A stretch of DNA of 64,000 nucleotides from Sinorhizobium sp. 8-89 (GTDB lineage: Bacteria > Pseudomonadota > Alphaproteobacteria > Rhizobiales > Rhizobiaceae): NCBI RefSeq assembly GCF_030124325.1, contig NZ_JASKLR010000001.1:292427-356426 (forward strand). Reading direction: 5' to 3'. The notes beneath the pieces were generated by a model. The model was not told where the DNA came from. It searched no databases and saw only the letters and a program-made list of their open reading frames with translations. Numbering within the stretch: the stretch's first letter is position 1; each line of letters opens with the position of its first letter. Shown here piece by piece: positions 1 to 64,000 of the stretch. The position numbers and the translations under genes were made by a program.

Positions 1-78
1 TTCTGCGGGCTTCAGCCCGCGCAGGATGGCGATCAGCGGATATTTCATCGGCGGCAAGGGGATGCGGTTCATCTTCAT
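1..78 (-). CDS. dgoA: 2-dehydro-3-deoxy-6-phosphogalactonate aldolase, N-terminal fragment (runs off window)
   Basis: Only the first 26 codons lie in the window; the gene continues beyond base 1. The visible N-terminus (MKMNRIPLPPMKYPLIAIL, then RGLKPAE) matches the start of KDPGal aldolases, which split 2-keto-3-deoxy-6-phosphogalactonate into pyruvate and glyceraldehyde-3-phosphate. Two ATG codons, at 78 and 72, are both possible starts. The gene begins 8 bases after the dgoK stop codon on the same strand, so it should be the next gene of the same operon. The kinase partner directly upstream supports the assignment. Confidence 0.8.
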   Translation of the reverse strand, partial: MKMNRIPLPPMKYPLIAILRGLKPAE

Positions 79-86
79 TCTTTCTG

Positions 87-1004
87 TCAAAGGGGCCAAA
101 TCGCGCAGGCGGCGGTGGAAAGGCCCGCCCGTACCGCATCGTCGGCGTCAACATGCTGAATTTTAAGGCCCTGGCTTTCCAGGGCTGCACGGTAGAGTGC
201 GCCAAGCGGGCCTGAAGCGACGAGGCAAATTCCGTCGATCGATCCGGCTGTGGCAAGGGCGCCGGCGATCTCGATGCCGATCAGCGTGCCGGAGAGCCGT
301 GCCTTGGCGTCGGTCGAGCTGATCCCGTTGAGAAGCTGTCCCGCGCGGACGGAGAAAAGCAGATTCGTGGCAAGTGCCGGCTTCCTCGTCGCTTCTGACA
401 CGGCCTCGACGAACGCCGGCTCTCTGCCGGTAAAGGCGCCTCCATCCGACACGGCATGACTGAGGATTGAATGACGTGAGACGACATCGAACAATTCGCC
501 GGTCATGAAGGTGGAAAAACCGTCGACCGTCTCGCCGCTGAGGCGGACCCATTTGCTGTGGGTGCCCGGCATGCAGACGAGGTGCCGCCCGCCGCCAAGC
601 GTGCTGGCGGCGCCGAGAAGCTGCGTTTCTTCACCACGCATCACGTCGGGGTGCTGCAGGCCGCGTTGGGCGAGGCCCGGAAGTATCCGGATATCGCGAT
701 CGACGTCCGGGATGGAGATAGCACTTCCTGCAATTGCAGTGAGTGCGGCCGGTGTATCGAGGTAACCTGCCTCCCTCCAGCCCTGACGGGCACCGGCCAT
801 GCCGCAAATGATGATCGGGAGGTGGCCGGGAGCGTCTGTCGCGGCGAGATGCGCGTCGAGAACCGAATGAAAGCCGACCTTTGCCGCCGTCGTCATGCCT
901 TCCGCGCTGCGGCGCTCCGCAAGAACGGCTCCATCTTCCCCTATGATCCACAACCGGAAGCTCGTGGTTCCCCAGTCGACCGCGGCATAATAGGCTGCCG
1001 TCAT
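87..1004 (-). CDS. dgoK: 2-dehydro-3-deoxygalactonokinase
   Basis: This 305-aa sugar kinase phosphorylates 2-keto-3-deoxygalactonate with ATP, the step before the DgoA aldolase in the De Ley-Doudoroff pathway. The N-terminus reads AAVDWGTTSFRLWI, the phosphate-binding loop of the DgoK family. A second nucleotide-binding segment lies in the middle (MPGTHSKWV), and a glycine-rich ASGPLGALY segment near the C-terminus. The ATG at 1004 shares one base with the TGA stop of the upstream dehydrogenase (TGATG), so translation is probably coupled; a TTG one codon earlier is also possible. Length fits the family. Cytoplasmic. Confidence 0.9.
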   Translation of the reverse strand: MTAAYYAAVDWGTTSFRLWIIGEDGAVLAERRSAEGMTTAAKVGFHSVLDAHLAATDAPGHLPIIICGMAGARQGWREAGYLDTPAALTAIAGSAISIPDVDRDIRILPGLAQRGLQHPDVMRGEETQLLGAASTLGGGRHLVCMPGTHSKWVRLSGETVDGFSTFMTGELFDVVSRHSILSHAVSDGGAFTGREPAFVEAVSEATRKPALATNLLFSVRAGQLLNGISSTDAKARLSGTLIGIEIAGALATAGSIDGICLVASGPLGALYRAALESQGLKIQHVDADDAVRAGLSTAACAIWPL

Positions 1005-1774
1005 CAAAATACGCCTCCATCGATGATCATTGTCTGGGCCGTCATTGCATCTGAGCAGTCGGAAGCCAGGTAGAGGCAGGGCCCCACGAGGTCATCGGCG
1101 ATCAACATGCGTTTCAGACACTGCCTCTCTTGCATCCGCGTGATCGCGTCGTCATTCAGCCACAGCCGCCTCTGCCGTTCGGTGACGATCATGCCCGGAA
1201 GGATCGCGTTGACGCGAATATTGTCCGGCCCGAGTTTCCCGGCGAGCGACTTGGTGAGCCCGACGATGCCGGCCTTCGCCGTTGCATAGGCAGGAACGTC
1301 CGGCATGTTGAGCATGAAGGCGATCGACGAGAAATTGATGATCGATCCGCCTCCGTTGCGGCGCATGTAGGGCACTACTGCCTGGCTCATGAAAAAGAAG
1401 TGCCTGAGATTGATGGACAGGCTTTCGTCCCAGCTTTCTTCCGTCACCGCTTCGAATTGCTGCCGGTCGTCACGAGCGGCATTGTTGACGAGCACGCGGA
1501 TCGAGCCGAGGGTGCTGGCAGCGGTGTCGACCGCCGATTTCAAGGTCGAGGTCTGCCTGAGATCGGCAGGAATGAATTGCGGCCTTCTTCCAGTTTCGGC
1601 GGCCAGCTTTTCGCAAAGTGCAAGGCTCTCTTCCTCTGCGATGTCGATGAAGGCCACTCGCGCGCCTTGCCGCAAAAAGCCTTCCACCAGTGCGGCGCCG
1701 ATGCCGGACCCGCCGCCGGTCACGAGCACCCCGTTGTTTTGCAGGTCGGGAAACTGACCGCTCGGCAATGGCAT
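1004..1774 (-). CDS. SDR-family dehydrogenase, probable sugar (galactose-type) 1-dehydrogenase
   Basis: A 256-aa classical short-chain dehydrogenase. The cofactor motif TGGGSGIG is at residues 19-26, NNAA at 97-100, the catalytic Ser at about 149-150, and Tyr163-x3-Lys167 in PAYATAKAG. It is the first gene of a minus-strand operon with dgoK and dgoA, so the likely reaction is oxidation of D-galactose or a related sugar to its lactone/aldonate, feeding 2-keto-3-deoxygalactonate. The substrate cannot be read from sequence; other aldoses are possible. AGGGAGATGCC precedes the ATG, a good ribosome site. It is transcribed divergently from the IclR regulator gene. Confidence 0.75.
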   Translation of the reverse strand: MPLPSGQFPDLQNNGVLVTGGGSGIGAALVEGFLRQGARVAFIDIAEEESLALCEKLAAETGRRPQFIPADLRQTSTLKSAVDTAASTLGSIRVLVNNAARDDRQQFEAVTEESWDESLSINLRHFFFMSQAVVPYMRRNGGGSIINFSSIAFMLNMPDVPAYATAKAGIVGLTKSLAGKLGPDNIRVNAILPGMIVTERQRRLWLNDDAITRMQERQCLKRMLIADDLVGPCLYLASDCSDAMTAQTMIIDGGVF

Positions 1775-1812
1775 GGCATCTCCCTGCTTCTGGGTCTGGG
1801 ACGGATGGAAGT

Positions 1813-1825
1813 TCCATTATGTGGA
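1813..1825. promoter_or_regulatory. Putative operator in the divergent SDR/IclR intergenic region
   Basis: The 132-bp gap between the divergent dehydrogenase and iclR genes is AT-rich and contains a perfect dyad, TCCA-N5-TGGA, at 1813-1825. A wider TTCCA...TGGAA pair spans about 1812-1846. IclR-family regulators usually bind short dyads in such divergent regions. This is inference from position and symmetry only. Confidence 0.3.
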
Positions 1826-1906
1826 TCTATGTTTTATTATCTGGAATTATCGCGCCATTGCTTTTATTCTGTCAAGGTACGATGCCGCTGATCGAAGCTG
1901 GGTGAG

Positions 1907-2719
1907 ATGGACGAGATCAAGACGACCGATGCAGAGGTTGAAATCGCCGGTACCGGCACGCTCGGCAAAGCCATGGCGGTTCTTGAGGCCGTGGTGACGG
2001 CAGGCAGTCCCCAGCGGTTCACCGATATCGTTCAGTCCATCGGCCAGCCGCGCGGGACGGTGCACCGGCTGCTCAGCCACCTCGTCGAGGAAGGCCTGCT
2101 CGTGCAGGGCCGTGACCTGTCTTACGAGCCCGGCCTTCGCTTGCTGAAGCTCGCCTATCGTTCGTGGTCGGGTAACCGGTTTCGGGACATCGCCGAACCG
2201 CATCTTTTGCGTCTGCACGAGCTGACCGGCGAGACGGTTCACCTCGGCGTCCTGCGGGAGACGGAGATCATTTATGTCGACAAGGTCGAGAGTCGACAGA
2301 CAGTGCGCATGAGCTCACAGATCGGCAAGGCGTCGCCAGCCTATTGCACAGGCATAGGCAAGGCGGCGCTGTCGTCGCTTCCTCAGCCGGAACTGGATCG
2401 CATAGCCGCAAAGATGACGTTCCACCCATTCACCGCCCATACGCATCGCTCGGCAGCGGCCCTGCTTGCCGAAATCGATGAAATTCGCCGTGAGGGACAC
2501 GCTTTCGACCGGGAGGAACATGAGGCGGAAATCTGCTGCGTCGCCGCGCCGATCGCCATCCCGGAACACGATCTGGTTGCGGGCGTGTCCGTCACCGGCC
2601 CCGCCTATCGCGTCAACATGGCGCAACTGGCGGCTTGGGCCGACGTCGTGCGCGGGGCGGCGGGAAAGATCGAGGAGGAGGTCCGAATGCGCCTTGGCCC
2701 CGGGCGCAATGGACGTTAA
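1907..2719 (+). CDS. IclR-family transcriptional regulator of the galactonate operon
   Basis: A 270-aa regulator with an N-terminal winged helix-turn-helix (about residues 18-80; GTLGKAMAVLEAVV, then RGTVHRLLSHLVEEGLL) and a C-terminal IclR effector domain. The hallmark CTGIGKAALS segment is in the middle, and GVSVTGPAYR near the end. It is divergent from the dgo-type operon, so it probably controls that operon in response to a sugar acid or its catabolite. GGTGAG precedes the ATG. The family is clear; the ligand and the sign of regulation are inference. Confidence 0.85.
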   Translation: MDEIKTTDAEVEIAGTGTLGKAMAVLEAVVTAGSPQRFTDIVQSIGQPRGTVHRLLSHLVEEGLLVQGRDLSYEPGLRLLKLAYRSWSGNRFRDIAEPHLLRLHELTGETVHLGVLRETEIIYVDKVESRQTVRMSSQIGKASPAYCTGIGKAALSSLPQPELDRIAAKMTFHPFTAHTHRSAAALLAEIDEIRREGHAFDREEHEAEICCVAAPIAIPEHDLVAGVSVTGPAYRVNMAQLAAWADVVRGAAGKIEEEVRMRLGPGRNGR

Positions 2720-2863
2720 CTCCGCTTTACGGTAAATTAGGAACTTCGACTGGACGAGGTGTTCCAAGAACGTTAGCTTGCGATATATCAGGCCCGCCGC
2801 TACGGCCGGTTGCAAGGGCCCAAAGCGGAATTTGCTTTCTGGCGAAAGCATTGACGCAATTTT

Positions 2864-3658
2864 ATGATGGCGAGAGCGGCCTCGCTCGATCGGGCGCGGG
2901 ATGTGGGAGACGAGCGGGTGGTAGATTTCAGCGCAGGCATATCGTCATTGATTCTCCCTGGCGGGCGGTCTATCGCCGAAGCGCTAGGCAGCGAAGACGA
3001 TATCAGGCGGGTTCTCGGTCAGATATCGGATGCCTACGGCTTTCGCGGATTCCTGGTTCTGTCCATCCCGGAGACCGGATGCCACAGTCTTTCCACGCAG
3101 GCGCTGATTACGACCTGGCCGTCGGAGTTCCTGAGACGCTACGACAGTGCCGGCCTGATCGACGGCAGCCCCGTCGTCCAACGGTTGCGGCGCAGCACAA
3201 TTCCCTTCACCTACGATGCCCACCAGCTTGCGCGCAGGCGGCTTGACGGCAAGGGTGATGCCGCGGTTAGCGTCTTTGAAACGGCCGGGCTGCCGAGAGG
3301 CGTCTATCTGCCGGTTCACGACGCTTCGGGACGCCGCGCGGCCATAGCCTTTGGCGGGAGCAGGGAGCTTGTATCCAATGATGAGATGCAAGCGCTCAAT
3401 CTTTGGGCGGGTCTTCTCTACAGCCGGCTGAGCGAAGTGCGGGTGCGTGACAGGCGAGGACCCGGTAGCCTTTCGCGTCGTGAGATCGAGTGCCTGCGCT
3501 GGGCGGCTGCCGGCAAGACGACCATGGAGATGGCGAGGATCATGGCGCTGTCCGAATACACGGTGAACCATTACCTTAATCGCGCAACGCGCAAATTGGA
3601 TTCGGTCAATCGTGTTCAGACCGTTGCAAAAGCCATACGCGCCGGTCTGATCAACTGA
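2864..3658 (+). CDS. Orphan LuxR-type regulator, autoinducer-binding-like domain plus HTH (copy 1)
   Basis: A 264-aa protein with an N-terminal half resembling the autoinducer-binding domain of TraR/LuxR (about residues 45-190). The C-terminal LuxR helix-turn-helix (about 200-262) starts LSRREIECLRWAAAGKT and contains SEYTVNHYLNRATRKL. No luxI-like synthase is nearby. Against TraR landmarks, the position of the Asp that binds the AHL amide appears to be Ser (DGSPV), and the two Trp positions appear to be Phe and Tyr, so classical AHL binding is doubtful. A paralogue follows 141 bp downstream on the same strand. The start is one of two adjacent ATGs with no strong ribosome site. Confidence 0.8.
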   Translation: MMARAASLDRARDVGDERVVDFSAGISSLILPGGRSIAEALGSEDDIRRVLGQISDAYGFRGFLVLSIPETGCHSLSTQALITTWPSEFLRRYDSAGLIDGSPVVQRLRRSTIPFTYDAHQLARRRLDGKGDAAVSVFETAGLPRGVYLPVHDASGRRAAIAFGGSRELVSNDEMQALNLWAGLLYSRLSEVRVRDRRGPGSLSRREIECLRWAAAGKTTMEMARIMALSEYTVNHYLNRATRKLDSVNRVQTVAKAIRAGLIN

Positions 3659-3799
3659 ATTCTAGCCTTTTCGGAGAGGCAGACCGAATATGCAGCCCGC
3701 TAACCGGGGGAAATACACAGTCTTTTGCGCATGAATAGCGCCGAACGTCGATCACCTGTTGGCATTGGTCGACCGCTCGGGCTATTTGATAATTGATGA

Positions 3800-4573
3800 A
3801 TGCCATGGAACGCGCGAATGCAAGATACGATGACGGCCGGGATGACTGACACCGATCTGCCCCGGGGCGGTGATTTCGCGTCTGAAATCGCAAAGCTTGA
3901 GACCCAGTTCGATATCATCCGCTACATGCGGCGGGTCACGCAGATCTTTGGCTTCAAGGCATTCCTCATCTGCTCGATTCCGGCGATCGAAGTGGAGAGA
4001 CTGGCGGCGACCACCGTTATCTCCAACATGCCGGCCGAGCTCCTCAGCAAGTACGACAGCCTGTCAATGCTGCGTTTCAGCACCGGGGTACGTCGACTGA
4101 GGGAGACGACGACGCCGTTCCAGATCATGCTCGACGACTGGGAGAAGGAGGGTGGCAAGCCGGCCACGGCCGCGGATTACATCGCCATGCTGCGCGAAAA
4201 CGGCATCTTCCAGGCAAATTATTTCCCGGTTCACGACGCCGAGGGCGGACGGGGCGCGGTGATCCTCATGGGTCCGGAAGCCGATTTGCCGATGACGGCC
4301 GCCATGGAATTGCAGATGATCGCGATCCACGTCTACAACCGGTTGGCGGAGATCGGTTCCGTATGGAAGAGCACCAACACCGCGCTGTCCGAGCGGGAAA
4401 TCCAGTGCCTGAGCTGGACGGCGGCTGGCAAGACCAGCGCCGAAATCGCCGGGATCCTCGGTCTCTCCGAGCACACGGTCAATCACTACCTCAATCACGT
4501 CACCAAGAAGCTCGACGCCGTAAACCGCACGCAAGCGGTCGTGAAGGCGATGAAGAAGGGCTACATCAGCTGA
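3800..4573 (+). CDS. Orphan LuxR-type regulator, autoinducer-binding-like domain plus HTH (copy 2)
   Basis: A 257-aa paralogue of the preceding gene with the same layout: a sensor half (about 25-185) and a LuxR helix-turn-helix (about 192-255; LSEREIQCLSWTAAGKT and SEHTVNHYLNHVTKKL). The pair probably arose by tandem duplication. The AHL-contact positions are even less conserved: Leu replaces the first Trp, Ser replaces the Asp, and the following Pro is absent. The start is uncertain, since in-frame ATGs at 3800, 3818, 3830 and 3842 are all possible. In S. meliloti I recall two adjacent orphan LuxR genes at the equivalent place; their signal is not known to me. Confidence 0.78.
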   Translation: MPWNARMQDTMTAGMTDTDLPRGGDFASEIAKLETQFDIIRYMRRVTQIFGFKAFLICSIPAIEVERLAATTVISNMPAELLSKYDSLSMLRFSTGVRRLRETTTPFQIMLDDWEKEGGKPATAADYIAMLRENGIFQANYFPVHDAEGGRGAVILMGPEADLPMTAAMELQMIAIHVYNRLAEIGSVWKSTNTALSEREIQCLSWTAAGKTSAEIAGILGLSEHTVNHYLNHVTKKLDAVNRTQAVVKAMKKGYIS

Positions 4574-4660
4574 TCGCCGGCGCCAGCGAAAAACACTGAG
4601 GCGGCATTCCGATCCTGCTCCGCCCATATCCTTCCTGCGTGGAAGGATTACCGTCGGCGC

Positions 4661-4705
4661 CGCACCTTCTGTACGCAAATAGTACGTTTGCCCAGAAATA
4701 GTGCA
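4661..4705 (+). promoter_or_regulatory. Two NtrC-like upstream activator sites
   Basis: TGC-N11-GCA lies at 4689-4705. Read on the other strand it is TGCACTATTTCTGGGCA, very close to the NtrC site I recall upstream of E. coli glnA. A second, weaker dyad, CGC-N11-GCA, lies at 4661-4677. Their centres are about 113 and 141 bases upstream of the start predicted from the sigma-54 promoter at 4784-4799, close to the classical spacing for NtrC activator sites at glnA. Confidence 0.6.
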
Positions 4706-4783
4706 GCCATCTTCATCGGCAACGTTAATGCGCGGCGGCTTCATCATCTTGAAATTAATGAATATTCCAGAATGGTCTGAGTC

Positions 4784-4799
4784 TGGCACGCCTTGTGCA
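4784..4799 (+). promoter_or_regulatory. Sigma-54 (RpoN) promoter
   Basis: The sequence TGGCACGCCTTGTGCA has the invariant GG (4785-4786) and GC (4797-4798) separated by exactly 10 bases and a perfect TGGCACG -24 block. The -12 block is GTGC instead of TTGC. The predicted transcription start is near 4810. It faces a gene-free stretch that ends in an intrinsic terminator, not a long open reading frame. Confidence 0.65.
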
Positions 4800-4809
4800 T
4801 ATGCATTGT

Positions 4810-4929
4810 CGTGTCCAGAGGGGACCACAATAAGACAGCGCCCAAGAAGGTTGCGAGGGCAGGGCCGCCGCCGATCGTTCGTGATCCCGGATGTACGGAC
4901 ACAACGATCGGCTGGCGGCCCTGTTTTTT
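4810..4929 (+). ncRNA. Candidate NtrC/sigma-54-dependent small RNA (about 120 nt)
   Basis: The region runs from the predicted sigma-54 start to a strong terminator and has no plausible coding frame. A small 5' hairpin is possible at about 4811-4829 (GTGTCC, loop AGAG, then GGGACCAC). A mostly single-stranded stretch follows, then a 19-bp stem with one bulged A (arms 4861-4879 and 4903-4922) and six T residues at 4924-4929. This architecture is typical of trans-acting bacterial sRNAs. Nitrogen control is inferred from the upstream NtrC-like sites. N-responsive rhizobial sRNAs such as mmgR are known; I cannot tell whether this is the same RNA. Confidence 0.55.
4861..4929 (+). terminator. Intrinsic terminator of the candidate small RNA
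   Basis: The arm AGGGCCGCCGCCGATCGTT (4861-4879) pairs with 4903-4922, with a single bulged A, across a 23-base loop that can itself fold. It is followed by G and six T on the plus strand. It would also separate the sigma-54 transcript from mrp downstream. Confidence 0.8.
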
Positions 4930-4973
4930 CCTATCTGTCGCATTGGCGAACCGCTCCGCCTCAATTATCACTG

Positions 4974-5120
4974 CATAATTCCTTAAATCGGGTCTGATTT
5001 GAGGATAAATTATCCACTGCATGTTTCCTTAAATCGTAGGCGATTTAAGGATAAAAACATGCAGCAATTCAAAGTGCTACAGCGTCCTTTGCGCGTCTGA
5101 AGAGGCGCGCGGCGCTGTAG
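4974..5120 (+). repeat. RIME1-type palindromic mosaic element, copy 1
   Basis: Two linked hairpins form the element. The first is an AT-rich palindrome from TGCATG (5018) to CATGCA (5063), with CCTTAAATCG facing CGATTTAAGG. The second, at 5077-5120, starts CTACAGCGTCC and ends GGCGCTGTAG. A decayed third copy of the AT-rich hairpin lies just before it (4974-5013). The same module recurs at 34771-34873 and, inverted, at 42977-43079. This is the pattern of the rhizobial intergenic mosaic elements. Confidence 0.8.
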
Positions 5121-5199
5121 TGGTTCAAAGCGTTACCGCCTGCGATCGTCCGAAAGGCGCCAGGCGCGGTGGCACGAACAGACAGATGAAGAGGGCGAT

Positions 5200-6357
5200 A
5201 TGCCGGACGTAACCAGGGAAACGGTTCTTGAAAAGCTGCGCAGCGTGCGCGGTCCGGATATGGAAGGCAATATCGTTGACCTCGGTCTCGTTTCCGATGT
5301 CTTCATTTCCGACGGCAAGGCTTATTTTTCGATCACGGTGCCGGCCGACCGGGCGAAGGAGCTTGAGCCGATGCGTGCGGCAGCGGAAAGGGTCGTGCGC
5401 GAAATACCCGGCGTCAAGGCGGCGATGGTCGCGCTGACGGCCGACCGCAGGGCGGCACCGCAGGCGGCGCCGGTGGAAAGACCGCGGCAGGTTCCGCCCA
5501 CGACACACGGGCACGCTCAGCGTCCGACCGGCGGCTCTCCGGCAAAGGCAGGTATCCCGGGCGTCGGCGCCATCATCGCGGTTGCCTCCGGCAAGGGTGG
5601 TGTCGGCAAATCGACGACATCGGTGAACCTTGCGCTCGCGCTGCAGGCGAACGGTCTTAAGGTCGGTCTGCTTGACGCCGATATTTACGGACCCTCCATG
5701 CCGCGCCTCTTGAAAATCAGCGGCCGGCCGCAACAGATCGAAGGGCGGCTTATTCGCCCCATGGAGAACTACGGGCTTAGGGTCATGTCGATGGGATTCC
5801 TCGTCGATGAGGAGGTCGCCATGATCTGGCGCGGTCCGATGATCCAGTCGGCTCTGCTGCAGATGCTACGCGAGGTGGCCTGGGGCGATCTCGACGTTCT
5901 CGTCGTGGACATGCCGCCGGGCACGGGCGATGCCCAACTGACGATGGCTCAGCAGGTGCCGCTGGCCGGCGCCGTCATCGTCTCGACGCCGCAGGATCTC
6001 GCGCTCGTCGATGCACGCAAAGGTCTTGCGATGTTCCGGAAGGTGGAAGTCCCTGTTCTCGGCATTGTCGAGAACATGAGCTATTTCGTGGCACCCGATA
6101 CCGGCAAACGCTACGATATCTTCGGTCACGGCGGCGCACGCAAGGAAGCCGAGCGCATCGGGGTGCCGTTCCTCGGCGAGGTGCCTTTGACCATGGGCAT
6201 TCGCGAAACCTCCGATGCGGGAACTCCGTTGGTGGTTTCGGAACCCGGCGGTGAGGTCGCGCGTATCTACCGGGATATCGCAGCGAAGGTTTGGGAGCAG
6301 GTCTCCGCGGCTCGCCAGAACAAGAGCAGGGCGATGCCCGATATCGTCTTCGAATAG
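5200..6357 (+). CDS. mrp: Mrp/ApbC-type P-loop ATPase, iron-sulfur carrier family
   Basis: A 385-aa protein with an N-terminal MIP18/DUF59 domain (about 1-85), a Pro/Ala-rich linker, and a Mrp/NBP35 ATPase domain with the deviant Walker A GKGGVGKST at 131-139 and DMPPGTGD at 238-245. The family carries and transfers 4Fe-4S clusters in the cytoplasm. Here the CxxC that normally holds the bridging cluster is replaced: the equivalent segment reads ENMSYFVAPDTGKRYDIFG (291-309), and I find no cysteine in the whole protein. GAAGAGGGCGAT precedes the ATG. The gene stands alone. Confidence 0.9.
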   Translation: MPDVTRETVLEKLRSVRGPDMEGNIVDLGLVSDVFISDGKAYFSITVPADRAKELEPMRAAAERVVREIPGVKAAMVALTADRRAAPQAAPVERPRQVPPTTHGHAQRPTGGSPAKAGIPGVGAIIAVASGKGGVGKSTTSVNLALALQANGLKVGLLDADIYGPSMPRLLKISGRPQQIEGRLIRPMENYGLRVMSMGFLVDEEVAMIWRGPMIQSALLQMLREVAWGDLDVLVVDMPPGTGDAQLTMAQQVPLAGAVIVSTPQDLALVDARKGLAMFRKVEVPVLGIVENMSYFVAPDTGKRYDIFGHGGARKEAERIGVPFLGEVPLTMGIRETSDAGTPLVVSEPGGEVARIYRDIAAKVWEQVSAARQNKSRAMPDIVFE

Positions 6358-6659
6358 ATTTGCTTCACTCGCGCGCGCAGGCTAGGTTGCGCCGAAAATG
6401 AAATCCTGTGGGGACAGGCATGCGCCAAGGTGCATTGATTTTGCGTGGCCGTTGCGCCATATGCCTTGCCGCACTCGTGCACGATGATCGGCGCTGTGCC
6501 TCTCACCGGAGACATGGCCTCCGGAGACAAACGATTGAGGATTTGTCGTGCCGGGCGGAAGCTTCATCTGATGAATCTGCATTGTGGAATTCGTGTGGCG
6601 GTTGATCGCTCCGGAGCCTCGTGGGTTGCCGTCGCTGGCCGCATAAAAAGGGCAGCGGC
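6358..6659. other. Intergenic stretch, no gene supported
   Basis: This is 302 bases between mrp and the CorA-type gene. A short direct repeat, CACCGGAGACATGG / CCTCCGGAGAC, lies near 6503-6530. Open frames on both strands lack ribosome sites. No convincing promoter, riboswitch or terminator was recognised. Confidence 0.4.
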
Positions 6660-7637
6660 ATGATCATGGGCTATTGTGCCAATGGCGAGGCCGTCGCCTT
6701 GTCAGCGGCAGAGCCGCCAGCGTCCTTGCGGCCTGATGTCGTCTGGATCGATCTTCTCGACCCGAGCAAGGCCGAAGACCTGATGATGGAGAAATTGCTG
6801 GGAATTTCCATTCCGACGCGGGAAGACCTGAAGGATATCGAGCCGTCAAGCCGTCTTTATACCGAGAACGACGCCGTGTTCATGACGGCATCGCTGGTCT
6901 ACCGCAGCGACACGGATATTCCCGGATTGACCGATGTCGGCTTCATTCTTTCGCGCGGACGGCTGGTGACGATCCGTTATGCTGAACCCAGGGCTTTCGG
7001 GCTGTTCAAGGCGGGCATGCATCGGATTCCCGGCGGCTGCCGCAACGGCGCAGTGCTTCTGACCCGGTTGCTTGAGACGATTGCCGACCGGACAGCGGAA
7101 ATTCTGGAGCAGGCCGTGGACAAGATTGATGGCCTGTCGATCGAGGTTTTTGGTGATAAGGCTGCAGCCAGACGCCGCCCGCCGCAATTGCTCGAGGCTC
7201 GCCTGCGCGATGTGGCGGGTCACCACAGGCTGGTTGCGAAAACGCGCGACAGCCTCGCTTCGCTTTCGAGGCTCCTGACCTTCGTCTACACTGTTCCGGA
7301 CGTGCAGGAGGACAAGGACAGCCGCGAACTCTGCCGCTCGATCTCCCGGGACATACAGTCGCTCTCCGAGCACGCGGCGTTTATCTCGGGAAACATCACC
7401 TTTCTGTTGGATGCGTCTCTTGGCCTTATCAATGTCGAGCAGAATGCGATCATCAAGATCTTCTCGATAGCATCCGTGGTCCTCTTGCCGCCGACCCTCG
7501 TCGCTTCCATCTACGGCATGAATTTCCGCGTGATGCCTGAGCTCGAATGGCAGCTCGGCTATCCGTGGGCACTTGCGGCTATGGTGATTTCGGCCGTGAT
7601 CCCCTTCCTCTTCTTCCGCTGGAAAGGCTGGCTTTAA
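6660..7637 (+). CDS. corA: CorA-family magnesium/divalent cation transporter
   Basis: A 325-aa inner-membrane channel protein: a large cytoplasmic N-terminal funnel domain, a long helical stretch, then two C-terminal membrane segments (about 262-285 and 297-320). The diagnostic YGMNF signature lies in the loop between them. The family forms pentamers that import Mg2+ (or Co2+/Ni2+). The start at 6660 follows AAAAAGGG; a second ATG at 6666 is possible. It ends 17 bases before kup, so the two cation transporters may be co-transcribed. A more distant CorA/ZntB member lies at 53994-54983. Confidence 0.88.
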
Positions 7638-7654
7638 GAGCCTGTTGGACACTC

Positions 7655-9556
7655 ATGTCTCAATTGTCTGCCCCCGCCATACCCGGGTCCGAAAATTTGC
7701 GCCGCCTGCTGGTCCTGGGCCTAGGATCGATCGGCGTCGTGTATGGCGATATCGGCACAAGCCCGCTCTACGCTTTCCGTGAGGCGCTGCGGCCCGTTTC
7801 GGATGACGGCGTCACGGACGCCGAGATCATCGGCTTGATTTCGTTGATGATCTGGGCGCTGACGATCATCGTCACCATCAAATACGTGTTGTTTCTCTTG
7901 CGGGCCGACAACCAGGGGGAGGGCGGGACGCTTTCCCTGCTTGCCCTTTTGATGAAGACCGCCAACGGCCACACGTCGATCCTTTTCTTCATGGGGATAG
8001 CCGGGGCGGCTCTGTTCATCGGCGACGCGATGATAACGCCGGCCCTGTCGGTTCTTTCGGCCGTGGAGGGACTGAAGCTGGTGACGCCTGCCCTTACGGA
8101 TTACGTCGTCCCGATTGCCGTTGTCATTCTGCTGCTGCTCTTCGCTGTACAGTCGAAAGGTACGGCTGCCGTTTCCAATTTCTTCGGACCGATCACCCTT
8201 GTCTGGTTTTTGGTGATGGGCGCGGTCGGTCTGATGCACATCGCTGATGATCTGTCGATCTTCGCGGCGTTCAATCCACTTTACGCCGCCACGTTCATGA
8301 TTAACGAAGGCTTCGTCGGTATCGTCGTGCTCGGTGCGGTCTTTCTGACCGTCACCGGCGCGGAGGCGCTCTATGCAGACCTCGGCCATTTCGGTCGGCG
8401 ACCGATCCAATGGGCGTGGTTCACTGTCGTCTTTCCGGCGCTCACCTTGAACTATCTCGGTCAGGGCGCGTTCGTGCTCAAGAACCCGGACGCGATGTCC
8501 GATCCGTTCTTCCTCATGTTTCCGAAATGGGCGCTGCTTCCCGCCGTCATTCTTGCGACCGCGGCGACGATCATCGCCAGCCAGGCGGTGATTACCGGCG
8601 CCTTTTCCCTGACGCGCCAGGCAATCCATCTCGGCTTCCTGCCGCGCATGGCGATATTCCACACATCCGAGACCCATACCGGCCAGATCTATTTGCCGAA
8701 CGTCAACACGCTGCTGATGTTCGGTGTCATGGCTCTGGTCTTCGTGTTCGGCTCCTCCGAGGCGCTGGCAACTGCCTATGGCATCTCCGTCACCGGTGCC
8801 ATGGTCGTGACCACGATTCTCGCGTTCGAGTTCCTGCGTGTCCGTTGGAACTGGTCGGTCTGGTGGGCGACCGGCGCGCTGCTGCCGCTGTTTGCGCTGG
8901 AATTCGTCTTTCTCGGCGCCAACATGCTGAAGATCCATGATGGCGGCTATGTGCCGATACTGATCGCCGCGACCTTCATCGTGATCATGTGGACCTGGAA
9001 GCGCGGCACGGAACTGCTGCATGCCAAGACGCGGCATATCGACATTCCGCTGGCGAGCTTCATCAAGTCGATCGAACGCAAGAGCGAGCATGCGCCGGTG
9101 GCCGTACCCGGCACGGCGATCTTCCTGACAAGCGATCCCGAGTCGACACCTGCCGCCCTGCTCCACAACATCAAGCACAATCACGTCCTGCACATGCAGA
9201 ACTTCGTCCTGACGATCCGCACGGCCAATACACCGAAAGTGCGGAAGGAAGAGCGGGTCAGCGTGAAACCGCTGTCCGAGCGCTTCACGCTGCTCGAGAT
9301 GAAATTCGGCTTCATGGAAACCCAGAACGTCTCGCAGGCGCTGGGACTTTTCCGCAAGTCGGGACTCAAGTTCGACATTATGTCGACGTCGTTCTATCTC
9401 GGTCGCCGCAAACTTGTGCCCGACGCCCAGTCCGGCATGCCGCACTGGCAGGATCGTCTGTTCATCGCGCTCGCCAGTGCGGCGATCGATCCATCGGACT
9501 ATTTCCGTCTGCCGACCAACAGGGTGGTCGAACTCGGCTCGCACGTGATCATCTGA
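7655..9556 (+). CDS. kup: Low-affinity potassium uptake protein Kup
   Basis: A 633-aa K+/H+ symporter of the KUP/HAK family. The N-terminal signature [15 protein letters not shown] opens the first of about twelve membrane segments (residues 25-440), followed by a C-terminal cytoplasmic domain (about 450-633). The conserved [29 protein letters not shown] and LNYLGQGA motifs are all present. Length is normal. It follows the corA-like gene by 17 bases. No potassium-responsive element was recognised upstream. Confidence 0.95.
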
Positions 9557-9658
9557 ACGGTCTGCGAAGAAGTACCGCCTCCGACGCAAGCATCGCCGGC
9601 TCTACCGCATGTTTTTGTCCCCAAATCGGAGCCGGCACGGCACTGCAGTGGTGCCGCA

Positions 9659-9679
9659 TTAACCAAACATCAAGGTTAA
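9659..9679. promoter_or_regulatory. Inverted repeat TTAACC-N9-GGTTAA upstream of the cell wall hydrolase
   Basis: A perfect 6-bp dyad lies about 80-100 bases before the hydrolase gene. TTAACC is the core half-site of the cell-cycle regulator CtrA (full site TTAA-N7-TTAA), but the spacing here is not canonical. A protein-binding site is likely, but CtrA is only a guess. A GC-rich 8-bp hairpin with a 26-base loop (9595-9636) lies just upstream and may end kup. Confidence 0.3.
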
Positions 9680-9760
9680 TGCTTCATTTTCTAGGCTCGA
9701 ACGAAGCGGTTCCGGTGCGCCGTCCGACCGCTTCCAAATCTTAGCTTCCTGCACGGAATC

Positions 9761-11005
9761 TTGCCGCTGGCCCTCTGCCGGCTTGCGAGAACGCGTGCCC
9801 GAGTAAGAGTTGCGTGGAGCCGGTTGGTGCGTAAGAGCCAGAAGTTGCGTAGCAAGTCTCGTATGTCGTTGCCGGCCTGGGCTGCGCCCGCGATCATCGG
9901 CATTGCCATTTTCATGAGCTTCCCTTCCACGGTCGCCTATTCCGACCTCGCGACCTTTCTGTCAGGCATTAATCATGGCGGCGAGCGCTGGCGGATGTAT
10001 CTGACGCAATCGCCCGCCGGTTCGCTCCACGAGGTCGAGATGGTGTTCGCCGATCCGATCACCACCGGTGCCTTGGATGGCGGCGCCGGTGTCACCTTGC
10101 CCGACGGCAGCCACGTGGCCCTGACCGCGGAAACCAAGCACAAGGGTGGGACGTCTGACGAAGACCGTGTAACGCGCAAGCTGAAGAAGGGTCGGATCGT
10201 CGCCGTGAGCCCGGTGACGCCGCCGAAGGACTTTACCGCCGGTTCGATCCTCCAGCGCACGAGTTCGCTGACCGAGCCGGACTTCGACGGCGCCGAGAAG
10301 ATGGTTTTCGCCAAACCGCGCATTAAGGGCAAGGAGATCGAGATCGCCACGGCCTTCTACAGAAAGAAACCGCCGAAGGCTGAACCCGGCGTCTCGCCGA
10401 TGCTCGCCAAGCTCATCACCAACGACAAGGCCGATGTTCTTGCGACCGCCTATGTCCGGCCCGAGCCGGACTATGCGCGTGAGTCGCCCTTCGATTCCAT
10501 CCTCAGGGAAGACAGGAATGCGGGGCGGTTCATTCCGGAGATCGCGCCCGACGACCATGCCTGGGCGGCAACAGCTTTGCCAGCGACGGTCTTCACCAAG
10601 GAGGAGCAGACCTGCCTTGCCGAAGGGATCTATTTCGAGGCCCGCAGCGAGTCTGTAAAGGGTCAGGCAGCCGTGGCCCAGGTCATCCTCAATCGCGTTC
10701 GCAACCCCACTTACCCGAAGACGATCTGCGGCGTCGTCTACCAGAACAAGGCGTGGCGCAACCGTTGTCAGTTCTCGTTCGCCTGCGACATGATCCGCGA
10801 CCTGATCTACTCGCGCTCGCACTGGAAGACCGCCAAGGAAGTCGCGATGGCCGTGACTGCCGGCAAGATCTGGCTGCCGGAAGTGGGGTCGGCAACGCAT
10901 TATCACGCGACCTACGTCAAGCCGGCCTGGGCAAAAACCATGAAGCGCGTCGGCAAGATCGGATTGCACATCTTCTACCGCACCTACGGCGGCGGCTGGA
11001 GTTGA
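9761..11005 (+). CDS. SleB-type (Hydrolase_2) cell wall hydrolase, membrane-anchored
   Basis: A protein of up to 414 aa with a basic N-terminus and one hydrophobic segment (WAAPAIIGIAIFMSF, about residues 39-55), a long non-conserved middle, and a C-terminal SleB-like hydrolase domain (about 285-410). The latter has CLAEGIYFEARSES, with the likely catalytic Glu, and GQAAVAQVILNRVRN. Such enzymes cut peptidoglycan in the periplasm. The start is uncertain: the frame opens with TTG at 9761 after a weak GGA, and the next ATG is at 9863, just before the membrane segment. Transcribed alone. Confidence 0.8.
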   Translation: MPLALCRLARTRARVRVAWSRLVRKSQKLRSKSRMSLPAWAAPAIIGIAIFMSFPSTVAYSDLATFLSGINHGGERWRMYLTQSPAGSLHEVEMVFADPITTGALDGGAGVTLPDGSHVALTAETKHKGGTSDEDRVTRKLKKGRIVAVSPVTPPKDFTAGSILQRTSSLTEPDFDGAEKMVFAKPRIKGKEIEIATAFYRKKPPKAEPGVSPMLAKLITNDKADVLATAYVRPEPDYARESPFDSILREDRNAGRFIPEIAPDDHAWAATALPATVFTKEEQTCLAEGIYFEARSESVKGQAAVAQVILNRVRNPTYPKTICGVVYQNKAWRNRCQFSFACDMIRDLIYSRSHWKTAKEVAMAVTAGKIWLPEVGSATHYHATYVKPAWAKTMKRVGKIGLHIFYRTYGGGWS

Positions 11006-11167
11006 TCGACGAGCTCGATTCCGATGGATGACGGGATGCCGAACAGCAGGCGAACCTCGTTCAGCTGGCGCCGATTCCCGTTGCCGCTTTGCCGCAGCTG
11101 GCCGAAATTACAGCTAACCTTATGATATTAAACGTAAATATTGTCCACGCCCAACGTGCTCCCATGC

Positions 11168-11196
11168 CTTGACTATGAGGGTCCCTAAAACTATGT
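11168..11196 (+). promoter_or_regulatory. Probable sigma-70 promoter of the atp (Fo) operon
   Basis: CTTGAC (11168-11173), 17 bases, then CTATGT (11191-11196) is a near match to the rhizobial housekeeping consensus CTTGAC-N17-CTATAT. It lies about 100 bases before atpI. The rest of the 293-bp gap (11006-11298) shows nothing else recognisable. Confidence 0.6.
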
Positions 11197-11298
11197 TGCG
11201 CGCGACTTCAAATGGGGGCCGAAGCGTGGCTTGAACACCGGCCGTTTGTATGACCGAAATCGCGTTTAAGATCGCGTGGGGCAGCAAAGGGGAGCCAT

Positions 11299-11658
11299 GT
11301 GACGGAGAAACCGGAAGAAAGTCTGGAAGCGCGGCTGAAGCGCCTTGGCGACGACATCGCGTCCAAGCGGACGGACAAGTCGGACGATGCCGAGATGCGC
11401 GCGGCGGAAAGCCGGCAAGGCTACGCAGCGGCGATGAAGCTCTCGAGCGAGTTCATCGCCGGGATCCTTGTCGGGGCGTTTCTAGGCTATCTTTTGGATC
11501 ACTTTGCGGGTACAGGGCCGTGGGGCATGATCGTCTTGCTGCTCCTCGGGTTCTGTGCCGGCGTCTTGAACGTGCTGCGGTCGGCCGGAATGGTGGCGAC
11601 ACCGGAATCGGCCAAACGCGGCCCTGGAAATGAAAAGAAGGACGGGGATGGCGCCTGA
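11299..11658 (+). CDS. atpI: ATP synthase accessory protein AtpI
   Basis: A 119-aa protein with a charged N-terminus and two membrane segments (about residues 51-72 and 74-96; FIAGILVGAFLGYLLD and GMIVLLLLGFCAGVL). It is the first gene of the Fo operon. AtpI helps assemble the c-ring and is not part of the final enzyme. The start is GTG at 11299 after AAAGGGGAG; an overlapping ATG at 11297 is out of frame. The short, glycine-rich two-helix pattern and the place before atpB are diagnostic. Confidence 0.88.
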   Translation: MTEKPEESLEARLKRLGDDIASKRTDKSDDAEMRAAESRQGYAAAMKLSSEFIAGILVGAFLGYLLDHFAGTGPWGMIVLLLLGFCAGVLNVLRSAGMVATPESAKRGPGNEKKDGDGA

Positions 11659-11718
11659 GGCGCCGCCTGAAAGAACACGGTTTCCGCTTGCGGGCGGGCA
11701 AAATGAAAGAGAAGCGCG

Positions 11719-12471
11719 GTGTCAAACGATCCGACCCACCAGTTCCTGGTCAACAAGATTGTCCCGATCGAAATTGGCGGAATTGACTTTTCCTTCACCA
11801 ATGCGTCGCTGTTCATGGTCGCGACCGTCGGCGTGGCCGCCGGCTTTCTTTATCTGACCACGTCGCAGCGCGGGCTGATCCCCACTCGCCTGCAGTCGGT
11901 TTCGGAAATGTCCTATGAATTCATCGCCTCGATGCTTCGCGAAGGGGCGGGCAACCACGGCATGAAATTCTTCCCGATGGTTTTCTCGCTGTTCATGTTC
12001 ATCCTGACGGCGAATCTGCTCGGCATGTTTCCGTACTTCTTCACGGTAACCAGCCAGATCATCGTCACCTTCGCCCTGGCGGTGTTCGTCATCGGTACCG
12101 TAATTCTCTATGGTTTCTACAAGCACGGCCTTGGCTTCCTGAAGCTTTTCGTGCCGCACGGCGTACCGGGGGTACTGTTGCCGCTGGTCGTTGCGATCGA
12201 AATCATTTCCTTCCTTTCCCGTCCCATCAGCCTTTCGGTCCGTCTGTTCGCCAACATGCTCGCAGGCCACATCACGCTGAAGGTTTTCGCGGGCTTCGTC
12301 ACCTCGTTGAGCGCCCTCGGCGCGCTCGGCATCGGCGGTGCGATCCTGCCTCTCATCATGACCGTCGCCATTACCGGTCTTGAGTTCCTCGTCTGCTTCC
12401 TTCAGGCCTACGTCTTTGCGGTGCTGACCTGCATGTACCTCAACGACGCTGTCCATCCGGGAAGCCACTAA
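11719..12471 (+). CDS. atpB: F1Fo ATP synthase subunit a
   Basis: A 250-aa integral membrane subunit forming the proton half-channels against the c-ring. The essential arginine helix is present ([17 protein letters not shown]), as is the last helix with [24 protein letters not shown] start at 11719 follows AAAGAGAAGCGC. Length matches other alphaproteobacteria. It is the second gene of atpI-B-E-F'-F. As usual in this group, the F1 genes are not in the same cluster; none appears in this window. Confidence 0.96.
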
Positions 12472-12555
12472 GGAATCACAGTCGCTGGCTTCCGCCCGGG
12501 TCCTCCGGTGGAAGCACAAATCCTAGCCGCAACACCATTTCGAAGGAGTTCAATC

Positions 12556-12783
12556 ATGGAAGCGGAAGCAGCAAAGTTCATCGGCGCAGGTCTTGCATGC
12601 CTTGGTATGGCCGGCACGGCTCTCGGCCTCGGCAACATCTTCGGCAGCTACCTGTCCGGCGCGCTGCGCAACCCGTCGGCTGCTGACGGCCAGTTCGGCC
12701 GCCTCGTATTCGGCTTCGCCGTTACGGAAGCTCTGGGCATCTTCTCGCTGCTCGTAGCCCTGCTCCTCCTCTTCGCCGTCTAA
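12556..12783 (+). CDS. atpE: F1Fo ATP synthase subunit c
   Basis: A 75-aa hairpin of two membrane helices. The first has the glycine-rich packing motif ([14 protein letters not shown]), the polar loop is RNPSAADGQ, and the second carries the proton-binding Glu58 in [10 protein letters not shown]. No extra ligands for Na+ are seen, so the enzyme is H+-driven. The start is set by AAGGAG seven bases before the ATG. It is flanked by atpB and the b' gene. Confidence 0.96.
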
Positions 12784-12860
12784 TACGGACCGAAGTTTTG
12801 GCCGCGGCCTCGTTCAGGGGTCGCGGCCGCGCATATTCTTGAGTGCACCTGGAGGTGAGC

Positions 12861-13472
12861 ATGTTTGTGACCGCGGCTTATGCCCAGTCAACCACCACTG
12901 AAGGCGAAGCACACGATCCCGCTGCGGCCGGCGAGGTGCACACCGAAACGGGTGTGGCCCACGAAGGCGAACACGGCACGGGCGTGTTCCCGCCTTTCGA
13001 TTCGACCCATTTCGCATCGCAGTTGCTCTGGCTCGCGATCACGTTCGGCCTCTTCTATCTGCTGATGTCGAAGGTCATCATTCCGCGCATTGGCGGCATT
13101 CTCGAAACCCGTCACGACCGGATCGCGCAGGATCTGGACGAAGCGTCGCGCCTGAAGGGTGAAGCCGACGCCGCCATCGCTTCCTACGAGCAGGAACTGG
13201 CAAGCGCCAGGGCCAAGGGCCATTCTATCGCCGATACCGCACGTGAGGCTGCCAAGGCAAAGGCGACGGCTGACCGGACCGCCGTCGAGGCCGATCTGAC
13301 GAAGAAGATCACCGCCGCGGAAGCGCGCATTGCCGAGATCAAGTCCAAGGCGCTCGCCGATGTCGGCGCTATTGCCGAGGAGACGGCAACCGCCGTCGTC
13401 AAGCAACTGATCGGTGGAACCGTTACCAAGGCCGAGATCGCTGCAGCGGTCAAGGCATCTGCAGGCAACTGA
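12861..13472 (+). CDS. atpF2: F1Fo ATP synthase subunit b' (second b-type subunit)
   Basis: A 203-aa peripheral-stalk subunit. After an acidic/His-rich N-terminal extension (about 1-48), a single membrane helix ([15 protein letters not shown], about 57-72) leads into a long charged coiled coil rich in Ala, Glu and Lys. Photosynthetic and alphaproteobacterial enzymes use a b/b' pair, and the next gene is the other member. The ATG at 12861 follows GGAGGTGA. An alternative start six codons earlier is less likely. Confidence 0.92.
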
Positions 13473-13485
13473 GGAGCAATGAACG

Positions 13486-13971
13486 ATGGCTCTTGATGCG
13501 ACTTTCTACGCCCTCGTCGGCCTGATTCTCTTCTTTGCCCTCGTCGCCTATCTCAAGGTTCCGGGCATGATCGGCAAGGCACTCGACGCACGTGCCGACA
13601 AGATCGGCAATGAGTTGGCGGAAGCCAAGCGCCTGCGGGAAGAAGCCCAGAGCTTGGTCGCTGAGTACCAGCGCAAGCGCAAGGACGCCGAAGCGGAAGC
13701 CGCCAGCATTGTTGCCGCCGCGCAACGGGAAGCCGAAATGCTGACGGCGGAAGCCAGGCAAAAGACCGAAGACTATGTCGCGCGCCGCACGGCACTTTCC
13801 GAACAGAAGATCAAACAGGCCGAAAACGATGCGATCAACGCCGTCCGCTCGGCTGCTGTCGATCTAGCGATCAGCGCTGCCGAGAAGGTCTTGACCGCCA
13901 AGACCGATGCCGGTGCGCAGGAAGCGCTCTTCAAGCAGGCGCTCGGTGAGGTCAAGTCGCGGCTCAACTGA
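13486..13971 (+). CDS. atpF: F1Fo ATP synthase subunit b
   Basis: A 161-aa stalk subunit with an N-terminal membrane helix (FYALVGLILFFALVAYL, residues 5-21) followed by a coiled coil (about 30-155) with the usual AEAKRLREEAQ pattern. GAGGAGCAATGAACG precedes the ATG. It starts 13 bases after the b' gene and is followed by a strong terminator, so it is the last gene of the operon. Confidence 0.95.
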   Translation: MALDATFYALVGLILFFALVAYLKVPGMIGKALDARADKIGNELAEAKRLREEAQSLVAEYQRKRKDAEAEAASIVAAAQREAEMLTAEARQKTEDYVARRTALSEQKIKQAENDAINAVRSAAVDLAISAAEKVLTAKTDAGAQEALFKQALGEVKSRLN

Positions 13972-13996
13972 GACGACGACTGGTTCTGGGAAATCG

Positions 13997-14021
13997 AAAA
14001 AGGCCCCGCGGGGCCTTTTTT
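13997..14021 (+). terminator. Intrinsic terminator of the atp operon
   Basis: AAAAAGGCCCCGCGGGGCCTTTTTT is a perfect palindrome with a GC core and T tract, 26 bases after the atpF stop. Its A/T symmetry lets it work in both directions, so it may also end the convergent rnhB transcript. Confidence 0.92.
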
Positions 14022-14145
14022 GTTGTCTATGCGGCGGTCCCCGGGGCGGCGATGGGATGGACGCGGGCCGGATACTTCGCACGGTCATCGGGCATGTGCG
14101 GACGCTGTCGAGGCGGGGGGCTGTTCGCGGGCCGAATGCTCGGGA

Positions 14146-14796
14146 TTAAATCTGGCGAAAGGGACGGAAGCTCATCCGATGCAGCGAACAAGGACCGTGA
14201 CTGTCGATGGCGTCGCGATGCCTTACCGTGGCATAGCCCGCATGAACGGCGAAGCCATAGTCCGGAAAGGTGATGTCGGCGCGCGCCATCATTCGATCGC
14301 GGGTGACCTTCGCGACGATCGACGCGGCGGCGATCGACATCGATCGGGAATCGCCTTTTACGATCGCCTTAGCGTGGCAGGAAAGCCCCGGAGGAACATC
14401 ACGGCCATCTACGAGCACAAAACGCGCGGACGTTGAAAGGCCATCGACGGCCCGTCGCATCGCATCGAGGCTCGCCTTGAGAATATCGGTCGTGTCGATG
14501 CGTGTCGCCGAAGACGAGGCGATCGAGACCGTTGCCGTCGCGAGAATTTGCTCGAAAAGCGCCTCGCGCTGTTCCGCACTCAACAGCTTGCTGTCGTTGA
14601 GGCCGGCCGGAATGGAGTCCGGGTCGAGAATGACGGCAGCTGCGACGACCGGACCAGCAAGCGGACCACGACCGGCCTCGTCGGCGCCGGCGACGGGCCA
14701 AAGGCCATCTCTGCGGGCGGCAAGCTCGAAGCCGAAATCCGGAACTGGGAGTTCGACGGGAAAGAGTGGGGAATCGGGCGATTTGCGACGTGACAT
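14146..14796 (-). CDS. rnhB: Ribonuclease HII
   Basis: A 216-aa enzyme that removes ribonucleotides from DNA and RNA primers. The catalytic start motif reads [19 protein letters not shown] (Asp and Glu of the DEAGRG motif), followed by LNDSKLL and a later Asp in the VDGRD segment. The ATG at 14796 is preferred, with GAGGG seven bases upstream; a longer TTG-started form adds 12 residues. It is convergent with the atp operon. Confidence 0.93.
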
Positions 14797-14993
14797 GCGG
14801 GGACCCTCGCATATTCGCCCGATTCCCTTCAAGCCCCCCGGTACGAGTGCGGCGGTGACCGGAGGAAAACCAGCGCCATCCTGAGGCGGGGGAGGGCGCC
14901 GGAACCGAAATTTTGCGTGAAGAATGCTATCGAGTTCCTGTCGTGGAGAGAGATCGGCTCCTATTGTCGAGGAATCTCAAGGGGTCGGCGATC

Positions 14994-16151
14994 CTAAAGG
15001 AGTGACAACTGCACTCCCATTCCGAGCGGGGGCACGAAGATGTCATTCCGCAATTGTCGGCGCGTCAGATTGAGGCCTAGCCGCTTGGCGGCAAGTTCGA
15101 AACGCCGGCCGATCTGCCAGGCGTAAGGACCGGCGCCTTTCATGCGCTTGCCGAACTCGGCGTCATAATCCTTGCCGCCACGCATGGAGCGGATCAACGA
15201 CATGACGTGGCGATAGCGATTCGGATAATTCCGCAGGAGCCAATCGCGAAAGAGCGGACTCACTTCCAGCGGCAGCCGCAACAGCACATAGCTTGCTTCC
15301 GATGCGCCCGCCGCCTTCGCCGAATCGAGCACGCGTTCGATCTCGTGGTCGTTCAGCGCCGGAATGATCGGCGCAACCAGCACACCGGCCGGAATGCCCG
15401 CTTCCGAAATGGCGCGCATCGCCTCCAGCCGCTTAGTCGGCGTCGATGCCCGCGGCTCCATCGTACGCGCCAGTTTCCTATCAAGCGTGGTCACCGAAAT
15501 TCCGACGCGCGCGAGACCCTTCTCCGCCATCGGGGCAAGCAGATCGATGTCGCGGGTCACCATTGCCGATTTGGTGACGATCATCACCGGGTGGTTTGCC
15601 GCCTTCAACACCTCGAGAATCTGGCGCATGATGCGCCATTCCTTCTCGATCGGCTGATAGGGATCAGTGTTTGTGCCGATCGCGATCGGTCGAACTTTGT
15701 AGTCTGGCCTTGCAAGTTCGCGTTCCAGCAAACGCGGCGCATCCGGCTTGGAGAAAAGTTTGGACTCGAAATCGAGGCCTGCGGAGAGTCCCATATAGGC
15801 ATGGGTCGGTCGCGCAAAACAGTAGATGCAGCCATGCTCGCAACCGCGATAGGGATTGATGGAACGGTCGAAGGAAATATCCGGGGACTCGTTTCGCGTG
15901 ATGACCGCCCGCGGCTTTTCGACCTGGACTTCCGTCTTGAACGGCGGCAATTCCTCGATGCTCTCCCAGCCGTCGTCGAAGACCTCGCGCGTTGTCGGTT
16001 CAAAGCGTCCGGACATGTTGAGTCCGGCGCCGCGGCCACGCCGCCGATCGACCTCGATCCTCAGCCCCGTCCCCTTGATCATTGCTTCGGCCATATCCGC
16101 GGTGTTGGCAGGCGCAAAGGCACCCTGCCTCAGTTGAGACAGCTCGGTCAT
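14994..16151 (-). CDS. PA0069-type radical SAM protein
   Basis: A 385-aa member of the PA0069 (SPL-like Rv2578c) radical SAM family. The cluster motif is CEHGCIYC (C-x3-C-x2-C), preceded by INPYRGCEHGC. The TNTDPYQPIEK and ITKSAMVTRDIDLL segments are typical of this group. Its reaction is not established; some relatives are called DNA repair photolyase-like without evidence. GAGGAGATATCG precedes the ATG at 16151, so the longer upstream frame is not used. Apparently monocistronic, divergent from the glycosyltransferase-like gene. Confidence 0.85.
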   Translation of the reverse strand: MTELSQLRQGAFAPANTADMAEAMIKGTGLRIEVDRRRGRGAGLNMSGRFEPTTREVFDDGWESIEELPPFKTEVQVEKPRAVITRNESPDISFDRSINPYRGCEHGCIYCFARPTHAYMGLSAGLDFESKLFSKPDAPRLLERELARPDYKVRPIAIGTNTDPYQPIEKEWRIMRQILEVLKAANHPVMIVTKSAMVTRDIDLLAPMAEKGLARVGISVTTLDRKLARTMEPRASTPTKRLEAMRAISEAGIPAGVLVAPIIPALNDHEIERVLDSAKAAGASEASYVLLRLPLEVSPLFRDWLLRNYPNRYRHVMSLIRSMRGGKDYDAEFGKRMKGAGPYAWQIGRRFELAAKRLGLNLTRRQLRNDIFVPPLGMGVQLSLL

Positions 16152-16330
16152 CGATATCTCCTCGGAACAGACGGTGCTCCGTTTCGTCCTGATTATTTTC
16201 CTATCGCAGAAAAAAGAACAAAGCAAGAACAAAACTCGGGAATATGAGCGAACCGGCAGTGGCATCGAGAGCGCCGAAGGGGCAACGCCCGATGGGTAGC
16301 ATTTCGCAGTGCTATGCGGTAGGAACGGCT

Positions 16331-16861
16331 ATGCTGACGATAATCATGGAAACGCAGGACAACGAGGCCGAACTCGTGCAGACGCTGTCTGTGCTTGTTG
16401 CTGGCGCCGTGGAGGGCCTCGTCAGCGACGTCATCATTCTCGATCACGGTTCGAAAGACGGTTCGCTGCGTGTAGCGGATGCTGCCGGATGCCGCTTCTG
16501 TGTCGATTGGGACTTGGGCGAAATCGTCCGTTCGGCCCGAGGGGAGTGGCTGATGTTCCTGGAGCCTGGCGCACGGCCAACGGGGAGATGGGTGGACGAA
16601 CTTCTCGAATATGTGTCGCTCAACAAAAAACCGGCGCGGTTTTCTCCTTCGCGAATCCATCGTCGCTCGCTGTTAAGCCGCCTGTCTCGCAGAGCCAGGC
16701 CGCTCGAGACAGGGTTTTTGATGCAAAAGCGTGATGCGATCGCCGTTGCCCGCGCGAACATGCGGCTGAGCGATATGGTGAATGTTCGTGCAGTGCGCAA
16801 ACTGGCGACGGAGCTTGTTCCCGCATGGGTGGCGGCCGCCAACAGACCGGCTGCGGAGTAG
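16331..16861 (+). CDS. Small glycosyltransferase-like (GT2) protein
   Basis: A 176-aa protein resembling a short family-2 glycosyltransferase: MLTIIMETQDNEAEL is the first strand, VSDVIILDHGSKDGS resembles the GT2 nucleotide-binding segment, and ARGEWLMFLEPGA stands where the DxD region would be, without a clear DxD. The C-terminal third is basic. It is shorter than typical GT2 enzymes (about 230 aa or more), so activity is uncertain. AGGAACGGCT precedes the chosen ATG; a start 29 codons earlier is possible. Confidence 0.6.
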   Translation: MLTIIMETQDNEAELVQTLSVLVAGAVEGLVSDVIILDHGSKDGSLRVADAAGCRFCVDWDLGEIVRSARGEWLMFLEPGARPTGRWVDELLEYVSLNKKPARFSPSRIHRRSLLSRLSRRARPLETGFLMQKRDAIAVARANMRLSDMVNVRAVRKLATELVPAWVAAANRPAAE

Positions 16862-17182
16862 CGGGCAGACCATCGGCCGCGAGAATGGGGTGCCTGTCTT
16901 GTCAGCGGCACCCCCCGAAGCGGCTCTCAAATGACCTTGCTAGCGCAATGAATTGCCATGCAATCCAATGGACGGCATGTCGTATGCCTCCTGCTCTTCC
17001 CGCCGGCGTCGCCGGAAAGATCTGTCTTCGCAGCGCTTGAGATGGATGATCAGTGTGCCCTTTGACCATCTCGCGCTAGCTGACGGGAAAAAATTTACCG
17101 AGTCCGTTTGAGGCCCGCTGTTTCGAAGGGAACAACAGCAGGGCTGGACGACAAAAATCTCAAGGCGGGTCCGGCGAGCGCG
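16862..17182. other. Convergent intergenic stretch, no gene supported
   Basis: This is 321 bases between the ends of the glycosyltransferase-like gene (plus) and moaB (minus). Short frames exist on both strands. One on the minus strand has AGGAGG before an ATG at about 16977 but runs only 12 codons. No clear terminator hairpin with a T run was found. Confidence 0.4.
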
Positions 17183-17725
17183 TCAGCCGCGCTGCAGGTG
17201 CTCGTCCAAGCGCGGCATGATTTCAACGAAATTGCAGGGCATGTGCCGATAGTCGAGTTGCTGCTTCAGGATGCTATCCCAGGCATCCTTGCAGGCGCCC
17301 GGCGATCCGGGCAGAACGAAGACGAACGTCGCATTGGCGACGCCGCCGGTAGCCCGCGACTGAATCGTCGACGTGCCGATCTTCTCGTAGGAGATCCGGT
17401 GGAACACTTCGGAAAAACCGTCCATGCGCTTTTCGAAGAGCGGCTCCAGCGCCTCCGGCGTCACGTCGCGGCCGGTAAAGCCGGTGCCTCCGGTGGTAAT
17501 GACCACGTCGATCGCATCGTCCAGCGTCCAAGCCTTCACTTGATCGTAGATCGTCAGCCGATCGTCCGGGACGATCGCTCGCGCTTCAAGCCGATGGCCG
17601 GCCTCGCGTATGCGTGCCTCGAGCGCATCTCCCGACTTGTCGTTCGCGCGTGTGCGCGTGTCGGATACCGTGAGCACGGCAATGCCGACGGGAATGAACG
17701 GGCGGCTTTCATCGATGCCAGGCAT
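17183..17725 (-). CDS. moaB: Molybdopterin adenylyltransferase-type protein MoaB
   Basis: A 180-aa MoaB/Mog-fold protein of molybdenum cofactor synthesis. The fold signatures are IAVLTVSDTRTRANDKSGD near the N-terminus, VVITTGGTGFTGRDVTPEAL in the middle and VFVLPGSPGACKDAW later. The enzyme adenylylates molybdopterin before Mo insertion. It starts 6 bases after ispE ends on the same strand, so it is the last gene of TPR-ispE-moaB. No other Mo-cofactor genes are nearby. Confidence 0.9.
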   Translation of the reverse strand: MPGIDESRPFIPVGIAVLTVSDTRTRANDKSGDALEARIREAGHRLEARAIVPDDRLTIYDQVKAWTLDDAIDVVITTGGTGFTGRDVTPEALEPLFEKRMDGFSEVFHRISYEKIGTSTIQSRATGGVANATFVFVLPGSPGACKDAWDSILKQQLDYRHMPCNFVEIMPRLDEHLQRG

Positions 17726-17731
17726 TGGGTG

Positions 17732-18643
17732 TTATCCTCTTTCTCCCGTGGTTCGAGCGGCGCAAACGTACCACTCCGTTTGGCTGGCGGAAATGCGGTC
17801 AGCGGCCTGCTGCGCTCTTTCGTCGCTCTCGAACAGCCCGAAGCATGTGGCGCCAGAGCCGGACATGCGCACAAGCGTGGCGCCCGCCGCGCTCAGCGCA
17901 CCCGACACGTCATCGATCACCGGAGCGAGCCTCCGCGCAGGCGCCTCCAGATCGTTGCGCATGCCGGCCATGGCCGACAACCAGTCCGCAGCCGTGGCTA
18001 TTCCTTGCGGTAGGATGAGCCGTGGATTCGTCTTGTTGACCAGTGTCCGGAAGATCACCGGCGTCGGAACGGCGACCAGCGGATTGACGAGGACGATCGC
18101 GAAGGACGGCAGATCGGGAAGGGGGCTAATCTCTTCGCCGATTCCCTTGGCAAGAAGCGGCCCGCCGTCGAGGCACATCGGCACATCCGCGCCGAGTTCG
18201 AGGGCAATGGCATCGAGCGTTAGCGGCTCGATCGACGCTCCCCACAGCAACAGCAGCCCCGAAAGAGTGGCTGCCGCATCTGCCGAGCCGCCGCCGATAC
18301 CGGAGGCGACGGGCAGGTTTTTTTCGAGATGGAGATGAACCGGGCCGGCGGCGATGCTGCGCGACGCGAACTCCCGTCGCAACAGGTCGCGCGCCCGCAG
18401 CACCAGATTGCCGTCCTTGCCTTCCCCCGAAAGCGGCAGACCGCCCGAGAAGCGCCCCGACACGGTGAAACGGTCGGCGTCACCCGCCGCAAGGCCGATC
18501 CGGTCGCCGCAATCCGCGAAAGTAACCAGGCTTTCCAGAAGATGGTGGCCGTCGGCACGCTGGCCAATTACATGCAGCGCCAGATTGATCTTGGCAGGCG
18601 CCGCGCATGTCAGCGCGAAACCCGGAATGCCGTCCAACCGCAT
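17732..18643 (-). CDS. ispE: 4-diphosphocytidyl-2-C-methyl-D-erythritol kinase
   Basis: A 303-aa GHMP-family kinase of the non-mevalonate isoprenoid pathway. The N-terminal APAKINLALHVIGQRADGHH motif binds substrate, PVASGIGGGSADAAA is the ATP-binding glycine loop, and VRMSGSGATCFGLF is the third GHMP motif. It begins 4 bases after the TPR gene ends and precedes moaB by 6, so the three are one transcript. dxs of the same pathway lies at the other end of the window but is unlinked. Confidence 0.95.
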   Translation of the reverse strand: MRLDGIPGFALTCAAPAKINLALHVIGQRADGHHLLESLVTFADCGDRIGLAAGDADRFTVSGRFSGGLPLSGEGKDGNLVLRARDLLRREFASRSIAAGPVHLHLEKNLPVASGIGGGSADAAATLSGLLLLWGASIEPLTLDAIALELGADVPMCLDGGPLLAKGIGEEISPLPDLPSFAIVLVNPLVAVPTPVIFRTLVNKTNPRLILPQGIATAADWLSAMAGMRNDLEAPARRLAPVIDDVSGALSAAGATLVRMSGSGATCFGLFESDERAQQAADRISASQTEWYVCAARTTGERG

Positions 18644-18647
18644 ATCC

Positions 18648-20480
18648 TCAGGATTTCTTGTCCGGTGTCGCGGTCCCGGGACCCGTCCTCTTCGGCAATG
18701 TTTCCTTGGCGTCGGCTGCGGCCGGAACCCGCGCCTTGAGCGGCGGCAAGCCGTTTTCGATCTTCGCCTTGATCTTCGGAATTTCCGATTCTTCGGGTTT
18801 CAGCTCAAGTGCCTGGTTCCACTGGAACACCGCTTCGAGCTTGCGCCCGACCCGCCAGTAAGCATCGCCGAGGTGGTCGTTGATCGTGGCGTCGCCGGCC
18901 ATCAGTTCGGCCGCGCGCTCGAGTTCGGTCACGGCATCATCGAACCGGTTCATGCGGAAATACGCCCAACCGAGCGAATCGACGATGTAGCCGTCATCGG
19001 GCTTGAGCTCGACCGCCTTCCGGATCATGTCGAGGCCCTCTTCGAGGTTTATGTTCATGTCGACCCAGGAGTAGCCGAGATAATTCAGGACCTGCGGCTG
19101 ATCCGGATTGAGCTCCAGTGCCTTGCGGAAATTCGGTTCCGCCTTCTCCCAGATCTTCTGCCGCTCGTAGGCGATGCCGCGCTGGAAGAAGACGGTCCAG
19201 TCGCCGCGCTTCGGCACAGGGCCGATGGCCGCGACGGCTCGGTCGTAAAGTTCGCCCATCTCCTTGTAGTCCTTGGCGTCCGACAGAACGCTGCCATAGG
19301 CGAGATAGCTGCGGATATTCTTGGGATCGACGTCGATCAGCGCCCTCAGGTGCTTCTTGGCCTCTTCGACCTTGCCGATGCTGGCAAGGCTAAGTCCGAG
19401 TTGAAGCTCGGAGAGGCGGCGCATCGGCGAGCCTTCCGGCACGCTCTTGTAAAGCGCGATCGCCTCTTCCTCCTTCTTCAGGTTTTCGGCAATCCCGCCG
19501 AGCATGACGAGGATGTCGGCACTTTCCGGATCGAGCTGGCGTGCGGTCTGCAAATAGAGCGAAACGACGTCTTCAGCGCCTTCGCGGTTGAGCGCGCCTC
19601 CGATCGAAAAGAGCACCGCTGCGGCGCCTTGCACGGCGTTGCGAACCTGCTGCTCCTGGGGCTTGCCTTCCTCGATACTCTTTCTCAGCGCCTCGAGCGG
19701 GGTGTAGTTGTTGACCATGCCTTCGCCGACAGCAATCGTATCCAGGGCCTTTTGCTTGTTGCCCTCACGAGCCTCGAAACGGGCGAGCGCCTCTACCGCA
19801 CGCATGAACGTGTCCGGGGCGGCGCTGCCGCCTTCGCGGTCGAGAATGGCGTCGTTGAGGCGTGCGCGGGCCGCTGCCTTGTCGCCGGCGGCAAGCGCGA
19901 TCGCACCGGCGTGATAATTCTTGAAAACGCGGAACCATTCAGGGCCGTCAAGCGCCTTGATCTGCGCCAACGCCTCCTTCGGCCGACCTTGACCGAACTT
20001 CGCCCATGAGGACAGAAGCGTATTCATCAGCCGGTCGAGATCGTTCGGGCCGTCATAGGCCAGCAGCTTCTGGGCGCTGCGGTATTCGCGCTTGCGGATC
20101 GCTTCGATCGCGCGGACGACCGTCGTGATGCGTTCGACAGCCGGGTCGGACTTCAGATCCTCGGCGATCTTGACGCCATCGTCAAGCTTGCCTGCCATGA
20201 GCAGCGTGATCATCAGCCGCTGCTTGACGTCGCTGTTGTTCGGTTCGAACTGCAGAGCGATCTTGTAAAGTTCGGTTGCTGAGGCGAAGTCGCGATCCAC
20301 GTCGGCCGTGCGGGCGGCAAGAAAGGCGCCGGAAAAGGTGTCGACAGATTTGATGTCGAAAGGCTTCGCGTCTTCGACCGCCGCCTTTTCCTCGGCGAAG
20401 GCCAGATAGCTGCCGGTCACCGATGCAAGGGCCAGCAGTGCCGCGCCGCCAAGAAGGCGAAGGAGTGTATTTTGCCGCAT
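18648..20480 (-). CDS. TPR-repeat lipid/secreted protein, exported
   Basis: A 610-aa protein with a signal peptide (MRQNTLLRLLGGAALLAL, cleavage probably after SYLAFA) and many tetratricopeptide repeats through its length. Examples of repeat cores are NYLGYSWVDMNINLEEGLDM and VDSLGWAYFRMNRFDDAV. Such periplasmic TPR proteins act as scaffolds; a specific role is not known to me. The ATG at 20480 follows AAAGG. It heads the operon with ispE and moaB. The C-terminus is Pro/Lys/Thr-rich and unstructured. Confidence 0.85.
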   Translation of the reverse strand: MRQNTLLRLLGGAALLALASVTGSYLAFAEEKAAVEDAKPFDIKSVDTFSGAFLAARTADVDRDFASATELYKIALQFEPNNSDVKQRLMITLLMAGKLDDGVKIAEDLKSDPAVERITTVVRAIEAIRKREYRSAQKLLAYDGPNDLDRLMNTLLSSWAKFGQGRPKEALAQIKALDGPEWFRVFKNYHAGAIALAAGDKAAARARLNDAILDREGGSAAPDTFMRAVEALARFEAREGNKQKALDTIAVGEGMVNNYTPLEALRKSIEEGKPQEQQVRNAVQGAAAVLFSIGGALNREGAEDVVSLYLQTARQLDPESADILVMLGGIAENLKKEEEAIALYKSVPEGSPMRRLSELQLGLSLASIGKVEEAKKHLRALIDVDPKNIRSYLAYGSVLSDAKDYKEMGELYDRAVAAIGPVPKRGDWTVFFQRGIAYERQKIWEKAEPNFRKALELNPDQPQVLNYLGYSWVDMNINLEEGLDMIRKAVELKPDDGYIVDSLGWAYFRMNRFDDAVTELERAAELMAGDATINDHLGDAYWRVGRKLEAVFQWNQALELKPEESEIPKIKAKIENGLPPLKARVPAAADAKETLPKRTGPGTATPDKKS

Positions 20481-20632
20481 ATCAAACCTTTCATTGCCGA
20501 CGGTGCGTTTGCCACACCATCGCTGGGTGTTCCGGAAATCGATCGGAAATTGCCGGAAGCAAGTTTTGAGGAACAGAATGGCTTTTTTGGCGCAATGCGG
20601 CAAGAAATTCCTAAAGTAAATTGCCTGCCGGT

Positions 20633-21649
20633 CTAGCTTACCCGATCGATGCAGAAATCGATCACTTCGACCAGTGCTGACTTCCAGGGGGACGCCGGCA
20701 ACGGTGCAAGGGCGTCACGCGCGATCGTGCCATAATGCTGCGCACGCGCAATCGTGTCGGTAAGCCCGCCATAGCGCCGGATGAGGCCTAGCGCTTTTTC
20801 CAGATTTGGGCCGTCGTTGTTGCCGCCTTCGATGGCTTCCCGCCAGAAGGCGCGATCCTCCGGCGTGCCGCGCCGATAGGAAAGAATGACCGGCAGCGTG
20901 ATCTTTCCTTCGCGGAAATCATCGCCGACGTTCTTGCCGAGATCGATCGAGGAGCCGCCGTAGTCGAGAACGTCGTCGACCAATTGAAAGGCGAGACCAA
21001 GGTTCATGCCGTAGGACTTCAGCGCGTTGCGGTCAGCCTTGCTGGTTGCTGCAACGATCGGTCCGACTTCCGCTGCCGCGGCGAAGAGTGCCGCCGTCTT
21101 AGCGCGGATGACCTGCAGGTAGTCGTCTTCGGTCGTCTCCATGTTCTTGGCGACCGAAAGCTGCAGGACTTCGCCCTCGGCAATGACCGAGGCTGCCGTT
21201 GAAAGCACGTCGAGCGCCTCGAGTGAGCCCACATCGACCATCATGCGGAACGCTTGACCAAGCAGGTAGTCGCCGACGAGCACGCTTGCCTGGTTGCCCC
21301 AGATCGTGCGTGCCGTCGATTTTCCACGCCGGAGATCGCTTTCGTCGACGACATCGTCGTGCAACAGCGTTGCCGTGTGCATGAATTCGACGCTGGTCGC
21401 GAGCTTGATGTGGGCGTCGCCCTCGTAACCGAACATCGAGGCGGCGGCGAGCGTCAGCATGGGGCGCAGGCGTTTGCCGCCGGACGAAATCAGGTGGTTG
21501 GCGACCTCCGGTATCATCTGGACATCGGAGCCGGCCTTGGACAGGATGAGCTGGTTGACCCGTTCCATGTCGGACATGGTCAGGTCGACGAGCGGCTTCA
21601 CAGACGCCTGTTTGTTTTTCTTGTCTTCCAGCGGTATCACTACGCCCAA
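20633..21649 (-). CDS. ispB: Long-chain (octaprenyl/decaprenyl) diphosphate synthase
   Basis: A 338-aa trans-prenyltransferase that makes the ubiquinone side chain. The first aspartate-rich motif is LLHDDVVDESDLRRG and the second is LVDDVLDYGG. GGKRLRPMLTLAAA and the GDYLLGQAF segment fit the family. The start is taken as TTG at 21649 because AGGAG stands eight bases upstream (21655-21668 region), giving MGVVIPLEDKK. Chain length cannot be read directly; rhizobia use Q10. It is divergent from the DUF2007 gene. The partner step, ubiA, is at 41674. Confidence 0.92.
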   Translation of the reverse strand: MGVVIPLEDKKNKQASVKPLVDLTMSDMERVNQLILSKAGSDVQMIPEVANHLISSGGKRLRPMLTLAAASMFGYEGDAHIKLATSVEFMHTATLLHDDVVDESDLRRGKSTARTIWGNQASVLVGDYLLGQAFRMMVDVGSLEALDVLSTAASVIAEGEVLQLSVAKNMETTEDDYLQVIRAKTAALFAAAAEVGPIVAATSKADRNALKSYGMNLGLAFQLVDDVLDYGGSSIDLGKNVGDDFREGKITLPVILSYRRGTPEDRAFWREAIEGGNNDGPNLEKALGLIRRYGGLTDTIARAQHYGTIARDALAPLPASPWKSALVEVIDFCIDRVS

Positions 21650-21758
21650 CGCCCGGACTCCTGTTTCGTTGTCGATTTCGACAATAGAAAGAGGGCTTTC
21701 AGGCGGCAAGAGGCGAATTGCCCCGCTTGCTTGAAATAAGACAGGAAAACCGAGCCGG

Positions 21759-21980
21759 ATGAAAGAACTGATCCGCACGAACGACGCCGTACTTCTCTCC
21801 TTTGCCGAAAGCCTGATGAAGGACGCCGGCATTGGCTGCTTTATTGCCGATCAGGGCATGAGCATCCTGGAGGGTTCGCTGGGACTTTTGCCGCGCCGTT
21901 TCCTGGTTGCGGAGGATGACGCCGACAGGGCGCGGCGGATCCTGATCGATGCAGGCCTGGAGAGGGAATTGCGGCAGTGA
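21759..21980 (+). CDS. DUF2007 small protein (putative signal-transducing protein)
   Basis: A 73-aa cytoplasmic protein of the DUF2007 family: MKELIRTNDAVLLSFAES, then GIGCFIADQ and a VAEDDADRARRIL end, as in the GlnB-like fold members. Function unknown. It starts the plus-strand run DUF2007-methylase-S49 peptidase. Confidence 0.8.
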   Translation: MKELIRTNDAVLLSFAESLMKDAGIGCFIADQGMSILEGSLGLLPRRFLVAEDDADRARRILIDAGLERELRQ

Positions 21981-22032
21981 CTTCGGCCTTCCTGCTAACC
22001 GCTCGCGACCTTCCCTTTGGAAGGGCAGGGCA

Positions 22033-22806
22033 ATGACGACGATGCCGGAAACGGTGGATGCGTTCCACAGGGGTAGGTTTCACCTGATCCAGCCGCTGGG
22101 CCAGGGCCATCGCGCCGGCATGGATGCGATGCTGCTCTCCTCCCTCGTGGCCTGCCGCGACCGTTGCCGCGTGGCAGACCTCGGCGCCGGTGCGGGCGCC
22201 GCCGGCATGGCGGTCGCCTCGCGGCTCGACGATGCTGAAGTGCTGCTGGTGGAGCGTTCGGCCATCATGGCCGGCTTTGCCCGTCGCAGCCTCGCATTGC
22301 CAGAGAATGCACACTTCGCATCAAGAGTCGCGGTGCTCGAGGCCGACGTGTCGCTGAGCGGCAAGGCACGCGCCGCCGCCGGTCTGCCGGATGACGTCTT
22401 CGATCATGTGATCATGAACCCGCCGTTCAACGACGCCGCGGACCGGCAGACGCCGGACAGTCTCAAGGCAGAGGCTCACGCGATGACCGACGATCTTTTC
22501 GAGGCGTGGATCAAGACCGCCGGGGCGATCATGAAGCCGGGCGGACAGCTGTCTCTCATTGCCCGGCCGGAATCGATCGCCGAGATCATCGCGGCATGCG
22601 GTCGGCGCTTCGGCGGCATAGAGATCACGCCGCTTCTTCCACGTGCGGGCGAGAATGCCGTGCGCATCCTCGTGACAGCGATCAAGCAGAGCCGTAAGCG
22701 ACTGGCTCTGCGCGCGCCGCTCGTGATGCATGACGAGGGAACACACCGCTTTTCTCAGGAAGTGGATGACCTCAACAACGGGCGCGCTGCCTATCGCCGC
22801 CGGTAA
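22033..22806 (+). CDS. TrmN6-like tRNA (adenine37-N6)-methyltransferase family protein
   Basis: A 257-aa class I SAM-dependent methylase. The SAM loop is VADLGAGAGAAGMAVA (about 44-59), and the amino-methylase motif NPPFND follows DHVIM (about 119-128), the pattern of enzymes that methylate exocyclic amines of adenine in tRNA1(Val). The start at 22033 follows GGAAGGGCAGGGCA. It lies 52 bases after the DUF2007 gene. Substrate is by family only. Confidence 0.82.
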   Translation: MTTMPETVDAFHRGRFHLIQPLGQGHRAGMDAMLLSSLVACRDRCRVADLGAGAGAAGMAVASRLDDAEVLLVERSAIMAGFARRSLALPENAHFASRVAVLEADVSLSGKARAAAGLPDDVFDHVIMNPPFNDAADRQTPDSLKAEAHAMTDDLFEAWIKTAGAIMKPGGQLSLIARPESIAEIIAACGRRFGGIEITPLLPRAGENAVRILVTAIKQSRKRLALRAPLVMHDEGTHRFSQEVDDLNNGRAAYRRR

Positions 22807-22891
22807 TAAGACGCAAGGTGCGAAAACGGGCATTGCGTTTGTGACGGCAGTGCATACATGCAGATCAGGTTTGTGACTGGCAGGAGTTGAA

Positions 22892-23758
22892 ATGGCCGGA
22901 TTCTTTAAAAGGCTGATGCCGAGGCGGTTTCGCAGGGATGGGGTGACGATTCCGGCGATCCGGCTTCACGGCGCGATCATGGCCGGCGGCGGCCAGTTTC
23001 GCCCGGTCCTCAATCTCGCGACCGTCGCCCCGCTTTTGGAAAAGGCCTTCTCACTCAAAGACGCCCCGGCCGTTGCCATCTCCATCAATTCGCCTGGTGG
23101 CTCGCCGGTTCAGTCGCGCCTGATTTACCAGCGCATCCGCGACCTCGCCGAAGAAAAGAAAAAACGCGTTCTGATCTTCGTCGAGGACGTGGCCGCGTCC
23201 GGCGGCTACATGATCGCGCTTGCCGGCGACGAGATCATCGCCGATCCGACTTCGATCGTCGGCTCGATCGGTGTCGTCTCCGGCGGCTTCGGCTTCCCGG
23301 AACTCCTGAAGAAGATCGGCGTCGAACGGCGTGTCTACACAGCCGGCGAAAACAAGGTCGTGCTTGATCCGTTCCAGCCGGAAAAGGAGCGTGACGTCGA
23401 GTTCCTCAAGAGCTTGCAGATCGAGATCCATGACACGTTCATCCAGATGGTGAAGACCCGCCGGGGAACCCTTCTCGCCGATCATCCCGATATTTTTTCC
23501 GGCCTTTTCTGGACAGGCCGGCGGGGGCAGGAACTCGGCCTCGTCGACGCTCTCGGCGACATGCGCGGAGAGGTGAAGCGACGTTATGGAGCAAAAGCAC
23601 GGCTCGAATTGATCCAGCCGGCACGCAGTCTCTTCGGCCGCCGCCAACCGGGTGCGGCCGTTGCCGGCGCAATCGCGGCGCCCCTGGCCGCGTCGGCCGC
23701 CGCCGGCCTCGCCGACGCACTCGAAGAAAGGGCGCTGTGGGCGCGATACGGGCTTTAG
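22892..23758 (+). CDS. sppA: S49-family signal peptide peptidase-like serine protease
   Basis: A 288-aa SppA/SohB-like protease. Ser103 in VAASGGYMIAL and Lys155 in AGENKVVLDP are 52 residues apart, the same distance I recall for the catalytic Ser-Lys pair of Bacillus SppA. ISINSPGGSP forms the oxyanion region. There is no clear N-terminal membrane anchor, only a basic FKRLMPRRFRRDG start, so it may associate with the membrane peripherally. The Ala-rich C-terminus is atypical. Confidence 0.87.
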   Translation: MAGFFKRLMPRRFRRDGVTIPAIRLHGAIMAGGGQFRPVLNLATVAPLLEKAFSLKDAPAVAISINSPGGSPVQSRLIYQRIRDLAEEKKKRVLIFVEDVAASGGYMIALAGDEIIADPTSIVGSIGVVSGGFGFPELLKKIGVERRVYTAGENKVVLDPFQPEKERDVEFLKSLQIEIHDTFIQMVKTRRGTLLADHPDIFSGLFWTGRRGQELGLVDALGDMRGEVKRRYGAKARLELIQPARSLFGRRQPGAAVAGAIAAPLAASAAAGLADALEERALWARYGL

Positions 23759-23876
23759 ATCCGGCTCCTCCACCCTCGCATCTGGTCAGGCGTACAGGGT
23801 CGCTGTTACACTTTGAAAGGCTGCATTGCTTCGCCGGCACCGCGTTCGATCGGATGAAGCGTGCAGAGGAGGAACG

Positions 23877-24068
23877 ATGCCGCAGATTATCCTGCTCCTG
23901 ATTATCGGTATTATCGCCTGGATCGGATATCGGAAATTCATTGCCGACGCCGAGAAGCTGGCGCGGCAGCGCGAGCGGCTGCGCCGCGAGCAACAGACCG
24001 GCGCCAATGGAACCCTTGTCAAGGACCCGAAGACCGGAGAATACCGCCTGAAGCGCGACGACGAGTGA
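23877..24068 (+). CDS. Small single-pass membrane protein
   Basis: A 63-aa protein: an N-terminal membrane helix (IILLLIIGIIAWIGYRKF) and a charged, probably cytoplasmic tail ending in TGEYRLKRDDE. GAGGAGGAACG directly before the ATG at 23877 is a near-perfect ribosome site and fixes the start. It lies between the S49 peptidase and glyQ on the same strand. Function unknown to me; conserved in rhizobia as far as I recall. Confidence 0.75.
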   Translation: MPQIILLLIIGIIAWIGYRKFIADAEKLARQRERLRREQQTGANGTLVKDPKTGEYRLKRDDE

Positions 24069-24182
24069 AGGTTCACGCCTTATCCCTGACCTGGATCAGG
24101 ACACGGGATCGGGCAAGACGCTTGACCCCTGCCGTGCGGCATGGCACCTGTCCGGCAAATTTCGAAGAATTCGGACGATCCC

Positions 24183-25145
24183 ATGACCACCGCCTCCCTT
24201 CCGGACCACATGAACCCGAAGCGCTCCTTTCAGGCCCTGATCCTGACGTTGCACAACTATTGGGCCGACAAGGGTTGCGCCGTGCTGCAGCCTTACGACA
24301 TGGAGGTTGGCGCCGGCACATTTCATCCGGCGACGACGCTGCGCGCGCTCGGGCCGAAGCCGTGGCGTGCGGCCTACGTCCAGCCGTCACGCCGCCCGAC
24401 CGATGGACGCTACGGCGAGAACCCGAACCGGCTTCAGCACTACTACCAGTATCAGGTGCTTCTGAAGCCGAATCCATCCAACCTGCAGGAACTCTATCTC
24501 GGCTCGCTCGAGGCGATCGGCCTCGACCCTCTGCTGCACGACATCCGCTTCGTCGAGGATGACTGGGAGAGCCCGACGCTCGGCGCCTGGGGCCTCGGCT
24601 GGGAATGCTGGTGCGACGGCATGGAAGTGTCGCAGTTCACCTATTTCCAGCAGGTCTGCGGCATCGAATGCTCGCCCGTTGCCGGCGAGCTGACCTATGG
24701 TCTGGAGCGCCTGGCCATGTATGTCCAAGGTGTCGATAATGTTTACGACCTGAATTTCAACGGCCGCGAGGGTGCCGAAAAGATCAGCTATGGCGACGTT
24801 TTCCTGCAGGCCGAGCAGGAATATTCGCGGCACAACTTCGAATATGCCAACACGACGATGCTCCACCAGCATTTCATCGACGCCGAAAAGGAATGTCTGG
24901 CTCTGCTTGCCGCCGGGGCGCCGGGCGACAGCAGCAACAACCGCCTGCATAAATGCGTTTTCCCGGCCTATGACCAGTGCATCAAGGCGAGCCACGTCTT
25001 CAACCTGCTGGATGCGCGGGGCGTGATCTCCGTCACGGAGCGCCAGAGCTATATCTTGCGCGTTCGCACGCTGGCAAAGGCCTGCGGTGAGGCGTTCCTG
25101 CTGACTGACGCCGGCGGTGCGAACTGGAGCAGGGAAGCAGCATAG
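24183..25145 (+). CDS. glyQ: Glycyl-tRNA synthetase alpha chain
   Basis: A 320-aa catalytic subunit of the bacterial alpha2beta2 class II glycyl-tRNA synthetase. The start of the family is clear ([32 protein letters not shown]), as are [19 protein letters not shown] and [12 protein letters not shown]. It ends with a short variable tail after [12 protein letters not shown]. The ATG at 24183 has only a weak ribosome site. The beta subunit gene is 3.1 kb downstream instead of adjacent. Confidence 0.96.
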
Positions 25146-25408
25146 TCGGCGGGCTGCCAGCTTTCGTCCATCTCGTTCGTTCGTGCGGCCAGCTCCGGGC
25201 ATTCGGGCGGGCGATCAGATCGCTCGCAAGGGCGCGAATCCGACCACAGAAAACCTGTTGCCGGAAATTCACCGGATGATCCTTGTCCGGCGTAGGTCTG
25301 TAGCGCCCGACGCACGCCGCTCGGCCTGTCGCTATGGCTTCCGCCCTCGTACGCAACGAAGAGGGCTGTGAAGGCGATCGCGTTGATGAGAGTAGAGAGC
25401 GTATTCAT
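25049..25408 (-). CDS. Possible small membrane protein antisense to the glyQ end (doubtful)
   Basis: A 119-codon minus-strand frame begins [20 protein letters not shown], a plausible membrane helix, then [14 protein letters not shown] and a polar tail. It overlaps the last 97 bases of glyQ and lacks a clear ribosome site, so it may not be expressed. It is the only protein-like frame in the 514-bp gap between glyQ and lemA; the rest of the gap (25409-25659) shows nothing recognisable. Confidence 0.3.
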
Positions 25409-25659
25409 GGCCGTGGGCTTTGCGTCTTGAGTTCTTCGATAAGACGACTTTCGCCGATCGCCGGTTTCGCCGCCGTTCCCGGCGGAACAGCCTCATTTCT
25501 GCCGGCCGCGAATATTCCGATCGCCGGGTTTTGCACTCAGCGTCGAGCCGACGGGCCGCTTCCCAAGTTCGCGCTCACCCATTGCTTTGATTGCAAAAAT
25601 GCCTTTCAAGCTGGAAAGCCGGCGGCTAATCTCTGGCGGATTCTCAAGGAGGGGCTTTC

Positions 25660-26208
25660 ATGATCGGGCTGGCAATCGGCGTCGCGGTGATCCTGTATCT
25701 GGTTTTTGTCTATAACGGCCTCGTGAAGGCGCGGCAGGTCGCTGAAGAGGCCTGGTCCGGCATCGATGTCCAATTGAAGCGGCGCGCCGATCTGATCCCC
25801 AACCTGATCGAGACTGTGAAGGGGTATGCGGCGCATGAAAAGTCGACGCTCGAGGAGATCGTCGCATTGCGCAATCGAGCGCAGACGGTGCCGCAGGGCG
25901 ATGTCACCGCCCGTGCGGCGGTGGAGGGGGCGCTTTCGCAGGCGCTCGGCAAGCTGTTTGCGCTCGCCGAAGCCTATCCGGATCTCAAGGCAAACGAGAA
26001 TTTCGCGGAACTCCAGCGCTCGCTGGAGACGATCGAGGGCGAGATCCAGATGTCGCGGCGCTATTACAACGGCGCAGCCCGTGACCTCAACGTCAAGGTC
26101 GAAAGTTTCCCGTCCAATCTGATCGCCAACTCCTTCCGCTTTGCCAAGGCCAGCTATTTCGAGATCAACAACGAAGCGGATCGGGCAGTGCCATCGGTCA
26201 AATTCTGA
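25660..26208 (+). CDS. lemA: LemA family protein
   Basis: A 182-aa protein with an N-terminal membrane helix ([21 protein letters not shown]) and a four-helix LemA domain: [36 protein letters not shown], then [31 protein letters not shown] before the ATG fixes the start. It is followed 22 bases later by a DUF2207 gene, a pairing found in many bacteria, presumably acting together in the envelope. Molecular function is not established. Confidence 0.92.
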
Positions 26209-26230
26209 CGGTGCGGAAAAGGAAATTGCG

Positions 26231-28168
26231 ATGAAGCGGTTTTCCGCAGCGCTTGCACTTGTTCTTCTCGTGTTTGCTTGGCCGCTGGCCGCATCCGCGG
26301 AAGAGATTATCTCGTCCTACCATTCGGTCATCGAGGTCGCGAGGGACGGCACGCTCACCGTGACCGAGACGATCACGGCCAATGTCGAGGGCAACCAGAT
26401 AAAGCGCGGCATCTATCGGGATTTCCCGCTGACCTTCGTCGACGCGGACGGCCGCCGCAGCAAGGTGGATTTCGACCTCGTCTCGGTCGAGCGCGACGGC
26501 GAGGAAGAAGCCTACCGCACTGAGGCGATCAGCGGCGGCATCCGTATTTACACGGGCAAGGCCGACGTGTTTCTGCCACGTGGTGAACACACGTTCCAGA
26601 TTACCTACGAGACCGGCCGGCAAATCCGATTCTTCGACGATCACGACGAACTCTATTGGAATGTGACGGGAACCGAGTGGGCCTTCCCGATCGAGGAGGC
26701 AACGGCCACTGTGACGTTGCCGCAAGGCGTGAAGTCGCAAGCGCTCGACGTCTTCACTGGCGGTTACGGCGCCACAGGAAAGGATGCTCGGGCGGTGGAG
26801 GAGGGCAACGAAATCTTCTTCGCCACCACGCGCCGGCTGCGCCCGCAGGAGGGCCTGACGATCGCGGTCAAGCTGCCGAGGGGCAGCATCGACCGGCCAA
26901 GCGCCTCTCGGGAAAACATCTGGTGGCTGCGTGATCACCTGGCCCTGATCATTGCCGGTGCAGGCCTGGTCCTCGTCACCCTCTACTATGGGCGCGCCTG
27001 GGTGCGTGTCGGTCGGGATCCGGCGCGCGGCGTGATGGTGCCGCGCTGGGATGCGCCGGACGGAATTTCGCCGGCGCTGGTAAATTACGTCGACAACAAG
27101 GGCTTCTCCGGAGAGGGGTGGACGGCGCTGTCGGCCGCCGCGCTCAACCTGGCGGTCAAGGGACACGTCGTTCTCGAGGACCTGAAGAAGGCTATCGTCA
27201 TCACCGCTACGGGCAAGGCGGGAGCGGAAAAGCTGCCGACCGGCGAGGCGACGCTGATGAGGGCGATCGGGGCGGCCGGTGGCAAGCTCACGATCGATCG
27301 GGCTAACGGGACGAAAGTCGAGGCGGCGGGATCCGCCTTCCGCAGTTCGATCGAGCGGGAACATCGCGGCAAGTACTACCGTTCCAACACCGTTTATGTC
27401 GTCGGTGGTGTCTTTCTTTCACTCATTGCCCTAGCGGCGCTCGTCATCTTCGGCGATCTCAGCGAAGAAAGCATTCCGCTGATCATCGTGCCGGTTTTCA
27501 TCGCCTTTTTCGTCTCGATTTTCGCCGTGTCGTTCGGCAAGTCGTTCCGGCGCGGATCGAGCCTGACGCGCCGCATCATGTCGATCGTGGTGCTGGCCTT
27601 CATCGGGTTCGTGCTTTTCACGGTTTTTTCGAGCGTCCTTGTCGTCATTTTCTCCGTCACCGCGCCGGACGAACTGCCGCTGCTCTTTGCCGTCGGCGGC
27701 ATCGTGCTCGTCAATGTGCTCTTCTTCTTCCTTATGGGGGCGCCGACGCCACTCGGCACGCGGATGATGGACGGCATCGACGGGCTGCGGCAATACATGA
27801 CGCTCGCCGAGAAGGACCGGATGAACCTCCAGGGCGCGCCGGAAATGTCGCCCCGCCATTTCGAGACGCTGCTACCCTATGCCGTGGCGCTCGGCGTGGA
27901 AAAACCGTGGACGGAGACGTTCGACCGCTGGCTGCTTGCCGCGTCGGCAGGCGCCGCCGCTGCCGCTGCATATCAGCCGAACTGGTATCACAGCGATTCC
28001 TTTGGCCCCGGTTCATTTGGCGACAGGATCGGCGGGTTTGCCGGTTCGATGGCGGATACCATGACGTCGTCCTTGCCGCCGCCGCCCAAGAGCTCGTCCT
28101 CGGGCTTTTCCTCCGGCGGAGGATTTTCCGGTGGCGGCGGCGGCGGTGGTGGCGGTGGCGGCTGGTAA
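26231..28168 (+). CDS. DUF2207 membrane protein
   Basis: A 645-aa envelope protein. It has a signal peptide ([20 protein letters not shown], cleavage near ASA-EE), an extracytoplasmic beta-rich DUF2207 domain (about 25-225), a membrane helix (about 236-255), a cytoplasmic stretch, two more hydrophobic blocks (about 395-425 and 455-510), and a Ser/Gly-rich end with a poly-Gly run finishing in W. It is coupled to lemA. The Gly-rich tail is typical of the family. Function unknown. Confidence 0.85.
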
Positions 28169-28270
28169 TGCTGAGGAGCGGCCAATTTCCTTGCCGGGCT
28201 TGGTGACTTTTTCATCGGAGCTTGCTAAGTCCGCCGCAACCGTCCGGAACAGAACAAAGTCCAGAGTCCC

Positions 28271-30436
28271 ATGCCCGATCTTCTTATCGAACTGCGCTCC
28301 GAAGAAATCCCCGCCCGCATGCAGCGCAAGGCGGCCGGCGACCTGAAGAAGCTTGTGACGGACGCGCTGGTCGAGGCAGGTCTGACCTATGAAGGCGCGC
28401 GCGAACACTGGACGCCGCGCCGGCTGACGCTCGACATCCGCGGCATGAATGCGCGCTCTGCCGATATTCGCGAGGAGCGCAAGGGCCCGCGCACCGACGC
28501 GAACGAAAAGGCGATCGAAGGCTTCCTGCGTGGCGCCGGCCTTTCCTCCATCAGCGAGGCCCATGTCCATAGCGACCCGAAGAAGGGCGATTTTTACGTC
28601 GCTCATATCCTCAAGCCGGGCCGGCCGGCCGAGGAGATCATCGCCGAGGCGATGCCGCCGATCATCCGCAATTTCCCATGGCCGAAATCGATGCGCTCCG
28701 GTGCTGCCTCCGCGAGACCTGGAAGCCTGCGCTGGGTTCGCCCGCTCCAGTCGATCGTCTGCACCTTTGGTTCCGAGACGGAGGAAACCACGGTAATTCC
28801 GTTCGAGGTCGACGGCATCGTCGCCTCCAACGTGACCTATGGCCATCGCTTCCATGCGCCGGAGGCGATCACAGTTCGCCGATTTGCCGATTATGCCGAG
28901 AAGCTCGAGAAGGCGAAAGTCGTGCTCGATGCCGAGCGCCGCAAGGAGATCATTGCCGCCGACGCTCACAACGTCGCCTTCGCCAGCGGTCTTGAGCTCG
29001 TCGAGGACGATGGCCTGCTCGAGGAAGTGTCGGGCCTCGTCGAATGGCCGCAGGTGCTGATGGGAAGCTTCGAGGAGAGCTATCTCGAAATCCCGTCGGA
29101 GATCATTCGCCTGACGATCAAAACCAATCAGAAGTGCTTCGTCACGCGCGAGCCGGGCGCTGAAACGCTGTCGAACAAGTTCATACTCGTGTCGAATATC
29201 GAGGCCAAGGATGGCGGCAAGGAAATCGTCCACGGCAACGGCAAGGTCGTGCGCGCGCGCCTTTCGGATGCGGCGCATTTCTGGAAGCGGGACCAGGGCA
29301 ACCTGCCGGATCTCGACACGCTCACGCTGTCCGCGGTGAAATTCGGGCTCGACCTCAAGAAGCCGCTCGACCAGCGCATGGCGAAGCTCGATGCGTTGAA
29401 TGTCACCTTCCACGCCAAGCTCGGAACGCAAGGCGAACGCGTTGCCCGCATCCGTGCGCTGGCCGCAGAACTTGCCAGTGTCACCGGTGCTGATGTGGCC
29501 CAGGTCGACCGCGCCGCCGTGCTCGCCAAGGCGGATCTGCGCACCGAGGCAGTCGGGGAATTCCCCGAACTCCAGGGCATCATGGGTCATAAATATGCGG
29601 TGCTGCAGGGCGAAACGCCCGTCGTCGCCAATGCGATCGAGGATCATTACAAGCCGCAAGGTCCCTCCGACCGCGTGCCGACCGACCCCGTTGCGGTGAC
29701 GGTCGCTCTTGCCGACAAGCTCGACACCCTCGTCGGCTTCTGGGCGATCGACGAAAAGCCGACGGGCTCGAAGGATCCCTATGCATTGCGCCGAGCCGCA
29801 CTCGGCGTGATCCGTCTCATCCTGGAAGGTAAAACGAGGCTGTCGCTTCGGCCGGCTTTCGATGTTGCGCTCGCAGGGCTCAAGGCACAGAGGCCGGAGG
29901 TCGCCGGCGATGTTTCTGCCGACCTTCTCGCCTTCTTCCACGACCGATTGAAAGTCTACCTGCGCGATCTCGGTGCCCGCTACGATCTGATCGACGCGGT
30001 GTTGACATCGGACGCCGACGATCTGCTGCTGATCGCGCGGCGCGTCGAGGCCCTGACGGCCTTCATCACGGCCGAAGAGGGAAAGAACCTGCTGGCTGGC
30101 ACCAAGCGTGCAACGCAGATTCTGGCGGCGGAGGAGAAAAAGGGGACGGAGGTCGCCGCTTCCGTCGACGAACGGCTGTTCAAACTCGACGCCGAAAGAA
30201 CTCTTCACGCATCGATCAAGATCGCAACCGGCGATGCCCGTGACGCGATCGTGAAAGAGGATTTCCGCTCGGCGATGGCGGCGTTGTCGAAACTGCGTGA
30301 GCCGGTCGATCAATTCTTCGATGATGTCCTGGTGAATGACGAGGATGTGGAGATCCGGGCCAATCGCCTGGCATTGCTGGGGCTCATCCGCTCTGCTACC
30401 GGGGCGGTCGCCGATTTCTCGAAGATCGCGGGATAG
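28271..30436 (+). CDS. glyS: Glycyl-tRNA synthetase beta chain
   Basis: A 721-aa tRNA-binding subunit. The N-terminus [18 protein letters not shown] and FPKSMRW-type segment ([13 protein letters not shown] here), GHRF, and KTNQKCFVT are family hallmarks. The C-terminal anticodon-binding part contains [18 protein letters not shown]-type sequence ([19 protein letters not shown]). Length is slightly above the usual 690-700. Separated from glyQ by lemA and DUF2207 genes, all on the same strand, so one long transcript is possible. Confidence 0.95.
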
Positions 30437-30533
30437 CAAGTATAGCCGTCCTCACGGTCGCCGCTACCCGCCTGACGCGCGCGGGGGCCGCATTGCATCG
30501 ACAATCTACAGCAATTGCCCTATCTCGTAGGGC

Positions 30534-31067
30534 ATGACGAGCGGCCAACCGAGCGCAGGCGCAGGCATCATCGAACCGCCGACCCTTGGGCGGCGAGGCG
30601 ACTGGATTGCCGTTGCCGAAGACGCGGTGCCGTTCGAGCGCATCGAGGCTTTCTTCGCCGGGCACGCCTACGAGCCGCACCGGCACGATACCTACGCTAT
30701 CGGACAGACGCTTTCAGGCGTCCAGAGCTTCCGCTATCGCGGCGCCGACCGCTTCAGCCTTGCCGGCAGAACGATGGTGCTTCATCCCGACGAAGTGCAC
30801 GATGGCCATGCGGGCAGCGACGACGGTTTCCGCTATCGCATGATCTACATCGAGCCGGCGGCTATCCAGAGTGTTCTGGGTGGCCGTCCGCTGCCCTTCA
30901 TCAAGGGCGGCATTTCCCCCGATCCGCGGCTCTTTGCGGCCGTTCGCGCGCTGCTTCCGGCGACGGACGCCCGCATCGAAGCGCTGGAATTCGGCGACGG
31001 CCTTTTCGAACTTGCTCATGCGCTCGAAGCGGCAGCCGGCGCTTCGATCAGTGGCAGCCGCGCGTGA
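30534..31067 (+). pseudogene. AraC-family regulator fragment: sensor domain without HTH
   Basis: The frame encodes the N-terminal cupin-type sensor of an AraC regulator ([42 protein letters not shown]), about 165 residues. It then ends in a short tail (ASISGSRA) and a stop, where the roughly 100-residue double helix-turn-helix should begin. The following frame resumes in the middle of a second protein ([14 protein letters not shown]), so a deletion seems to have removed the DNA-binding domain and the start of the next gene. Without the HTH it cannot act as a normal regulator. Confidence 0.7.
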
Positions 31068-31363
31068 TCGCCGAAATCAACGACTACCAGGTCAAGATCG
31101 TTCGCATCGAAGGCGATTTCGTCTGGCACGATCATCCGGAAACGGACGAGGCGTTCATCGTGCTGGACGGCGCGCTTCGGATCGATTTCCGCGACGGTTC
31201 TGTGACCGTCAGCCCGGGCGAGATGTACGTCGTGCCGAAGGGAGTCGAACACAAACCCTTTGCGGCAGGCGAAGTGAAGATGTTGCTCATCGAGCCGCGC
31301 GGCGTTCTGAACACTGGCCACGAGGGCGGCGAGCGCACGGCTCGCAACGATGTCTGGATTTGA
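31064..31363 (+). CDS. Cupin-domain protein, 5' end altered by a deletion
   Basis: A 99-aa single cupin barrel: [37 protein letters not shown], then KMLLIEPRG. The metal ligands His, His, Glu and His of the cupin motifs are present. The homologous sequence seems to begin 5' of this start (FDQWQPR in frame upstream), but no in-frame start codon belongs to it. The available start is a GTG at 31064 that overlaps the TGA of the AraC fragment (GTGA), so translation could be coupled. Enzymatic role unknown. Confidence 0.6.
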
Positions 31364-31979
31364 TATTGGCGGCGCGACAATGGCCGGCGATCTCGCTCTC
31401 CTGGTCCTTGCGGCGTTGCCGCTGATGGGCAGTCCCGGTCCGGCGACGCTTAGTCTCGCCGGCATGGGGGCAGCCCACGGCATACGCCGAAGCGCGCGTT
31501 ACGCCGCGGGTGTCAACATCGGTACAATTGCTGTTGTCCTCGCGATCGCTGCGGGCGTAACCGCCCTGATCCTCGAGGTGCCGGGGATGAAGACGGCGCT
31601 CACGGTTCTCGCCGGCGCATATATGATCTATCTCGCGTGGCATATCGCCACTGCGCCGCCGGTTGCCGCTCATGAAGAGGGCTCAGGCGCTCCTTCGTTC
31701 CTCAGCGGATTTGTGCTCGCGATCGCCAATCCCAAAGCCTATGCGGCGATCGGCGCTGTTTACTCCGGCAGCACAAGCGACCTGGATCAGGGCGTCGACG
31801 GCGCAATCGCGAAGGTTCTCGCGCTCACTCTCATTGCGGTTGCCGTCAACACGACGTGGCTCTCCTTTGGAGCGGCTATCGCAACGGTCCTGCGCGACCC
31901 ATGGAAGGCACGCATCGCCAACCTGGTCTTTGCCGTCCTTTTGCTCGCCTCCGTGGCCTTGCCATTGCTCGCCCCTTGA
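31350..31979 (+). CDS. LysE/RhtB-family exporter
   Basis: A 209-aa membrane protein with about six hydrophobic segments. The N-terminal [20 protein letters not shown] is the LysE-family signature (normally PGP near the first helix), and NPKAY lies mid-protein. The family exports amino acids or related compounds. The start may be 31350, overlapping the cupin gene by 14 bases, or the ATG at 31380. It probably formed an operon with the AraC and cupin genes. Confidence 0.82.
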
Positions 31980-32010
31980 AAGGACCTGCGGCAACCGTCT
32001 ATGAAGCGGT

Positions 32011-32496
32011 ATGACTGCCAAGATCCTCGTCAGCGCCTGTCTAATGGGCCATGCGGTGCGCTACGACGGCGCATCGAAACCGCTTTCTCATCCGGCGATC
32101 GATCGCTGGCGTGAGGAGGGCAGGCTTGTCACGATCTGTCCCGAGATGTCGGCCGGCATGCCGGTTCCGCGCCCGCCGGCGGAGATCGAGCATGCGCAGG
32201 TAGGTGCCGACGTGCTTTCGGGGAACGCCCGGGTGGTTGAAAGAACTGGCCGGGATGTGACAGACGAATTTGTCCAGGCGGCCGAGAACGCCTTGGCGCT
32301 GGCGCTCGACACTGGCTGTCGATTTGCACTGTTGATCGACGGCAGTCCGTCTTGCGGTTCAGGCTTTATCTATGATGGCAGCTTCAGCGGCGCGCGGCAC
32401 CCGGGCATGGGTGTTACCGCCGCGCTGCTGCGGCAGAACGGCATCGAGGTTTATTCCGACAGCGAGATAGAGCTTCTGGCCGCCAAAGCTGGGTGA
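32011..32496 (+). CDS. DUF523 protein
   Basis: A 161-aa cytoplasmic protein of DUF523: ILVSACLMGHAVRYDGASK near the start, then ICPEMSAGMPVPRPPAEI, and LLIDGSPSCGSGFIYDG. Three conserved cysteines (in SACL, ICPE and SCGS) suggest a metal or cluster site; function is unknown. A 14-bp tandem duplication, GGTGAGGCATGGGC, lies at and just after the stop codon. Confidence 0.85.
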   Translation: MTAKILVSACLMGHAVRYDGASKPLSHPAIDRWREEGRLVTICPEMSAGMPVPRPPAEIEHAQVGADVLSGNARVVERTGRDVTDEFVQAAENALALALDTGCRFALLIDGSPSCGSGFIYDGSFSGARHPGMGVTAALLRQNGIEVYSDSEIELLAAKAG

Positions 32497-32571
32497 GGCA
32501 TGGGCAAGGTGAGGCATGGGCTGGATGAGGCGACGGCAGGATGAGGAATGCGTCTGGCGTATATCCCCAAA

Positions 32572-32606
32572 AGATTGCGCCCCTGCTTCTCTCAGGGGCG
32601 CAATCT
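32572..32606 (-). terminator. Intrinsic terminator, probably for the minus-strand secreted protein gene
   Basis: A perfect 14-bp stem (32572-32585 with 32593-32606) has a 7-base loop. On the minus strand it is followed by TTTT, so it best serves the gene at 32686-33210, though it could also stop the convergent DUF523 transcript. Confidence 0.7.
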
Positions 32607-32685
32607 CTCGCCATTGCAGCGAATACCCGTCAGCCGTGAAGTCAGGGGTCAGCTGGACGGGGCAGGGAACTGTATTTATATGGTT

Positions 32686-33210
32686 TTAGTCTAGCCGAAG
32701 TTCGAATGCGGCTGGATCAAATTCCTGTGAGTTGTCCTTGGCCATCGATGCTGCAACGGGTTCTGCATGCGAGATCGCATGAACGGCGGCGGTTTTTGCC
32801 GTCTCGTCGATTTGCGGGGAGATGGTGCCACCCGTCGCGGGTTGGCGCAGGTCGATGCCCATCGAGGCGCTCGCAGTCGCCGACCCGCCAGTCTTCGTCG
32901 CCGCGGCTCTCACGACCTCCTCGGGTGCCTTGCTGACGAAGACGACCGGGGATCCGCCGAGCCAGGCTTCGGTGCGCACCAGCTTCACCTCGCCACCGAT
33001 TTCCTTGAGCTCGATCTTGTCGGTGCCCGGAGTGATCTCGGGGACGACATAGGAGGATTTCTTCTTCGGCTGCAGCGGCGGGCAGTCCGCGCAGGAAACC
33101 GCAGCGACGCTGGAGTTGACAGCCTTGCCGGAGACGACGTCCTCGATTGAAGATGCAGCGGCCGTGCCGGCGAGAAGCGCGAAGGCACCGGAGATGAGCA
33201 GGGAACGCAT
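32686..33210 (-). CDS. Secreted hypothetical protein (possible HPE1-like domain)
   Basis: A 174-aa protein with a clear signal peptide (MRSLLISGAFALLAGTAAA-SS). The mature part holds a CADCPP motif, a KKKSSYVVPEITPGTDKIEL segment and KLVRTEAWLGGSPVVFVSKA, then an Ala/Ser/Thr-rich tail. I recall similar rhizobial proteins being labelled plant virulence effector HPE1-like; I cannot verify this and do not infer a virulence role. It is probably periplasmic or secreted, with the CxxC possibly forming a disulfide. Confidence 0.6.
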   Translation of the reverse strand: MRSLLISGAFALLAGTAAASSIEDVVSGKAVNSSVAAVSCADCPPLQPKKKSSYVVPEITPGTDKIELKEIGGEVKLVRTEAWLGGSPVVFVSKAPEEVVRAAATKTGGSATASASMGIDLRQPATGGTISPQIDETAKTAAVHAISHAEPVAASMAKDNSQEFDPAAFELRLD

Positions 33211-33364
33211 TGGATTCTCCTCGAAACTGTCGAGGACGACAATATGGCTTTTCCCTTACCTTCCCGTCAGGAGGATCGCTAAAAATTGACCGATGCAGGC
33301 TTTTCGCTTACAGCGCCGCGCATGTTTTATCCTTATATCGGCTACGATTTTAGGAACGTGCAGT

Positions 33365-33480
33365 AGAGCGGGGCGAGGAAAACTGTGCATGGTTTTCCGC
33401 TCCGCATCCCGCTCTAACTCATTAGAATCGATCGCGTTTGTGACGTCGGGTCGACTCGACCCAAAATCATCGTGATCTAG
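33365..33480. repeat. RIME2-type palindromic element touching the purD stop
   Basis: The element starts AGAGCGGGGCGAGGAAAA, has the complementary CGCATCCCGCTCT about 35 bases on, and ends with GGGTCGACTCGACCC and AAAATCATCGTGATCTAG. A close copy lies at 47731-47840, with a half copy at 54999-55052. The final CTAG of the element contains the purD stop codon (minus strand). Confidence 0.75.
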
Positions 33481-34748
33481 GCGGTTTCCCGCGCGACCGC
33501 GCGCCAGCCGATGTCGCGACGATAGAATCCGTTTTCCCATGAGACACCGCGCAGCACCGTATAGGCCGCGTCCTTGGCGCTGCTGACGCTGTCGCCCATA
33601 GCTGTGACGTTCAGCACGCGGCCGCCGGTTGCAACCAACTGATCGTCCCTTATCGCCGTGCCGGCATGAAACACCTTGGTGGTTGCGGATTCGTCTGGCA
33701 GGGCAGTGATCGGCGTGTTCTTCTCGTAGGCGCCGGGATATCCCCGCGAGGCCATGACGACAGTCAGCGCCGCCTCGTCGCGCCAATCAACGCTCATTTC
33801 GCCAAGCGTTCCGGTCGCAGCCGCGTAGAGCAGCGGCAACAGATCGCTCTTCATGCGCATCATCAGCACCTGGCATTCGGGGTCGCCGAAGCGGACGTTG
33901 TATTCGATGAGTTCCGGGCCGTTTTTGGTGATCATCAGCCCCGCGAAGAACACGCCGGTAAACGGGTAACCGCTTTCGGCCATGCCGCGCATCGTCGGCT
34001 CGATGATCTCCTTCATCGTGCGCTCGACCATTTCGGCAGTCATCACCGGTGCTGGCGAATAGGCGCCCATGCCGCCGGTGTTGGGCCCCGTGTCACCGTC
34101 GCCGACGCGCTTGTGATCCTGGGCCGAAGCAAGCGGCAGGACGTTCTTGCCGTCGCAGAGGCAGAAGAAGCTTGCTTCCTCGCCATCGAGATAGGCCTCG
34201 ACGACGACTTCGGCACCAGCGGACCCGAAGGCGCCGGCAAAGCACTCATCGACAGCGGCGAGGGCTTCATCGAGCGTCATCGCGACGGTCACGCCCTTGC
34301 CGGCGGCAAGTCCGTCGGCCTTGATGACGATCGGTGCGCCTTGTTCCCGCACATAGGCCTTCGCCGGTTCCGCTTCAGTGAAGCGTTTGTAGGCGCCGGT
34401 CGGAATTCCGTATTTCGCGCAGAGATCCTTGGTGAAGCCCTTGGAGCCTTCGAGCTGGGCAGCGGCAGCAGACGGGCCGAAGACCGCAATGCCCGCGGCG
34501 CGGAGCGTGTCTGCGAGCCCCGCAACGAGCGGCGCCTCCGGACCGACCACGACGAAATCGATCGCCGTTCTTCGGCAGAAATCGACCACGGCCTGTTGAT
34601 TGTCGACGTCGAGTGCGACGATCGCCGCTTCTTCGGCGATGCCCGGGTTGCCCGGCGCGGCATAGAGCGCGGTCAGTTTCGGCGATTGTGCGATTTTCCA
34701 TGCAAGCGCGTGTTCGCGTCCGCCCGATCCGATCAGAAGAACCTTCAT
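33477..34748 (-). CDS. purD: Phosphoribosylamine-glycine ligase
   Basis: A 423-aa ATP-grasp enzyme, the second step of purine synthesis. [18 protein letters not shown] opens the protein; [22 protein letters not shown] and [13 protein letters not shown] are the GARS hallmarks, and FFAGLMIT and [12 protein letters not shown] are in the ATP-grasp core. The ATG at 34748 is chosen over three earlier in-frame codons because the family starts exactly at [15 protein letters not shown]1 element ends 23 bases upstream, and a RIME2 element supplies its TAG stop. Confidence 0.96.
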
Positions 34749-34770
34749 TGCCACCCTCGCCATCAGCTGC

Positions 34771-34873
34771 TGCATGATTCCTTAAATCGAGATCGATTTA
34801 AGAACAAAATCGTGCAGAAACTCAAAGTTCTACAGCGTCCTTTGCGCATCTGATTACACGCGCGGCGCTGTAA
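34771..34873 (+). repeat. RIME1-type palindromic element, copy 2
   Basis: Same module as at 4974-5120: TGCATGATTCCTTAAATCG with its mirror GATTTAAG...CGTGCA, then CTACAGCGTCCTTTGCGC and the closing GGCGCTGTA. It lies 23 bases before purD, in its promoter or 5' leader. Confidence 0.78.
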
Positions 34874-34949
34874 TTGCTGCGCTGCGGTTAGGACGGCAAG
34901 CGGGGTAAGGTCAAGGAAAAAGCGGCAGCCGCGGTGGATTCAAGGGAAT

Positions 34950-37322
34950 CTAGCGGGCGACCGTCCGCCGGTCTTCGGCAGCGCCTTCGGCCGCTTCGGC
35001 ATCAGGTCGCGCCATTCGGGTCAGCGCCCAGATTCCGAGATCGTCGAGCGAAAGCGGTTTGCTGATCAGATAGCCCTGGAACCGGTCGCATCCGGCTGCG
35101 GTCAGCATCGCAAGCTTTTCCGGCGTATCTACGCCTTCGCCGACCACCGCCATGTCCTTCGCATGGCACAGGGCGACGACGGCCTTGAGGACCGGCAGGG
35201 ATTGCGATGCGGTCAGGTTTGAAACGAGTGCTCGGTCGAGTTTGATCGTATCCGCGGCATAGTCGATGATCTGCTGAACCGACGTGTAGCCGGCGCCAAA
35301 ATCATCGATCGAAAGCCGAAAACCCTTCTGGCGCAGGTCCTCGATGTTCCGCCGCAACTGGTCGCTGACCTGGACCGCGAACGTCTCCGTCAGCTCGACG
35401 TCGATCGACTGCGGCTGAAGTCCATGGCGTTCAACGCAGTCCGAGAAATAGTCGCTGATCGACCGCGAGTGCAATTCAGCGGAGGAAATATTGATCGCCA
35501 GCACGGTCTCGGGGCCGAAAAGCGCTTTCAGCTGGCGGCAATCGGACATTGCCTTGTTGATGACCCACCAGTCGATCTTGGAAAACAGACCCGAGCTTTC
35601 CGCAATCGGGACGAATTCGTCCGGGGTGACGTTGCCGAGAACGGGGGAGTGCCAGCGCAGCAAGGCCTCGCAGCCGGTGACGCGGCCTCTCGTATCGACG
35701 ATCGGCATGTAGACCAGGTGAAACTGCTCGTCCGGGTCGAGTGACCGCAATTCCTCCTGGATCTGGCGCAATCGGGTGCGTTTGTCGTTGAGAGCGCGGG
35801 AGAACCGGCTTGAGCGGTTCTTGCCCGCGCTCTTGGCCTGATACATGGCGGCGTCGGCATTGGAGATCAGTTCGGCGACATTGCTCGCGTCGTCCGGACA
35901 GATCGCCGCGCCGATGCTTGCCGTCACCGGATAGCGCTTGCCGGTAACCTCGAAACCATCGTTGAACAGCGCGAGAATTGCGCCAGCGATTTCCCTGACG
36001 GTGCCGTCGCCCGGTCTTGAGCGCACCAGGACGGCAAATTCGTCGCCTGACAGGCGGGCGAGGATTGCAGGCCTTTGTCCCCGTCTTTGGGTGATGGCAT
36101 CGACATGGTCTGCAAGTCGGGCGGCAAGCGTCTTCAGGAGCTCATCGCCGACTTCGTGACCATGCTTGTCGTTGACGAATTTGAAGTTGTCGATGTCGAT
36201 GAATAGCAAGCTGCATTTTTCGCCGGATGCAATGGCTTCCTGAACAACGCCGGCGGCAAGCGTATTGAAGTGACCCCGATTGCTGATGCCGGTTAGTGTA
36301 TCCGTCCAGGAGCTTCGCTGGACGAGTTCCAGCGAATGCACCGACTGGCGATGCAATTCGCGGATGTTGCGGGTGAGGCGCCCGATTTCGCCTGCTTCGT
36401 CCCGATCCGCTATCTCGGCGCGCGCGCCGACCATGACCGCCATGACATTGGCGTCGAGCGTTGCGATCGGCTCGGTAATGAAGCGCCGGATAAGGACGAC
36501 GATCAGCCAGATGGAGAAAAGGCCCATGGCCACGGCGCCAAGTGCAAGCAGCACTTTCTGGCGCAGCATCTGCCTCTCGAAATGCGAGTCCGAAATCGTA
36601 AGCGTCGCGTGAAGTGCCGGCCCGAGAGGGGCACTAGCCGAAAGATCGTCGGTAACGGCGAGCGGCCATGGCTGGAGAACGATGTCGGCGCCATACTCTT
36701 TCTTCAGCGCGGTCTGCATTTCGAGGAACCGATCGGGCTGCACGGCAACTTGCATCAAAAGTGCGTTCGCCTTGTTGCTGGGCAAAGGGCGGCTGAGAGT
36801 GATCGGGTCGATGAACTGGGAGTAGACGATTCTTGGGCTTCCGCCGCTATCGTGAAGATAGGTCCAATCCGTAAGCTTGGTGCCCCTGATGAGTTTCCTT
36901 GCCAGTTCGATCTGTGCGTCATCGACGTCCGCAAAAGGATCCCAACTGTTTTCGAAGTAATATTCCGTTTCCAGCTTGGAGGTCAGAATGATCAATGAGA
37001 CGAAGCCCATCGGATCGTCCGAGAGCGACTTTACACTCTCCTGCAGGCGCACGCCGAGCGCGTTGGCGCGATAGGTCCTGTCTGTTTCGGACACGAACTG
37101 ACGCAGCGCATTGCCGTTCAGCAAAGCGTTGAGAAAGCTCCTGCTCCGCCGGATCTCGCTTTGAAACACCGCGGCTGCATGTTCGAGTCTTTGCGACAGC
37201 TTGGCGTGTTCGAGCGCCCGGATCGATCGGCTCTGGGTGATGTGGACCGAAAAGGCCGCGAGCAGGTAACCCGCAAGCACCACAGGGAAGATGAGGAAAA
37301 GTGCGCGCTTGCCGAGTGTCAC
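34950..37322 (-). CDS. Membrane GGDEF-EAL protein, MbaA-like, paired with a periplasmic binding protein
   Basis: A 790-aa inner-membrane protein. Membrane helix 1 is at about 7-27, a periplasmic sensor at 28-256, helix 2 at 257-279 and HAMP-like at 280-335, followed by GGDEF (about 336-510; active site SGDEF at 425-429) and EAL (about 520-770; EALLRW at 552-557, later INISSAEL, DDFGAGYTS and a VGEGVD motif). Key residues of both domains look intact, so it may make or degrade c-di-GMP. It starts inside the stop codon of the upstream PotD-like gene (ATGA overlap). That arrangement matches the Vibrio NspS/MbaA pair, in which the binding protein controls the enzyme. Confidence 0.85.
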   Translation of the reverse strand: MTLGKRALFLIFPVVLAGYLLAAFSVHITQSRSIRALEHAKLSQRLEHAAAVFQSEIRRSRSFLNALLNGNALRQFVSETDRTYRANALGVRLQESVKSLSDDPMGFVSLIILTSKLETEYYFENSWDPFADVDDAQIELARKLIRGTKLTDWTYLHDSGGSPRIVYSQFIDPITLSRPLPSNKANALLMQVAVQPDRFLEMQTALKKEYGADIVLQPWPLAVTDDLSASAPLGPALHATLTISDSHFERQMLRQKVLLALGAVAMGLFSIWLIVVLIRRFITEPIATLDANVMAVMVGARAEIADRDEAGEIGRLTRNIRELHRQSVHSLELVQRSSWTDTLTGISNRGHFNTLAAGVVQEAIASGEKCSLLFIDIDNFKFVNDKHGHEVGDELLKTLAARLADHVDAITQRRGQRPAILARLSGDEFAVLVRSRPGDGTVREIAGAILALFNDGFEVTGKRYPVTASIGAAICPDDASNVAELISNADAAMYQAKSAGKNRSSRFSRALNDKRTRLRQIQEELRSLDPDEQFHLVYMPIVDTRGRVTGCEALLRWHSPVLGNVTPDEFVPIAESSGLFSKIDWWVINKAMSDCRQLKALFGPETVLAINISSAELHSRSISDYFSDCVERHGLQPQSIDVELTETFAVQVSDQLRRNIEDLRQKGFRLSIDDFGAGYTSVQQIIDYAADTIKLDRALVSNLTASQSLPVLKAVVALCHAKDMAVVGEGVDTPEKLAMLTAAGCDRFQGYLISKPLSLDDLGIWALTRMARPDAEAAEGAAEDRRTVAR

Positions 37323-38359
37323 TGGAAATTCGCCAACGTGCTGATGATGCGCCGGCGTGCTTGCACCGACTGGATGGAAAGTTCTTGCTGATATTGGCTC
37401 TTCGCCAATATTTCCGGAGGAGGATAGACCGCCGGGTCGGAGCGCATCGCTTCGGGCAGGAGTTTGAGTGCCGCGCTGCTTGCCGTCGGCATGGTCAATG
37501 TCATCGCGTTTGCGGCAGCGCTTTCCGCGGAACCGATGTAATCGAGGAATTCCAGCGCCCGCCGCTTGTTCGGCGAGCCCGACGTCGCTGCCATGCAGTC
37601 GAGCCAGGAGAGCGTTCCTTCTTCGGGGACCGAATAGCGCCAGAGACCCCTTACGCCTGCCTTGCCGTTGAGCACATGCTGGTCACCGCTGTAGCCGAGC
37701 GCCATGTGAATGTTTTCGCCGATCGCCGGGTTCTGGATGGATGTGATCACATAGTCGTAGGTCAGCACCGACGGAGCCTGTTCCTTCATGAGGTCGAAGG
37801 CGGCCTTCAGCGTTTCGTTGTCGTTGGCATTGATGGAGGCGCCAAGCAGCACTAACGGCGCGACGAAGGCCTCGTTGTGGTCGTCGAACATGGCGACATG
37901 CTTCTTCAGCGCCGGTGCCGGGCGCATCAGATCCTGCCAGGAGGTCGGGCGCTCCGTCACGATATCGGAGCGGTAGAGAATGCCCATGGTGCCCCAAAGA
38001 TAGGGCAGGCCGTGTCCGGCGCAGCGCTTGCGCCATTCGGGCGCATAATCCTTGAGCGAGGGTAAATTGGCCTCGGTGAGCGGTTCGAGCACACCCCTCC
38101 TGCCGAACAGCGCCGCACCGTTTTCGCCGACGACGACCACATCTATGTTGCTGCCGGGATCCGCAAGGATCTCGTCGCGAGCATCGCCGCTGTCATAGTT
38201 GACCTGATGGATCGCGACTCCTGTCTTTTCCGTCCAGCGGTCGATGATCTCCTGGTCGATGTAGGATTCCCAGATGAGCAGATTGAGCGTTTCGGCGCGA
38301 GCAGCGGACGCGTGTACCAGCGTCGCCAGGAAGCCGGAAATAACTGCGCGCCCTCTCAT
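37319..38359 (-). CDS. Periplasmic PotD/NspS-like solute-binding protein
   Basis: A 346-aa binding protein of the spermidine/putrescine type. The signal peptide is MRGRAVISGFLATLVHASA, cleaved near ARA-ET; the mature start TLNLLIWESYIDQEIIDRW is typical of PotD/PotF. Further matches are VVVVGENGAALFGRRG and PYLWGTMGILY. No ABC permease or ATPase gene is adjacent; the next gene, overlapping by 4 bases, is a GGDEF-EAL protein. A sensory rather than transport role is therefore likely. A polyamine ligand is inferred from the family. Confidence 0.85.
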   Translation of the reverse strand: MRGRAVISGFLATLVHASAARAETLNLLIWESYIDQEIIDRWTEKTGVAIHQVNYDSGDARDEILADPGSNIDVVVVGENGAALFGRRGVLEPLTEANLPSLKDYAPEWRKRCAGHGLPYLWGTMGILYRSDIVTERPTSWQDLMRPAPALKKHVAMFDDHNEAFVAPLVLLGASINANDNETLKAAFDLMKEQAPSVLTYDYVITSIQNPAIGENIHMALGYSGDQHVLNGKAGVRGLWRYSVPEEGTLSWLDCMAATSGSPNKRRALEFLDYIGSAESAAANAMTLTMPTASSAALKLLPEAMRSDPAVYPPPEILAKSQYQQELSIQSVQARRRIISTLANFQ

Positions 38360-38426
38360 TTTCTGCCTCTGCCCAAGCCCCCATCCGGTGACCGTAACCT
38401 GCAATAATTTATGAATGATTACAGAG

Positions 38427-38460
38427 GGCCGCGCCGGCAGAAGCAGATTTCGGCGCGGCC
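38427..38460 (-). terminator. Possible hairpin terminator after the MFS gene
   Basis: GGCCGCGCCG (38427-38436) pairs with CGGCGCGGCC (38451-38460) across a 14-base loop, in the 162-bp gap between the MFS stop and the PotD-like start on the minus strand. The T run is weak, so it may be a partial terminator or processing site. Confidence 0.4.
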
Positions 38461-38521
38461 GGCAACGAGACGGGACGGCGCTCCCGGGTGGCCCGCCGGG
38501 GGCCCCCCAGGATGGCACATC

Positions 38522-39718
38522 CTATCTCGCCGGGATCTTCGGTAGCAGCACCGTAAGAATGCCCAGCAACGGCAGGTAGGAGCAGATGTTGTAGACGAAC
38601 GCGATGCCCTCCCGGTCGGCGAAGATGCCGAGAACCGCGGCGCCCATGCCGCCGAAGCCGAAGGCAAAGCCGAAGAAGACGCCAGCGATCAATCCCACGC
38701 GACCAGGAACGAGCTCCTGCGCGAAGACGACGATGGCCGAGAAGGCAGACGAAAAGATGAGACCGATGAGAACGCTCAGCACGCACGTCCAGAAAAGGTT
38801 TGCATAGGGCAGCATGAGCGCGAACGGGATGACGCCGAGGATGGAAAACCAGATGACGAAGCGCGCGCCATATCGGTCACCGATCGGTCCGCCGAGGAAG
38901 GTTCCGGCGGCCGCCGAGCCGAGGAACAGGAACAGCATCAACTGGGCCTGTTGCACGCTCGTGCCGAACTTCTCGATGACGAAAAAGGTGAAATAGCTGG
39001 ATATGCTGGCGAGATAGACGTTCTTCGTGGCGGTCAGCAAAACAAGGATGGCGATTGCCCAGAGGACGCGAGCTTTCGGCAAGGGAAGCGCGCGGTTCGG
39101 TGCCGGCCGGTTCATGGTCATGCGGCGGTGCCGTACGTACCACGTGCTGACCCAGGAAAGGACAAAGAAGCCGGTGATCGCAACGATCGAGAACCAGGCA
39201 AGACTGCCCTGGCCGAACGGAATGACGATGAAGGCCGCAAGCAGCGGCCCCAGCGCGCTCCCGGCATTGCCCCCCACCTGGAACAGCGATTGTGCCAGTC
39301 CGTGGCGGCCGCCAGATGCAAGCCGGGCGACGCGGGAAGATTCAGGATGAAAGATCGCGGAACCGACACCGATCAGGCTCGCCGCCACGAGAAGCATCCA
39401 GAAGTCACCGGCGCTCGCGAGGAGGATCAGCCCGGAGCAGGTTGAAAGCATGGCCACGGGCAGTGAATAGGGCAGGCCCCACCGGTCGGTAACAATCCCG
39501 ACCGCCGGCTGCAGCATCGATGCGGTCAATTGAAATGTGAAGGTCAAGAGGCCTATCTGGACGAAGTCGAGCGCGTAGTTCGCCTTCAGCAGCGGGTACA
39601 GTGCGGTCAGCAGCGACTGCATGACATCGTTCAGCATGTGGCAGAAGCTGACTGCGAGAATGACGGAGAAGGCGGTCTTTTCGGGATTGAGGCTGCCCGT
39701 CGACGTAACCGAAGCCAT
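38522..39718 (-). CDS. MFS exporter, fosmidomycin-resistance (Fsr)-like
   Basis: A 398-aa transporter with about twelve membrane segments. Early matches to the Fsr group are SFCHMLNDVMQSLLTALYPL and the loop GIVTDRWGLPYSL; GSAIFHPESSRVARLASGGR is the signature of this subfamily. It would export small drugs or metabolites; fosmidomycin targets the isoprenoid pathway, but the substrate here is not known. AAGGAAATATCTC precedes the ATG. The divergent AraC gene is probably its regulator. Confidence 0.87.
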   Translation of the reverse strand: MASVTSTGSLNPEKTAFSVILAVSFCHMLNDVMQSLLTALYPLLKANYALDFVQIGLLTFTFQLTASMLQPAVGIVTDRWGLPYSLPVAMLSTCSGLILLASAGDFWMLLVAASLIGVGSAIFHPESSRVARLASGGRHGLAQSLFQVGGNAGSALGPLLAAFIVIPFGQGSLAWFSIVAITGFFVLSWVSTWYVRHRRMTMNRPAPNRALPLPKARVLWAIAILVLLTATKNVYLASISSYFTFFVIEKFGTSVQQAQLMLFLFLGSAAAGTFLGGPIGDRYGARFVIWFSILGVIPFALMLPYANLFWTCVLSVLIGLIFSSAFSAIVVFAQELVPGRVGLIAGVFFGFAFGFGGMGAAVLGIFADREGIAFVYNICSYLPLLGILTVLLPKIPAR

Positions 39719-39798
39719 GAGATATTTCCTTACGAACGGCTCGTTCCTGAAGTCTTTGGGTCATCTCTAGACGGCTTGTCGCTGGCCTGCTTTTGTGA

Positions 39799-39829
39799 TT
39801 TGGTCCAATTCTTTCGCGAGTGGGCCAAA
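39799..39829. promoter_or_regulatory. Inverted repeat between the MFS and AraC genes, putative operator
   Basis: TTTGGTCCA (39799-39807) and TGGGCCAAA (39821-39829) are an 8/9 dyad spaced 13 bases, about two helical turns centre to centre. It sits in the divergent intergenic region and is a good candidate for binding by the AraC regulator encoded next to it. Confidence 0.45.
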
Positions 39830-39861
39830 TGCCGGAATCGAGAAGAAATCACCTGTCGCAA

Positions 39862-40680
39862 ATGCCGGATGCAGACCATTTCAGAAGCTTGGAGCGGATC
39901 GAGAAAGCGAACGCCCCCGTTCTAGCGATCGGCAAGGACTATGGTTCCGGGCTGAAGGTTCCTCTGCACAGCCACAGCCGAACGCAGTTGTGGTGGGCGC
40001 GTCACGGCGTCGTCCTCGTGCATACGCCGGGCGGGCGCTGGATGATTCCTCCTGGGCACGCCTTGCTTATTCCCGCCGGCACGGAACACTCGGCCGAGAT
40101 GGTGAGCGATGTCCGGATGCATTCGATCTACATTTCCGCGGACGCCAGCCCCGCGGACCGGCCGCTGGTGCTGGAGATCACCGCGCTCGCCGCCAGTCTC
40201 ATTGACGCGCTCGTCGGTGCTGAAAGCGAAGAATCATCGGAGCGAAGGGAGCAATTGATCATGGATCTCTTGCTGGCGGAGATCCCGCGTCTTGCAGAGC
40301 GGCCGTTGGGCTTGCCTTTCCCGCAGAACCAGCGGCTTGCCTCGCTGTGCCGGCAGTTCCTGAAGGCACCGTCAGCGACTGCCACCATAGATCAGTGGGC
40401 CGATCGGATGGGCATCAGCCGCCGCTCCTTCACGCGCCTTTTTCGACAAGAGACCGGCATCAGCTTCGTCACCTGGCGACAGCAGGCTTGCATCTTCGGC
40501 TCGCTGCCGCGCATCGCTGACGGCGAGCCGATCATCGTCGTGGCGCTGGATGCCGGCTATGAGAATGTCGCGGCGTTCACGACCATGTTTCGCCGAATGC
40601 TTGGGGCGCCGCCAAGCCTCTATCTGCGGGCCAATCGGGTTGACAAGATGCCATGGGAAACGAAAGCTGAATTGACCTAG
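39862..40680 (+). CDS. AraC-family transcriptional regulator
   Basis: A 272-aa regulator: an N-terminal cupin sensor (VPLHSHSRTQLWWARHGVV, PPGHALLIPAGTEHS) and a C-terminal AraC double HTH (about 165-265; WADRMGISRRSFTRLFRQET and VALDAGYENVAAFTTMFRRM, ending near GAPPSLYLR). Earlier starts at 39829 or a GTG at 39820 would overlap the operator-like repeat, so 39862 is preferred, though no clear ribosome site marks any of them. Divergent from the MFS exporter it likely controls. Confidence 0.88.
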   Translation: MPDADHFRSLERIEKANAPVLAIGKDYGSGLKVPLHSHSRTQLWWARHGVVLVHTPGGRWMIPPGHALLIPAGTEHSAEMVSDVRMHSIYISADASPADRPLVLEITALAASLIDALVGAESEESSERREQLIMDLLLAEIPRLAERPLGLPFPQNQRLASLCRQFLKAPSATATIDQWADRMGISRRSFTRLFRQETGISFVTWRQQACIFGSLPRIADGEPIIVVALDAGYENVAAFTTMFRRMLGAPPSLYLRANRVDKMPWETKAELT

Positions 40681-40697
40681 TTAACGGAATCGTAGGA

Positions 40698-40725
40698 ACA
40701 CACCGCCGATAAAGCGGCAGTGTGT
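40698..40725 (+). terminator. Hairpin after the AraC gene
   Basis: ACACACCGCCG (40698-40708) pairs with CGGCAGTGTGT (40715-40725) with one mismatch and a six-base loop, 18 bases after the stop. There is no T run, so termination is plausible but not certain. Confidence 0.4.
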
Positions 40726-40802
40726 CACATCCGACCTTTCCCCCGCGCTCGTGCCCCGGTACGATCCACCCGCTTGGCGAATGATTCACCCGGAGTTGTT
40801 CA

Positions 40803-41606
40803 TTGCGTATCCGTATCGCTTTTCTTTCTGGTGCTTTTTTCTTGCTGGCCGGCACGGTTTCGGCGGGAGACGGCCGCTATATGTGGTCGGGTGACTGGTA
40901 TCTGAAGGTCGGTGCGGCGGGCTTCATCGGTCCGAAATATGAAGGCGCTTCGGACCGGATGTTTCAGGCGGCTCCCTTGGTCTCGCTCGGCAAGGCCGGC
41001 AGCAGCGTGCGCTTCTCCTCGCGCAACGACAACATGTCGTACGGGTTTCTCGATCAGGGCGGGATCCGGGCAGGCGTCGTGGGCAAACTGATCTTCGAAC
41101 GTGACGAGGATAGATCTAGCGATCTGGAGGGCCTCGATCCCGTCAAGTTCGGCGGCGAAATCGGTGGCTTCGCCGAGGTCTATCCGACCGACTGGATGCG
41201 TCTGCGCGCCGAGGTTCGCCAAGGTATCCGCAGCCATCATGGTGTCGTCGCAGACGTGGCGGCGGATGCCTTCGTCGATGTCAGCAGCACGGTACGGGTT
41301 TCCGGCGGTCCTCGCCTGACCGCTGCGACAAGCGATTATTTCGACGCCTATTACGGTGTGAACAATAGGGAGTCGGCCGCATCCGGCCTAAGCACCTATG
41401 ACCCCGGCGGCGGCATCCACTCCGCCGGCCTCGGTACCGCGATCACCTGGCAGGCGACTGAGAAGCTGGAGACCAGTGCCTATGCCGAATACCGGCGATT
41501 GATGGGGCCAGCCGCGGATTCGAGCCTGGTGCGCGAACATGGCAGCCGCAACCAGCTTCTGGTCGGGGTTTCCGCGACTTATCGCTTCGACTTTACTCTT
41601 CCCTGA
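40803..41606 (+). CDS. MipA/OmpV-family outer membrane protein
   Basis: A 267-aa exported protein. The signal peptide is MRIRIAFLSGAFFLLAGTVSA, cleaved near SAG. The mature part is an MipA/OmpV barrel: KVGAAGFIGPKYEGASD at the start, alternating aromatic strands, and a C-terminal ATYRFDFTLP strand ending close to the usual aromatic terminus. MipA scaffolds murein enzymes in E. coli, but most relatives are simply porin-like. TTG start at 40803 after CCGGAG. Confidence 0.82.
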   Translation: MRIRIAFLSGAFFLLAGTVSAGDGRYMWSGDWYLKVGAAGFIGPKYEGASDRMFQAAPLVSLGKAGSSVRFSSRNDNMSYGFLDQGGIRAGVVGKLIFERDEDRSSDLEGLDPVKFGGEIGGFAEVYPTDWMRLRAEVRQGIRSHHGVVADVAADAFVDVSSTVRVSGGPRLTAATSDYFDAYYGVNNRESAASGLSTYDPGGGIHSAGLGTAITWQATEKLETSAYAEYRRLMGPAADSSLVREHGSRNQLLVGVSATYRFDFTLP

Positions 41607-41673
41607 CTGTCAGCGGCTGTGAAACGGAGCGCCGCCGCTTGACCACCCGTCCTCGGGGAGCCAAACAAGAGTC

Positions 41674-42633
41674 ATGAACACTTCCTCTCTGGATTCCGGG
41701 CGCGTCCATGACGCACCGTCCAACAACTGGGTCTATCGCGTCTTGCCGCGCGCATCCTGGCCCTATGCGCAGCTTGCGCGCTGGGACAGGCCGATCGGGT
41801 GGCAGCTTCTGTTGTGGCCCTGCCTCTGGTCGGCCGCCTTGGCTGCCGCGACGGCGGCAAGCCTCGGCAGCTTCTCGCCAGGCCGTTTCCTGTTCCACGT
41901 TGTTCTGTTCACGGTCGGCGCGATCGCGATGCGCGGCGCCGGCTGCACCTACAACGACATCGTCGACCACGATATCGATATGGAAGTGGCGCGCACGCGC
42001 TCGCGTCCCCTGCCTTCCGGGCGCGTCACGCGCTTCCAGGCGAAGGCGTTCATGGTGCTGCAGGCCCTGGTGGGCCTTCTCGTCCTGCTGCAGTTCAATG
42101 GCTTCACTGTTTTCCTAGGTGTCGTCTCGCTTGCGCTGGTGGCGATCTATCCCTTTGCCAAGCGCTTCACGGACTGGCCGCAATTCTTCCTCGGCCTTGC
42201 TTTCTCCTGGGGCGCGATAATGGGTTGGTCGGCGGAGTTCGGCGAACTGTCGCTCGCCGCCGTTGTGCTCTACGGCGCCGCGATCGCCTGGACCATCGGC
42301 TACGACACCATCTACGCCTACCAGGACAGGGAGGACGACGAATTGATCGGCGTCCGTTCGACCGCCCGCCGGTTCGGTGACAATCCTCGGCCGTGGCTGA
42401 TCGGGCTCTACGGATTAGCCGTCCTGCTGATGTTGCTGGCCTTCGTCGCGGCGGGAGCGGGCTTCTTCGCTTACGCAGGTCTTCTGGTGGCAGCCGTCAT
42501 GCTTGGCTACCAGATCCTGGTGCTGAATATCCATGACCCGCTGCAATGTCTTGCATTATTCAAGTTCAACAGCGTCGTCGGCCTCATTGTTTTCGCCGGA
42601 CTGGTCCTGACGCTGCTCGTACGGCTGATATGA
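41674..42633 (+). CDS. ubiA: 4-hydroxybenzoate polyprenyltransferase
   Basis: A 319-aa integral membrane prenyltransferase of ubiquinone synthesis, with eight or so membrane helices. The two Mg-binding aspartate motifs are NDIVDHDID and YQDREDDELIG; RWDRPIGWQLLLWPCLWS near the N-terminus is the family signature. It joins the polyprenyl tail (made by the product of 20633-21649) to 4-hydroxybenzoate. A hairpin 4 bases after the stop is better placed as the terminator of the convergent small gene. Confidence 0.95.
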   Translation: MNTSSLDSGRVHDAPSNNWVYRVLPRASWPYAQLARWDRPIGWQLLLWPCLWSAALAAATAASLGSFSPGRFLFHVVLFTVGAIAMRGAGCTYNDIVDHDIDMEVARTRSRPLPSGRVTRFQAKAFMVLQALVGLLVLLQFNGFTVFLGVVSLALVAIYPFAKRFTDWPQFFLGLAFSWGAIMGWSAEFGELSLAAVVLYGAAIAWTIGYDTIYAYQDREDDELIGVRSTARRFGDNPRPWLIGLYGLAVLLMLLAFVAAGAGFFAYAGLLVAAVMLGYQILVLNIHDPLQCLALFKFNSVVGLIVFAGLVLTLLVRLI

Positions 42634-42636
42634 AAA

Positions 42637-42660
42637 ATCCTCCGGTTGGGTCCGGAGGAT
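42637..42660 (-). terminator. Intrinsic terminator between ubiA and the convergent small gene
   Basis: ATCCTCCGG (42637-42645), a six-base loop and CCGGAGGAT (42652-42660) form a perfect 9-bp stem. Read on the minus strand it is followed by TTTTT, so it is oriented to end the small minus-strand gene at 42723-42827. Confidence 0.75.
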
Positions 42661-42722
42661 GTGTGGGCTTCGGTTCGACCGAGCATCTTGGTCAGGATCG
42701 GCCGTTCGGTCGTGATGCCTCT

Positions 42723-42827
42723 TTACGCCCAGCTCGGGTCGCTCTCCGCCGTGCGCGACTTGACGACAGCGCGTGCGCGGAAAACGGCCCGAATTGCGAT
42801 GAGGACGGCGAGCAGGTGCTTGCGCAT
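42723..42827 (-). CDS. Small 34-aa protein, hydrophobic N-terminus
   Basis: A 34-codon gene: ATG at 42827, TAA at 42723-42725. AAGGAG lies seven bases upstream of the ATG, an optimal ribosome site, and a T-tailed hairpin follows 63 bases after the stop. The product starts MRKHLLAVLIAIRAVFRARA and ends VVKSRTAESDPSWA: a short hydrophobic stretch, then a basic/polar tail. It could be a membrane-associated microprotein. No known family is recognised. It is convergent with ubiA. Confidence 0.55.
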   Translation of the reverse strand: MRKHLLAVLIAIRAVFRARAVVKSRTAESDPSWA

Positions 42828-42976
42828 GCGGTATCTCCTTCATTCGTGCCTCTCGCTATGGAGCGCATATGGCATGAAGAAGGCGAAACCACTGTTTCTA
42901 CGGTAACATTTCCCGCGGCGTGCGGATAAATCTCCACCACGAATCGTCCTTCGGACGAGACCTGTATGGGACCGCT
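42828..42976. other. Upstream region of the small gene, no further gene seen
   Basis: About 150 bases between the small minus-strand gene and a RIME1 element. It should hold the small gene's promoter. No clear -35/-10 pair was recognised. Confidence 0.35.
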
Positions 42977-43079
42977 TGCAGCGCCGCGCGTCTTATCAGA
43001 CGCGCAAAGGACGCTGTAGCACTTTGAATTGCTGCATGTTTTTATCCTTAAATCGACTACGATTTAAGGAAACATGCAG
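42977..43079 (-). repeat. RIME1-type palindromic element, copy 3 (inverted)
   Basis: The same two-hairpin module as copies 1 and 2 but in the opposite direction: TGCAGCGCCGCGCGTC...AAGGACGCTGTAG first, then TGCATGTTTTTATCCTTAAATCG with its mirror ending in ACATGCA. It lies between the small gene and DUF6101. Confidence 0.8.
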
Positions 43080-43087
43080 TTAAATGA

Positions 43088-43119
43088 CGAAGACCGGCCG
43101 CAGGGTCGGCCGGTCTTCG
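43088..43119 (-). terminator. Hairpin terminator after the DUF6101 gene
   Basis: CGAAGACCGGCCG (43088-43100), a six-base loop and CGGCCGGTCTTCG (43107-43119) form a perfect 13-bp stem 20 bases beyond the minus-strand stop. The T run after it is poor (TCATTTAAC). Confidence 0.65.
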
Positions 43120-43138
43120 CCCTGGAGATCGATCGAGG

Positions 43139-43705
43139 TCAGGACCGGGCGATGATCTCGCGCCCGTTGATTTTCATGTGAACGCCGAGTTCTCCGGTCG
43201 AGCGGCGCACGAGAAAGCGCGGCCGGCGTTCGGCAAAAAAGGAGTGGCGGCGGCGTGGCTTCACCGGCGCGGTGCGGACATCGCCGAGGTGTTCCTCCAG
43301 CGGACGGGCGACACCGTCGGCTTCGACCATCAGCATCGGGATGCGATAAGCCTCCGCCCAGGCCCGCCAGTCGGCGGCAATGTCGGAAAGGTCGTGGGCG
43401 ACGAGCAGCGGGATGCAAAGATCCGGATCGTCGTGATGGAGTTCTAGTGTCACTGTAACCTCCCCGTCGCCATGGTCGATGGCCCGCGCTGCAACACCCC
43501 GGAACGCGCGTGCGGGCAAGGCGATCGAAAGCGGCAGGCCGCTCGATGGTAGCACCTTGCGCAAAACAGCGCCACGCTCGTCGAGGCTGATGGTGACATT
43601 GCCGTCATGGCCGCGCAAGGCGTAGGTCGCCTGCTGCGGAAAACGCTTCGGATCGAGCCTCAGTTTATTTTCAACCCAAGCCGGTTGAGAAAGTGTGTTG
43701 CGCAT
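43139..43705 (-). CDS. DUF6101 family protein
   Basis: A 188-aa protein rich in Arg and His, probably cytoplasmic. It starts MRNTLSQPAWVENKLRLDP; the centre has TVTLELHHDDPDLCIPLLVA and AADWRAWAEAYRIPMLM, and the tail is basic (PRRRHSFFAERRPRFLVRR). I recall this as a Rhizobiales-specific family; function unknown. The start at 43705 follows AAGGGCGATTTGAA. The same reading frame stays open far upstream, but only this part looks like protein. Confidence 0.7.
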   Translation of the reverse strand: MRNTLSQPAWVENKLRLDPKRFPQQATYALRGHDGNVTISLDERGAVLRKVLPSSGLPLSIALPARAFRGVAARAIDHGDGEVTVTLELHHDDPDLCIPLLVAHDLSDIAADWRAWAEAYRIPMLMVEADGVARPLEEHLGDVRTAPVKPRRRHSFFAERRPRFLVRRSTGELGVHMKINGREIIARS

Positions 43706-44020
43706 TTCAAATCGCCCTTGTTTTCCTTGAGAGCCGGTTCCCGGTCTTCTCGTCGGGACTTTTCGTCCTCTATGGGCGGGAGAATAGGCAGCCGCTCTTC
43801 CGGACGGCTTAAAAATTGCGGTTAAAAAAACTTTGCGTGGCCCGATGGTTAGCAAAAGCCGACCCGTCAAGGTTTCTTCTTCGTCAACGTAATTGCCGCG
43901 ATTCTTCCAACCGCGAACGAACTCCGGAAAAGCCACACACAAGTCTCCTGTGAGATGATGTGGCGTCAGAATTCTGTTTTGGTGGGATGCGTCCCGCCGG
44001 CAATCGACAAGGCGACGGGC
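43706..44020. other. Divergent intergenic stretch
   Basis: 315 bases between the divergent DUF6101 and DUF1217 genes. It should hold both promoters. Sequence is moderately AT-rich around 43809-43840, but no clear promoter or operator was recognised. Confidence 0.4.
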
Positions 44021-46198
44021 ATGGTTTCGACCTATATCGACTACAATCTCATCACCCGCGACATGAGGGCCAGTCTCAATCGCGTGTCGATCCAGCAGCT
44101 GGTTGCGCGCGAAGCCGAATATTACAGAGCGAATATCGGCAAGGTGACTTCGGTCGACGAATTTCTCGACGATTACCGTCTTTATTCCTATGCGATGAAG
44201 GCCCACGGTCTCGAGGACATGACTTATGCTGTCGCTTTCATGCGCAAGGTCCTCGAGAGCGATTTGAAGGACGACAACAGCTTTGCCAACCGCCTGACGG
44301 ACGAGCGATATCGCAACTTCGCCGAAGCATTCAGTTTCGGTTCCTCGACCGCGGTCGCGCAGACCGACGCCCAGACCGATGCGCTGATCGGCCTCTACAG
44401 CGAGACGATTGCCAACGAGTCGAATGTGCTCAATGCAGAGACGAGCTATTACAACGCGGTGATCGATACCGTGACAGATGTCGACCAGTTCCTGGGCAAC
44501 GAGCGCCTCCGGACCTATGCGATGAAGGCCCTCGGCTTCGATCCCAAATACACGTCCTATTCTCATTTGAGACAGATTCTGACCAGCGACGTCAACGATC
44601 CGAACAGCTACGTTAACAAGCTCGGCAGCAGCACGGCGCTGGATTTCGCGAAGGCGTTCAATTTCCAGACCGACGGGAGCCTGCCGACGAGCACGCTGGC
44701 GCAGAGTGCGGCGCAAAAGAGCGCCATCAACGAGAACTACATCCTGAACGCCAGCGACCGCGTGACCTCCGCGGAGGCTCTGCTCAACAAGAGCTATTAC
44801 GAGGCGACGATCGGCAGCATCACGACGGTCGCCGAATTGAAATCCAATACCCGCTTGCTGAACTACGTGGTGACCGCTTTTGGATTGCCGCCGAGCACTC
44901 TGACGACGACGGTCGAGAACATCCTCACCAGCGATCTCGACGACCCCAACAGCTACGCCAACACGATGGGCGGCGCGTACAATGCCGCCTACAAGGCGAT
45001 GGCCGCCGCCTTCAATTTCCAGACGGACGGCACCCTCGCCAACAGCGATCCCGCGCAAACGGCGGCGCAGATCGCGACGACATCTGACGGTTACATGGTC
45101 CATTACAACGATAAGGACGATGCTGCCGACGAGGCGCTGATTTCACGCTTCAAGATGCTGGTTAACACGCTGACAAGCGTCGATAACCTGCTCAACGATT
45201 CCAGCATGATGACGCTAGCGCTGCGCGCCTTCGGCCTTGAGGAGGAGGGCGACAGCTTGCGTAAACTGAGAAAGGTTCTGACCAGCGATCTCAGCGACCC
45301 CGACAGCTACGCCAACTCTCTCAGGGACGAGCGCTACGTGAAGCTCGCCAAGGCATTCAATTTTGAGCCCGATGGCACGCTCGGCGCACCGAAGCTGGCA
45401 CAGTCGGAGGCCGAGATCCTCAACACGTCCAAGGCATACGTTATCGAAAAGAGCCGTTTCGGAACCGATGAGGACAAGGCCAAGGCGACGGAAGAGGCGA
45501 AGTACTACAGTGCCGAGATCGAGAAGATCGAAACGCTTGACGATTTTCTAGGTAACCGGCGTCTGGTCGATTTCGTCCTTGTCGCCGCCGGCATCGATCC
45601 TGAAACCGTCGAGACGAGCTATCTCAGAGAGATGTTTGCCTCCGATCTCGACGATGCGGAGAGCTTTATCAACACGGAGAGCGACACGCGCTACCGCGAG
45701 ATCGTCGCCTCATTCAATTTCGACATCGACGGAAAGCTTGCTCGCGGAGCCGCAGGCGAAATCCAGACCCGGCGCGGCATCATTGCCACGATGGATCTCT
45801 ATCTTAACCAGACTCTGGAAGAGAATGCCGGCGCGGACAATGCCGGTGTCCGCCTGGCGCTCTATTTCAAGCGCATGGCTTCCGACGTCAACACGGCTTA
45901 CGACCTTCTTGCCGACAGCGCCTTGATGCAGGTCGTCAGAACCGCTTTCAGCATCCCGCAGGAGATGGCAAGCAGCGACATCGATGTTCAGGCCGAATAT
46001 ATCAAGCGCGTGCTGGATATCGCCGACCTTCATGATCCGGAGAAGCTCGAGAAACTTCTGCAGCGTTTCACCGCTCTCTATGATGTCGAAAACAACACCG
46101 ATGTGTCGCCCGCCGCCATCGTCCTGTCGGGCAGCGGCGGTTTCGGCATCAGTGCCGACACGCTGATGCAACTGACGCAACTGAGGATGGGCGGTTAG
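44021..46198 (+). CDS. Repeated DUF1217 protein (flagellum-associated family)
   Basis: A 725-aa protein built from about five copies of a roughly 115-residue DUF1217 unit. Each unit ends with a version of SDLxDPNSYANxLxxxRY, then AKAFNFQTDGTL; examples are at the first (SDLKDDNSFANRL), second, third, fourth and fifth repeat. A diverged sixth end follows. DUF1217 occurs in rhizobial flagellar clusters, but no flagellar gene is close here. No signal peptide is seen. The start at 44021 gives MVSTYIDYNLITRDM. Its TAG stop lies in a decayed palindromic element. Confidence 0.8.
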   Translation: MVSTYIDYNLITRDMRASLNRVSIQQLVAREAEYYRANIGKVTSVDEFLDDYRLYSYAMKAHGLEDMTYAVAFMRKVLESDLKDDNSFANRLTDERYRNFAEAFSFGSSTAVAQTDAQTDALIGLYSETIANESNVLNAETSYYNAVIDTVTDVDQFLGNERLRTYAMKALGFDPKYTSYSHLRQILTSDVNDPNSYVNKLGSSTALDFAKAFNFQTDGSLPTSTLAQSAAQKSAINENYILNASDRVTSAEALLNKSYYEATIGSITTVAELKSNTRLLNYVVTAFGLPPSTLTTTVENILTSDLDDPNSYANTMGGAYNAAYKAMAAAFNFQTDGTLANSDPAQTAAQIATTSDGYMVHYNDKDDAADEALISRFKMLVNTLTSVDNLLNDSSMMTLALRAFGLEEEGDSLRKLRKVLTSDLSDPDSYANSLRDERYVKLAKAFNFEPDGTLGAPKLAQSEAEILNTSKAYVIEKSRFGTDEDKAKATEEAKYYSAEIEKIETLDDFLGNRRLVDFVLVAAGIDPETVETSYLREMFASDLDDAESFINTESDTRYREIVASFNFDIDGKLARGAAGEIQTRRGIIATMDLYLNQTLEENAGADNAGVRLALYFKRMASDVNTAYDLLADSALMQVVRTAFSIPQEMASSDIDVQAEYIKRVLDIADLHDPEKLEKLLQRFTALYDVENNTDVSPAAIVLSGSGGFGISADTLMQLTQLRMGG

Positions 46199-46240
46199 AG
46201 CAATTCGAAGAAAGGTGTAGCGGCTTCCCGCTCCAGCTTT
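46196..46240. repeat. Decayed RIME-like palindrome at the DUF1217 stop
   Basis: TAGAGCAATTCGAAGAAAGGTGTAGCGG...CCCGCTCC resembles the AGAGC...AGTGTGA...CGGTTT frame of the RIME2 copies, with many changes. The TAG at its left end is the stop codon of the plus-strand gene. Confidence 0.4.
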
Positions 46241-46249
46241 TGGCATCGG

Positions 46250-47689
46250 TCACGTTGAGCTCGAGCGCAGCACTTTGTCGGGATTCATGATGCCTGCCGG
46301 GTCGAAGGCATGCTTGATCCGTTGCATCAGCTCGATCTCGATCGCCGGGCGGATTTCCGCAAGCTCGTCGCGTTTCAGCTGGCCGATGCCGTGCTCGGCG
46401 GAGATCGATCCGCGATATCTCAGCACGATGCCGTGGACGATGGCGTTTATCTCGCGCCAACGGTCCAGGAACGCCTGCTTGTCGGCGCCGACCGGCTGGG
46501 AAATGTTGTAGTGGATGTTGCCGTCGCCCATGTGGCCGAAGGAGCATATGCGCACCCCGGGTATGGCTTTCATGACGGCGGCATCGGCCTCCGCAATGAA
46601 GGCGGGGATGCTCGATACCGGCACCGAAACATCGTGCTTGATGGAGCCGCCCTCCGGCTTCTGTGCCGGCGACATGCTCTCGCGCATATGCCACAGCGCC
46701 TTGCGCTGTGCCTCGCTTGTCGCGATGACGGCGTTTTCGACGAGACCATCGTTGGCGCCCGCTTCGAGCACGCCCTGCACCAAACGCTCCGCGCTTTCGG
46801 CGGAATCCGAAGTCGAGATATCGATCAACGCGTACCAGGGGTGGACCGTCGGCATCGGGTCGCGCACGCCCGGAATGTGTCTCGTGGTGAACTCTATGCC
46901 TATCCTCGGCATCAGCTCAAAGCCCGTCAGCGCCGGGCCGCAGAGGCTCGATGCCCGGTCGAAAAGACGAAGTGCATCCTCAACGCTGCTGAGACCAGCG
47001 AAAGCGACTTGATGGCCAAGCGGCTTTGGGAACAGCTTCAGCACGGCGCCGGTGATGACGCCAAGCGTTCCTTCGGCGCCGATGAAGAGGTCGCGAAGAT
47101 CGTAGCCGGTATTGTCCTTCTTCAGCCGCCGCAACCCGTCCCAGATCTCGCCGGTCGGGAGCACGACTTCCAGCCCCAGGCAAAGCTGGCGCATGTTGCC
47201 ATAGGCAAGCACGGCGGTGCCGCCGGCATTGGTCGAGAGATTGCCGCCGATGCGGGCCGAGCCTTCGGAACCGAGCGACAGCGGGAAAAGGCGCGCGTGG
47301 TCGTCAGCCGCTTTCTGGATGTCCGCCAGGATGCAGCCCGCATCGGCTACGATGACATTGCCGACCGGATCGACGTCGCGGATGCGGTTCAGCCGCTCGA
47401 GCGAGAGGACCATGTCGGCCTTCCCTTCGCGCGGGATCTGGCCGGCTACATGTCCGGTATTGCCTCCCTGCGGGACGATGGCCGTGCGGGTCTGGCTGGC
47501 GAGGCGCATGATGCGCGAGACGTCCTCGACGGAACCGGGCCTGAGGACGAGTGGGGTTGTGCCGTGATAGAGCCCGCGCGATTCGACGAGGTAAGGTGCG
47601 GTTTCCGCCGGGCTGCTCAGCGCATTGGCGCTGCCGACGATGTCGATGAAAGAGGCGATCAATTCGGGAGAAAGAAGTGTGCTCGTCAT
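46250..47689 (-). CDS. FAD-linked oxidase (D-lactate dehydrogenase/glycolate oxidase GlcD-like)
   Basis: A 479-aa flavoprotein of the vanillyl-alcohol-oxidase fold. The N-terminal FAD domain contains AIVPQGGNTGHVAGQ and SLGSEGSARIGGNLSTNAGG; the C-terminal cap ends with SAEHGIGQLKR and HAFDPAGIMNPDKV, typical of 2-hydroxyacid dehydrogenases. Likely substrates are D-2-hydroxyacids such as D-lactate or D-2-hydroxyglutarate; the sequence does not decide. ATG at 47689 is chosen; a TTG 12 codons earlier follows AGAGG and is possible. Confidence 0.87.
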   Translation of the reverse strand: MTSTLLSPELIASFIDIVGSANALSSPAETAPYLVESRGLYHGTTPLVLRPGSVEDVSRIMRLASQTRTAIVPQGGNTGHVAGQIPREGKADMVLSLERLNRIRDVDPVGNVIVADAGCILADIQKAADDHARLFPLSLGSEGSARIGGNLSTNAGGTAVLAYGNMRQLCLGLEVVLPTGEIWDGLRRLKKDNTGYDLRDLFIGAEGTLGVITGAVLKLFPKPLGHQVAFAGLSSVEDALRLFDRASSLCGPALTGFELMPRIGIEFTTRHIPGVRDPMPTVHPWYALIDISTSDSAESAERLVQGVLEAGANDGLVENAVIATSEAQRKALWHMRESMSPAQKPEGGSIKHDVSVPVSSIPAFIAEADAAVMKAIPGVRICSFGHMGDGNIHYNISQPVGADKQAFLDRWREINAIVHGIVLRYRGSISAEHGIGQLKRDELAEIRPAIEIELMQRIKHAFDPAGIMNPDKVLRSSST

Positions 47690-47730
47690 GATCGTGTTCT
47701 CATTTTTTTTCAGCGAATTGTTCAACCTCT

Positions 47731-47840
47731 AGAGCGGGATGAGGAAAAGTGTGACGGGTTTCCGCCCGCATCCCGCTCGTATTGGAATCGATCACGTTTA
47801 TGATTTTGGGTCGATTGGACCCAAAATCATCATGATCGAG
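47731..47840. repeat. RIME2-type palindromic element overlapping the sua5 end
   Basis: AGAGCGGGATGAGGAAAAGTGTG faces CGCATCCCGCTCG, and the element closes with GGGTCGATTGGACCC and AAAATCATCATGATCGAG. It matches the copy at 33365-33480 along its full length and lies in the same orientation. Its right end contributes the last Ser codon and the TGA stop of the sua5 gene on the minus strand. Confidence 0.78.
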
Positions 47841-48804
47841 GGGCTGCTGCCCGCTGGAGGCGATCGATGATCGCCTCCCCGAGGTCTTCCTCCGGAACTG
47901 GGCCGAAGGCTATCGTTCGAGCGCCGCTCGCATCCGCTTGCTTCATGTAATCGAAAAGGTTGGCGGCCGCCTCGCGAAGATTGCCGCCGGGGCTCAGGTC
48001 CAGCACGATCGTCGCTTCGCCCTCGCCGGGAAGTGGCCTGCCGCCGAAGCGGATCAATGCCTCGCCGGCACGAACGTCCTCGGCATTCAGCCTTACCGCT
48101 GCGCTCGGCGCGTAATGCGAAGCAAGCATGCCCGGCGCCTCGATCGTCGAGCCGGCGCTTTCGGGCCGCAGGACCTCGCGCCCCGTCAGTTTTTCTATCT
48201 CCGCGGCGTCCAGACCACCGGGCCTCAGCAGCCGCAGTGCCCCGTCTTCAACCTTGATGATCGTCGACTCGAGGCCGATTTCAGCCGGGCCAGCATCGAG
48301 GATGAGTTTCAGCTTGGAGCCTAAGTCGGCGTCGACATGGGCTGCGCTGGTCGGGCTAATCTTGCCGGAAGTGTTGGCACTCGGCGCCGCAAGCGGGCGT
48401 CCGAAGCGAGCGATCACCTGCCGCGAAAAGCCATCTGGCATGCGGATGCCGAGCGTATCGAGGCCGGCCGAAGCGAGTGCATGGACGGTACTGTCCGGCC
48501 GTTGCGGCAGGATAAGCGTCAGGGGACCTGGCCAGAACGCCTCCGCAAGTCGGCGCGAAATCGGGTCGAACGTCACGTGAGCTTCGGCCATCGCCATATC
48601 CGAGACATGGCAGATCAGCGGGTTGAAACGCGGCCGGCCTTTCATCTCGTAGATCCGGCTGATCGCGTCGGGGTTGCTGGCATCCGCCGCAAGGCCATAG
48701 ACCGTCTCCGTCGGGATCGCGACAGGCCCGCCCTCGGAAAGAATGGCGCAGGCTCTCTCTATCGCCCGGTCCGGTTCTGTGCGTGTATCGATGATTTCGG
48801 CCAT
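47830..48804 (-). CDS. tsaC: L-threonylcarbamoyladenylate synthase (Sua5/YwlC type)
   Basis: A 324-aa two-domain Sua5: the YrdC domain (about 12-205; GGPVAIPTETVYGLAADA, KGRPRFNPLICHV, PSANTSGKISPT) and a C-terminal Sua5 domain (about 215-320). It makes threonylcarbamoyl-AMP from Thr, bicarbonate and ATP for the t6A37 modification of tRNA. The long Sua5 form rather than short TsaC is present. A four-unit palindrome array lies in its upstream region, and its 3' end is fused to a RIME2 element. Confidence 0.94.
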   Translation of the reverse strand: MAEIIDTRTEPDRAIERACAILSEGGPVAIPTETVYGLAADASNPDAISRIYEMKGRPRFNPLICHVSDMAMAEAHVTFDPISRRLAEAFWPGPLTLILPQRPDSTVHALASAGLDTLGIRMPDGFSRQVIARFGRPLAAPSANTSGKISPTSAAHVDADLGSKLKLILDAGPAEIGLESTIIKVEDGALRLLRPGGLDAAEIEKLTGREVLRPESAGSTIEAPGMLASHYAPSAAVRLNAEDVRAGEALIRFGGRPLPGEGEATIVLDLSPGGNLREAAANLFDYMKQADASGARTIAFGPVPEEDLGEAIIDRLQRAAAPRS

Positions 48805-48879
48805 GGCAGTTCCGTTTGCCCTTTCCGTCGCTTCCTTAAAGGAGGTGCGGAGAAAACAGAACGATTTTCTTCGTCAATG

Positions 48880-49119
48880 CATGTCGCCCAAAAGTGCGCA
48901 GCGGTTTTGGGATGACGACATGCATGGAAACAAGAGAGCGCATGTCGTCCAAAAGTGCGCAGCGGTTTTGGGATGACGACATGCATGGAAACAAGGGAGC
49001 GCATGTCGCCCAAAAAGTGCGCAGCGGTTTTGGGATGACGACATGCATGGAAACAAGGGAGCGCATGTCGCCCAAAAGTGCGCAGCGGTTTTGGGGCAAC
49101 GACATGCATGAAGACAAGG
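48880..49119. repeat. Four-unit tandem array of a 61-bp palindromic repeat
   Basis: Units begin at 48880, 48941, 49002 and 49064 (periods 61, 61 and 62; the last unit is about 56 long). Each reads CATGTCGCCCAAAAGTGCGC, then AGCGGTTTTGGGATGACGAC, then ATGCATGGAAACAAG..., so each can fold into a hairpin: CATGTCG with CGACATG and CCCAAAA with TTTTGGG. Copies differ by only a few bases (CGT for CGC in unit 2, one extra A in unit 3, GGCAAC for GATGAC in unit 4). There are no variable spacers, so this is not CRISPR. It lies between the 49132 gene and sua5. Confidence 0.9.
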
Positions 49120-49131
49120 ACCGGCTGCGCG

Positions 49132-49767
49132 TCAGAGACTGCGAATGATCTGGCGCAGCGCATCGTCCCGCGCGCCCAGCGTCAAGACGTTCTTGAGCGC
49201 GATCTTCGGGTCCTGCGTCCGGAAGATCAGGCCGTTGCCGCGGACATCGCGGTTGATGACCATCCGGCCTTCCTCGCCGCCAGGCTCGATGGCCACGGCG
49301 AAATACATCCGCGAATAGCCTGTCTGTATCCGATCGAAGAAATGCGTCTCGTTACCGAGATCGGAAAAGAAGTTCGCAAAATAGAAAGCCCAGGTCAGGT
49401 CGCGCGACTGGGGAAGGTGCGTTTTTGCGGCGGTCACGTGGCAGTAGCCGAGATGCGGACTGTTTGGCAGCGTGCGGTGGAAGATCATCTTCGGAAACTG
49501 GATCGATGCATGGAAGGCGTTGATCCGCTCGTGGGTGGTATCCCCGGCCGCCGCCAGTTTCCGCCTCGTGCGCTCGGCGACTTCCTCATGCGTCAGGTAG
49601 CGCCGCTGCTCGGCTGCCCAGTGCCGTCGGCGGTCGATCCGCCCGGTTCGGAGGAACTCCGCATGTGGTGTTGTCTTGGGCGCTGGCAGCGAGGCTCTCG
49701 GGGCGGCGTCATAATATCTGAGTTTTGCCATCGGCGTGGGCGCCATCCTGTCCGCGAATTGATCCAT
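49132..49767 (-). CDS. Conserved hypothetical protein
   Basis: A 211-aa soluble protein with no signal peptide or membrane helix. Visible features are a basic N-terminal third (RRRHWAAEQRRYLTHEEVAE), a central FPKMIFHRTLPNSPHLGYCH and a late AVAIEPGGEEGRMVINRDV. The order and spacing suggest one globular domain. I recall similar uncharacterised proteins in rhizobia but cannot assign a function. A dyad, TTAACCCTGAAAGGTTAG on the minus strand, lies just upstream of the start (about 49780-49797) and may be regulatory. Confidence 0.55.
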   Translation of the reverse strand: MDQFADRMAPTPMAKLRYYDAAPRASLPAPKTTPHAEFLRTGRIDRRRHWAAEQRRYLTHEEVAERTRRKLAAAGDTTHERINAFHASIQFPKMIFHRTLPNSPHLGYCHVTAAKTHLPQSRDLTWAFYFANFFSDLGNETHFFDRIQTGYSRMYFAVAIEPGGEEGRMVINRDVRGNGLIFRTQDPKIALKNVLTLGARDDALRQIIRSL

Positions 49768-50053
49768 TGCGGAATGCTAACCTTTCAGGGTTAACAGATG
49801 ATTTTTCAACGCATTCGTCGATGGCGTTCGCGCGGGACGAATGTCGCAAAATGGCCAGTCCGCTTCGTGCCGGAGATGACGCTGCCGAAAAAATCGCCAG
49901 TTGCTTAAATTTTCTGCTATCGCATTGTTTATAATGGACAATGTTTATGGATGATTCGCAGTTGAACACGAGAATGTCGTGTCGCCTTTCCGGAACAGGA
50001 TGTCGTCAATCGGCAGATGCGGAACCGCTGCGCGCGCTTAGATATGAACACTC
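49768..50053. other. Region upstream of the cobalamin riboswitch
   Basis: About 285 bases between the start of the 49132 gene and the riboswitch. A TTGTTTATAATGG block near 49927 contains a perfect TATAAT and may be the -10 of the gbcAB transcript; no matching -35 at normal spacing was recognised. No gene is supported here. Confidence 0.35.
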
Positions 50054-50226
50054 AAGGTGCCGCTCCAGGGAGGGCGGAGAATTGGGAAGCCGGTCAGATC
50101 CCGGCGCTGCCCCCGCAACGGTGGTGGAGCGAAAGCCACGGCAAAAAGCCACTGGACGGTGCGTCCGGGAAGGCGCCGGGCGGGTCCCTCCAGGGGCCGC
50201 TCCAGAGCCCGGAAACCAGCCTTGGG
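50054..50226 (+). promoter_or_regulatory. Cobalamin (B12) riboswitch leading the gbcAB genes
   Basis: The plus strand shows the conserved blocks in order: AAGGTGCC (50054), GGGAAGCCGGT (50084-50094), the B12 box GCGCTGCCCCCGCAAC (50104-50119), AAGCCACTGG (50146-50155), CCGGGAAGGCG (50165-50175) and a closing AGCCCGGAAACCAGCC (50206-50221). These are the diagnostic parts of the cobalamin aptamer, correctly spaced. It ends about 120 bases before the Rieske oxygenase start. Hairpins between 50281 and 50306 (GCGCCGGTATCTTTATCGGT) may be part of the expression platform. Usual action is repression when cobalamin is abundant. Confidence 0.88.
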
Positions 50227-50347
50227 GATGAAAAATCGACCGTAACTGGTTGCGGCGGGCAGCCGGATCGGAGCCGTTGATGCGCCGGTATCTTTATCGG
50301 TGCCGGTTCCTGTCCTGCCTCTCCGAACTGATGAACGAGGATAGGAC

Positions 50348-51592
50348 ATGGACGTTCAGAACGATATGCTGCGCCGGCTGAAAACCCGCCGTGAGGGCTA
50401 TAGCCTCGACCGGGCGTTCTACACCGACCCGGATTATTACCGGCAAGACCTCGAGCACATCTGGTACAAGGACTGGCTCTTCATCGGCCACGACTGTGAA
50501 GTTCCGAGAGCCGGTAACTACTTCACCGTTCAGGTCGGCGACTATCCGATCGTCATCGTCCGCGACCGGCAGGGAACGATCCGAGCGCTCCACAATTCCT
50601 GCCGCCACCGCGGCTCGCGCGTCTGCACGCAACACAAGGGCTCTTCAGCCAAGCTTGTCTGTCCCTATCACCAGTGGACGTACGAACTCGACGGCAAGCT
50701 GCTCTTCGCCCGGCAAATGCCCGAAGGTTTCCACCCGGCTGAGCACAGCCTGAAGCCGGTTCATTGCGAAACCGTAGGCGGTTACATCTTCATCAGCCTC
50801 GCCGACAAGCCGATGGATTTCCAGCCGTTCCGCGACATGGTCGCAGGCTATCTCGCACCGCATCGTCTCGGCGAAACCAAGGTCGCCTATGAGAGCACCA
50901 TCGTCGAGAAAGGCAACTGGAAGCTTGTCTGGGAGAACAACCGCGAGTGCTATCATTGCGCCGCCAATCATCCGGAGCTTTGCCGCACCTACCCCGAAGC
51001 CCCGACGGTGACAGGCGTCCAGGGAGCGATGAACGACCCGGAGATCGGCGCCCATTGGGAAAAGTGCGAGGCGGCGGGCCTTCCGAGCACCTTCAGGATT
51101 GCGCCGACCGGCCAGTTCCGGATGACGAGGATGCCGCTGATCAACGGGGCAGAGAGCTACACCATGTCCGGACAGGCAGCCGTCCGCAAACAGCTTTCGG
51201 CGGGCGTCAACACGCGCGGGATCGGCACGCTGCTGCTCTTCCACTACCCGACGACGTGGAACCATGTGCTCGGCGATCACGCGATCACCTTCCGCGTGCT
51301 GCCGCTTGGCCCGGAATTGACGCAGGTGACCACCAAATGGCTGGTCAGCAAGGACGCGGTCGAGGGCGTCGACTACACGATCGAGGACTTGACCCATGTC
51401 TGGACGGAGACCAACGACCAGGACCGCCAGATCGTCGAAGAAAATGCCTTCGGCATCCGCTCGCCGGCCTATGAGCCAGGCCCCTATTCGGCCGAGCACG
51501 AGGGCGGCGTGATGCAGTTCGTCGAATGGTACTGCAATTTCATGCAGAACCGTCTGCAGGGCGACGCCGCTCCTCTCTCGCGGGTGGCATGA
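50348..51592 (+). CDS. gbcA: Rieske-type oxygenase, GbcA-like (glycine betaine demethylase family)
   Basis: A 414-aa ring-hydroxylating-type oxygenase. Rieske ligands are Cys85-x-His87 (SCRHRGSR) and Cys105-x2-His108 (CPYHQW). The mononuclear iron motif is ENNRECYHCAANHPEL, with His203 and His208. The closest family I recognise is GbcA, which demethylates glycine betaine to dimethylglycine plus formaldehyde; related proteins act on stachydrine or carnitine. It overlaps the reductase gene by four bases and stands behind a B12 riboswitch. The substrate is by family resemblance only. Confidence 0.78.
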   Translation: MDVQNDMLRRLKTRREGYSLDRAFYTDPDYYRQDLEHIWYKDWLFIGHDCEVPRAGNYFTVQVGDYPIVIVRDRQGTIRALHNSCRHRGSRVCTQHKGSSAKLVCPYHQWTYELDGKLLFARQMPEGFHPAEHSLKPVHCETVGGYIFISLADKPMDFQPFRDMVAGYLAPHRLGETKVAYESTIVEKGNWKLVWENNRECYHCAANHPELCRTYPEAPTVTGVQGAMNDPEIGAHWEKCEAAGLPSTFRIAPTGQFRMTRMPLINGAESYTMSGQAAVRKQLSAGVNTRGIGTLLLFHYPTTWNHVLGDHAITFRVLPLGPELTQVTTKWLVSKDAVEGVDYTIEDLTHVWTETNDQDRQIVEENAFGIRSPAYEPGPYSAEHEGGVMQFVEWYCNFMQNRLQGDAAPLSRVA

Positions 51593-52689
51593 CCATGGAA
51601 ATGCCCCTGTCCTTCCGCCACTTCGATGAACTGCACCCGTGGATCGATCGGCAGCACCTGCTTGAGTGCATTTCGGCCGTCGTCGAGACCGCGGATGTGA
51701 TGACCTTCACCTTCCGCTCGGACAAGCCTTCCTGGTTTCGCTATCTGCCGGGGCAGTTCGTCACGCTCGAACTGCCGGTCGGCGAAGAGCCGGCGATGCG
51801 CACCTACACGCTGTCGTCTTCGCCATCACGTCCGCTCTCTGTCGCCGTCACCGTCAAGGCGCAGCCGGACAGTATCGGCACCCGCTGGATGTTCGACAAT
51901 CTGAAGCCAGGCATGAGGCTGAAGGCGCTCGGGCCGCTCGGCGATTTCAGCTTCGTTCGCCATCCGGGTGAGAAGTATCTATTTATCTCGGCCGGTTCCG
52001 GGGTGACGCCGATGATGTCGATGACGCGGTGGATGGCGGACTGCGCGCCCGACACGGACGTCACCTTCATTTCCTGCGCCCGCCGGCCGGAGGATCTCCT
52101 GTTCCGCTCCGAGCTTGAGGTTCTCGCCCGCCAGATGCCGCGGCTCAATCTCGGCTTCCTCGTCGAGGGCCACGAGGCGCGCCACGGCTGGCACGGGCTG
52201 CGCGGTCGCATCGATGCGACCAAGTTGCCTCTGCTCGCGTCGGACTTCCTGGAGAGGACGGTCTTCTGTTGCGGGCCTGAACCCTTCATGCGCGGCGTCA
52301 GGGAGATGCTGAAGGGCGCCGGCTTCGATATGGCGCGCTATCACGAGGAGAGCTTCCAGCCGGCAGCCGCGCCGGCGGCCGAGGAACTTGCCGTGCGCGC
52401 CGGACCCGCTGCGGGCGCTCCGGCCGAGGCGGTGCGGGTAAGCTTTACCATGAGCGGCAAGGACGTGACGGGCGTGCCGGGCCAGACGATTCTGCAGACC
52501 GCGCGCGCCAATGGTGTCAGGATTGGTGCGGCCTGCGAGGGCGGCATCTGCGGTACATGCCGGGTGATGAAGGTCGCCGGCGATGTCGAGATGAATCACA
52601 ATGGCGGCATTCTCGATGACGAGATCGAGGAAGGCTACATCCTTGCCTGTTGCTCGCGGCCGCTCGGCGACGTGCAGATCGAGGCGTAG
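51589..52689 (+). CDS. gbcB: Flavin/2Fe-2S reductase component, GbcB-like
   Basis: A 366-aa electron-transfer partner. An FAD/NAD domain comes first (RYLPGQFVTLELPV, MRTYTLSSSPS, ISAGSGVTPMMSM, CCGPEPFM; about 15-250), then an Ala-rich linker, and a C-terminal plant-type 2Fe-2S ferredoxin (about 280-366; CEGGICGTC, then the fourth Cys in ILACCSRPL). The ATG at 51589 overlaps the oxygenase stop (ATGA), so the two are translated together. The domain order matches GbcB and stachydrine demethylase reductases. Confidence 0.85.
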   Translation: MTMEMPLSFRHFDELHPWIDRQHLLECISAVVETADVMTFTFRSDKPSWFRYLPGQFVTLELPVGEEPAMRTYTLSSSPSRPLSVAVTVKAQPDSIGTRWMFDNLKPGMRLKALGPLGDFSFVRHPGEKYLFISAGSGVTPMMSMTRWMADCAPDTDVTFISCARRPEDLLFRSELEVLARQMPRLNLGFLVEGHEARHGWHGLRGRIDATKLPLLASDFLERTVFCCGPEPFMRGVREMLKGAGFDMARYHEESFQPAAAPAAEELAVRAGPAAGAPAEAVRVSFTMSGKDVTGVPGQTILQTARANGVRIGAACEGGICGTCRVMKVAGDVEMNHNGGILDDEIEEGYILACCSRPLGDVQIEA

Positions 52690-52718
52690 AAGCCGCGGCT
52701 TCGTTCGGAAGGGTGGCC

Positions 52719-53783
52719 TTAGCGCCGCTCCGCCCGGTGGGGCAGGTGTGCTTCGGCCGCTTTGACGGCAATCGAGCCGGTAACGGTCATGTCTACCCCG
52801 CTGCCCGACTTGCTCGCGGCCGTTGCCCGGCTTACGAGCAATGAGGGCCGCTCGAACGAGACGGCGGCCGTGGCGCTGGCTGCTGGCGCCGTGCCGCGCG
52901 TCGCCGCGGCGACAACGGTCAAAACCGGCGCCTTCTCCGGCAGCAGGGCGCCTTGCGCCCAGACGGCCTTCAGCGCGGAGGCCGGCATGGCGGCGACGTT
53001 CACGTCGATATCGTTAAGCGTGCCAGGCACCCGGTATGGGCAGCGCCGCTTGCCGCAATTGTGCGACGACGAGAATTGCCAGAGCGCGTAGCTGTCCCAG
53101 TTTCCCATCGGAAACACCTTGCGGATGTCAGGCTTGTAGCGGGCGTACCAGAGCGGAAGGCGCGACAGCAGCCGGTGCTTGAAGCGGTTGGCGGCGATGT
53201 GCTTCGCGGTGATGTGATTGGTGTAGAGGATCGGGTAGCGGCCGGTGCGGGCCTTGATATGCCCGGCGAAAATGGCGGCGTCCTCCAGCGACATGAATTT
53301 TTCCGGATCGATCCCCTCGATATCGAGAACCATCACCTCGTCATCGCGGGGATCGGCATAGTCGAGGAAATGGTTGGCCTGATCGACAGGATTGCCGGGC
53401 CGAGCGAGATGGTAGGCGCCCCAGAGCAGGCTGTGCGAGCGGGCGATCATACGGCGCGTCTGGTAGAGTTCGCGGCTGACGGCATATTTGCGCCACATCG
53501 TTTTGCAGTGGGCTACCGTGTCGCCGCCATGGTCCCCGGTACAGGAGAAGCTTTCGGGCAGGCCATCGGAGGCCTTTGCGATGAACCCGGCGATACGCTT
53601 GTCCTTCAGCATCACTTCCCAGTCGATGCTGTTCATCTCATAGGCATCAACGATGATGGCGTTCTGCCGCTGCTTCCAGGGTTCGAGGTCGCGCGCGTGC
53701 GCATCCGCCGCCGCGAAGGTCAGACCCAGAAGGGCCACCAGGCGCAAGATCGTCCCCGAGATCGAGAGTCCCCGCTTTTCCAT
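52719..53783 (-). CDS. Exported GH25-type lysozyme (muramidase)
   Basis: A 354-aa protein with a signal peptide (ISGTILRLVALLGLTFAAADA). The GH25 barrel (about 40-265) has the catalytic pair in VMVLDIEGID and a substrate strand YPILYTNHITAKH; LWQFSSSHNCGKRRCPYR ends the barrel. The C-terminal 90 residues are Ala/Ser/Thr-rich and probably disordered. It would cut peptidoglycan in the periplasm. Not part of any phage cluster here. It is convergent with gbcB. Confidence 0.83.
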   Translation of the reverse strand: MEKRGLSISGTILRLVALLGLTFAAADAHARDLEPWKQRQNAIIVDAYEMNSIDWEVMLKDKRIAGFIAKASDGLPESFSCTGDHGGDTVAHCKTMWRKYAVSRELYQTRRMIARSHSLLWGAYHLARPGNPVDQANHFLDYADPRDDEVMVLDIEGIDPEKFMSLEDAAIFAGHIKARTGRYPILYTNHITAKHIAANRFKHRLLSRLPLWYARYKPDIRKVFPMGNWDSYALWQFSSSHNCGKRRCPYRVPGTLNDIDVNVAAMPASALKAVWAQGALLPEKAPVLTVVAAATRGTAPAASATAAVSFERPSLLVSRATAASKSGSGVDMTVTGSIAVKAAEAHLPHRAERR

Positions 53784-53993
53784 TCACTGAGATTGCCGAC
53801 ATTAGCGTTAAAAGGTCGTAAATCTCAGCCCCGTGTCGATCCTGCGCGAGACGATCGCTCCTGTACACAGACCTCCAGCAGAAGCGTCGTACGCAAGTTC
53901 GGCTCTGGATTGTAGCGTTTGCAATAAAGGGAGGGCGCAGGCTTGCCGGCCTTTTCGCACTTCTGGGCCAGCCGCGCGTGACTCTTACGTGGT

Positions 53994-54983
53994 CTACAGA
54001 ATGCCAATGCGGCGCAGAATAAGCCAGGCAAGGCCCATGGAACAGGCGATGATCAACGCAGCGTAGAGCGTCCCGCCGCCGTCGGCGAAGGGCAGGGCTC
54101 CTGTGTTCATGCCGAAGAAACCGGTCACCAATGTCGGCGGCAAAAGGAACGCGGTCATCAGCGACAGAATGTAGAGATGTCGGTTGGTCTCCGAGGAAAT
54201 CTTGCTGTCGATTTCCTCGTGGAGAAGCCTTGCGCGCTCCTGAAGTGCGAACACATCCCGGTCAACCGCCTCCAACCGGTCGGAAAGCCGCTCCGCCGCG
54301 CCGATGAAACCCGGCGGCACCTCGTCCTCCTCCGACGCTCCGGCCCGGCGCAGCAGAGCGAGAATGGTTCTCAGATGCCGGTGCAGCCGCACCACGGTCC
54401 TGCGCAGCGGCGCGAGCCCTGGCTGCTGCCTGTGCCCGATCTCTCCGTAGACATGATCCTCGATGACGTTCAGTTCTTCGGTGAGCTCCAGCACGAGCGT
54501 GATCAACATGCGCTGGAACTCGACGACCAACATTTCGAAGAGGTCGATCGGCCGGCTGCATCTGGCGCTTTTCTCGACTGCCGCCTTCACCCGATCGATG
54601 CTGCGCAGTGGATGCAGCCGCGTCGTAATGATGATCTTGTCGTTGACGGCAAAATGCAGCCAGCCGATCGTTTTCGTGACCGCGTCGAAAGTGCGCTCGA
54701 AATCCACCAGCGTTCCATGGACGGCATCGTCGGAAACGGTGATCGCGGCCTGGGTATCGTGACTGGTGAGTGTAGCAATCGCCGCCTGCGGAAGGTTGCT
54801 GATGCGCTCGATCAGCGCGGGCGTGCGCGCATCGCTGAGCGCGAGATGCAGCCAGACCCAGCCGTCACCGTCAAAAAGGGTGTCGATCGACGAGTCGGTG
54901 GCGATGCGTTGGCATCGGCTTTCTCCCGGTATGAAGCGGTAGGCCCAGACAAGGCCCGGTATCTCGGGAGAAATCAGGTTCAT
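53994..54983 (-). CDS. ZntB/CorA-family divalent cation transporter
   Basis: A 329-aa CorA-superfamily protein of the ZntB branch: a cytoplasmic domain, a long stalk helix, then two C-terminal membrane segments. The signature GFFGMNTGALPFADGGGT lies between them. ZntB members transport zinc; CorA members transport magnesium, and the sequence does not settle which. A truncated RIME2 element lies 15 bases upstream. Distinct from the first CorA at 6660. Confidence 0.87.
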   Translation of the reverse strand: MNLISPEIPGLVWAYRFIPGESRCQRIATDSSIDTLFDGDGWVWLHLALSDARTPALIERISNLPQAAIATLTSHDTQAAITVSDDAVHGTLVDFERTFDAVTKTIGWLHFAVNDKIIITTRLHPLRSIDRVKAAVEKSARCSRPIDLFEMLVVEFQRMLITLVLELTEELNVIEDHVYGEIGHRQQPGLAPLRRTVVRLHRHLRTILALLRRAGASEEDEVPPGFIGAAERLSDRLEAVDRDVFALQERARLLHEEIDSKISSETNRHLYILSLMTAFLLPPTLVTGFFGMNTGALPFADGGGTLYAALIIACSMGLAWLILRRIGIL

Positions 54984-54998
54984 CGCAGCGCCTTGGCT

Positions 54999-55052
54999 GG
55001 AGCGGGATCATGGAAGAGTGTGAGCGGTTTTCTGCCTGCATCCCGCTCTAAC
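54999..55052. repeat. Partial RIME2-type palindrome
   Basis: GGAGCGGGATCATGGAAGAG, GTGTGAGCGGTTTTCTGCC and TGCATCCCGCTCTA form the left hairpin of the RIME2 elements at 33365 and 47731; the right half is missing. It lies just upstream of the ZntB-like gene. Confidence 0.65.
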
Positions 55053-55217
55053 GACTCGGCTTCTAATCGCCCTCGATGACAGTTTTGTTACAATTCTTCG
55101 CAGCCCGAACCGACAGTGATTGACGTTGACGTTTACGTAAAAATCAATAGTGTTCGGTTCGAAGAAGGACGCGCAGCGCTGTTCGACGATGGTTTCGGCT
55201 GCACGGGGAGGATGAGC

Positions 55218-56999
55218 ATGTACAAGGCACCGGTCGACGAGATCGCATTCACATTGAAGCACGTGGCGGGCATGGCCGAGGCCCTGGACGCCGGTGCTGT
55301 CGGTGAGCTCGGTGAGGATCTGGTCGATGCGATCCTTGCGGAAGCCGGGCGCTTTGCGACGGAAGAGGTGGCTCCGCTCGGCGATGTCGGTGACCGGCAA
55401 GGCGCACGACTCGTCGATGGCGCCGTCAAGACGCCGGAAGGATGGCGTGATCTCTATCACAGATGGATCGGTGGCGGCTGGAACGGTTTGACGGCTCCAG
55501 AGGCCTTCGGTGGGCAAAATCTGCCGCACATGCTGCACGTCGCCGCGATGGAGATGTGGAATGCCGGTTCGATGGCTTTCGCGCTTGGCCCGACGCTGAC
55601 CATGGGCGCCATCGAAGCCCTGGAGAGATACGGCTCCGACGCGCTGAAGGCAACGTACCTCGCCAAGATGGTTTCGGGTGAGTGGACAGCCACGATGAAC
55701 CTGACGGAGCCGCACGCCGGTTCCGACCTGGGGGTGCTCAAGACCCGGGCCGAACGTCGCGACGACGGCAGTTATCGCATCTTCGGCCAGAAGATTTTCA
55801 TCACCTGGGGCGAGCACGATCTTACTGATAACATCGTCCATCTCGTGCTGGCGCGGTTGCCGGACGCGCCCGCCGGCACGAAGGGCATTTCGCTGTTTCT
55901 CGTGCCGAAGTTCCTTGTCAACGCCGACGGCTCGCTCGGTGCCCGGAACGACCTTTTCTGCCACTCGCTCGAGCACAAGCTCGGTATCCACGGCTCGCCC
56001 ACCTGCACGATGATCTATGGTGACGGCAAGTTCGGCGATGAAAAAGGTGCGATCGGTTATCTTGTCGGCGAGGAAAACCGCGGCCTCGCCTGCATGTTTA
56101 CAATGATGAACAATGCCCGGCTTGCCGTCGGCATGCAGGGTGTCGCGATCGCCGATGCGGCCACCCAAAAGGCGATCGCCTATGCGAAGGAGCGTACGCA
56201 GGGCAGGGCGCCGGGATGGAGCGGCGAGGGCATGAGCCCGATCATCGAGCATCCGGACGTCGCCCGGATGCTTTTGACGATGAAGGCGCTGACTCAAGGG
56301 TCCCGGGCGATCGCCTATGCCTGCGCCCACGCAGTCGACATGGCGCATGCCAGCGAGGGCGAGAAAGCCCGTCATTGGCAGGAGCGTTCCAGCCTGCTGA
56401 CGCCGATCGCAAAGTCCTTTGCAACCGATGTCGGCGTCGAGGTCGCCTCGCTGGGCATTCAGGTGCACGGCGGCATGGGCTTCATCGAGGAGGCAGGGGC
56501 CGCCCGCTACCTCCGCGACGCGCGCATAGCGCCGATCTATGAAGGCACCAACGGGATACAGGCGATCGATCTCGTTACTCGCAAACTGCCTTTGTCCGAC
56601 GGCGCCCATGTGCGCGGCTTCATTGCCGAACTGGGTGAGATCGCCGCCGCCGTCAGGGCCACGGACAGGAAGGGCTTCGGCGAAACGGCGGCGCGGCTCG
56701 ACGCTGCGATCGCCGATCTCTCCGACGCGACCGAATGGCTGCTGGCTGCTCTCGATGGCCGAGAGCTCACCAATGCGCTCTCGGGCGCAACCGCCTATCA
56801 GCGTCTTTTCGGGCTGGCGCTGACGGGCGCGTATCTCGCCAAGGGTGGCATGGCGGAAACCGGCGACGGAAAAGAGGACGCCCGCATCGCGCTTTGCCGT
56901 TTCGCGGCGGAAAACCTGCTCGCCGAAACAGCCGCGCTCAAGGATCGCGTCGTCAATGGGGCGGAGAGCCTTGCGGCCGCGCGGGCCGTTCTCGTTTGA
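55218..56999 (+). CDS. Acyl-CoA dehydrogenase
   Basis: A 593-aa flavoenzyme, longer than classic 380-aa forms and of the size of the DmdC/FadE-like large group, with an extra C-terminal helical domain. The FAD/substrate motifs are TEPHAGSDLGVLKTRAERR and FITWGEHDLTDN; the catalytic Glu is in PIYEGTNGIQAID. Acyl chain preference cannot be told. GGAGGATGAGC precedes the ATG at 55218. The enoyl-CoA hydratase gene follows after 10 bases, so the two catalyse successive beta-oxidation steps from one transcript. Confidence 0.9.
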   Translation: MYKAPVDEIAFTLKHVAGMAEALDAGAVGELGEDLVDAILAEAGRFATEEVAPLGDVGDRQGARLVDGAVKTPEGWRDLYHRWIGGGWNGLTAPEAFGGQNLPHMLHVAAMEMWNAGSMAFALGPTLTMGAIEALERYGSDALKATYLAKMVSGEWTATMNLTEPHAGSDLGVLKTRAERRDDGSYRIFGQKIFITWGEHDLTDNIVHLVLARLPDAPAGTKGISLFLVPKFLVNADGSLGARNDLFCHSLEHKLGIHGSPTCTMIYGDGKFGDEKGAIGYLVGEENRGLACMFTMMNNARLAVGMQGVAIADAATQKAIAYAKERTQGRAPGWSGEGMSPIIEHPDVARMLLTMKALTQGSRAIAYACAHAVDMAHASEGEKARHWQERSSLLTPIAKSFATDVGVEVASLGIQVHGGMGFIEEAGAARYLRDARIAPIYEGTNGIQAIDLVTRKLPLSDGAHVRGFIAELGEIAAAVRATDRKGFGETAARLDAAIADLSDATEWLLAALDGRELTNALSGATAYQRLFGLALTGAYLAKGGMAETGDGKEDARIALCRFAAENLLAETAALKDRVVNGAESLAAARAVLV

Positions 57000-57009
57000 G
57001 GGGGAACTT

Positions 57010-57756
57010 ATGACTGATCACGTGCTCGTAGAACGCCCGGAGGCCTATCCCGGCGTCCAGGTCATCCGCTTCAACCGGCCGGAAAAGAAGAACGCCATCA
57101 CGCGCGAGATGTACGCCAAGATGACGAATGCACTGGCGGTGGCGGGAGCCGATCCGGCCGTCCGGGTTACTGCCTTCCTCGGCACCGAAGGATGCTTCTC
57201 CGCCGGAAACGACATGGCCGACTTTCTCGCCTTTGCCATGGGCGGGACGATGGGGAACGAGGTACTCGATTTCCTGCGGACGCTTGCAGGCGCGAAGAAG
57301 CCGGTTGTCTCCGGCGTCGACGGTCTGGCGATCGGCATTGGCACGACCATCCATCTCCATTGCGACCTGACGCTTGCTTCCGCGCGCTCGGTTTTCAAGA
57401 CGCCCTTCGTCGATCTCGCGCTCGTGCCTGAAGCCGCATCCAGCCTGATCGCGCCGCGAATTATGGGGCACCAGCGCGCCTTCGCGCTTCTCGCCGCCGG
57501 CGAACCGCTGGAAGCCGCCGACGCCTTGCAGGCCGGGTTGATCTGGAAGGTCGTCGATGCGGTCGAGGCGGAGACGCTTTCGCTCGCGGCGCGCCTCGCG
57601 AAGAAACCACCGGAGGCGTTGCGCATCGCCCGTGACCTTGTTCGCGGAGACCGCAGCGATGTGCTTGCGCGGATCGACGAGGAGGCTGCGCATTTCGCGG
57701 CGCAGTTGAAGAGCGCCGAAGCGCGTGCGGCCTTCGAAGCCTTCATGCGTCGCTAA
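57010..57756 (+). CDS. Enoyl-CoA hydratase/isomerase family protein
   Basis: A 248-aa crotonase-fold enzyme. The CoA/oxyanion segment is LGTEGCFSAGNDMADFLAF and the second oxyanion loop is SGVDGLAIGIGTTIHLHCD; FVDLALVPEAASS carries the usual catalytic Glu region. It hydrates or isomerises enoyl-CoA. GGGGGAACTT precedes the ATG. Co-transcribed with the acyl-CoA dehydrogenase gene. Confidence 0.9.
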   Translation: MTDHVLVERPEAYPGVQVIRFNRPEKKNAITREMYAKMTNALAVAGADPAVRVTAFLGTEGCFSAGNDMADFLAFAMGGTMGNEVLDFLRTLAGAKKPVVSGVDGLAIGIGTTIHLHCDLTLASARSVFKTPFVDLALVPEAASSLIAPRIMGHQRAFALLAAGEPLEAADALQAGLIWKVVDAVEAETLSLAARLAKKPPEALRIARDLVRGDRSDVLARIDEEAAHFAAQLKSAEARAAFEAFMRR

Positions 57757-58162
57757 ATCCGCGGGAGAGTCGGCTGCGCGTTCCGGAGGATAGCGTTGCG
57801 GGCGGATATCCTGAACTTGCATATGTCAATTTTAATCGGTTCTTAAATAGCGGTCGTTAGCGTGCGGCCGCAGTAGGCCTTCCCTGGATTATCCTGCTTT
57901 CAGAGTGGAAACATGGAAAAAGCGGTAAGGATGTTCCGGAACCAGAGCGCCGAGCGTCCTTTGCGCGTTCATCAGAACAGGCAGGCGCTTGTCGTGCGGG
58001 CGGCCCCGGCCGCATGAGGCATGGCCGGTCTTGCCTTCGCGGCATGTCCATCATTTCCCCGCAGTTTCGTTTGTTGCGTGCCGCGACCGATCCGCCATGC
58101 GCGGGGAATCTCACGAGCTCATGTCCGGCGAAGGATGCCGGCTACTCCAGGGGAGTCCTCTC
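57757..58162. other. Region upstream of the McpU-like gene
   Basis: A 406-bp gap. A short fragment of a RIME1 element (AGCGTCCTTTGCGCGTTCAT) lies at 57953-57972. A 34-codon plus-strand frame (57913-58017, [20 protein letters not shown]...) has only a moderate ribosome site (GAGTGGAAAC) and crosses the repeat fragment, so it is not called. The receptor promoter should lie here but was not identified. Confidence 0.4.
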
Positions 58163-60262
58163 TTGTCCAAACGATCGAATCTCATGACGCGCATTCTCGT
58201 TGCCGCGTCCTGTGTTGTCGTCGGCGCCTTTGCAGGCTTTTCCGTCTACATCGACAGCCTTCAGCGCTCAACGACGACGAAGGCAGTCGAGGAGGACATT
58301 GCCTCGTCCGGCAATCAGGCGGCCCAGAGCGTCGCCAATTGGCTGAACGGCCGCGTGACGCTGACCGCCATGGTCGCCGACGCTGTCGGTCGCGTTGGTG
58401 ACGACGCCGGTGTCCAGCCGGTTCTGAAGAACGATGTTCTCACCGCCGAGTTCATCTCCACCTATGTCGGCAACGAAAGCGGCAAGTTCATCACCTGGCC
58501 CGAAACACCAATGCCCGAAGGCTACGATCCGCGGCAGCGTCCGTGGTATCAGCAGGCGGTAAAGGCCGACGCCCGCGTGCTCACCGAACCCTACATCGAC
58601 GCCTCCAGCGGCGATCTGATCATCAGCGCGGCGGTGCCGGTCAAGCATCAGGGCAAGCTCTATGGCGTCGCCGGCAGCGACTTCTCGCTGAAGACCCTGG
58701 TTTCCATGGTCAATGCGATCGACGTCGGTGGCGAAGGCTTCGCGTTCCTCGCCAACAAGGACGGCCAGATCCTTGTCCATCCGAATGCCAAGCTGGTAAC
58801 GAAGACGCTTGTCGATGCTTTTCCCGTCGACACGCCGAAGATCGGCAGCGGCATCATGAACACCGAACTCGACGGCAAGCCGATGCTGGTCAGCTTCGTT
58901 CCGGTCAAGGGGCTCCCTTCGGTCGACTGGTATGTCGGCTTCGTCGTGGACGCGGACGTCGCCTACTCGGCAATCAGCCAGTTCCGCGTCGCCGCCACCG
59001 TCGCGACGATCCTCGCCGTTGGCGTCATGATCGCTTTCCTTGCGACGCTGCTCAGCCGCCTGGTCATCCGGCCGATCACGGAAATGACCGGCACCATGGA
59101 AAAGCTTGCCGCCGGCAATATCGACGTCGAAATCCCCTGCGAGGGGCGCCCTGACCAGATCGGCTCGATGGCTGCGGCCGTTGCCGTCTTCCGCACAAAT
59201 GCCGTCGAGCGGGCGCGGCTCGAAGATGAAGCGGACGCCACGCGGTCGCTCACCGAGCGCGAGCGTCTGGACCGCGAGGCCCAGACGGCACGCGATGCGG
59301 CGGAAGTACAGCACGCGGTCGACGCGCTTGCGACCGGCCTCGACCGGCTCGCCAACGGCGATCTCGCCTTCCGCATCGACAGCCCCTTTGCCGATCGTCT
59401 CGATCGCCTGAGAGCCGATTTCAACAATTCGGTCGCCAAGCTGCACGACACGCTCCGCGCGGTTGGCGTCAACGCCCGAGCGATTGATGCCGGCGCCAGC
59501 GAGATCCGCTCGGCTGCCGACGATCTTGCCCGCCGCACCGAGCAGCAGGCAGCGTCCGTCGAAGAGACGGCCGCTGCGCTCGAGGAGATCACTACGACCG
59601 TCAAGGATTCCGCTCACCGCGCTGAAGAGGTCGGCGCGCTCGTCGCCCGCACTCGCGCCGGCGCCGAGAAGTCCGGCGAAGTCGTGCAGAACGCCGTGCA
59701 GGCGATGCATGCGATCGAGAAGTCGTCCGGCGAAATCTCCAACATCATCGGGGTCATCGACGACATTGCCTTCCAGACCAATCTCCTGGCGCTCAACGCC
59801 GGCGTCGAGGCGGCCCGTGCGGGCGAGGCCGGCAAGGGCTTTGCCGTCGTCGCCCAGGAAGTGCGCGAACTTGCCCAGCGTTCGGCCAACGCCGCGAAGG
59901 AAATCAAGGCGCTGATCACGACCTCCGGCGACCAGGTACGCTCCGGCGTGACGCTGGTCGGCGACACTGGCCGGGCACTGGAAGCGATCGTTGCCGAGGT
60001 GCAGGAGATCAACAAGCATGTAAGCGCGATCGTGACCGCGACGCGCGAGCAGTCGACGGGTCTTCAGGAAATCAACACGGCCGTCAACACCATGGATCAG
60101 GGCACGCAACAGAACGCGGCGATGGTCGAGGAACAGACGGCGGCAAGCCACGGTCTCGCCCAGGAGGCTGCCGCGCTCAACGCATTGCTCGCCCAGTTCA
60201 ATCTCGGTGAGACGCAGGCGGCCCATTCGAGCGCCGCAAGCTACCGGCGCCGCGCAGCCTGA
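58163..60262 (+). CDS. mcpU: McpU-like methyl-accepting chemotaxis receptor
   Basis: A 699-aa transmembrane chemoreceptor. Membrane helix 1 is at about 8-29 and a periplasmic dCACHE sensor follows (about 30-290), with [19 protein letters not shown] and GVAGSDFSL. Two aspartates (146 and 173) are 27 apart, the same spacing as the proline-binding pair I recall in S. meliloti McpU. Then come helix 2, HAMP, and a signalling hairpin with [23 protein letters not shown] start at 58163, with AGGGGAG seven bases upstream, is preferred over ATGs at 58121 or 58184. A hairpin terminator follows. Confidence 0.88.
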
Positions 60263-60284
60263 TCAGGCTAGACATGAACCAAAA

Positions 60285-60310
60285 GGAGGCCCGGCATCTG
60301 CCGGGCCTCC
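60285..60310. terminator. Terminator between the convergent mcpU and rlmD-like genes
   Basis: GGAGGCCCGG (60285-60294), a six-base loop and CCGGGCCTCC (60301-60310) form a perfect 10-bp stem. It is followed by TTTT on the minus strand and by a later TTTTT on the plus strand, so it probably serves both genes, mainly the minus-strand one, which ends 2 bases away. Confidence 0.75.
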
Positions 60311-60311
60311 G

Positions 60312-61568
60312 TCATTTCTGGGGTTTTTCGAGGGTCGCGACCGCTTCCACATGCGCCGACCAGAGAAACTGATCGATCGGCGTCACGGACGTGATCCGAT
60401 AGCCCGCAGCGGTGAGAATTGCGAGATCGCGGGCAAGCGTCACGGGATTGCACGAAACGGCCGCAATCTTCTTGACGCCCGAGCGGGCGAGTTCACGGCA
60501 TTGAGCTTCGGCGCCGGCGCGCGGCGGGTCGAACACGACCGCATCATAGGCCTTCAATTCCTGTGCCATCATGGGCCGGCGGAATAGGTCGCGCTTCTCG
60601 ATCGTCACCGGCTTCAGGCCTTGCGTGTTGCGCGCGGCAAAATCTAGCGCTTTCAACGCCTTGTCGTCGCCCTCGACGGCATGCACGCGCGCCCTCTGCG
60701 CGATCCTCAGGGCGAAGGTGCCGATGCCGGAGAAAAGATCGGCGACGTGTTTGGCCTTACCGACATGCTCGAGCACCAGCCTTGCCATCGCTTCTTCGGC
60801 AGGCCGCGTCGCCTGGGTAAAACTTCCCGGCGGCGGTGACACGGCAACGCTGCCAAAGTTTATCACCGGCTTTATGGGCTCGACGATGATCTCGCCATTG
60901 AGACTGACGCGCGCAATGCCCCGCTCGGCCAACACAGCCTCGACCGTCAGGCGACGCTCTCTGTCGCCGAGCTTGACGCCCTCAAAGGCGAGATCGAGGC
61001 CGGAATTGGTTTCAAGCACCGTGATGCGGAACGGCTCGGCGCTTGACGCCATCGCGGCCGCGATCTTGCGAACGGTCGCGAGCCGGGAGACGATGCCCGG
61101 GCTCGTGATCGGACATTCGCTGATCGCCACGATGTGATGGCTTTCCGCCTGGTTGAAGCCGAGCAGCAATTCTTTTTCGGTTTGCCGCACAGTGAAGACG
61201 ACGCGCCGGCGCTCGCCTGGACGGGCAATGACCAGCGGCGCCACCTCCGGCGTTAACCCCTTCGACTTCAGGGCATCGATAACGAGATTGCGCTTGAAGG
61301 CGTGATAAAGGTCGTCAGATGCGTGCTGGAGCGTACAGCCGCCGCAGGTGCCGTTGATGCCGTCAGGGCCGAAGTGACGACACTTCGGCTCGGCCCGGTC
61401 GGGGGAGGCCTCCTTCACCGAGATCAGCGTGCCGTGCGCCTTGTTGACGGCGAGCGCTATGGTCTCGCCGGGTAGCGTGAACGGCGCATAGATCGCCCCG
61501 GCTTCGGTCTGCGCGATGCCGTCGCCCTGTGCGCCGAGACGGGTGATCGTGACCGTTTGCGTGCTCAT
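60312..61568 (-). CDS. rlmD: RNA m5U methyltransferase (RlmD/RumA type)
   Basis: A 418-aa SAM-dependent enzyme that methylates uracil C5, usually in 23S rRNA. An N-terminal TRAM domain comes first, then the 4Fe-4S cysteines in CRHFGPDGINGTCGGC plus a later Cys. The methylase core has VADLFSGIGTFAL, FDPPRAGAEAQ and the catalytic Cys in VSCNPVTLARDL. tlyA overlaps its start by four bases (ATGA). The exact rRNA position is inferred. Confidence 0.9.
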   Translation of the reverse strand: MSTQTVTITRLGAQGDGIAQTEAGAIYAPFTLPGETIALAVNKAHGTLISVKEASPDRAEPKCRHFGPDGINGTCGGCTLQHASDDLYHAFKRNLVIDALKSKGLTPEVAPLVIARPGERRRVVFTVRQTEKELLLGFNQAESHHIVAISECPITSPGIVSRLATVRKIAAAMASSAEPFRITVLETNSGLDLAFEGVKLGDRERRLTVEAVLAERGIARVSLNGEIIVEPIKPVINFGSVAVSPPPGSFTQATRPAEEAMARLVLEHVGKAKHVADLFSGIGTFALRIAQRARVHAVEGDDKALKALDFAARNTQGLKPVTIEKRDLFRRPMMAQELKAYDAVVFDPPRAGAEAQCRELARSGVKKIAAVSCNPVTLARDLAILTAAGYRITSVTPIDQFLWSAHVEAVATLEKPQK

Positions 61569-62320
61569 GGCTTCACCCCGGCAAGAAGGAATTCCGCGTT
61601 CCCGTCGCCACCGGCGATGGGGGAGGGGATGAGGCCGAGGCTCTGCCAGCCCATGTCCTCCACAAGCCAGCGCTCCAACTCCTTAGCCACCGCCGGGGCG
61701 CTCTCGGGATCCTTGAGTAGCCCGGCCTTGCTGATCGCCTCGCGCCCGGCCTCGAATTGCGGCTTGACGAGCAGAACGCAGTGCGCGCCGGGTTCGGCCA
61801 TGCGGAGCGCGGGCGGGAGTGCCAGTTTCAACGAGATGAAGGAGACGTCGGAAACGACGAAGGTGATCGCATGATCCCCGATGTCGGCCACGGTCATCGC
61901 CCGGGCGTTCAGCCCTTCGATATTGGTAACGCGCGGATCTGCCGCAATGCGCGGATGCATCTGTCCATGGCCGACGTCGACGGCGATGACATGGCCGGCA
62001 CCACGCGTGAGCAGAACCTCGGTGAAGCCGCCGGTCGAGGCGCCGATATCGATGCAGGTCTGCCCCAACGGGTCGAGGCCGAAATGGTCGAGGGCGGCGA
62101 CGAGCTTCAGCGCCGCTCGGGAAACATAGGCCTGCGCCGGATCATCTATGGTAATCGCGACGCCTTCGACGAAGGTGGCGGCGGGCTTGGTGACGGTGCG
62201 GCCATCGACCTTGACGGTACCGCGCTGGATGGCATCGCGCGCACGGGCGCGGCTGGCAACGAGGCCGCTGTTGAGCAGCAACTGGTCAAGGCGGAGGGAT
62301 ATCTTGGCTTCATCGGACAT
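61565..62320 (-). CDS. tlyA: TlyA-family rRNA 2'-O-methyltransferase (S4 + FtsJ domains)
   Basis: A 251-aa protein with an N-terminal S4 RNA-binding domain (about 8-65; LRLDQLLLNSGLVASRARA) and an FtsJ-type methylase (about 70-245; CIDIGASTGGFTEVLLTRG, FVVSDVSFISLKLALP, VLLVKPQFEAG). In other bacteria TlyA methylates rRNA riboses and is linked to capreomycin response. Its stop overlaps the start of the rlmD-like gene, and dxs ends 57 bases upstream: dxs, tlyA and rlmD form one minus-strand operon. Confidence 0.92.
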   Translation of the reverse strand: MSDEAKISLRLDQLLLNSGLVASRARARDAIQRGTVKVDGRTVTKPAATFVEGVAITIDDPAQAYVSRAALKLVAALDHFGLDPLGQTCIDIGASTGGFTEVLLTRGAGHVIAVDVGHGQMHPRIAADPRVTNIEGLNARAMTVADIGDHAITFVVSDVSFISLKLALPPALRMAEPGAHCVLLVKPQFEAGREAISKAGLLKDPESAPAVAKELERWLVEDMGWQSLGLIPSPIAGGDGNAEFLLAGVKP

Positions 62321-62377
62321 GCTGTCTCATCGCGCCTTGGCGTCGTCTCTTCGTTGAGGCGTGTGACCGAGAAGGTC

Positions 62378-64000
62378 TCAGCCAGCCGCCCCGAGGTCGA
62401 CCGCATGCTTCTGGCCGAGGGCCTTGAAGACGGTCGAGACGATGCCGGCCCGGTCGAGTCCGGCCGCGGCATACATAGCTTCGGGTTTCGCCTGTTCCAT
62501 CCAGATATCCGGCATCACCATCGGCCGCACCTTGAGTCCGCCATCGAGCAGCCCGTCCAGGGCAAGGAACTGCAGCACGTGACTCGCAAAGCCGCCGATG
62601 GCGCCCTCTTCGATGGTGATCAGCACTTCATGATGACGCGCAAGCTGGCGGATGAGATCGTAGTCGAGGGGCTTTGCGAAGCGGGCATCGGCAACTGTCG
62701 TCGAGAGACCGGCAGCGTCCAAGTCCTCGGCCGCCACCAGACAGTCGGCAAGCCGCGTACCGAACGAAAGCAGGGCAATCTTCGATCCTTGCTTGACGAT
62801 GCGGCCCTTGCCGATCTGCAGGATCTCGCCGCGTTCCGGGAGTTCGACGCCGACGCCTTCGCCGCGGGGGTAGCGGAAGGAAATCGGGCCTTCGTCATAG
62901 GAGGCAGCGGTGCGCACCATATGTTTCAGTTCCGCCTCGTCGGCGGCCGCCATCACCACGAAGCCCGGAAGAGTGGCGAGGTAGGTCGTATCGAAGGAGC
63001 CGGCGTGCGTCGGTCCATCGGCGCCGACAAAGCCGGCGCGATCGATCGGGAAGCGGACGGGCAGTCCCTGGATTGCCACGTCATGGACGACCTGGTCGTA
63101 GGCGCGCTGAAGGAACGTGGAATAGAGCGCCGCGAAAGGCTTGTAGCCTTCCGCCGCAAGCCCCGCCGCGAAGGTCACGGCGTGCTGCTCGGCGATGCCC
63201 ACATCGAAGCAACGCGACGGGTGCACGGCCATGAACTTGTCGAGACCGGTGCCGGACGGCATCGCCGCGGTGATGGCGACGATCTTGTCGTCAAGGCTCG
63301 CTTCCTGGATAAGCGCTTCCGCAAACACGGAGGTGTAGGCCGGCGCATTCGGTTTCGCCTTCGCCTGCGCACCGGTAATCACGTCGAACTTGTTGACGCC
63401 GTGATATTTGTCGGCCGCAGCTTCTGCCGGCGGATAGCCCTTGCCCTTCTGCGTGACCACATGGATCAGCACCGGTCCCTTGGCATTATCCCGGACATTG
63501 CGCAGGACGGGCAGCAGATGGTCGAAGGAATGACCGTCGATCGGGCCGATATGGTAGAAACCCATCTCCTCGAAGAGAGTGCCTCCGGTTACATAGCCGC
63601 GAGCATGCTCGACGGCGCGGGTGAGCGCCCGGTCGACCGACTTGCCGAGATAGGCCGTCAGCTTCTTGCCGACCTCGCGGATGCCCATATAGGTGCGCCC
63701 CGAGGCAAGCCGCGCGAGATAGGCGCTCATGGCGCCGGTCGGTGGCGCGATCGACATGTCGTTGTCGTTGAGGATGACGATGAGGCGTGCATCCAGCGCG
63801 CCGGCATTGTTCAGCGCTTCGTAAGCCATGCCGGCGGAGAGCGCGCCGTCGCCGATCACGGCGATCACGTTGCGGCTCTTGCCGTCGAGATCGGCGGCGA
63901 CCGCCATGCCAAGCCCCGCGGAGATCGACGTCGAGGAATGCGCCGCGCCGAAGGGGTCGTACTCGCTTTCGGCGCGCCGCGTGAAGCCGGAAAGGCCGCC
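62378..64000 (-). CDS. dxs: 1-deoxy-D-xylulose-5-phosphate synthase, 3' part (runs off window)
   Basis: The last 540 or so codons are in the window; the N-terminus lies beyond base 64000. The frame is open to the edge ([20 protein letters not shown], then [20 protein letters not shown]). It includes the thiamine diphosphate motif [22 protein letters not shown] and the transketolase segment [20 protein letters not shown]. The enzyme condenses pyruvate and glyceraldehyde-3-phosphate in the first step of the non-mevalonate pathway. It is upstream of tlyA. Confidence 0.95.

Follow-up and report, generated by a model that had tools for sequence, protein, structure and literature searches.

The 626-bp gap between a LuxR-type regulator gene and mrp in Sinorhizobium sp. 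8-89 holds a predicted small RNA (sRNA) gene on the + strand, which raises the question of what this RNA is and what it would do. The gap was analysed as part of a 64,000-nt stretch of DNA (the window). An earlier note on this DNA, made from the sequence alone, had described the gap, given there as 625 bp, as the site of a nitrogen-limitation sRNA without a credible ORF. NrsZ of Pseudomonas is an NtrC/sigma-54 sRNA, and the RNA studied here would be like it in that type; no sequence relation is claimed. Domain matches identify the neighbouring genes as those of an IclR regulator, two LuxR-type regulators, Mrp and CorA. The features are listed in Table 1.

Table 1. Position of the predicted sRNA, its parts and the flanking features in the window
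Feature	Position	Strand	Remarks
LuxR-type regulator gene	3800-4573	+	PF03472, PF00196; NurR by annotation in S. meliloti Ak57
Distal NtrC-like dyad, CGC-N11-GCA	4661-4677		centre -141 from predicted +1; not kept in the 30-locus alignment
Proximal NtrC-type site, TGC-N11-GCA	4689-4705		centre -113 from predicted +1; conserved
Sigma-54 -24/-12 promoter TGGCACGCCTTGTGCA	4784-4799	+	GG-N10-GC spacing; predicted +1 at 4810
Predicted sRNA, about 120 nt (SmelC165 homologue)	4810-4929	+	start from promoter, end from T6
5' hairpin H1, GUCC-AGAGG-GGAC	4813-4825	+	fold; pattern search with sigma-54 site and core
UCCAGAGGGGA, AbcR complement within H1	4814-4824	+	exact complement of UCCCCUCUGGA; sole exact copy in the window
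Small hairpin H2	4838-4854	+	consensus structure; related to nas-leader hairpin
Terminator hairpin (4860-4923) and T6 (4924-4929)	4860-4929	+	fold, compensatory changes
Conserved TCCCGGATGTACGGA in terminator loop	4885-4899	+	apical loop
Likely mrp promoter, TTGGCG-N17-TATCAC	4943-4971	+	sigma-70-like, 3' of terminator
mrp, Fe-S carrier P-loop ATPase	5200-6357	+	PF10609, PF01883

Promoter, terminator and range of the RNA

The sigma-54 promoter TGGCACG-N3-TGTGCA of the earlier note is present where it had been placed, and in an alignment of 30 Sinorhizobium loci its GG-N10-GC spacing is kept in all 30 and TGGCACG in 28. Taken singly, the motifs are weak. The window has one TGGCACG-N5-TGC, with 0.2 expected; genome-wide this pattern is at chance level, with 40 matches to 36 for its reverse. 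For TGC-N11-GCA, 25 copies in the window compare with an expectation of 28.8. It is their conservation that raises the locus above chance. Both predicted NtrC-like dyads exist in the sequence. The proximal one is conserved, having decayed in one clade; the distal one is not. Of the elements that the earlier note expected to persist in close relatives, the promoter, the proximal site and the terminator are kept. Among the 90 related loci having 200 nt of upstream sequence, 56 carry TGC-N11-GCA at -180 to -40 of the sigma-54 box, compared to a shuffle mean of 9.7 (largest value 15 in 50 rounds); because the loci are related, these counts and those from the alignment are not independent. The locus thus combines a conserved -24/-12 element with an upstream NtrC-type site, as expected of an NtrC/sigma-54-dependent sRNA, by its proximal site only.

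The predicted RNA folds with -64 kcal/mol (z -5.6), and none of 200 shuffled sequences folded as well. It ends in the hairpin and six T that the earlier note had seen about 120 nt downstream. RNAalifold gave 28 pairs, seven of them with a compensatory change, and all seven lie within the terminator hairpin. Covariation in the H1 stem is slight (four G-C to A-T changes among 90 RNAs), the stem varying too little for this hairpin to be established in that way. Short ORFs overlap the predicted sRNA; none is conserved, the variable linker lengths and a 2-nt insertion in relatives breaking all frames. A peptide gene was rejected on this ground, in keeping with the earlier note. Searching the locus against Rfam with E up to 5 returned sub-threshold matches only, to BASRCI27 in a downstream repeat, to ar35 in the terminator, and to microRNA and other models. 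The repeat (4975-5130) is palindromic and intergenic, lies between terminator and mrp, and scores 32.8 bits with BASRCI27 (gathering threshold 59.8). Similar sequence is found in some relatives and is absent from one locus (L002). The window's only gathering-level Rfam match is a cobalamin riboswitch at 50038-50238 on the + strand (109 bits).

To determine the range of the RNA, we searched 60 genomes and found homologues in 33: the genome studied, where the region matches once, 31 of 32 congeneric genomes besides, and a single further genome of the family. The single miss within the genus is an 85%-complete assembly. Conservation at this level, together with that of the sigma-54 promoter, bears out the view of the locus as a small RNA gene. 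LuxR precedes it in 29 of 30 Sinorhizobium loci, the exception being interrupted by a contig end. The core pattern was present on 26 named contigs, 25 from Ensifer/Sinorhizobium and one from an unclassified Rhizobiales isolate. A covariance model built from the 30 sRNAs matched 102 of 394 genomes of the GTDB family; at most eight candidates were scored per genome, so weak second copies could be missed. Outside the genus, all 25 matches of at least 57 bits lie before mrp, and LuxR is upstream in a smaller share than in Sinorhizobium. Of the 17 weaker matches examined, five stand alone by other genes and 12 precede nitrate-transport-type genes as leaders, mostly downstream of nasS. A search pattern combining the sigma-54 site with the H1 core was found in 103 of the 394 Rhizobiaceae genomes, in single copy in all but one, compared to 1/394 for the reversed control; at least four of the 103 (G097, G152, G182 and G200) look like chance matches without the stem. 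In the order's other families it matched one of 284 genomes, again without the stem. The 30 pattern-search loci examined comprise 13 linked to mrp, seven just after nasS, eight other stand-alone loci and two chance matches before protein starts. In one of the 13 (L166, genome G341) the H1-type RNA is flanked by a NasS-like gene (48% identity) and mrp, which makes it a possible link between the nas-leader and the mrp-linked forms.

The constant neighbourhood might suggest that the RNA is the 5' leader and attenuator of mrp, which lies downstream on the same strand in 30/30 oriented Sinorhizobium loci and in the 25/25 higher-scoring loci of other genera. However, mrp appears to have a promoter of its own. 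Downstream of the terminator, 49 of 55 mrp-linked loci have the sigma-70-like sequence TTG[GA]CG-N17-YATYT; the locus in the window deviates from it at the last base tested and is among the six misses. These promoters support the earlier proposal that the terminator insulates mrp. Moreover, stand-alone members occur at other genes (5/17 of the weaker loci and 8/30 of the pattern-search loci), and we regard the leader explanation as very unlikely.

Relation to SmelC165 and MmgR

By position, strand and sequence features, the locus is very probably the homologue of SmelC165, an already published S. meliloti sRNA, and not a new gene. The accessible part of one review places SmelC165 at 910182-910297 (+) of S. 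meliloti 1021, in one copy and with an RpoN motif (PMC7143759), and available passages of another describe its family (RFMSmelC165) as ranging over the Rhizobiaceae, with complete microsynteny and an atypical hairpin with poly-U (PMC3927594). In S. meliloti Ak57 the homologue lies between nurR (LuxR) and mrp (record CP090106), its predicted start falling about 651,960 bp past the SRP RNA, versus 650,255 bp from the published 1021 coordinates, on the same strand. Position thus agrees to about 1.7 kb as judged through collinearity with Ak57, and for this reason we call the identity very probable. The length in Ak57 is 118 nt, both ends being predictions, against 116 nt published. The locus and SmelC165 therefore have in common their position, strand, length class, RpoN motif, occurrence in one copy, poly-U hairpin and a range over the Rhizobiaceae with conserved neighbours. 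In the loci studied here, mrp comes after the sRNA in all 30 Sinorhizobium and 25 other cases. Where the openly accessible literature names SmelC165 it states no function, and its available passages give no NtrC site, AbcR link or nas-leader kinship. The 3.7-Mb S. meliloti record CP090106.1 is labelled plasmid pSymB and carries dnaK, polA and infB; since these are chromosomal genes, it is probably a mislabelled chromosome.

The earlier note had left open whether the RNA equals MmgR, and it does not. MmgR (ar8) is likewise an sRNA of Sinorhizobium, has an RpoN motif and is reported to be activated by NtrC, but it is another gene, of another Rfam family (RF00519). No RF00519 match was found at the locus, and the genome's own mmgR lies elsewhere (L229). 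In S. meliloti 1021, MmgR is SmelC689, at a different place according to the part of PMC7143759 available.

Kinship to nitrate-assimilation leaders

The genome's own nitrate-assimilation (nas) leader scores 29 bits with the sRNA covariance model. A sigma-54 promoter, the 5' hairpin GUCC-AGAGG-GGAC and an H2-like hairpin are common to the sRNA and some of the nas leaders, and in some genera H1 begins the nas leader. Regulation of nas in S. meliloti has been described as not known (PMC6616083). In the genome studied, the nasT-nasS-leader-nrtA locus (positions 1-2700 of L138) has a sigma-54 site TGGCACGGATCCTGC followed by two canonical ANTAR hexaloop hairpins, the second overlapping the terminator. 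Such a leader was found in nine of 21 nas loci, this one included, using a regular expression that itself demands A1/G4; the other 12 gave none.

This kinship raised the possibility that the sRNA acts as a decoy for the ANTAR antiterminator NasT, as Rli55/EutX are decoys for EutV. The genome encodes one NasT, and all 33 genomes with a covariance match of at least 57 bits have an ANTAR protein, as judged by comparing two tables by eye. ANTAR targets require A1 and G4 in both hexaloops (PMC3369931). In the sRNA, however, the H2 loop carries C or a five-base loop in place of A1/G4, and the arm of the second hairpin is absent from most of the 30 aligned RNAs. Lacking the A1/G4 loops and the second hairpin, the sRNA is a poor candidate for a decoy, and we set this reading aside as highly improbable. 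The sRNA thus resembles a NasT-responsive nas leader in promoter, related hairpins and terminator, and in some genera also in H1, but differs in having no canonical A1/G4 hexaloop pair and, in Sinorhizobium, no nas genes after it.

Complementarity to AbcR and proposed function

A search of the genome with Rfam models revealed three ar15 (AbcR), one mmgR and five ar14 (NfeR1-type) sRNAs, and the match to AbcR was found on checking these nine sRNAs of three families. H1 contains UCCAGAGGGGA, which is exactly complementary to the UCCCCUCUGGA present in each of the three AbcR copies. This 11-mer is the longest exact complement to each of the three, compared to 6 nt for MmgR and one NfeR1-type RNA; 4 of 500 mononucleotide-shuffled sRNAs also reach an 11-nt complement. 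It overlaps seven of the eight bases of aSD2, UUCCCCUC, plus four more. In the accessible passages of PMC8844928, aSD2 is a genetically shown independent seed within an ultraconserved stretch. The ar15 consensus leaves the aSD2 bases unpaired in a near-invariant stretch, with the UGGA part opening the next stem.

We examined conservation on both sides of the predicted duplex. On the AbcR side, the 11-mer target is present in both Ak57 copies, both K101 copies and eight of ten plasmid-borne AbcR-like copies from several genera, drawn from 12 of 374 plasmid records with AbcR-like matches. The two exceptions have one substitution and one missing base, respectively. On the sRNA side, loci selected by homology have the exact 11-mer in 23 of 30 Sinorhizobium and 25 of 25 other-genus cases. 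The remaining seven Sinorhizobium loci carry a 2-nt insertion, UCC-AC-AGAGGGGA, which leaves 8+3 pairs and -16.2 kcal/mol. In a set of 92 RNAs, 78 have the exact 11-mer, seven the insertion and seven neither; because the search pattern itself forced CCAGAGGG or the 2-nt insertion, the 11-mer could vary in this set at its outer bases T, G and A alone. The seven with neither comprise three chance-like RNAs (L169, L180 and L219) and four variants (L131, L135, L136 and L221). Across the 78 exact RNAs, identity is 0.96 at the stem pair next to the 11-mer and falls to about 0.4-0.8 beyond it. At the sequence level, an exact complement covering the seed is thus conserved in both partners, and the two conserved blocks, H1 of the sRNA and the aSD2 region of AbcR, match over their length.

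The near-invariance of the H1 stem, with its slight covariation, and the resemblance of GAGGGG to a Shine-Dalgarno sequence would also fit a DNA operator or ribosome-binding site just past the start in place of an RNA seed. That reading is highly improbable: the asymmetric centre belongs to the invariant part, the insertion and variable linkers leave no conserved start codon or frame, and the conserved block extends just as far as the AbcR complement. Owing to the same resemblance, part of a match to an anti-Shine-Dalgarno seed is expected.

The 11-mer helix with AbcR has a predicted energy of -21.6 kcal/mol, or a net -9.4 to -10.1 kcal/mol after opening both RNAs. The 11-mer lies partly within the H1 stem, whose opening costs 5.7 kcal/mol. 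Net energies in S. meliloti are similar (-9.5 and -10.0 kcal/mol), and only 3, 2 and 0 of 60 shuffled sRNAs matched the net energies with the respective AbcR RNAs. Controls gave -2.4 kcal/mol for the NfeR1-type RNA and -0.1 kcal/mol for MmgR, and with their 6-nt complements a sponge of either was rejected. A cruder test of duplex formation, also compared with shuffles, gave mixed results (3, 8 and 161 of 200). Thermodynamics alone is insufficient for the claim of AbcR pairing, which is carried by the matching conservation. A CsrA-titrating RNA was also considered and rejected, the genome having no PF02599 match (3 of 14 matched in a control search).

The sRNA itself is already known as SmelC165; what is new here is the AbcR complementarity of its 5' hairpin. 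This complementarity suggests a function, for which the earlier note had made no proposal. We propose that SmelC165 is probably an NtrC-induced sponge that frees nitrogen-uptake mRNAs from AbcR, the promoter logic and the pairing being computed and the sponging inferred. Under nitrogen limitation, NtrC bound near -113 would activate sigma-54 RNA polymerase, as the conserved sites suggest, to yield the terminated RNA of about 120 nt. H1 is predicted to present AGAGG, and all 11 bases of the complement could pair with the aSD2 region that AbcR1 and AbcR2 expose. If H1 opens and binds AbcR inside the cell, AbcR would be drawn off its targets, which are chiefly mRNAs of ABC transporters and of metabolism (livK, prbA and aapQ among them), and uptake of nitrogen-rich compounds would be de-repressed when nitrogen is short. 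According to the available passages of PMC8844928, AbcR1/2 bind the mRNAs from about 6% of the protein genes in S. meliloti and silence amino-acid and other transport mRNAs, aapQ via aSD2, with livK and prbA among the targets; AbcR sponges are named there as a plausible open possibility. In accessible passages of PMC8829014, nitrogen limitation induces livK, whereas adding phosphate stress, a condition that induces abcR1, represses it. Among the titles and passages of the openly accessible literature, with most subscription papers outside this scope, we found no report of an AbcR sponge. CrfA of Caulobacter, a sponge of the ar8 sRNAs SisA-D in the part of PMC12559287 available, is likewise a starvation RNA with a seed-covering complement to a sibling sRNA family. 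It differs in being carbon-induced, proven and directed at ar8, whereas the SmelC165 locus has an NtrC-type promoter and encodes a putative sponge of ar15 (AbcR).

In other genera, a nas leader starting with H1 would also sponge AbcR. We tentatively extend the sponge proposal to the family, while thinking it somewhat less likely to be right than wrong at that breadth: the Rhizobiaceae may have one NtrC/sigma-54-driven AbcR sponge per genome, the H1-bearing nas leader serving as both ANTAR attenuator and trans sponge, and the stand-alone mrp-linked RNA having split off from it, with NasT control lost and the sponge kept. If true, the NtrC sponge would give the nitrogen-stress regulator a direct link to nutrient uptake at the post-transcriptional level, and an orphan sRNA would become a testable circuit, predicted for roughly one in four of the 394 Rhizobiaceae genomes sampled. 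Kinship with the nas leader suggests a route from leader RNA to sRNA.

Alternatively, AbcR could be the regulator, destabilising the sRNA and the H1-bearing nas leaders, or the sRNA could act mainly on mRNAs via H2 or the apical loop. In favour are the position of H1 at the start of nas leaders, themselves mRNAs (7/30 loci), and the strong conservation of H2 and the apical loop within Sinorhizobium. The stand-alone RNA, however, offers AbcR no conserved frame to control, and across genera H1 is the invariant part and the remaining parts of the RNA vary. We consider this pair of explanations unlikely and favour the sponge.

The apical-loop sequence TCCCGGATGNACGGA was found in 75 of 394 genomes of the family, some matches lying inside genes, compared to 1/394 for the reversed control. 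A search for a partner of this loop in 12 loci containing the sRNAs and the nas leader gave none. The sequence is part of the mrp-linked sRNA and recurs in some nas leaders and in sRNAs located after urtE. In three Ensifer-type sRNAs (L103, L187 and L095) the terminator loop is enlarged and carries a second, partial copy of the apical GATCCCGGAT motif.
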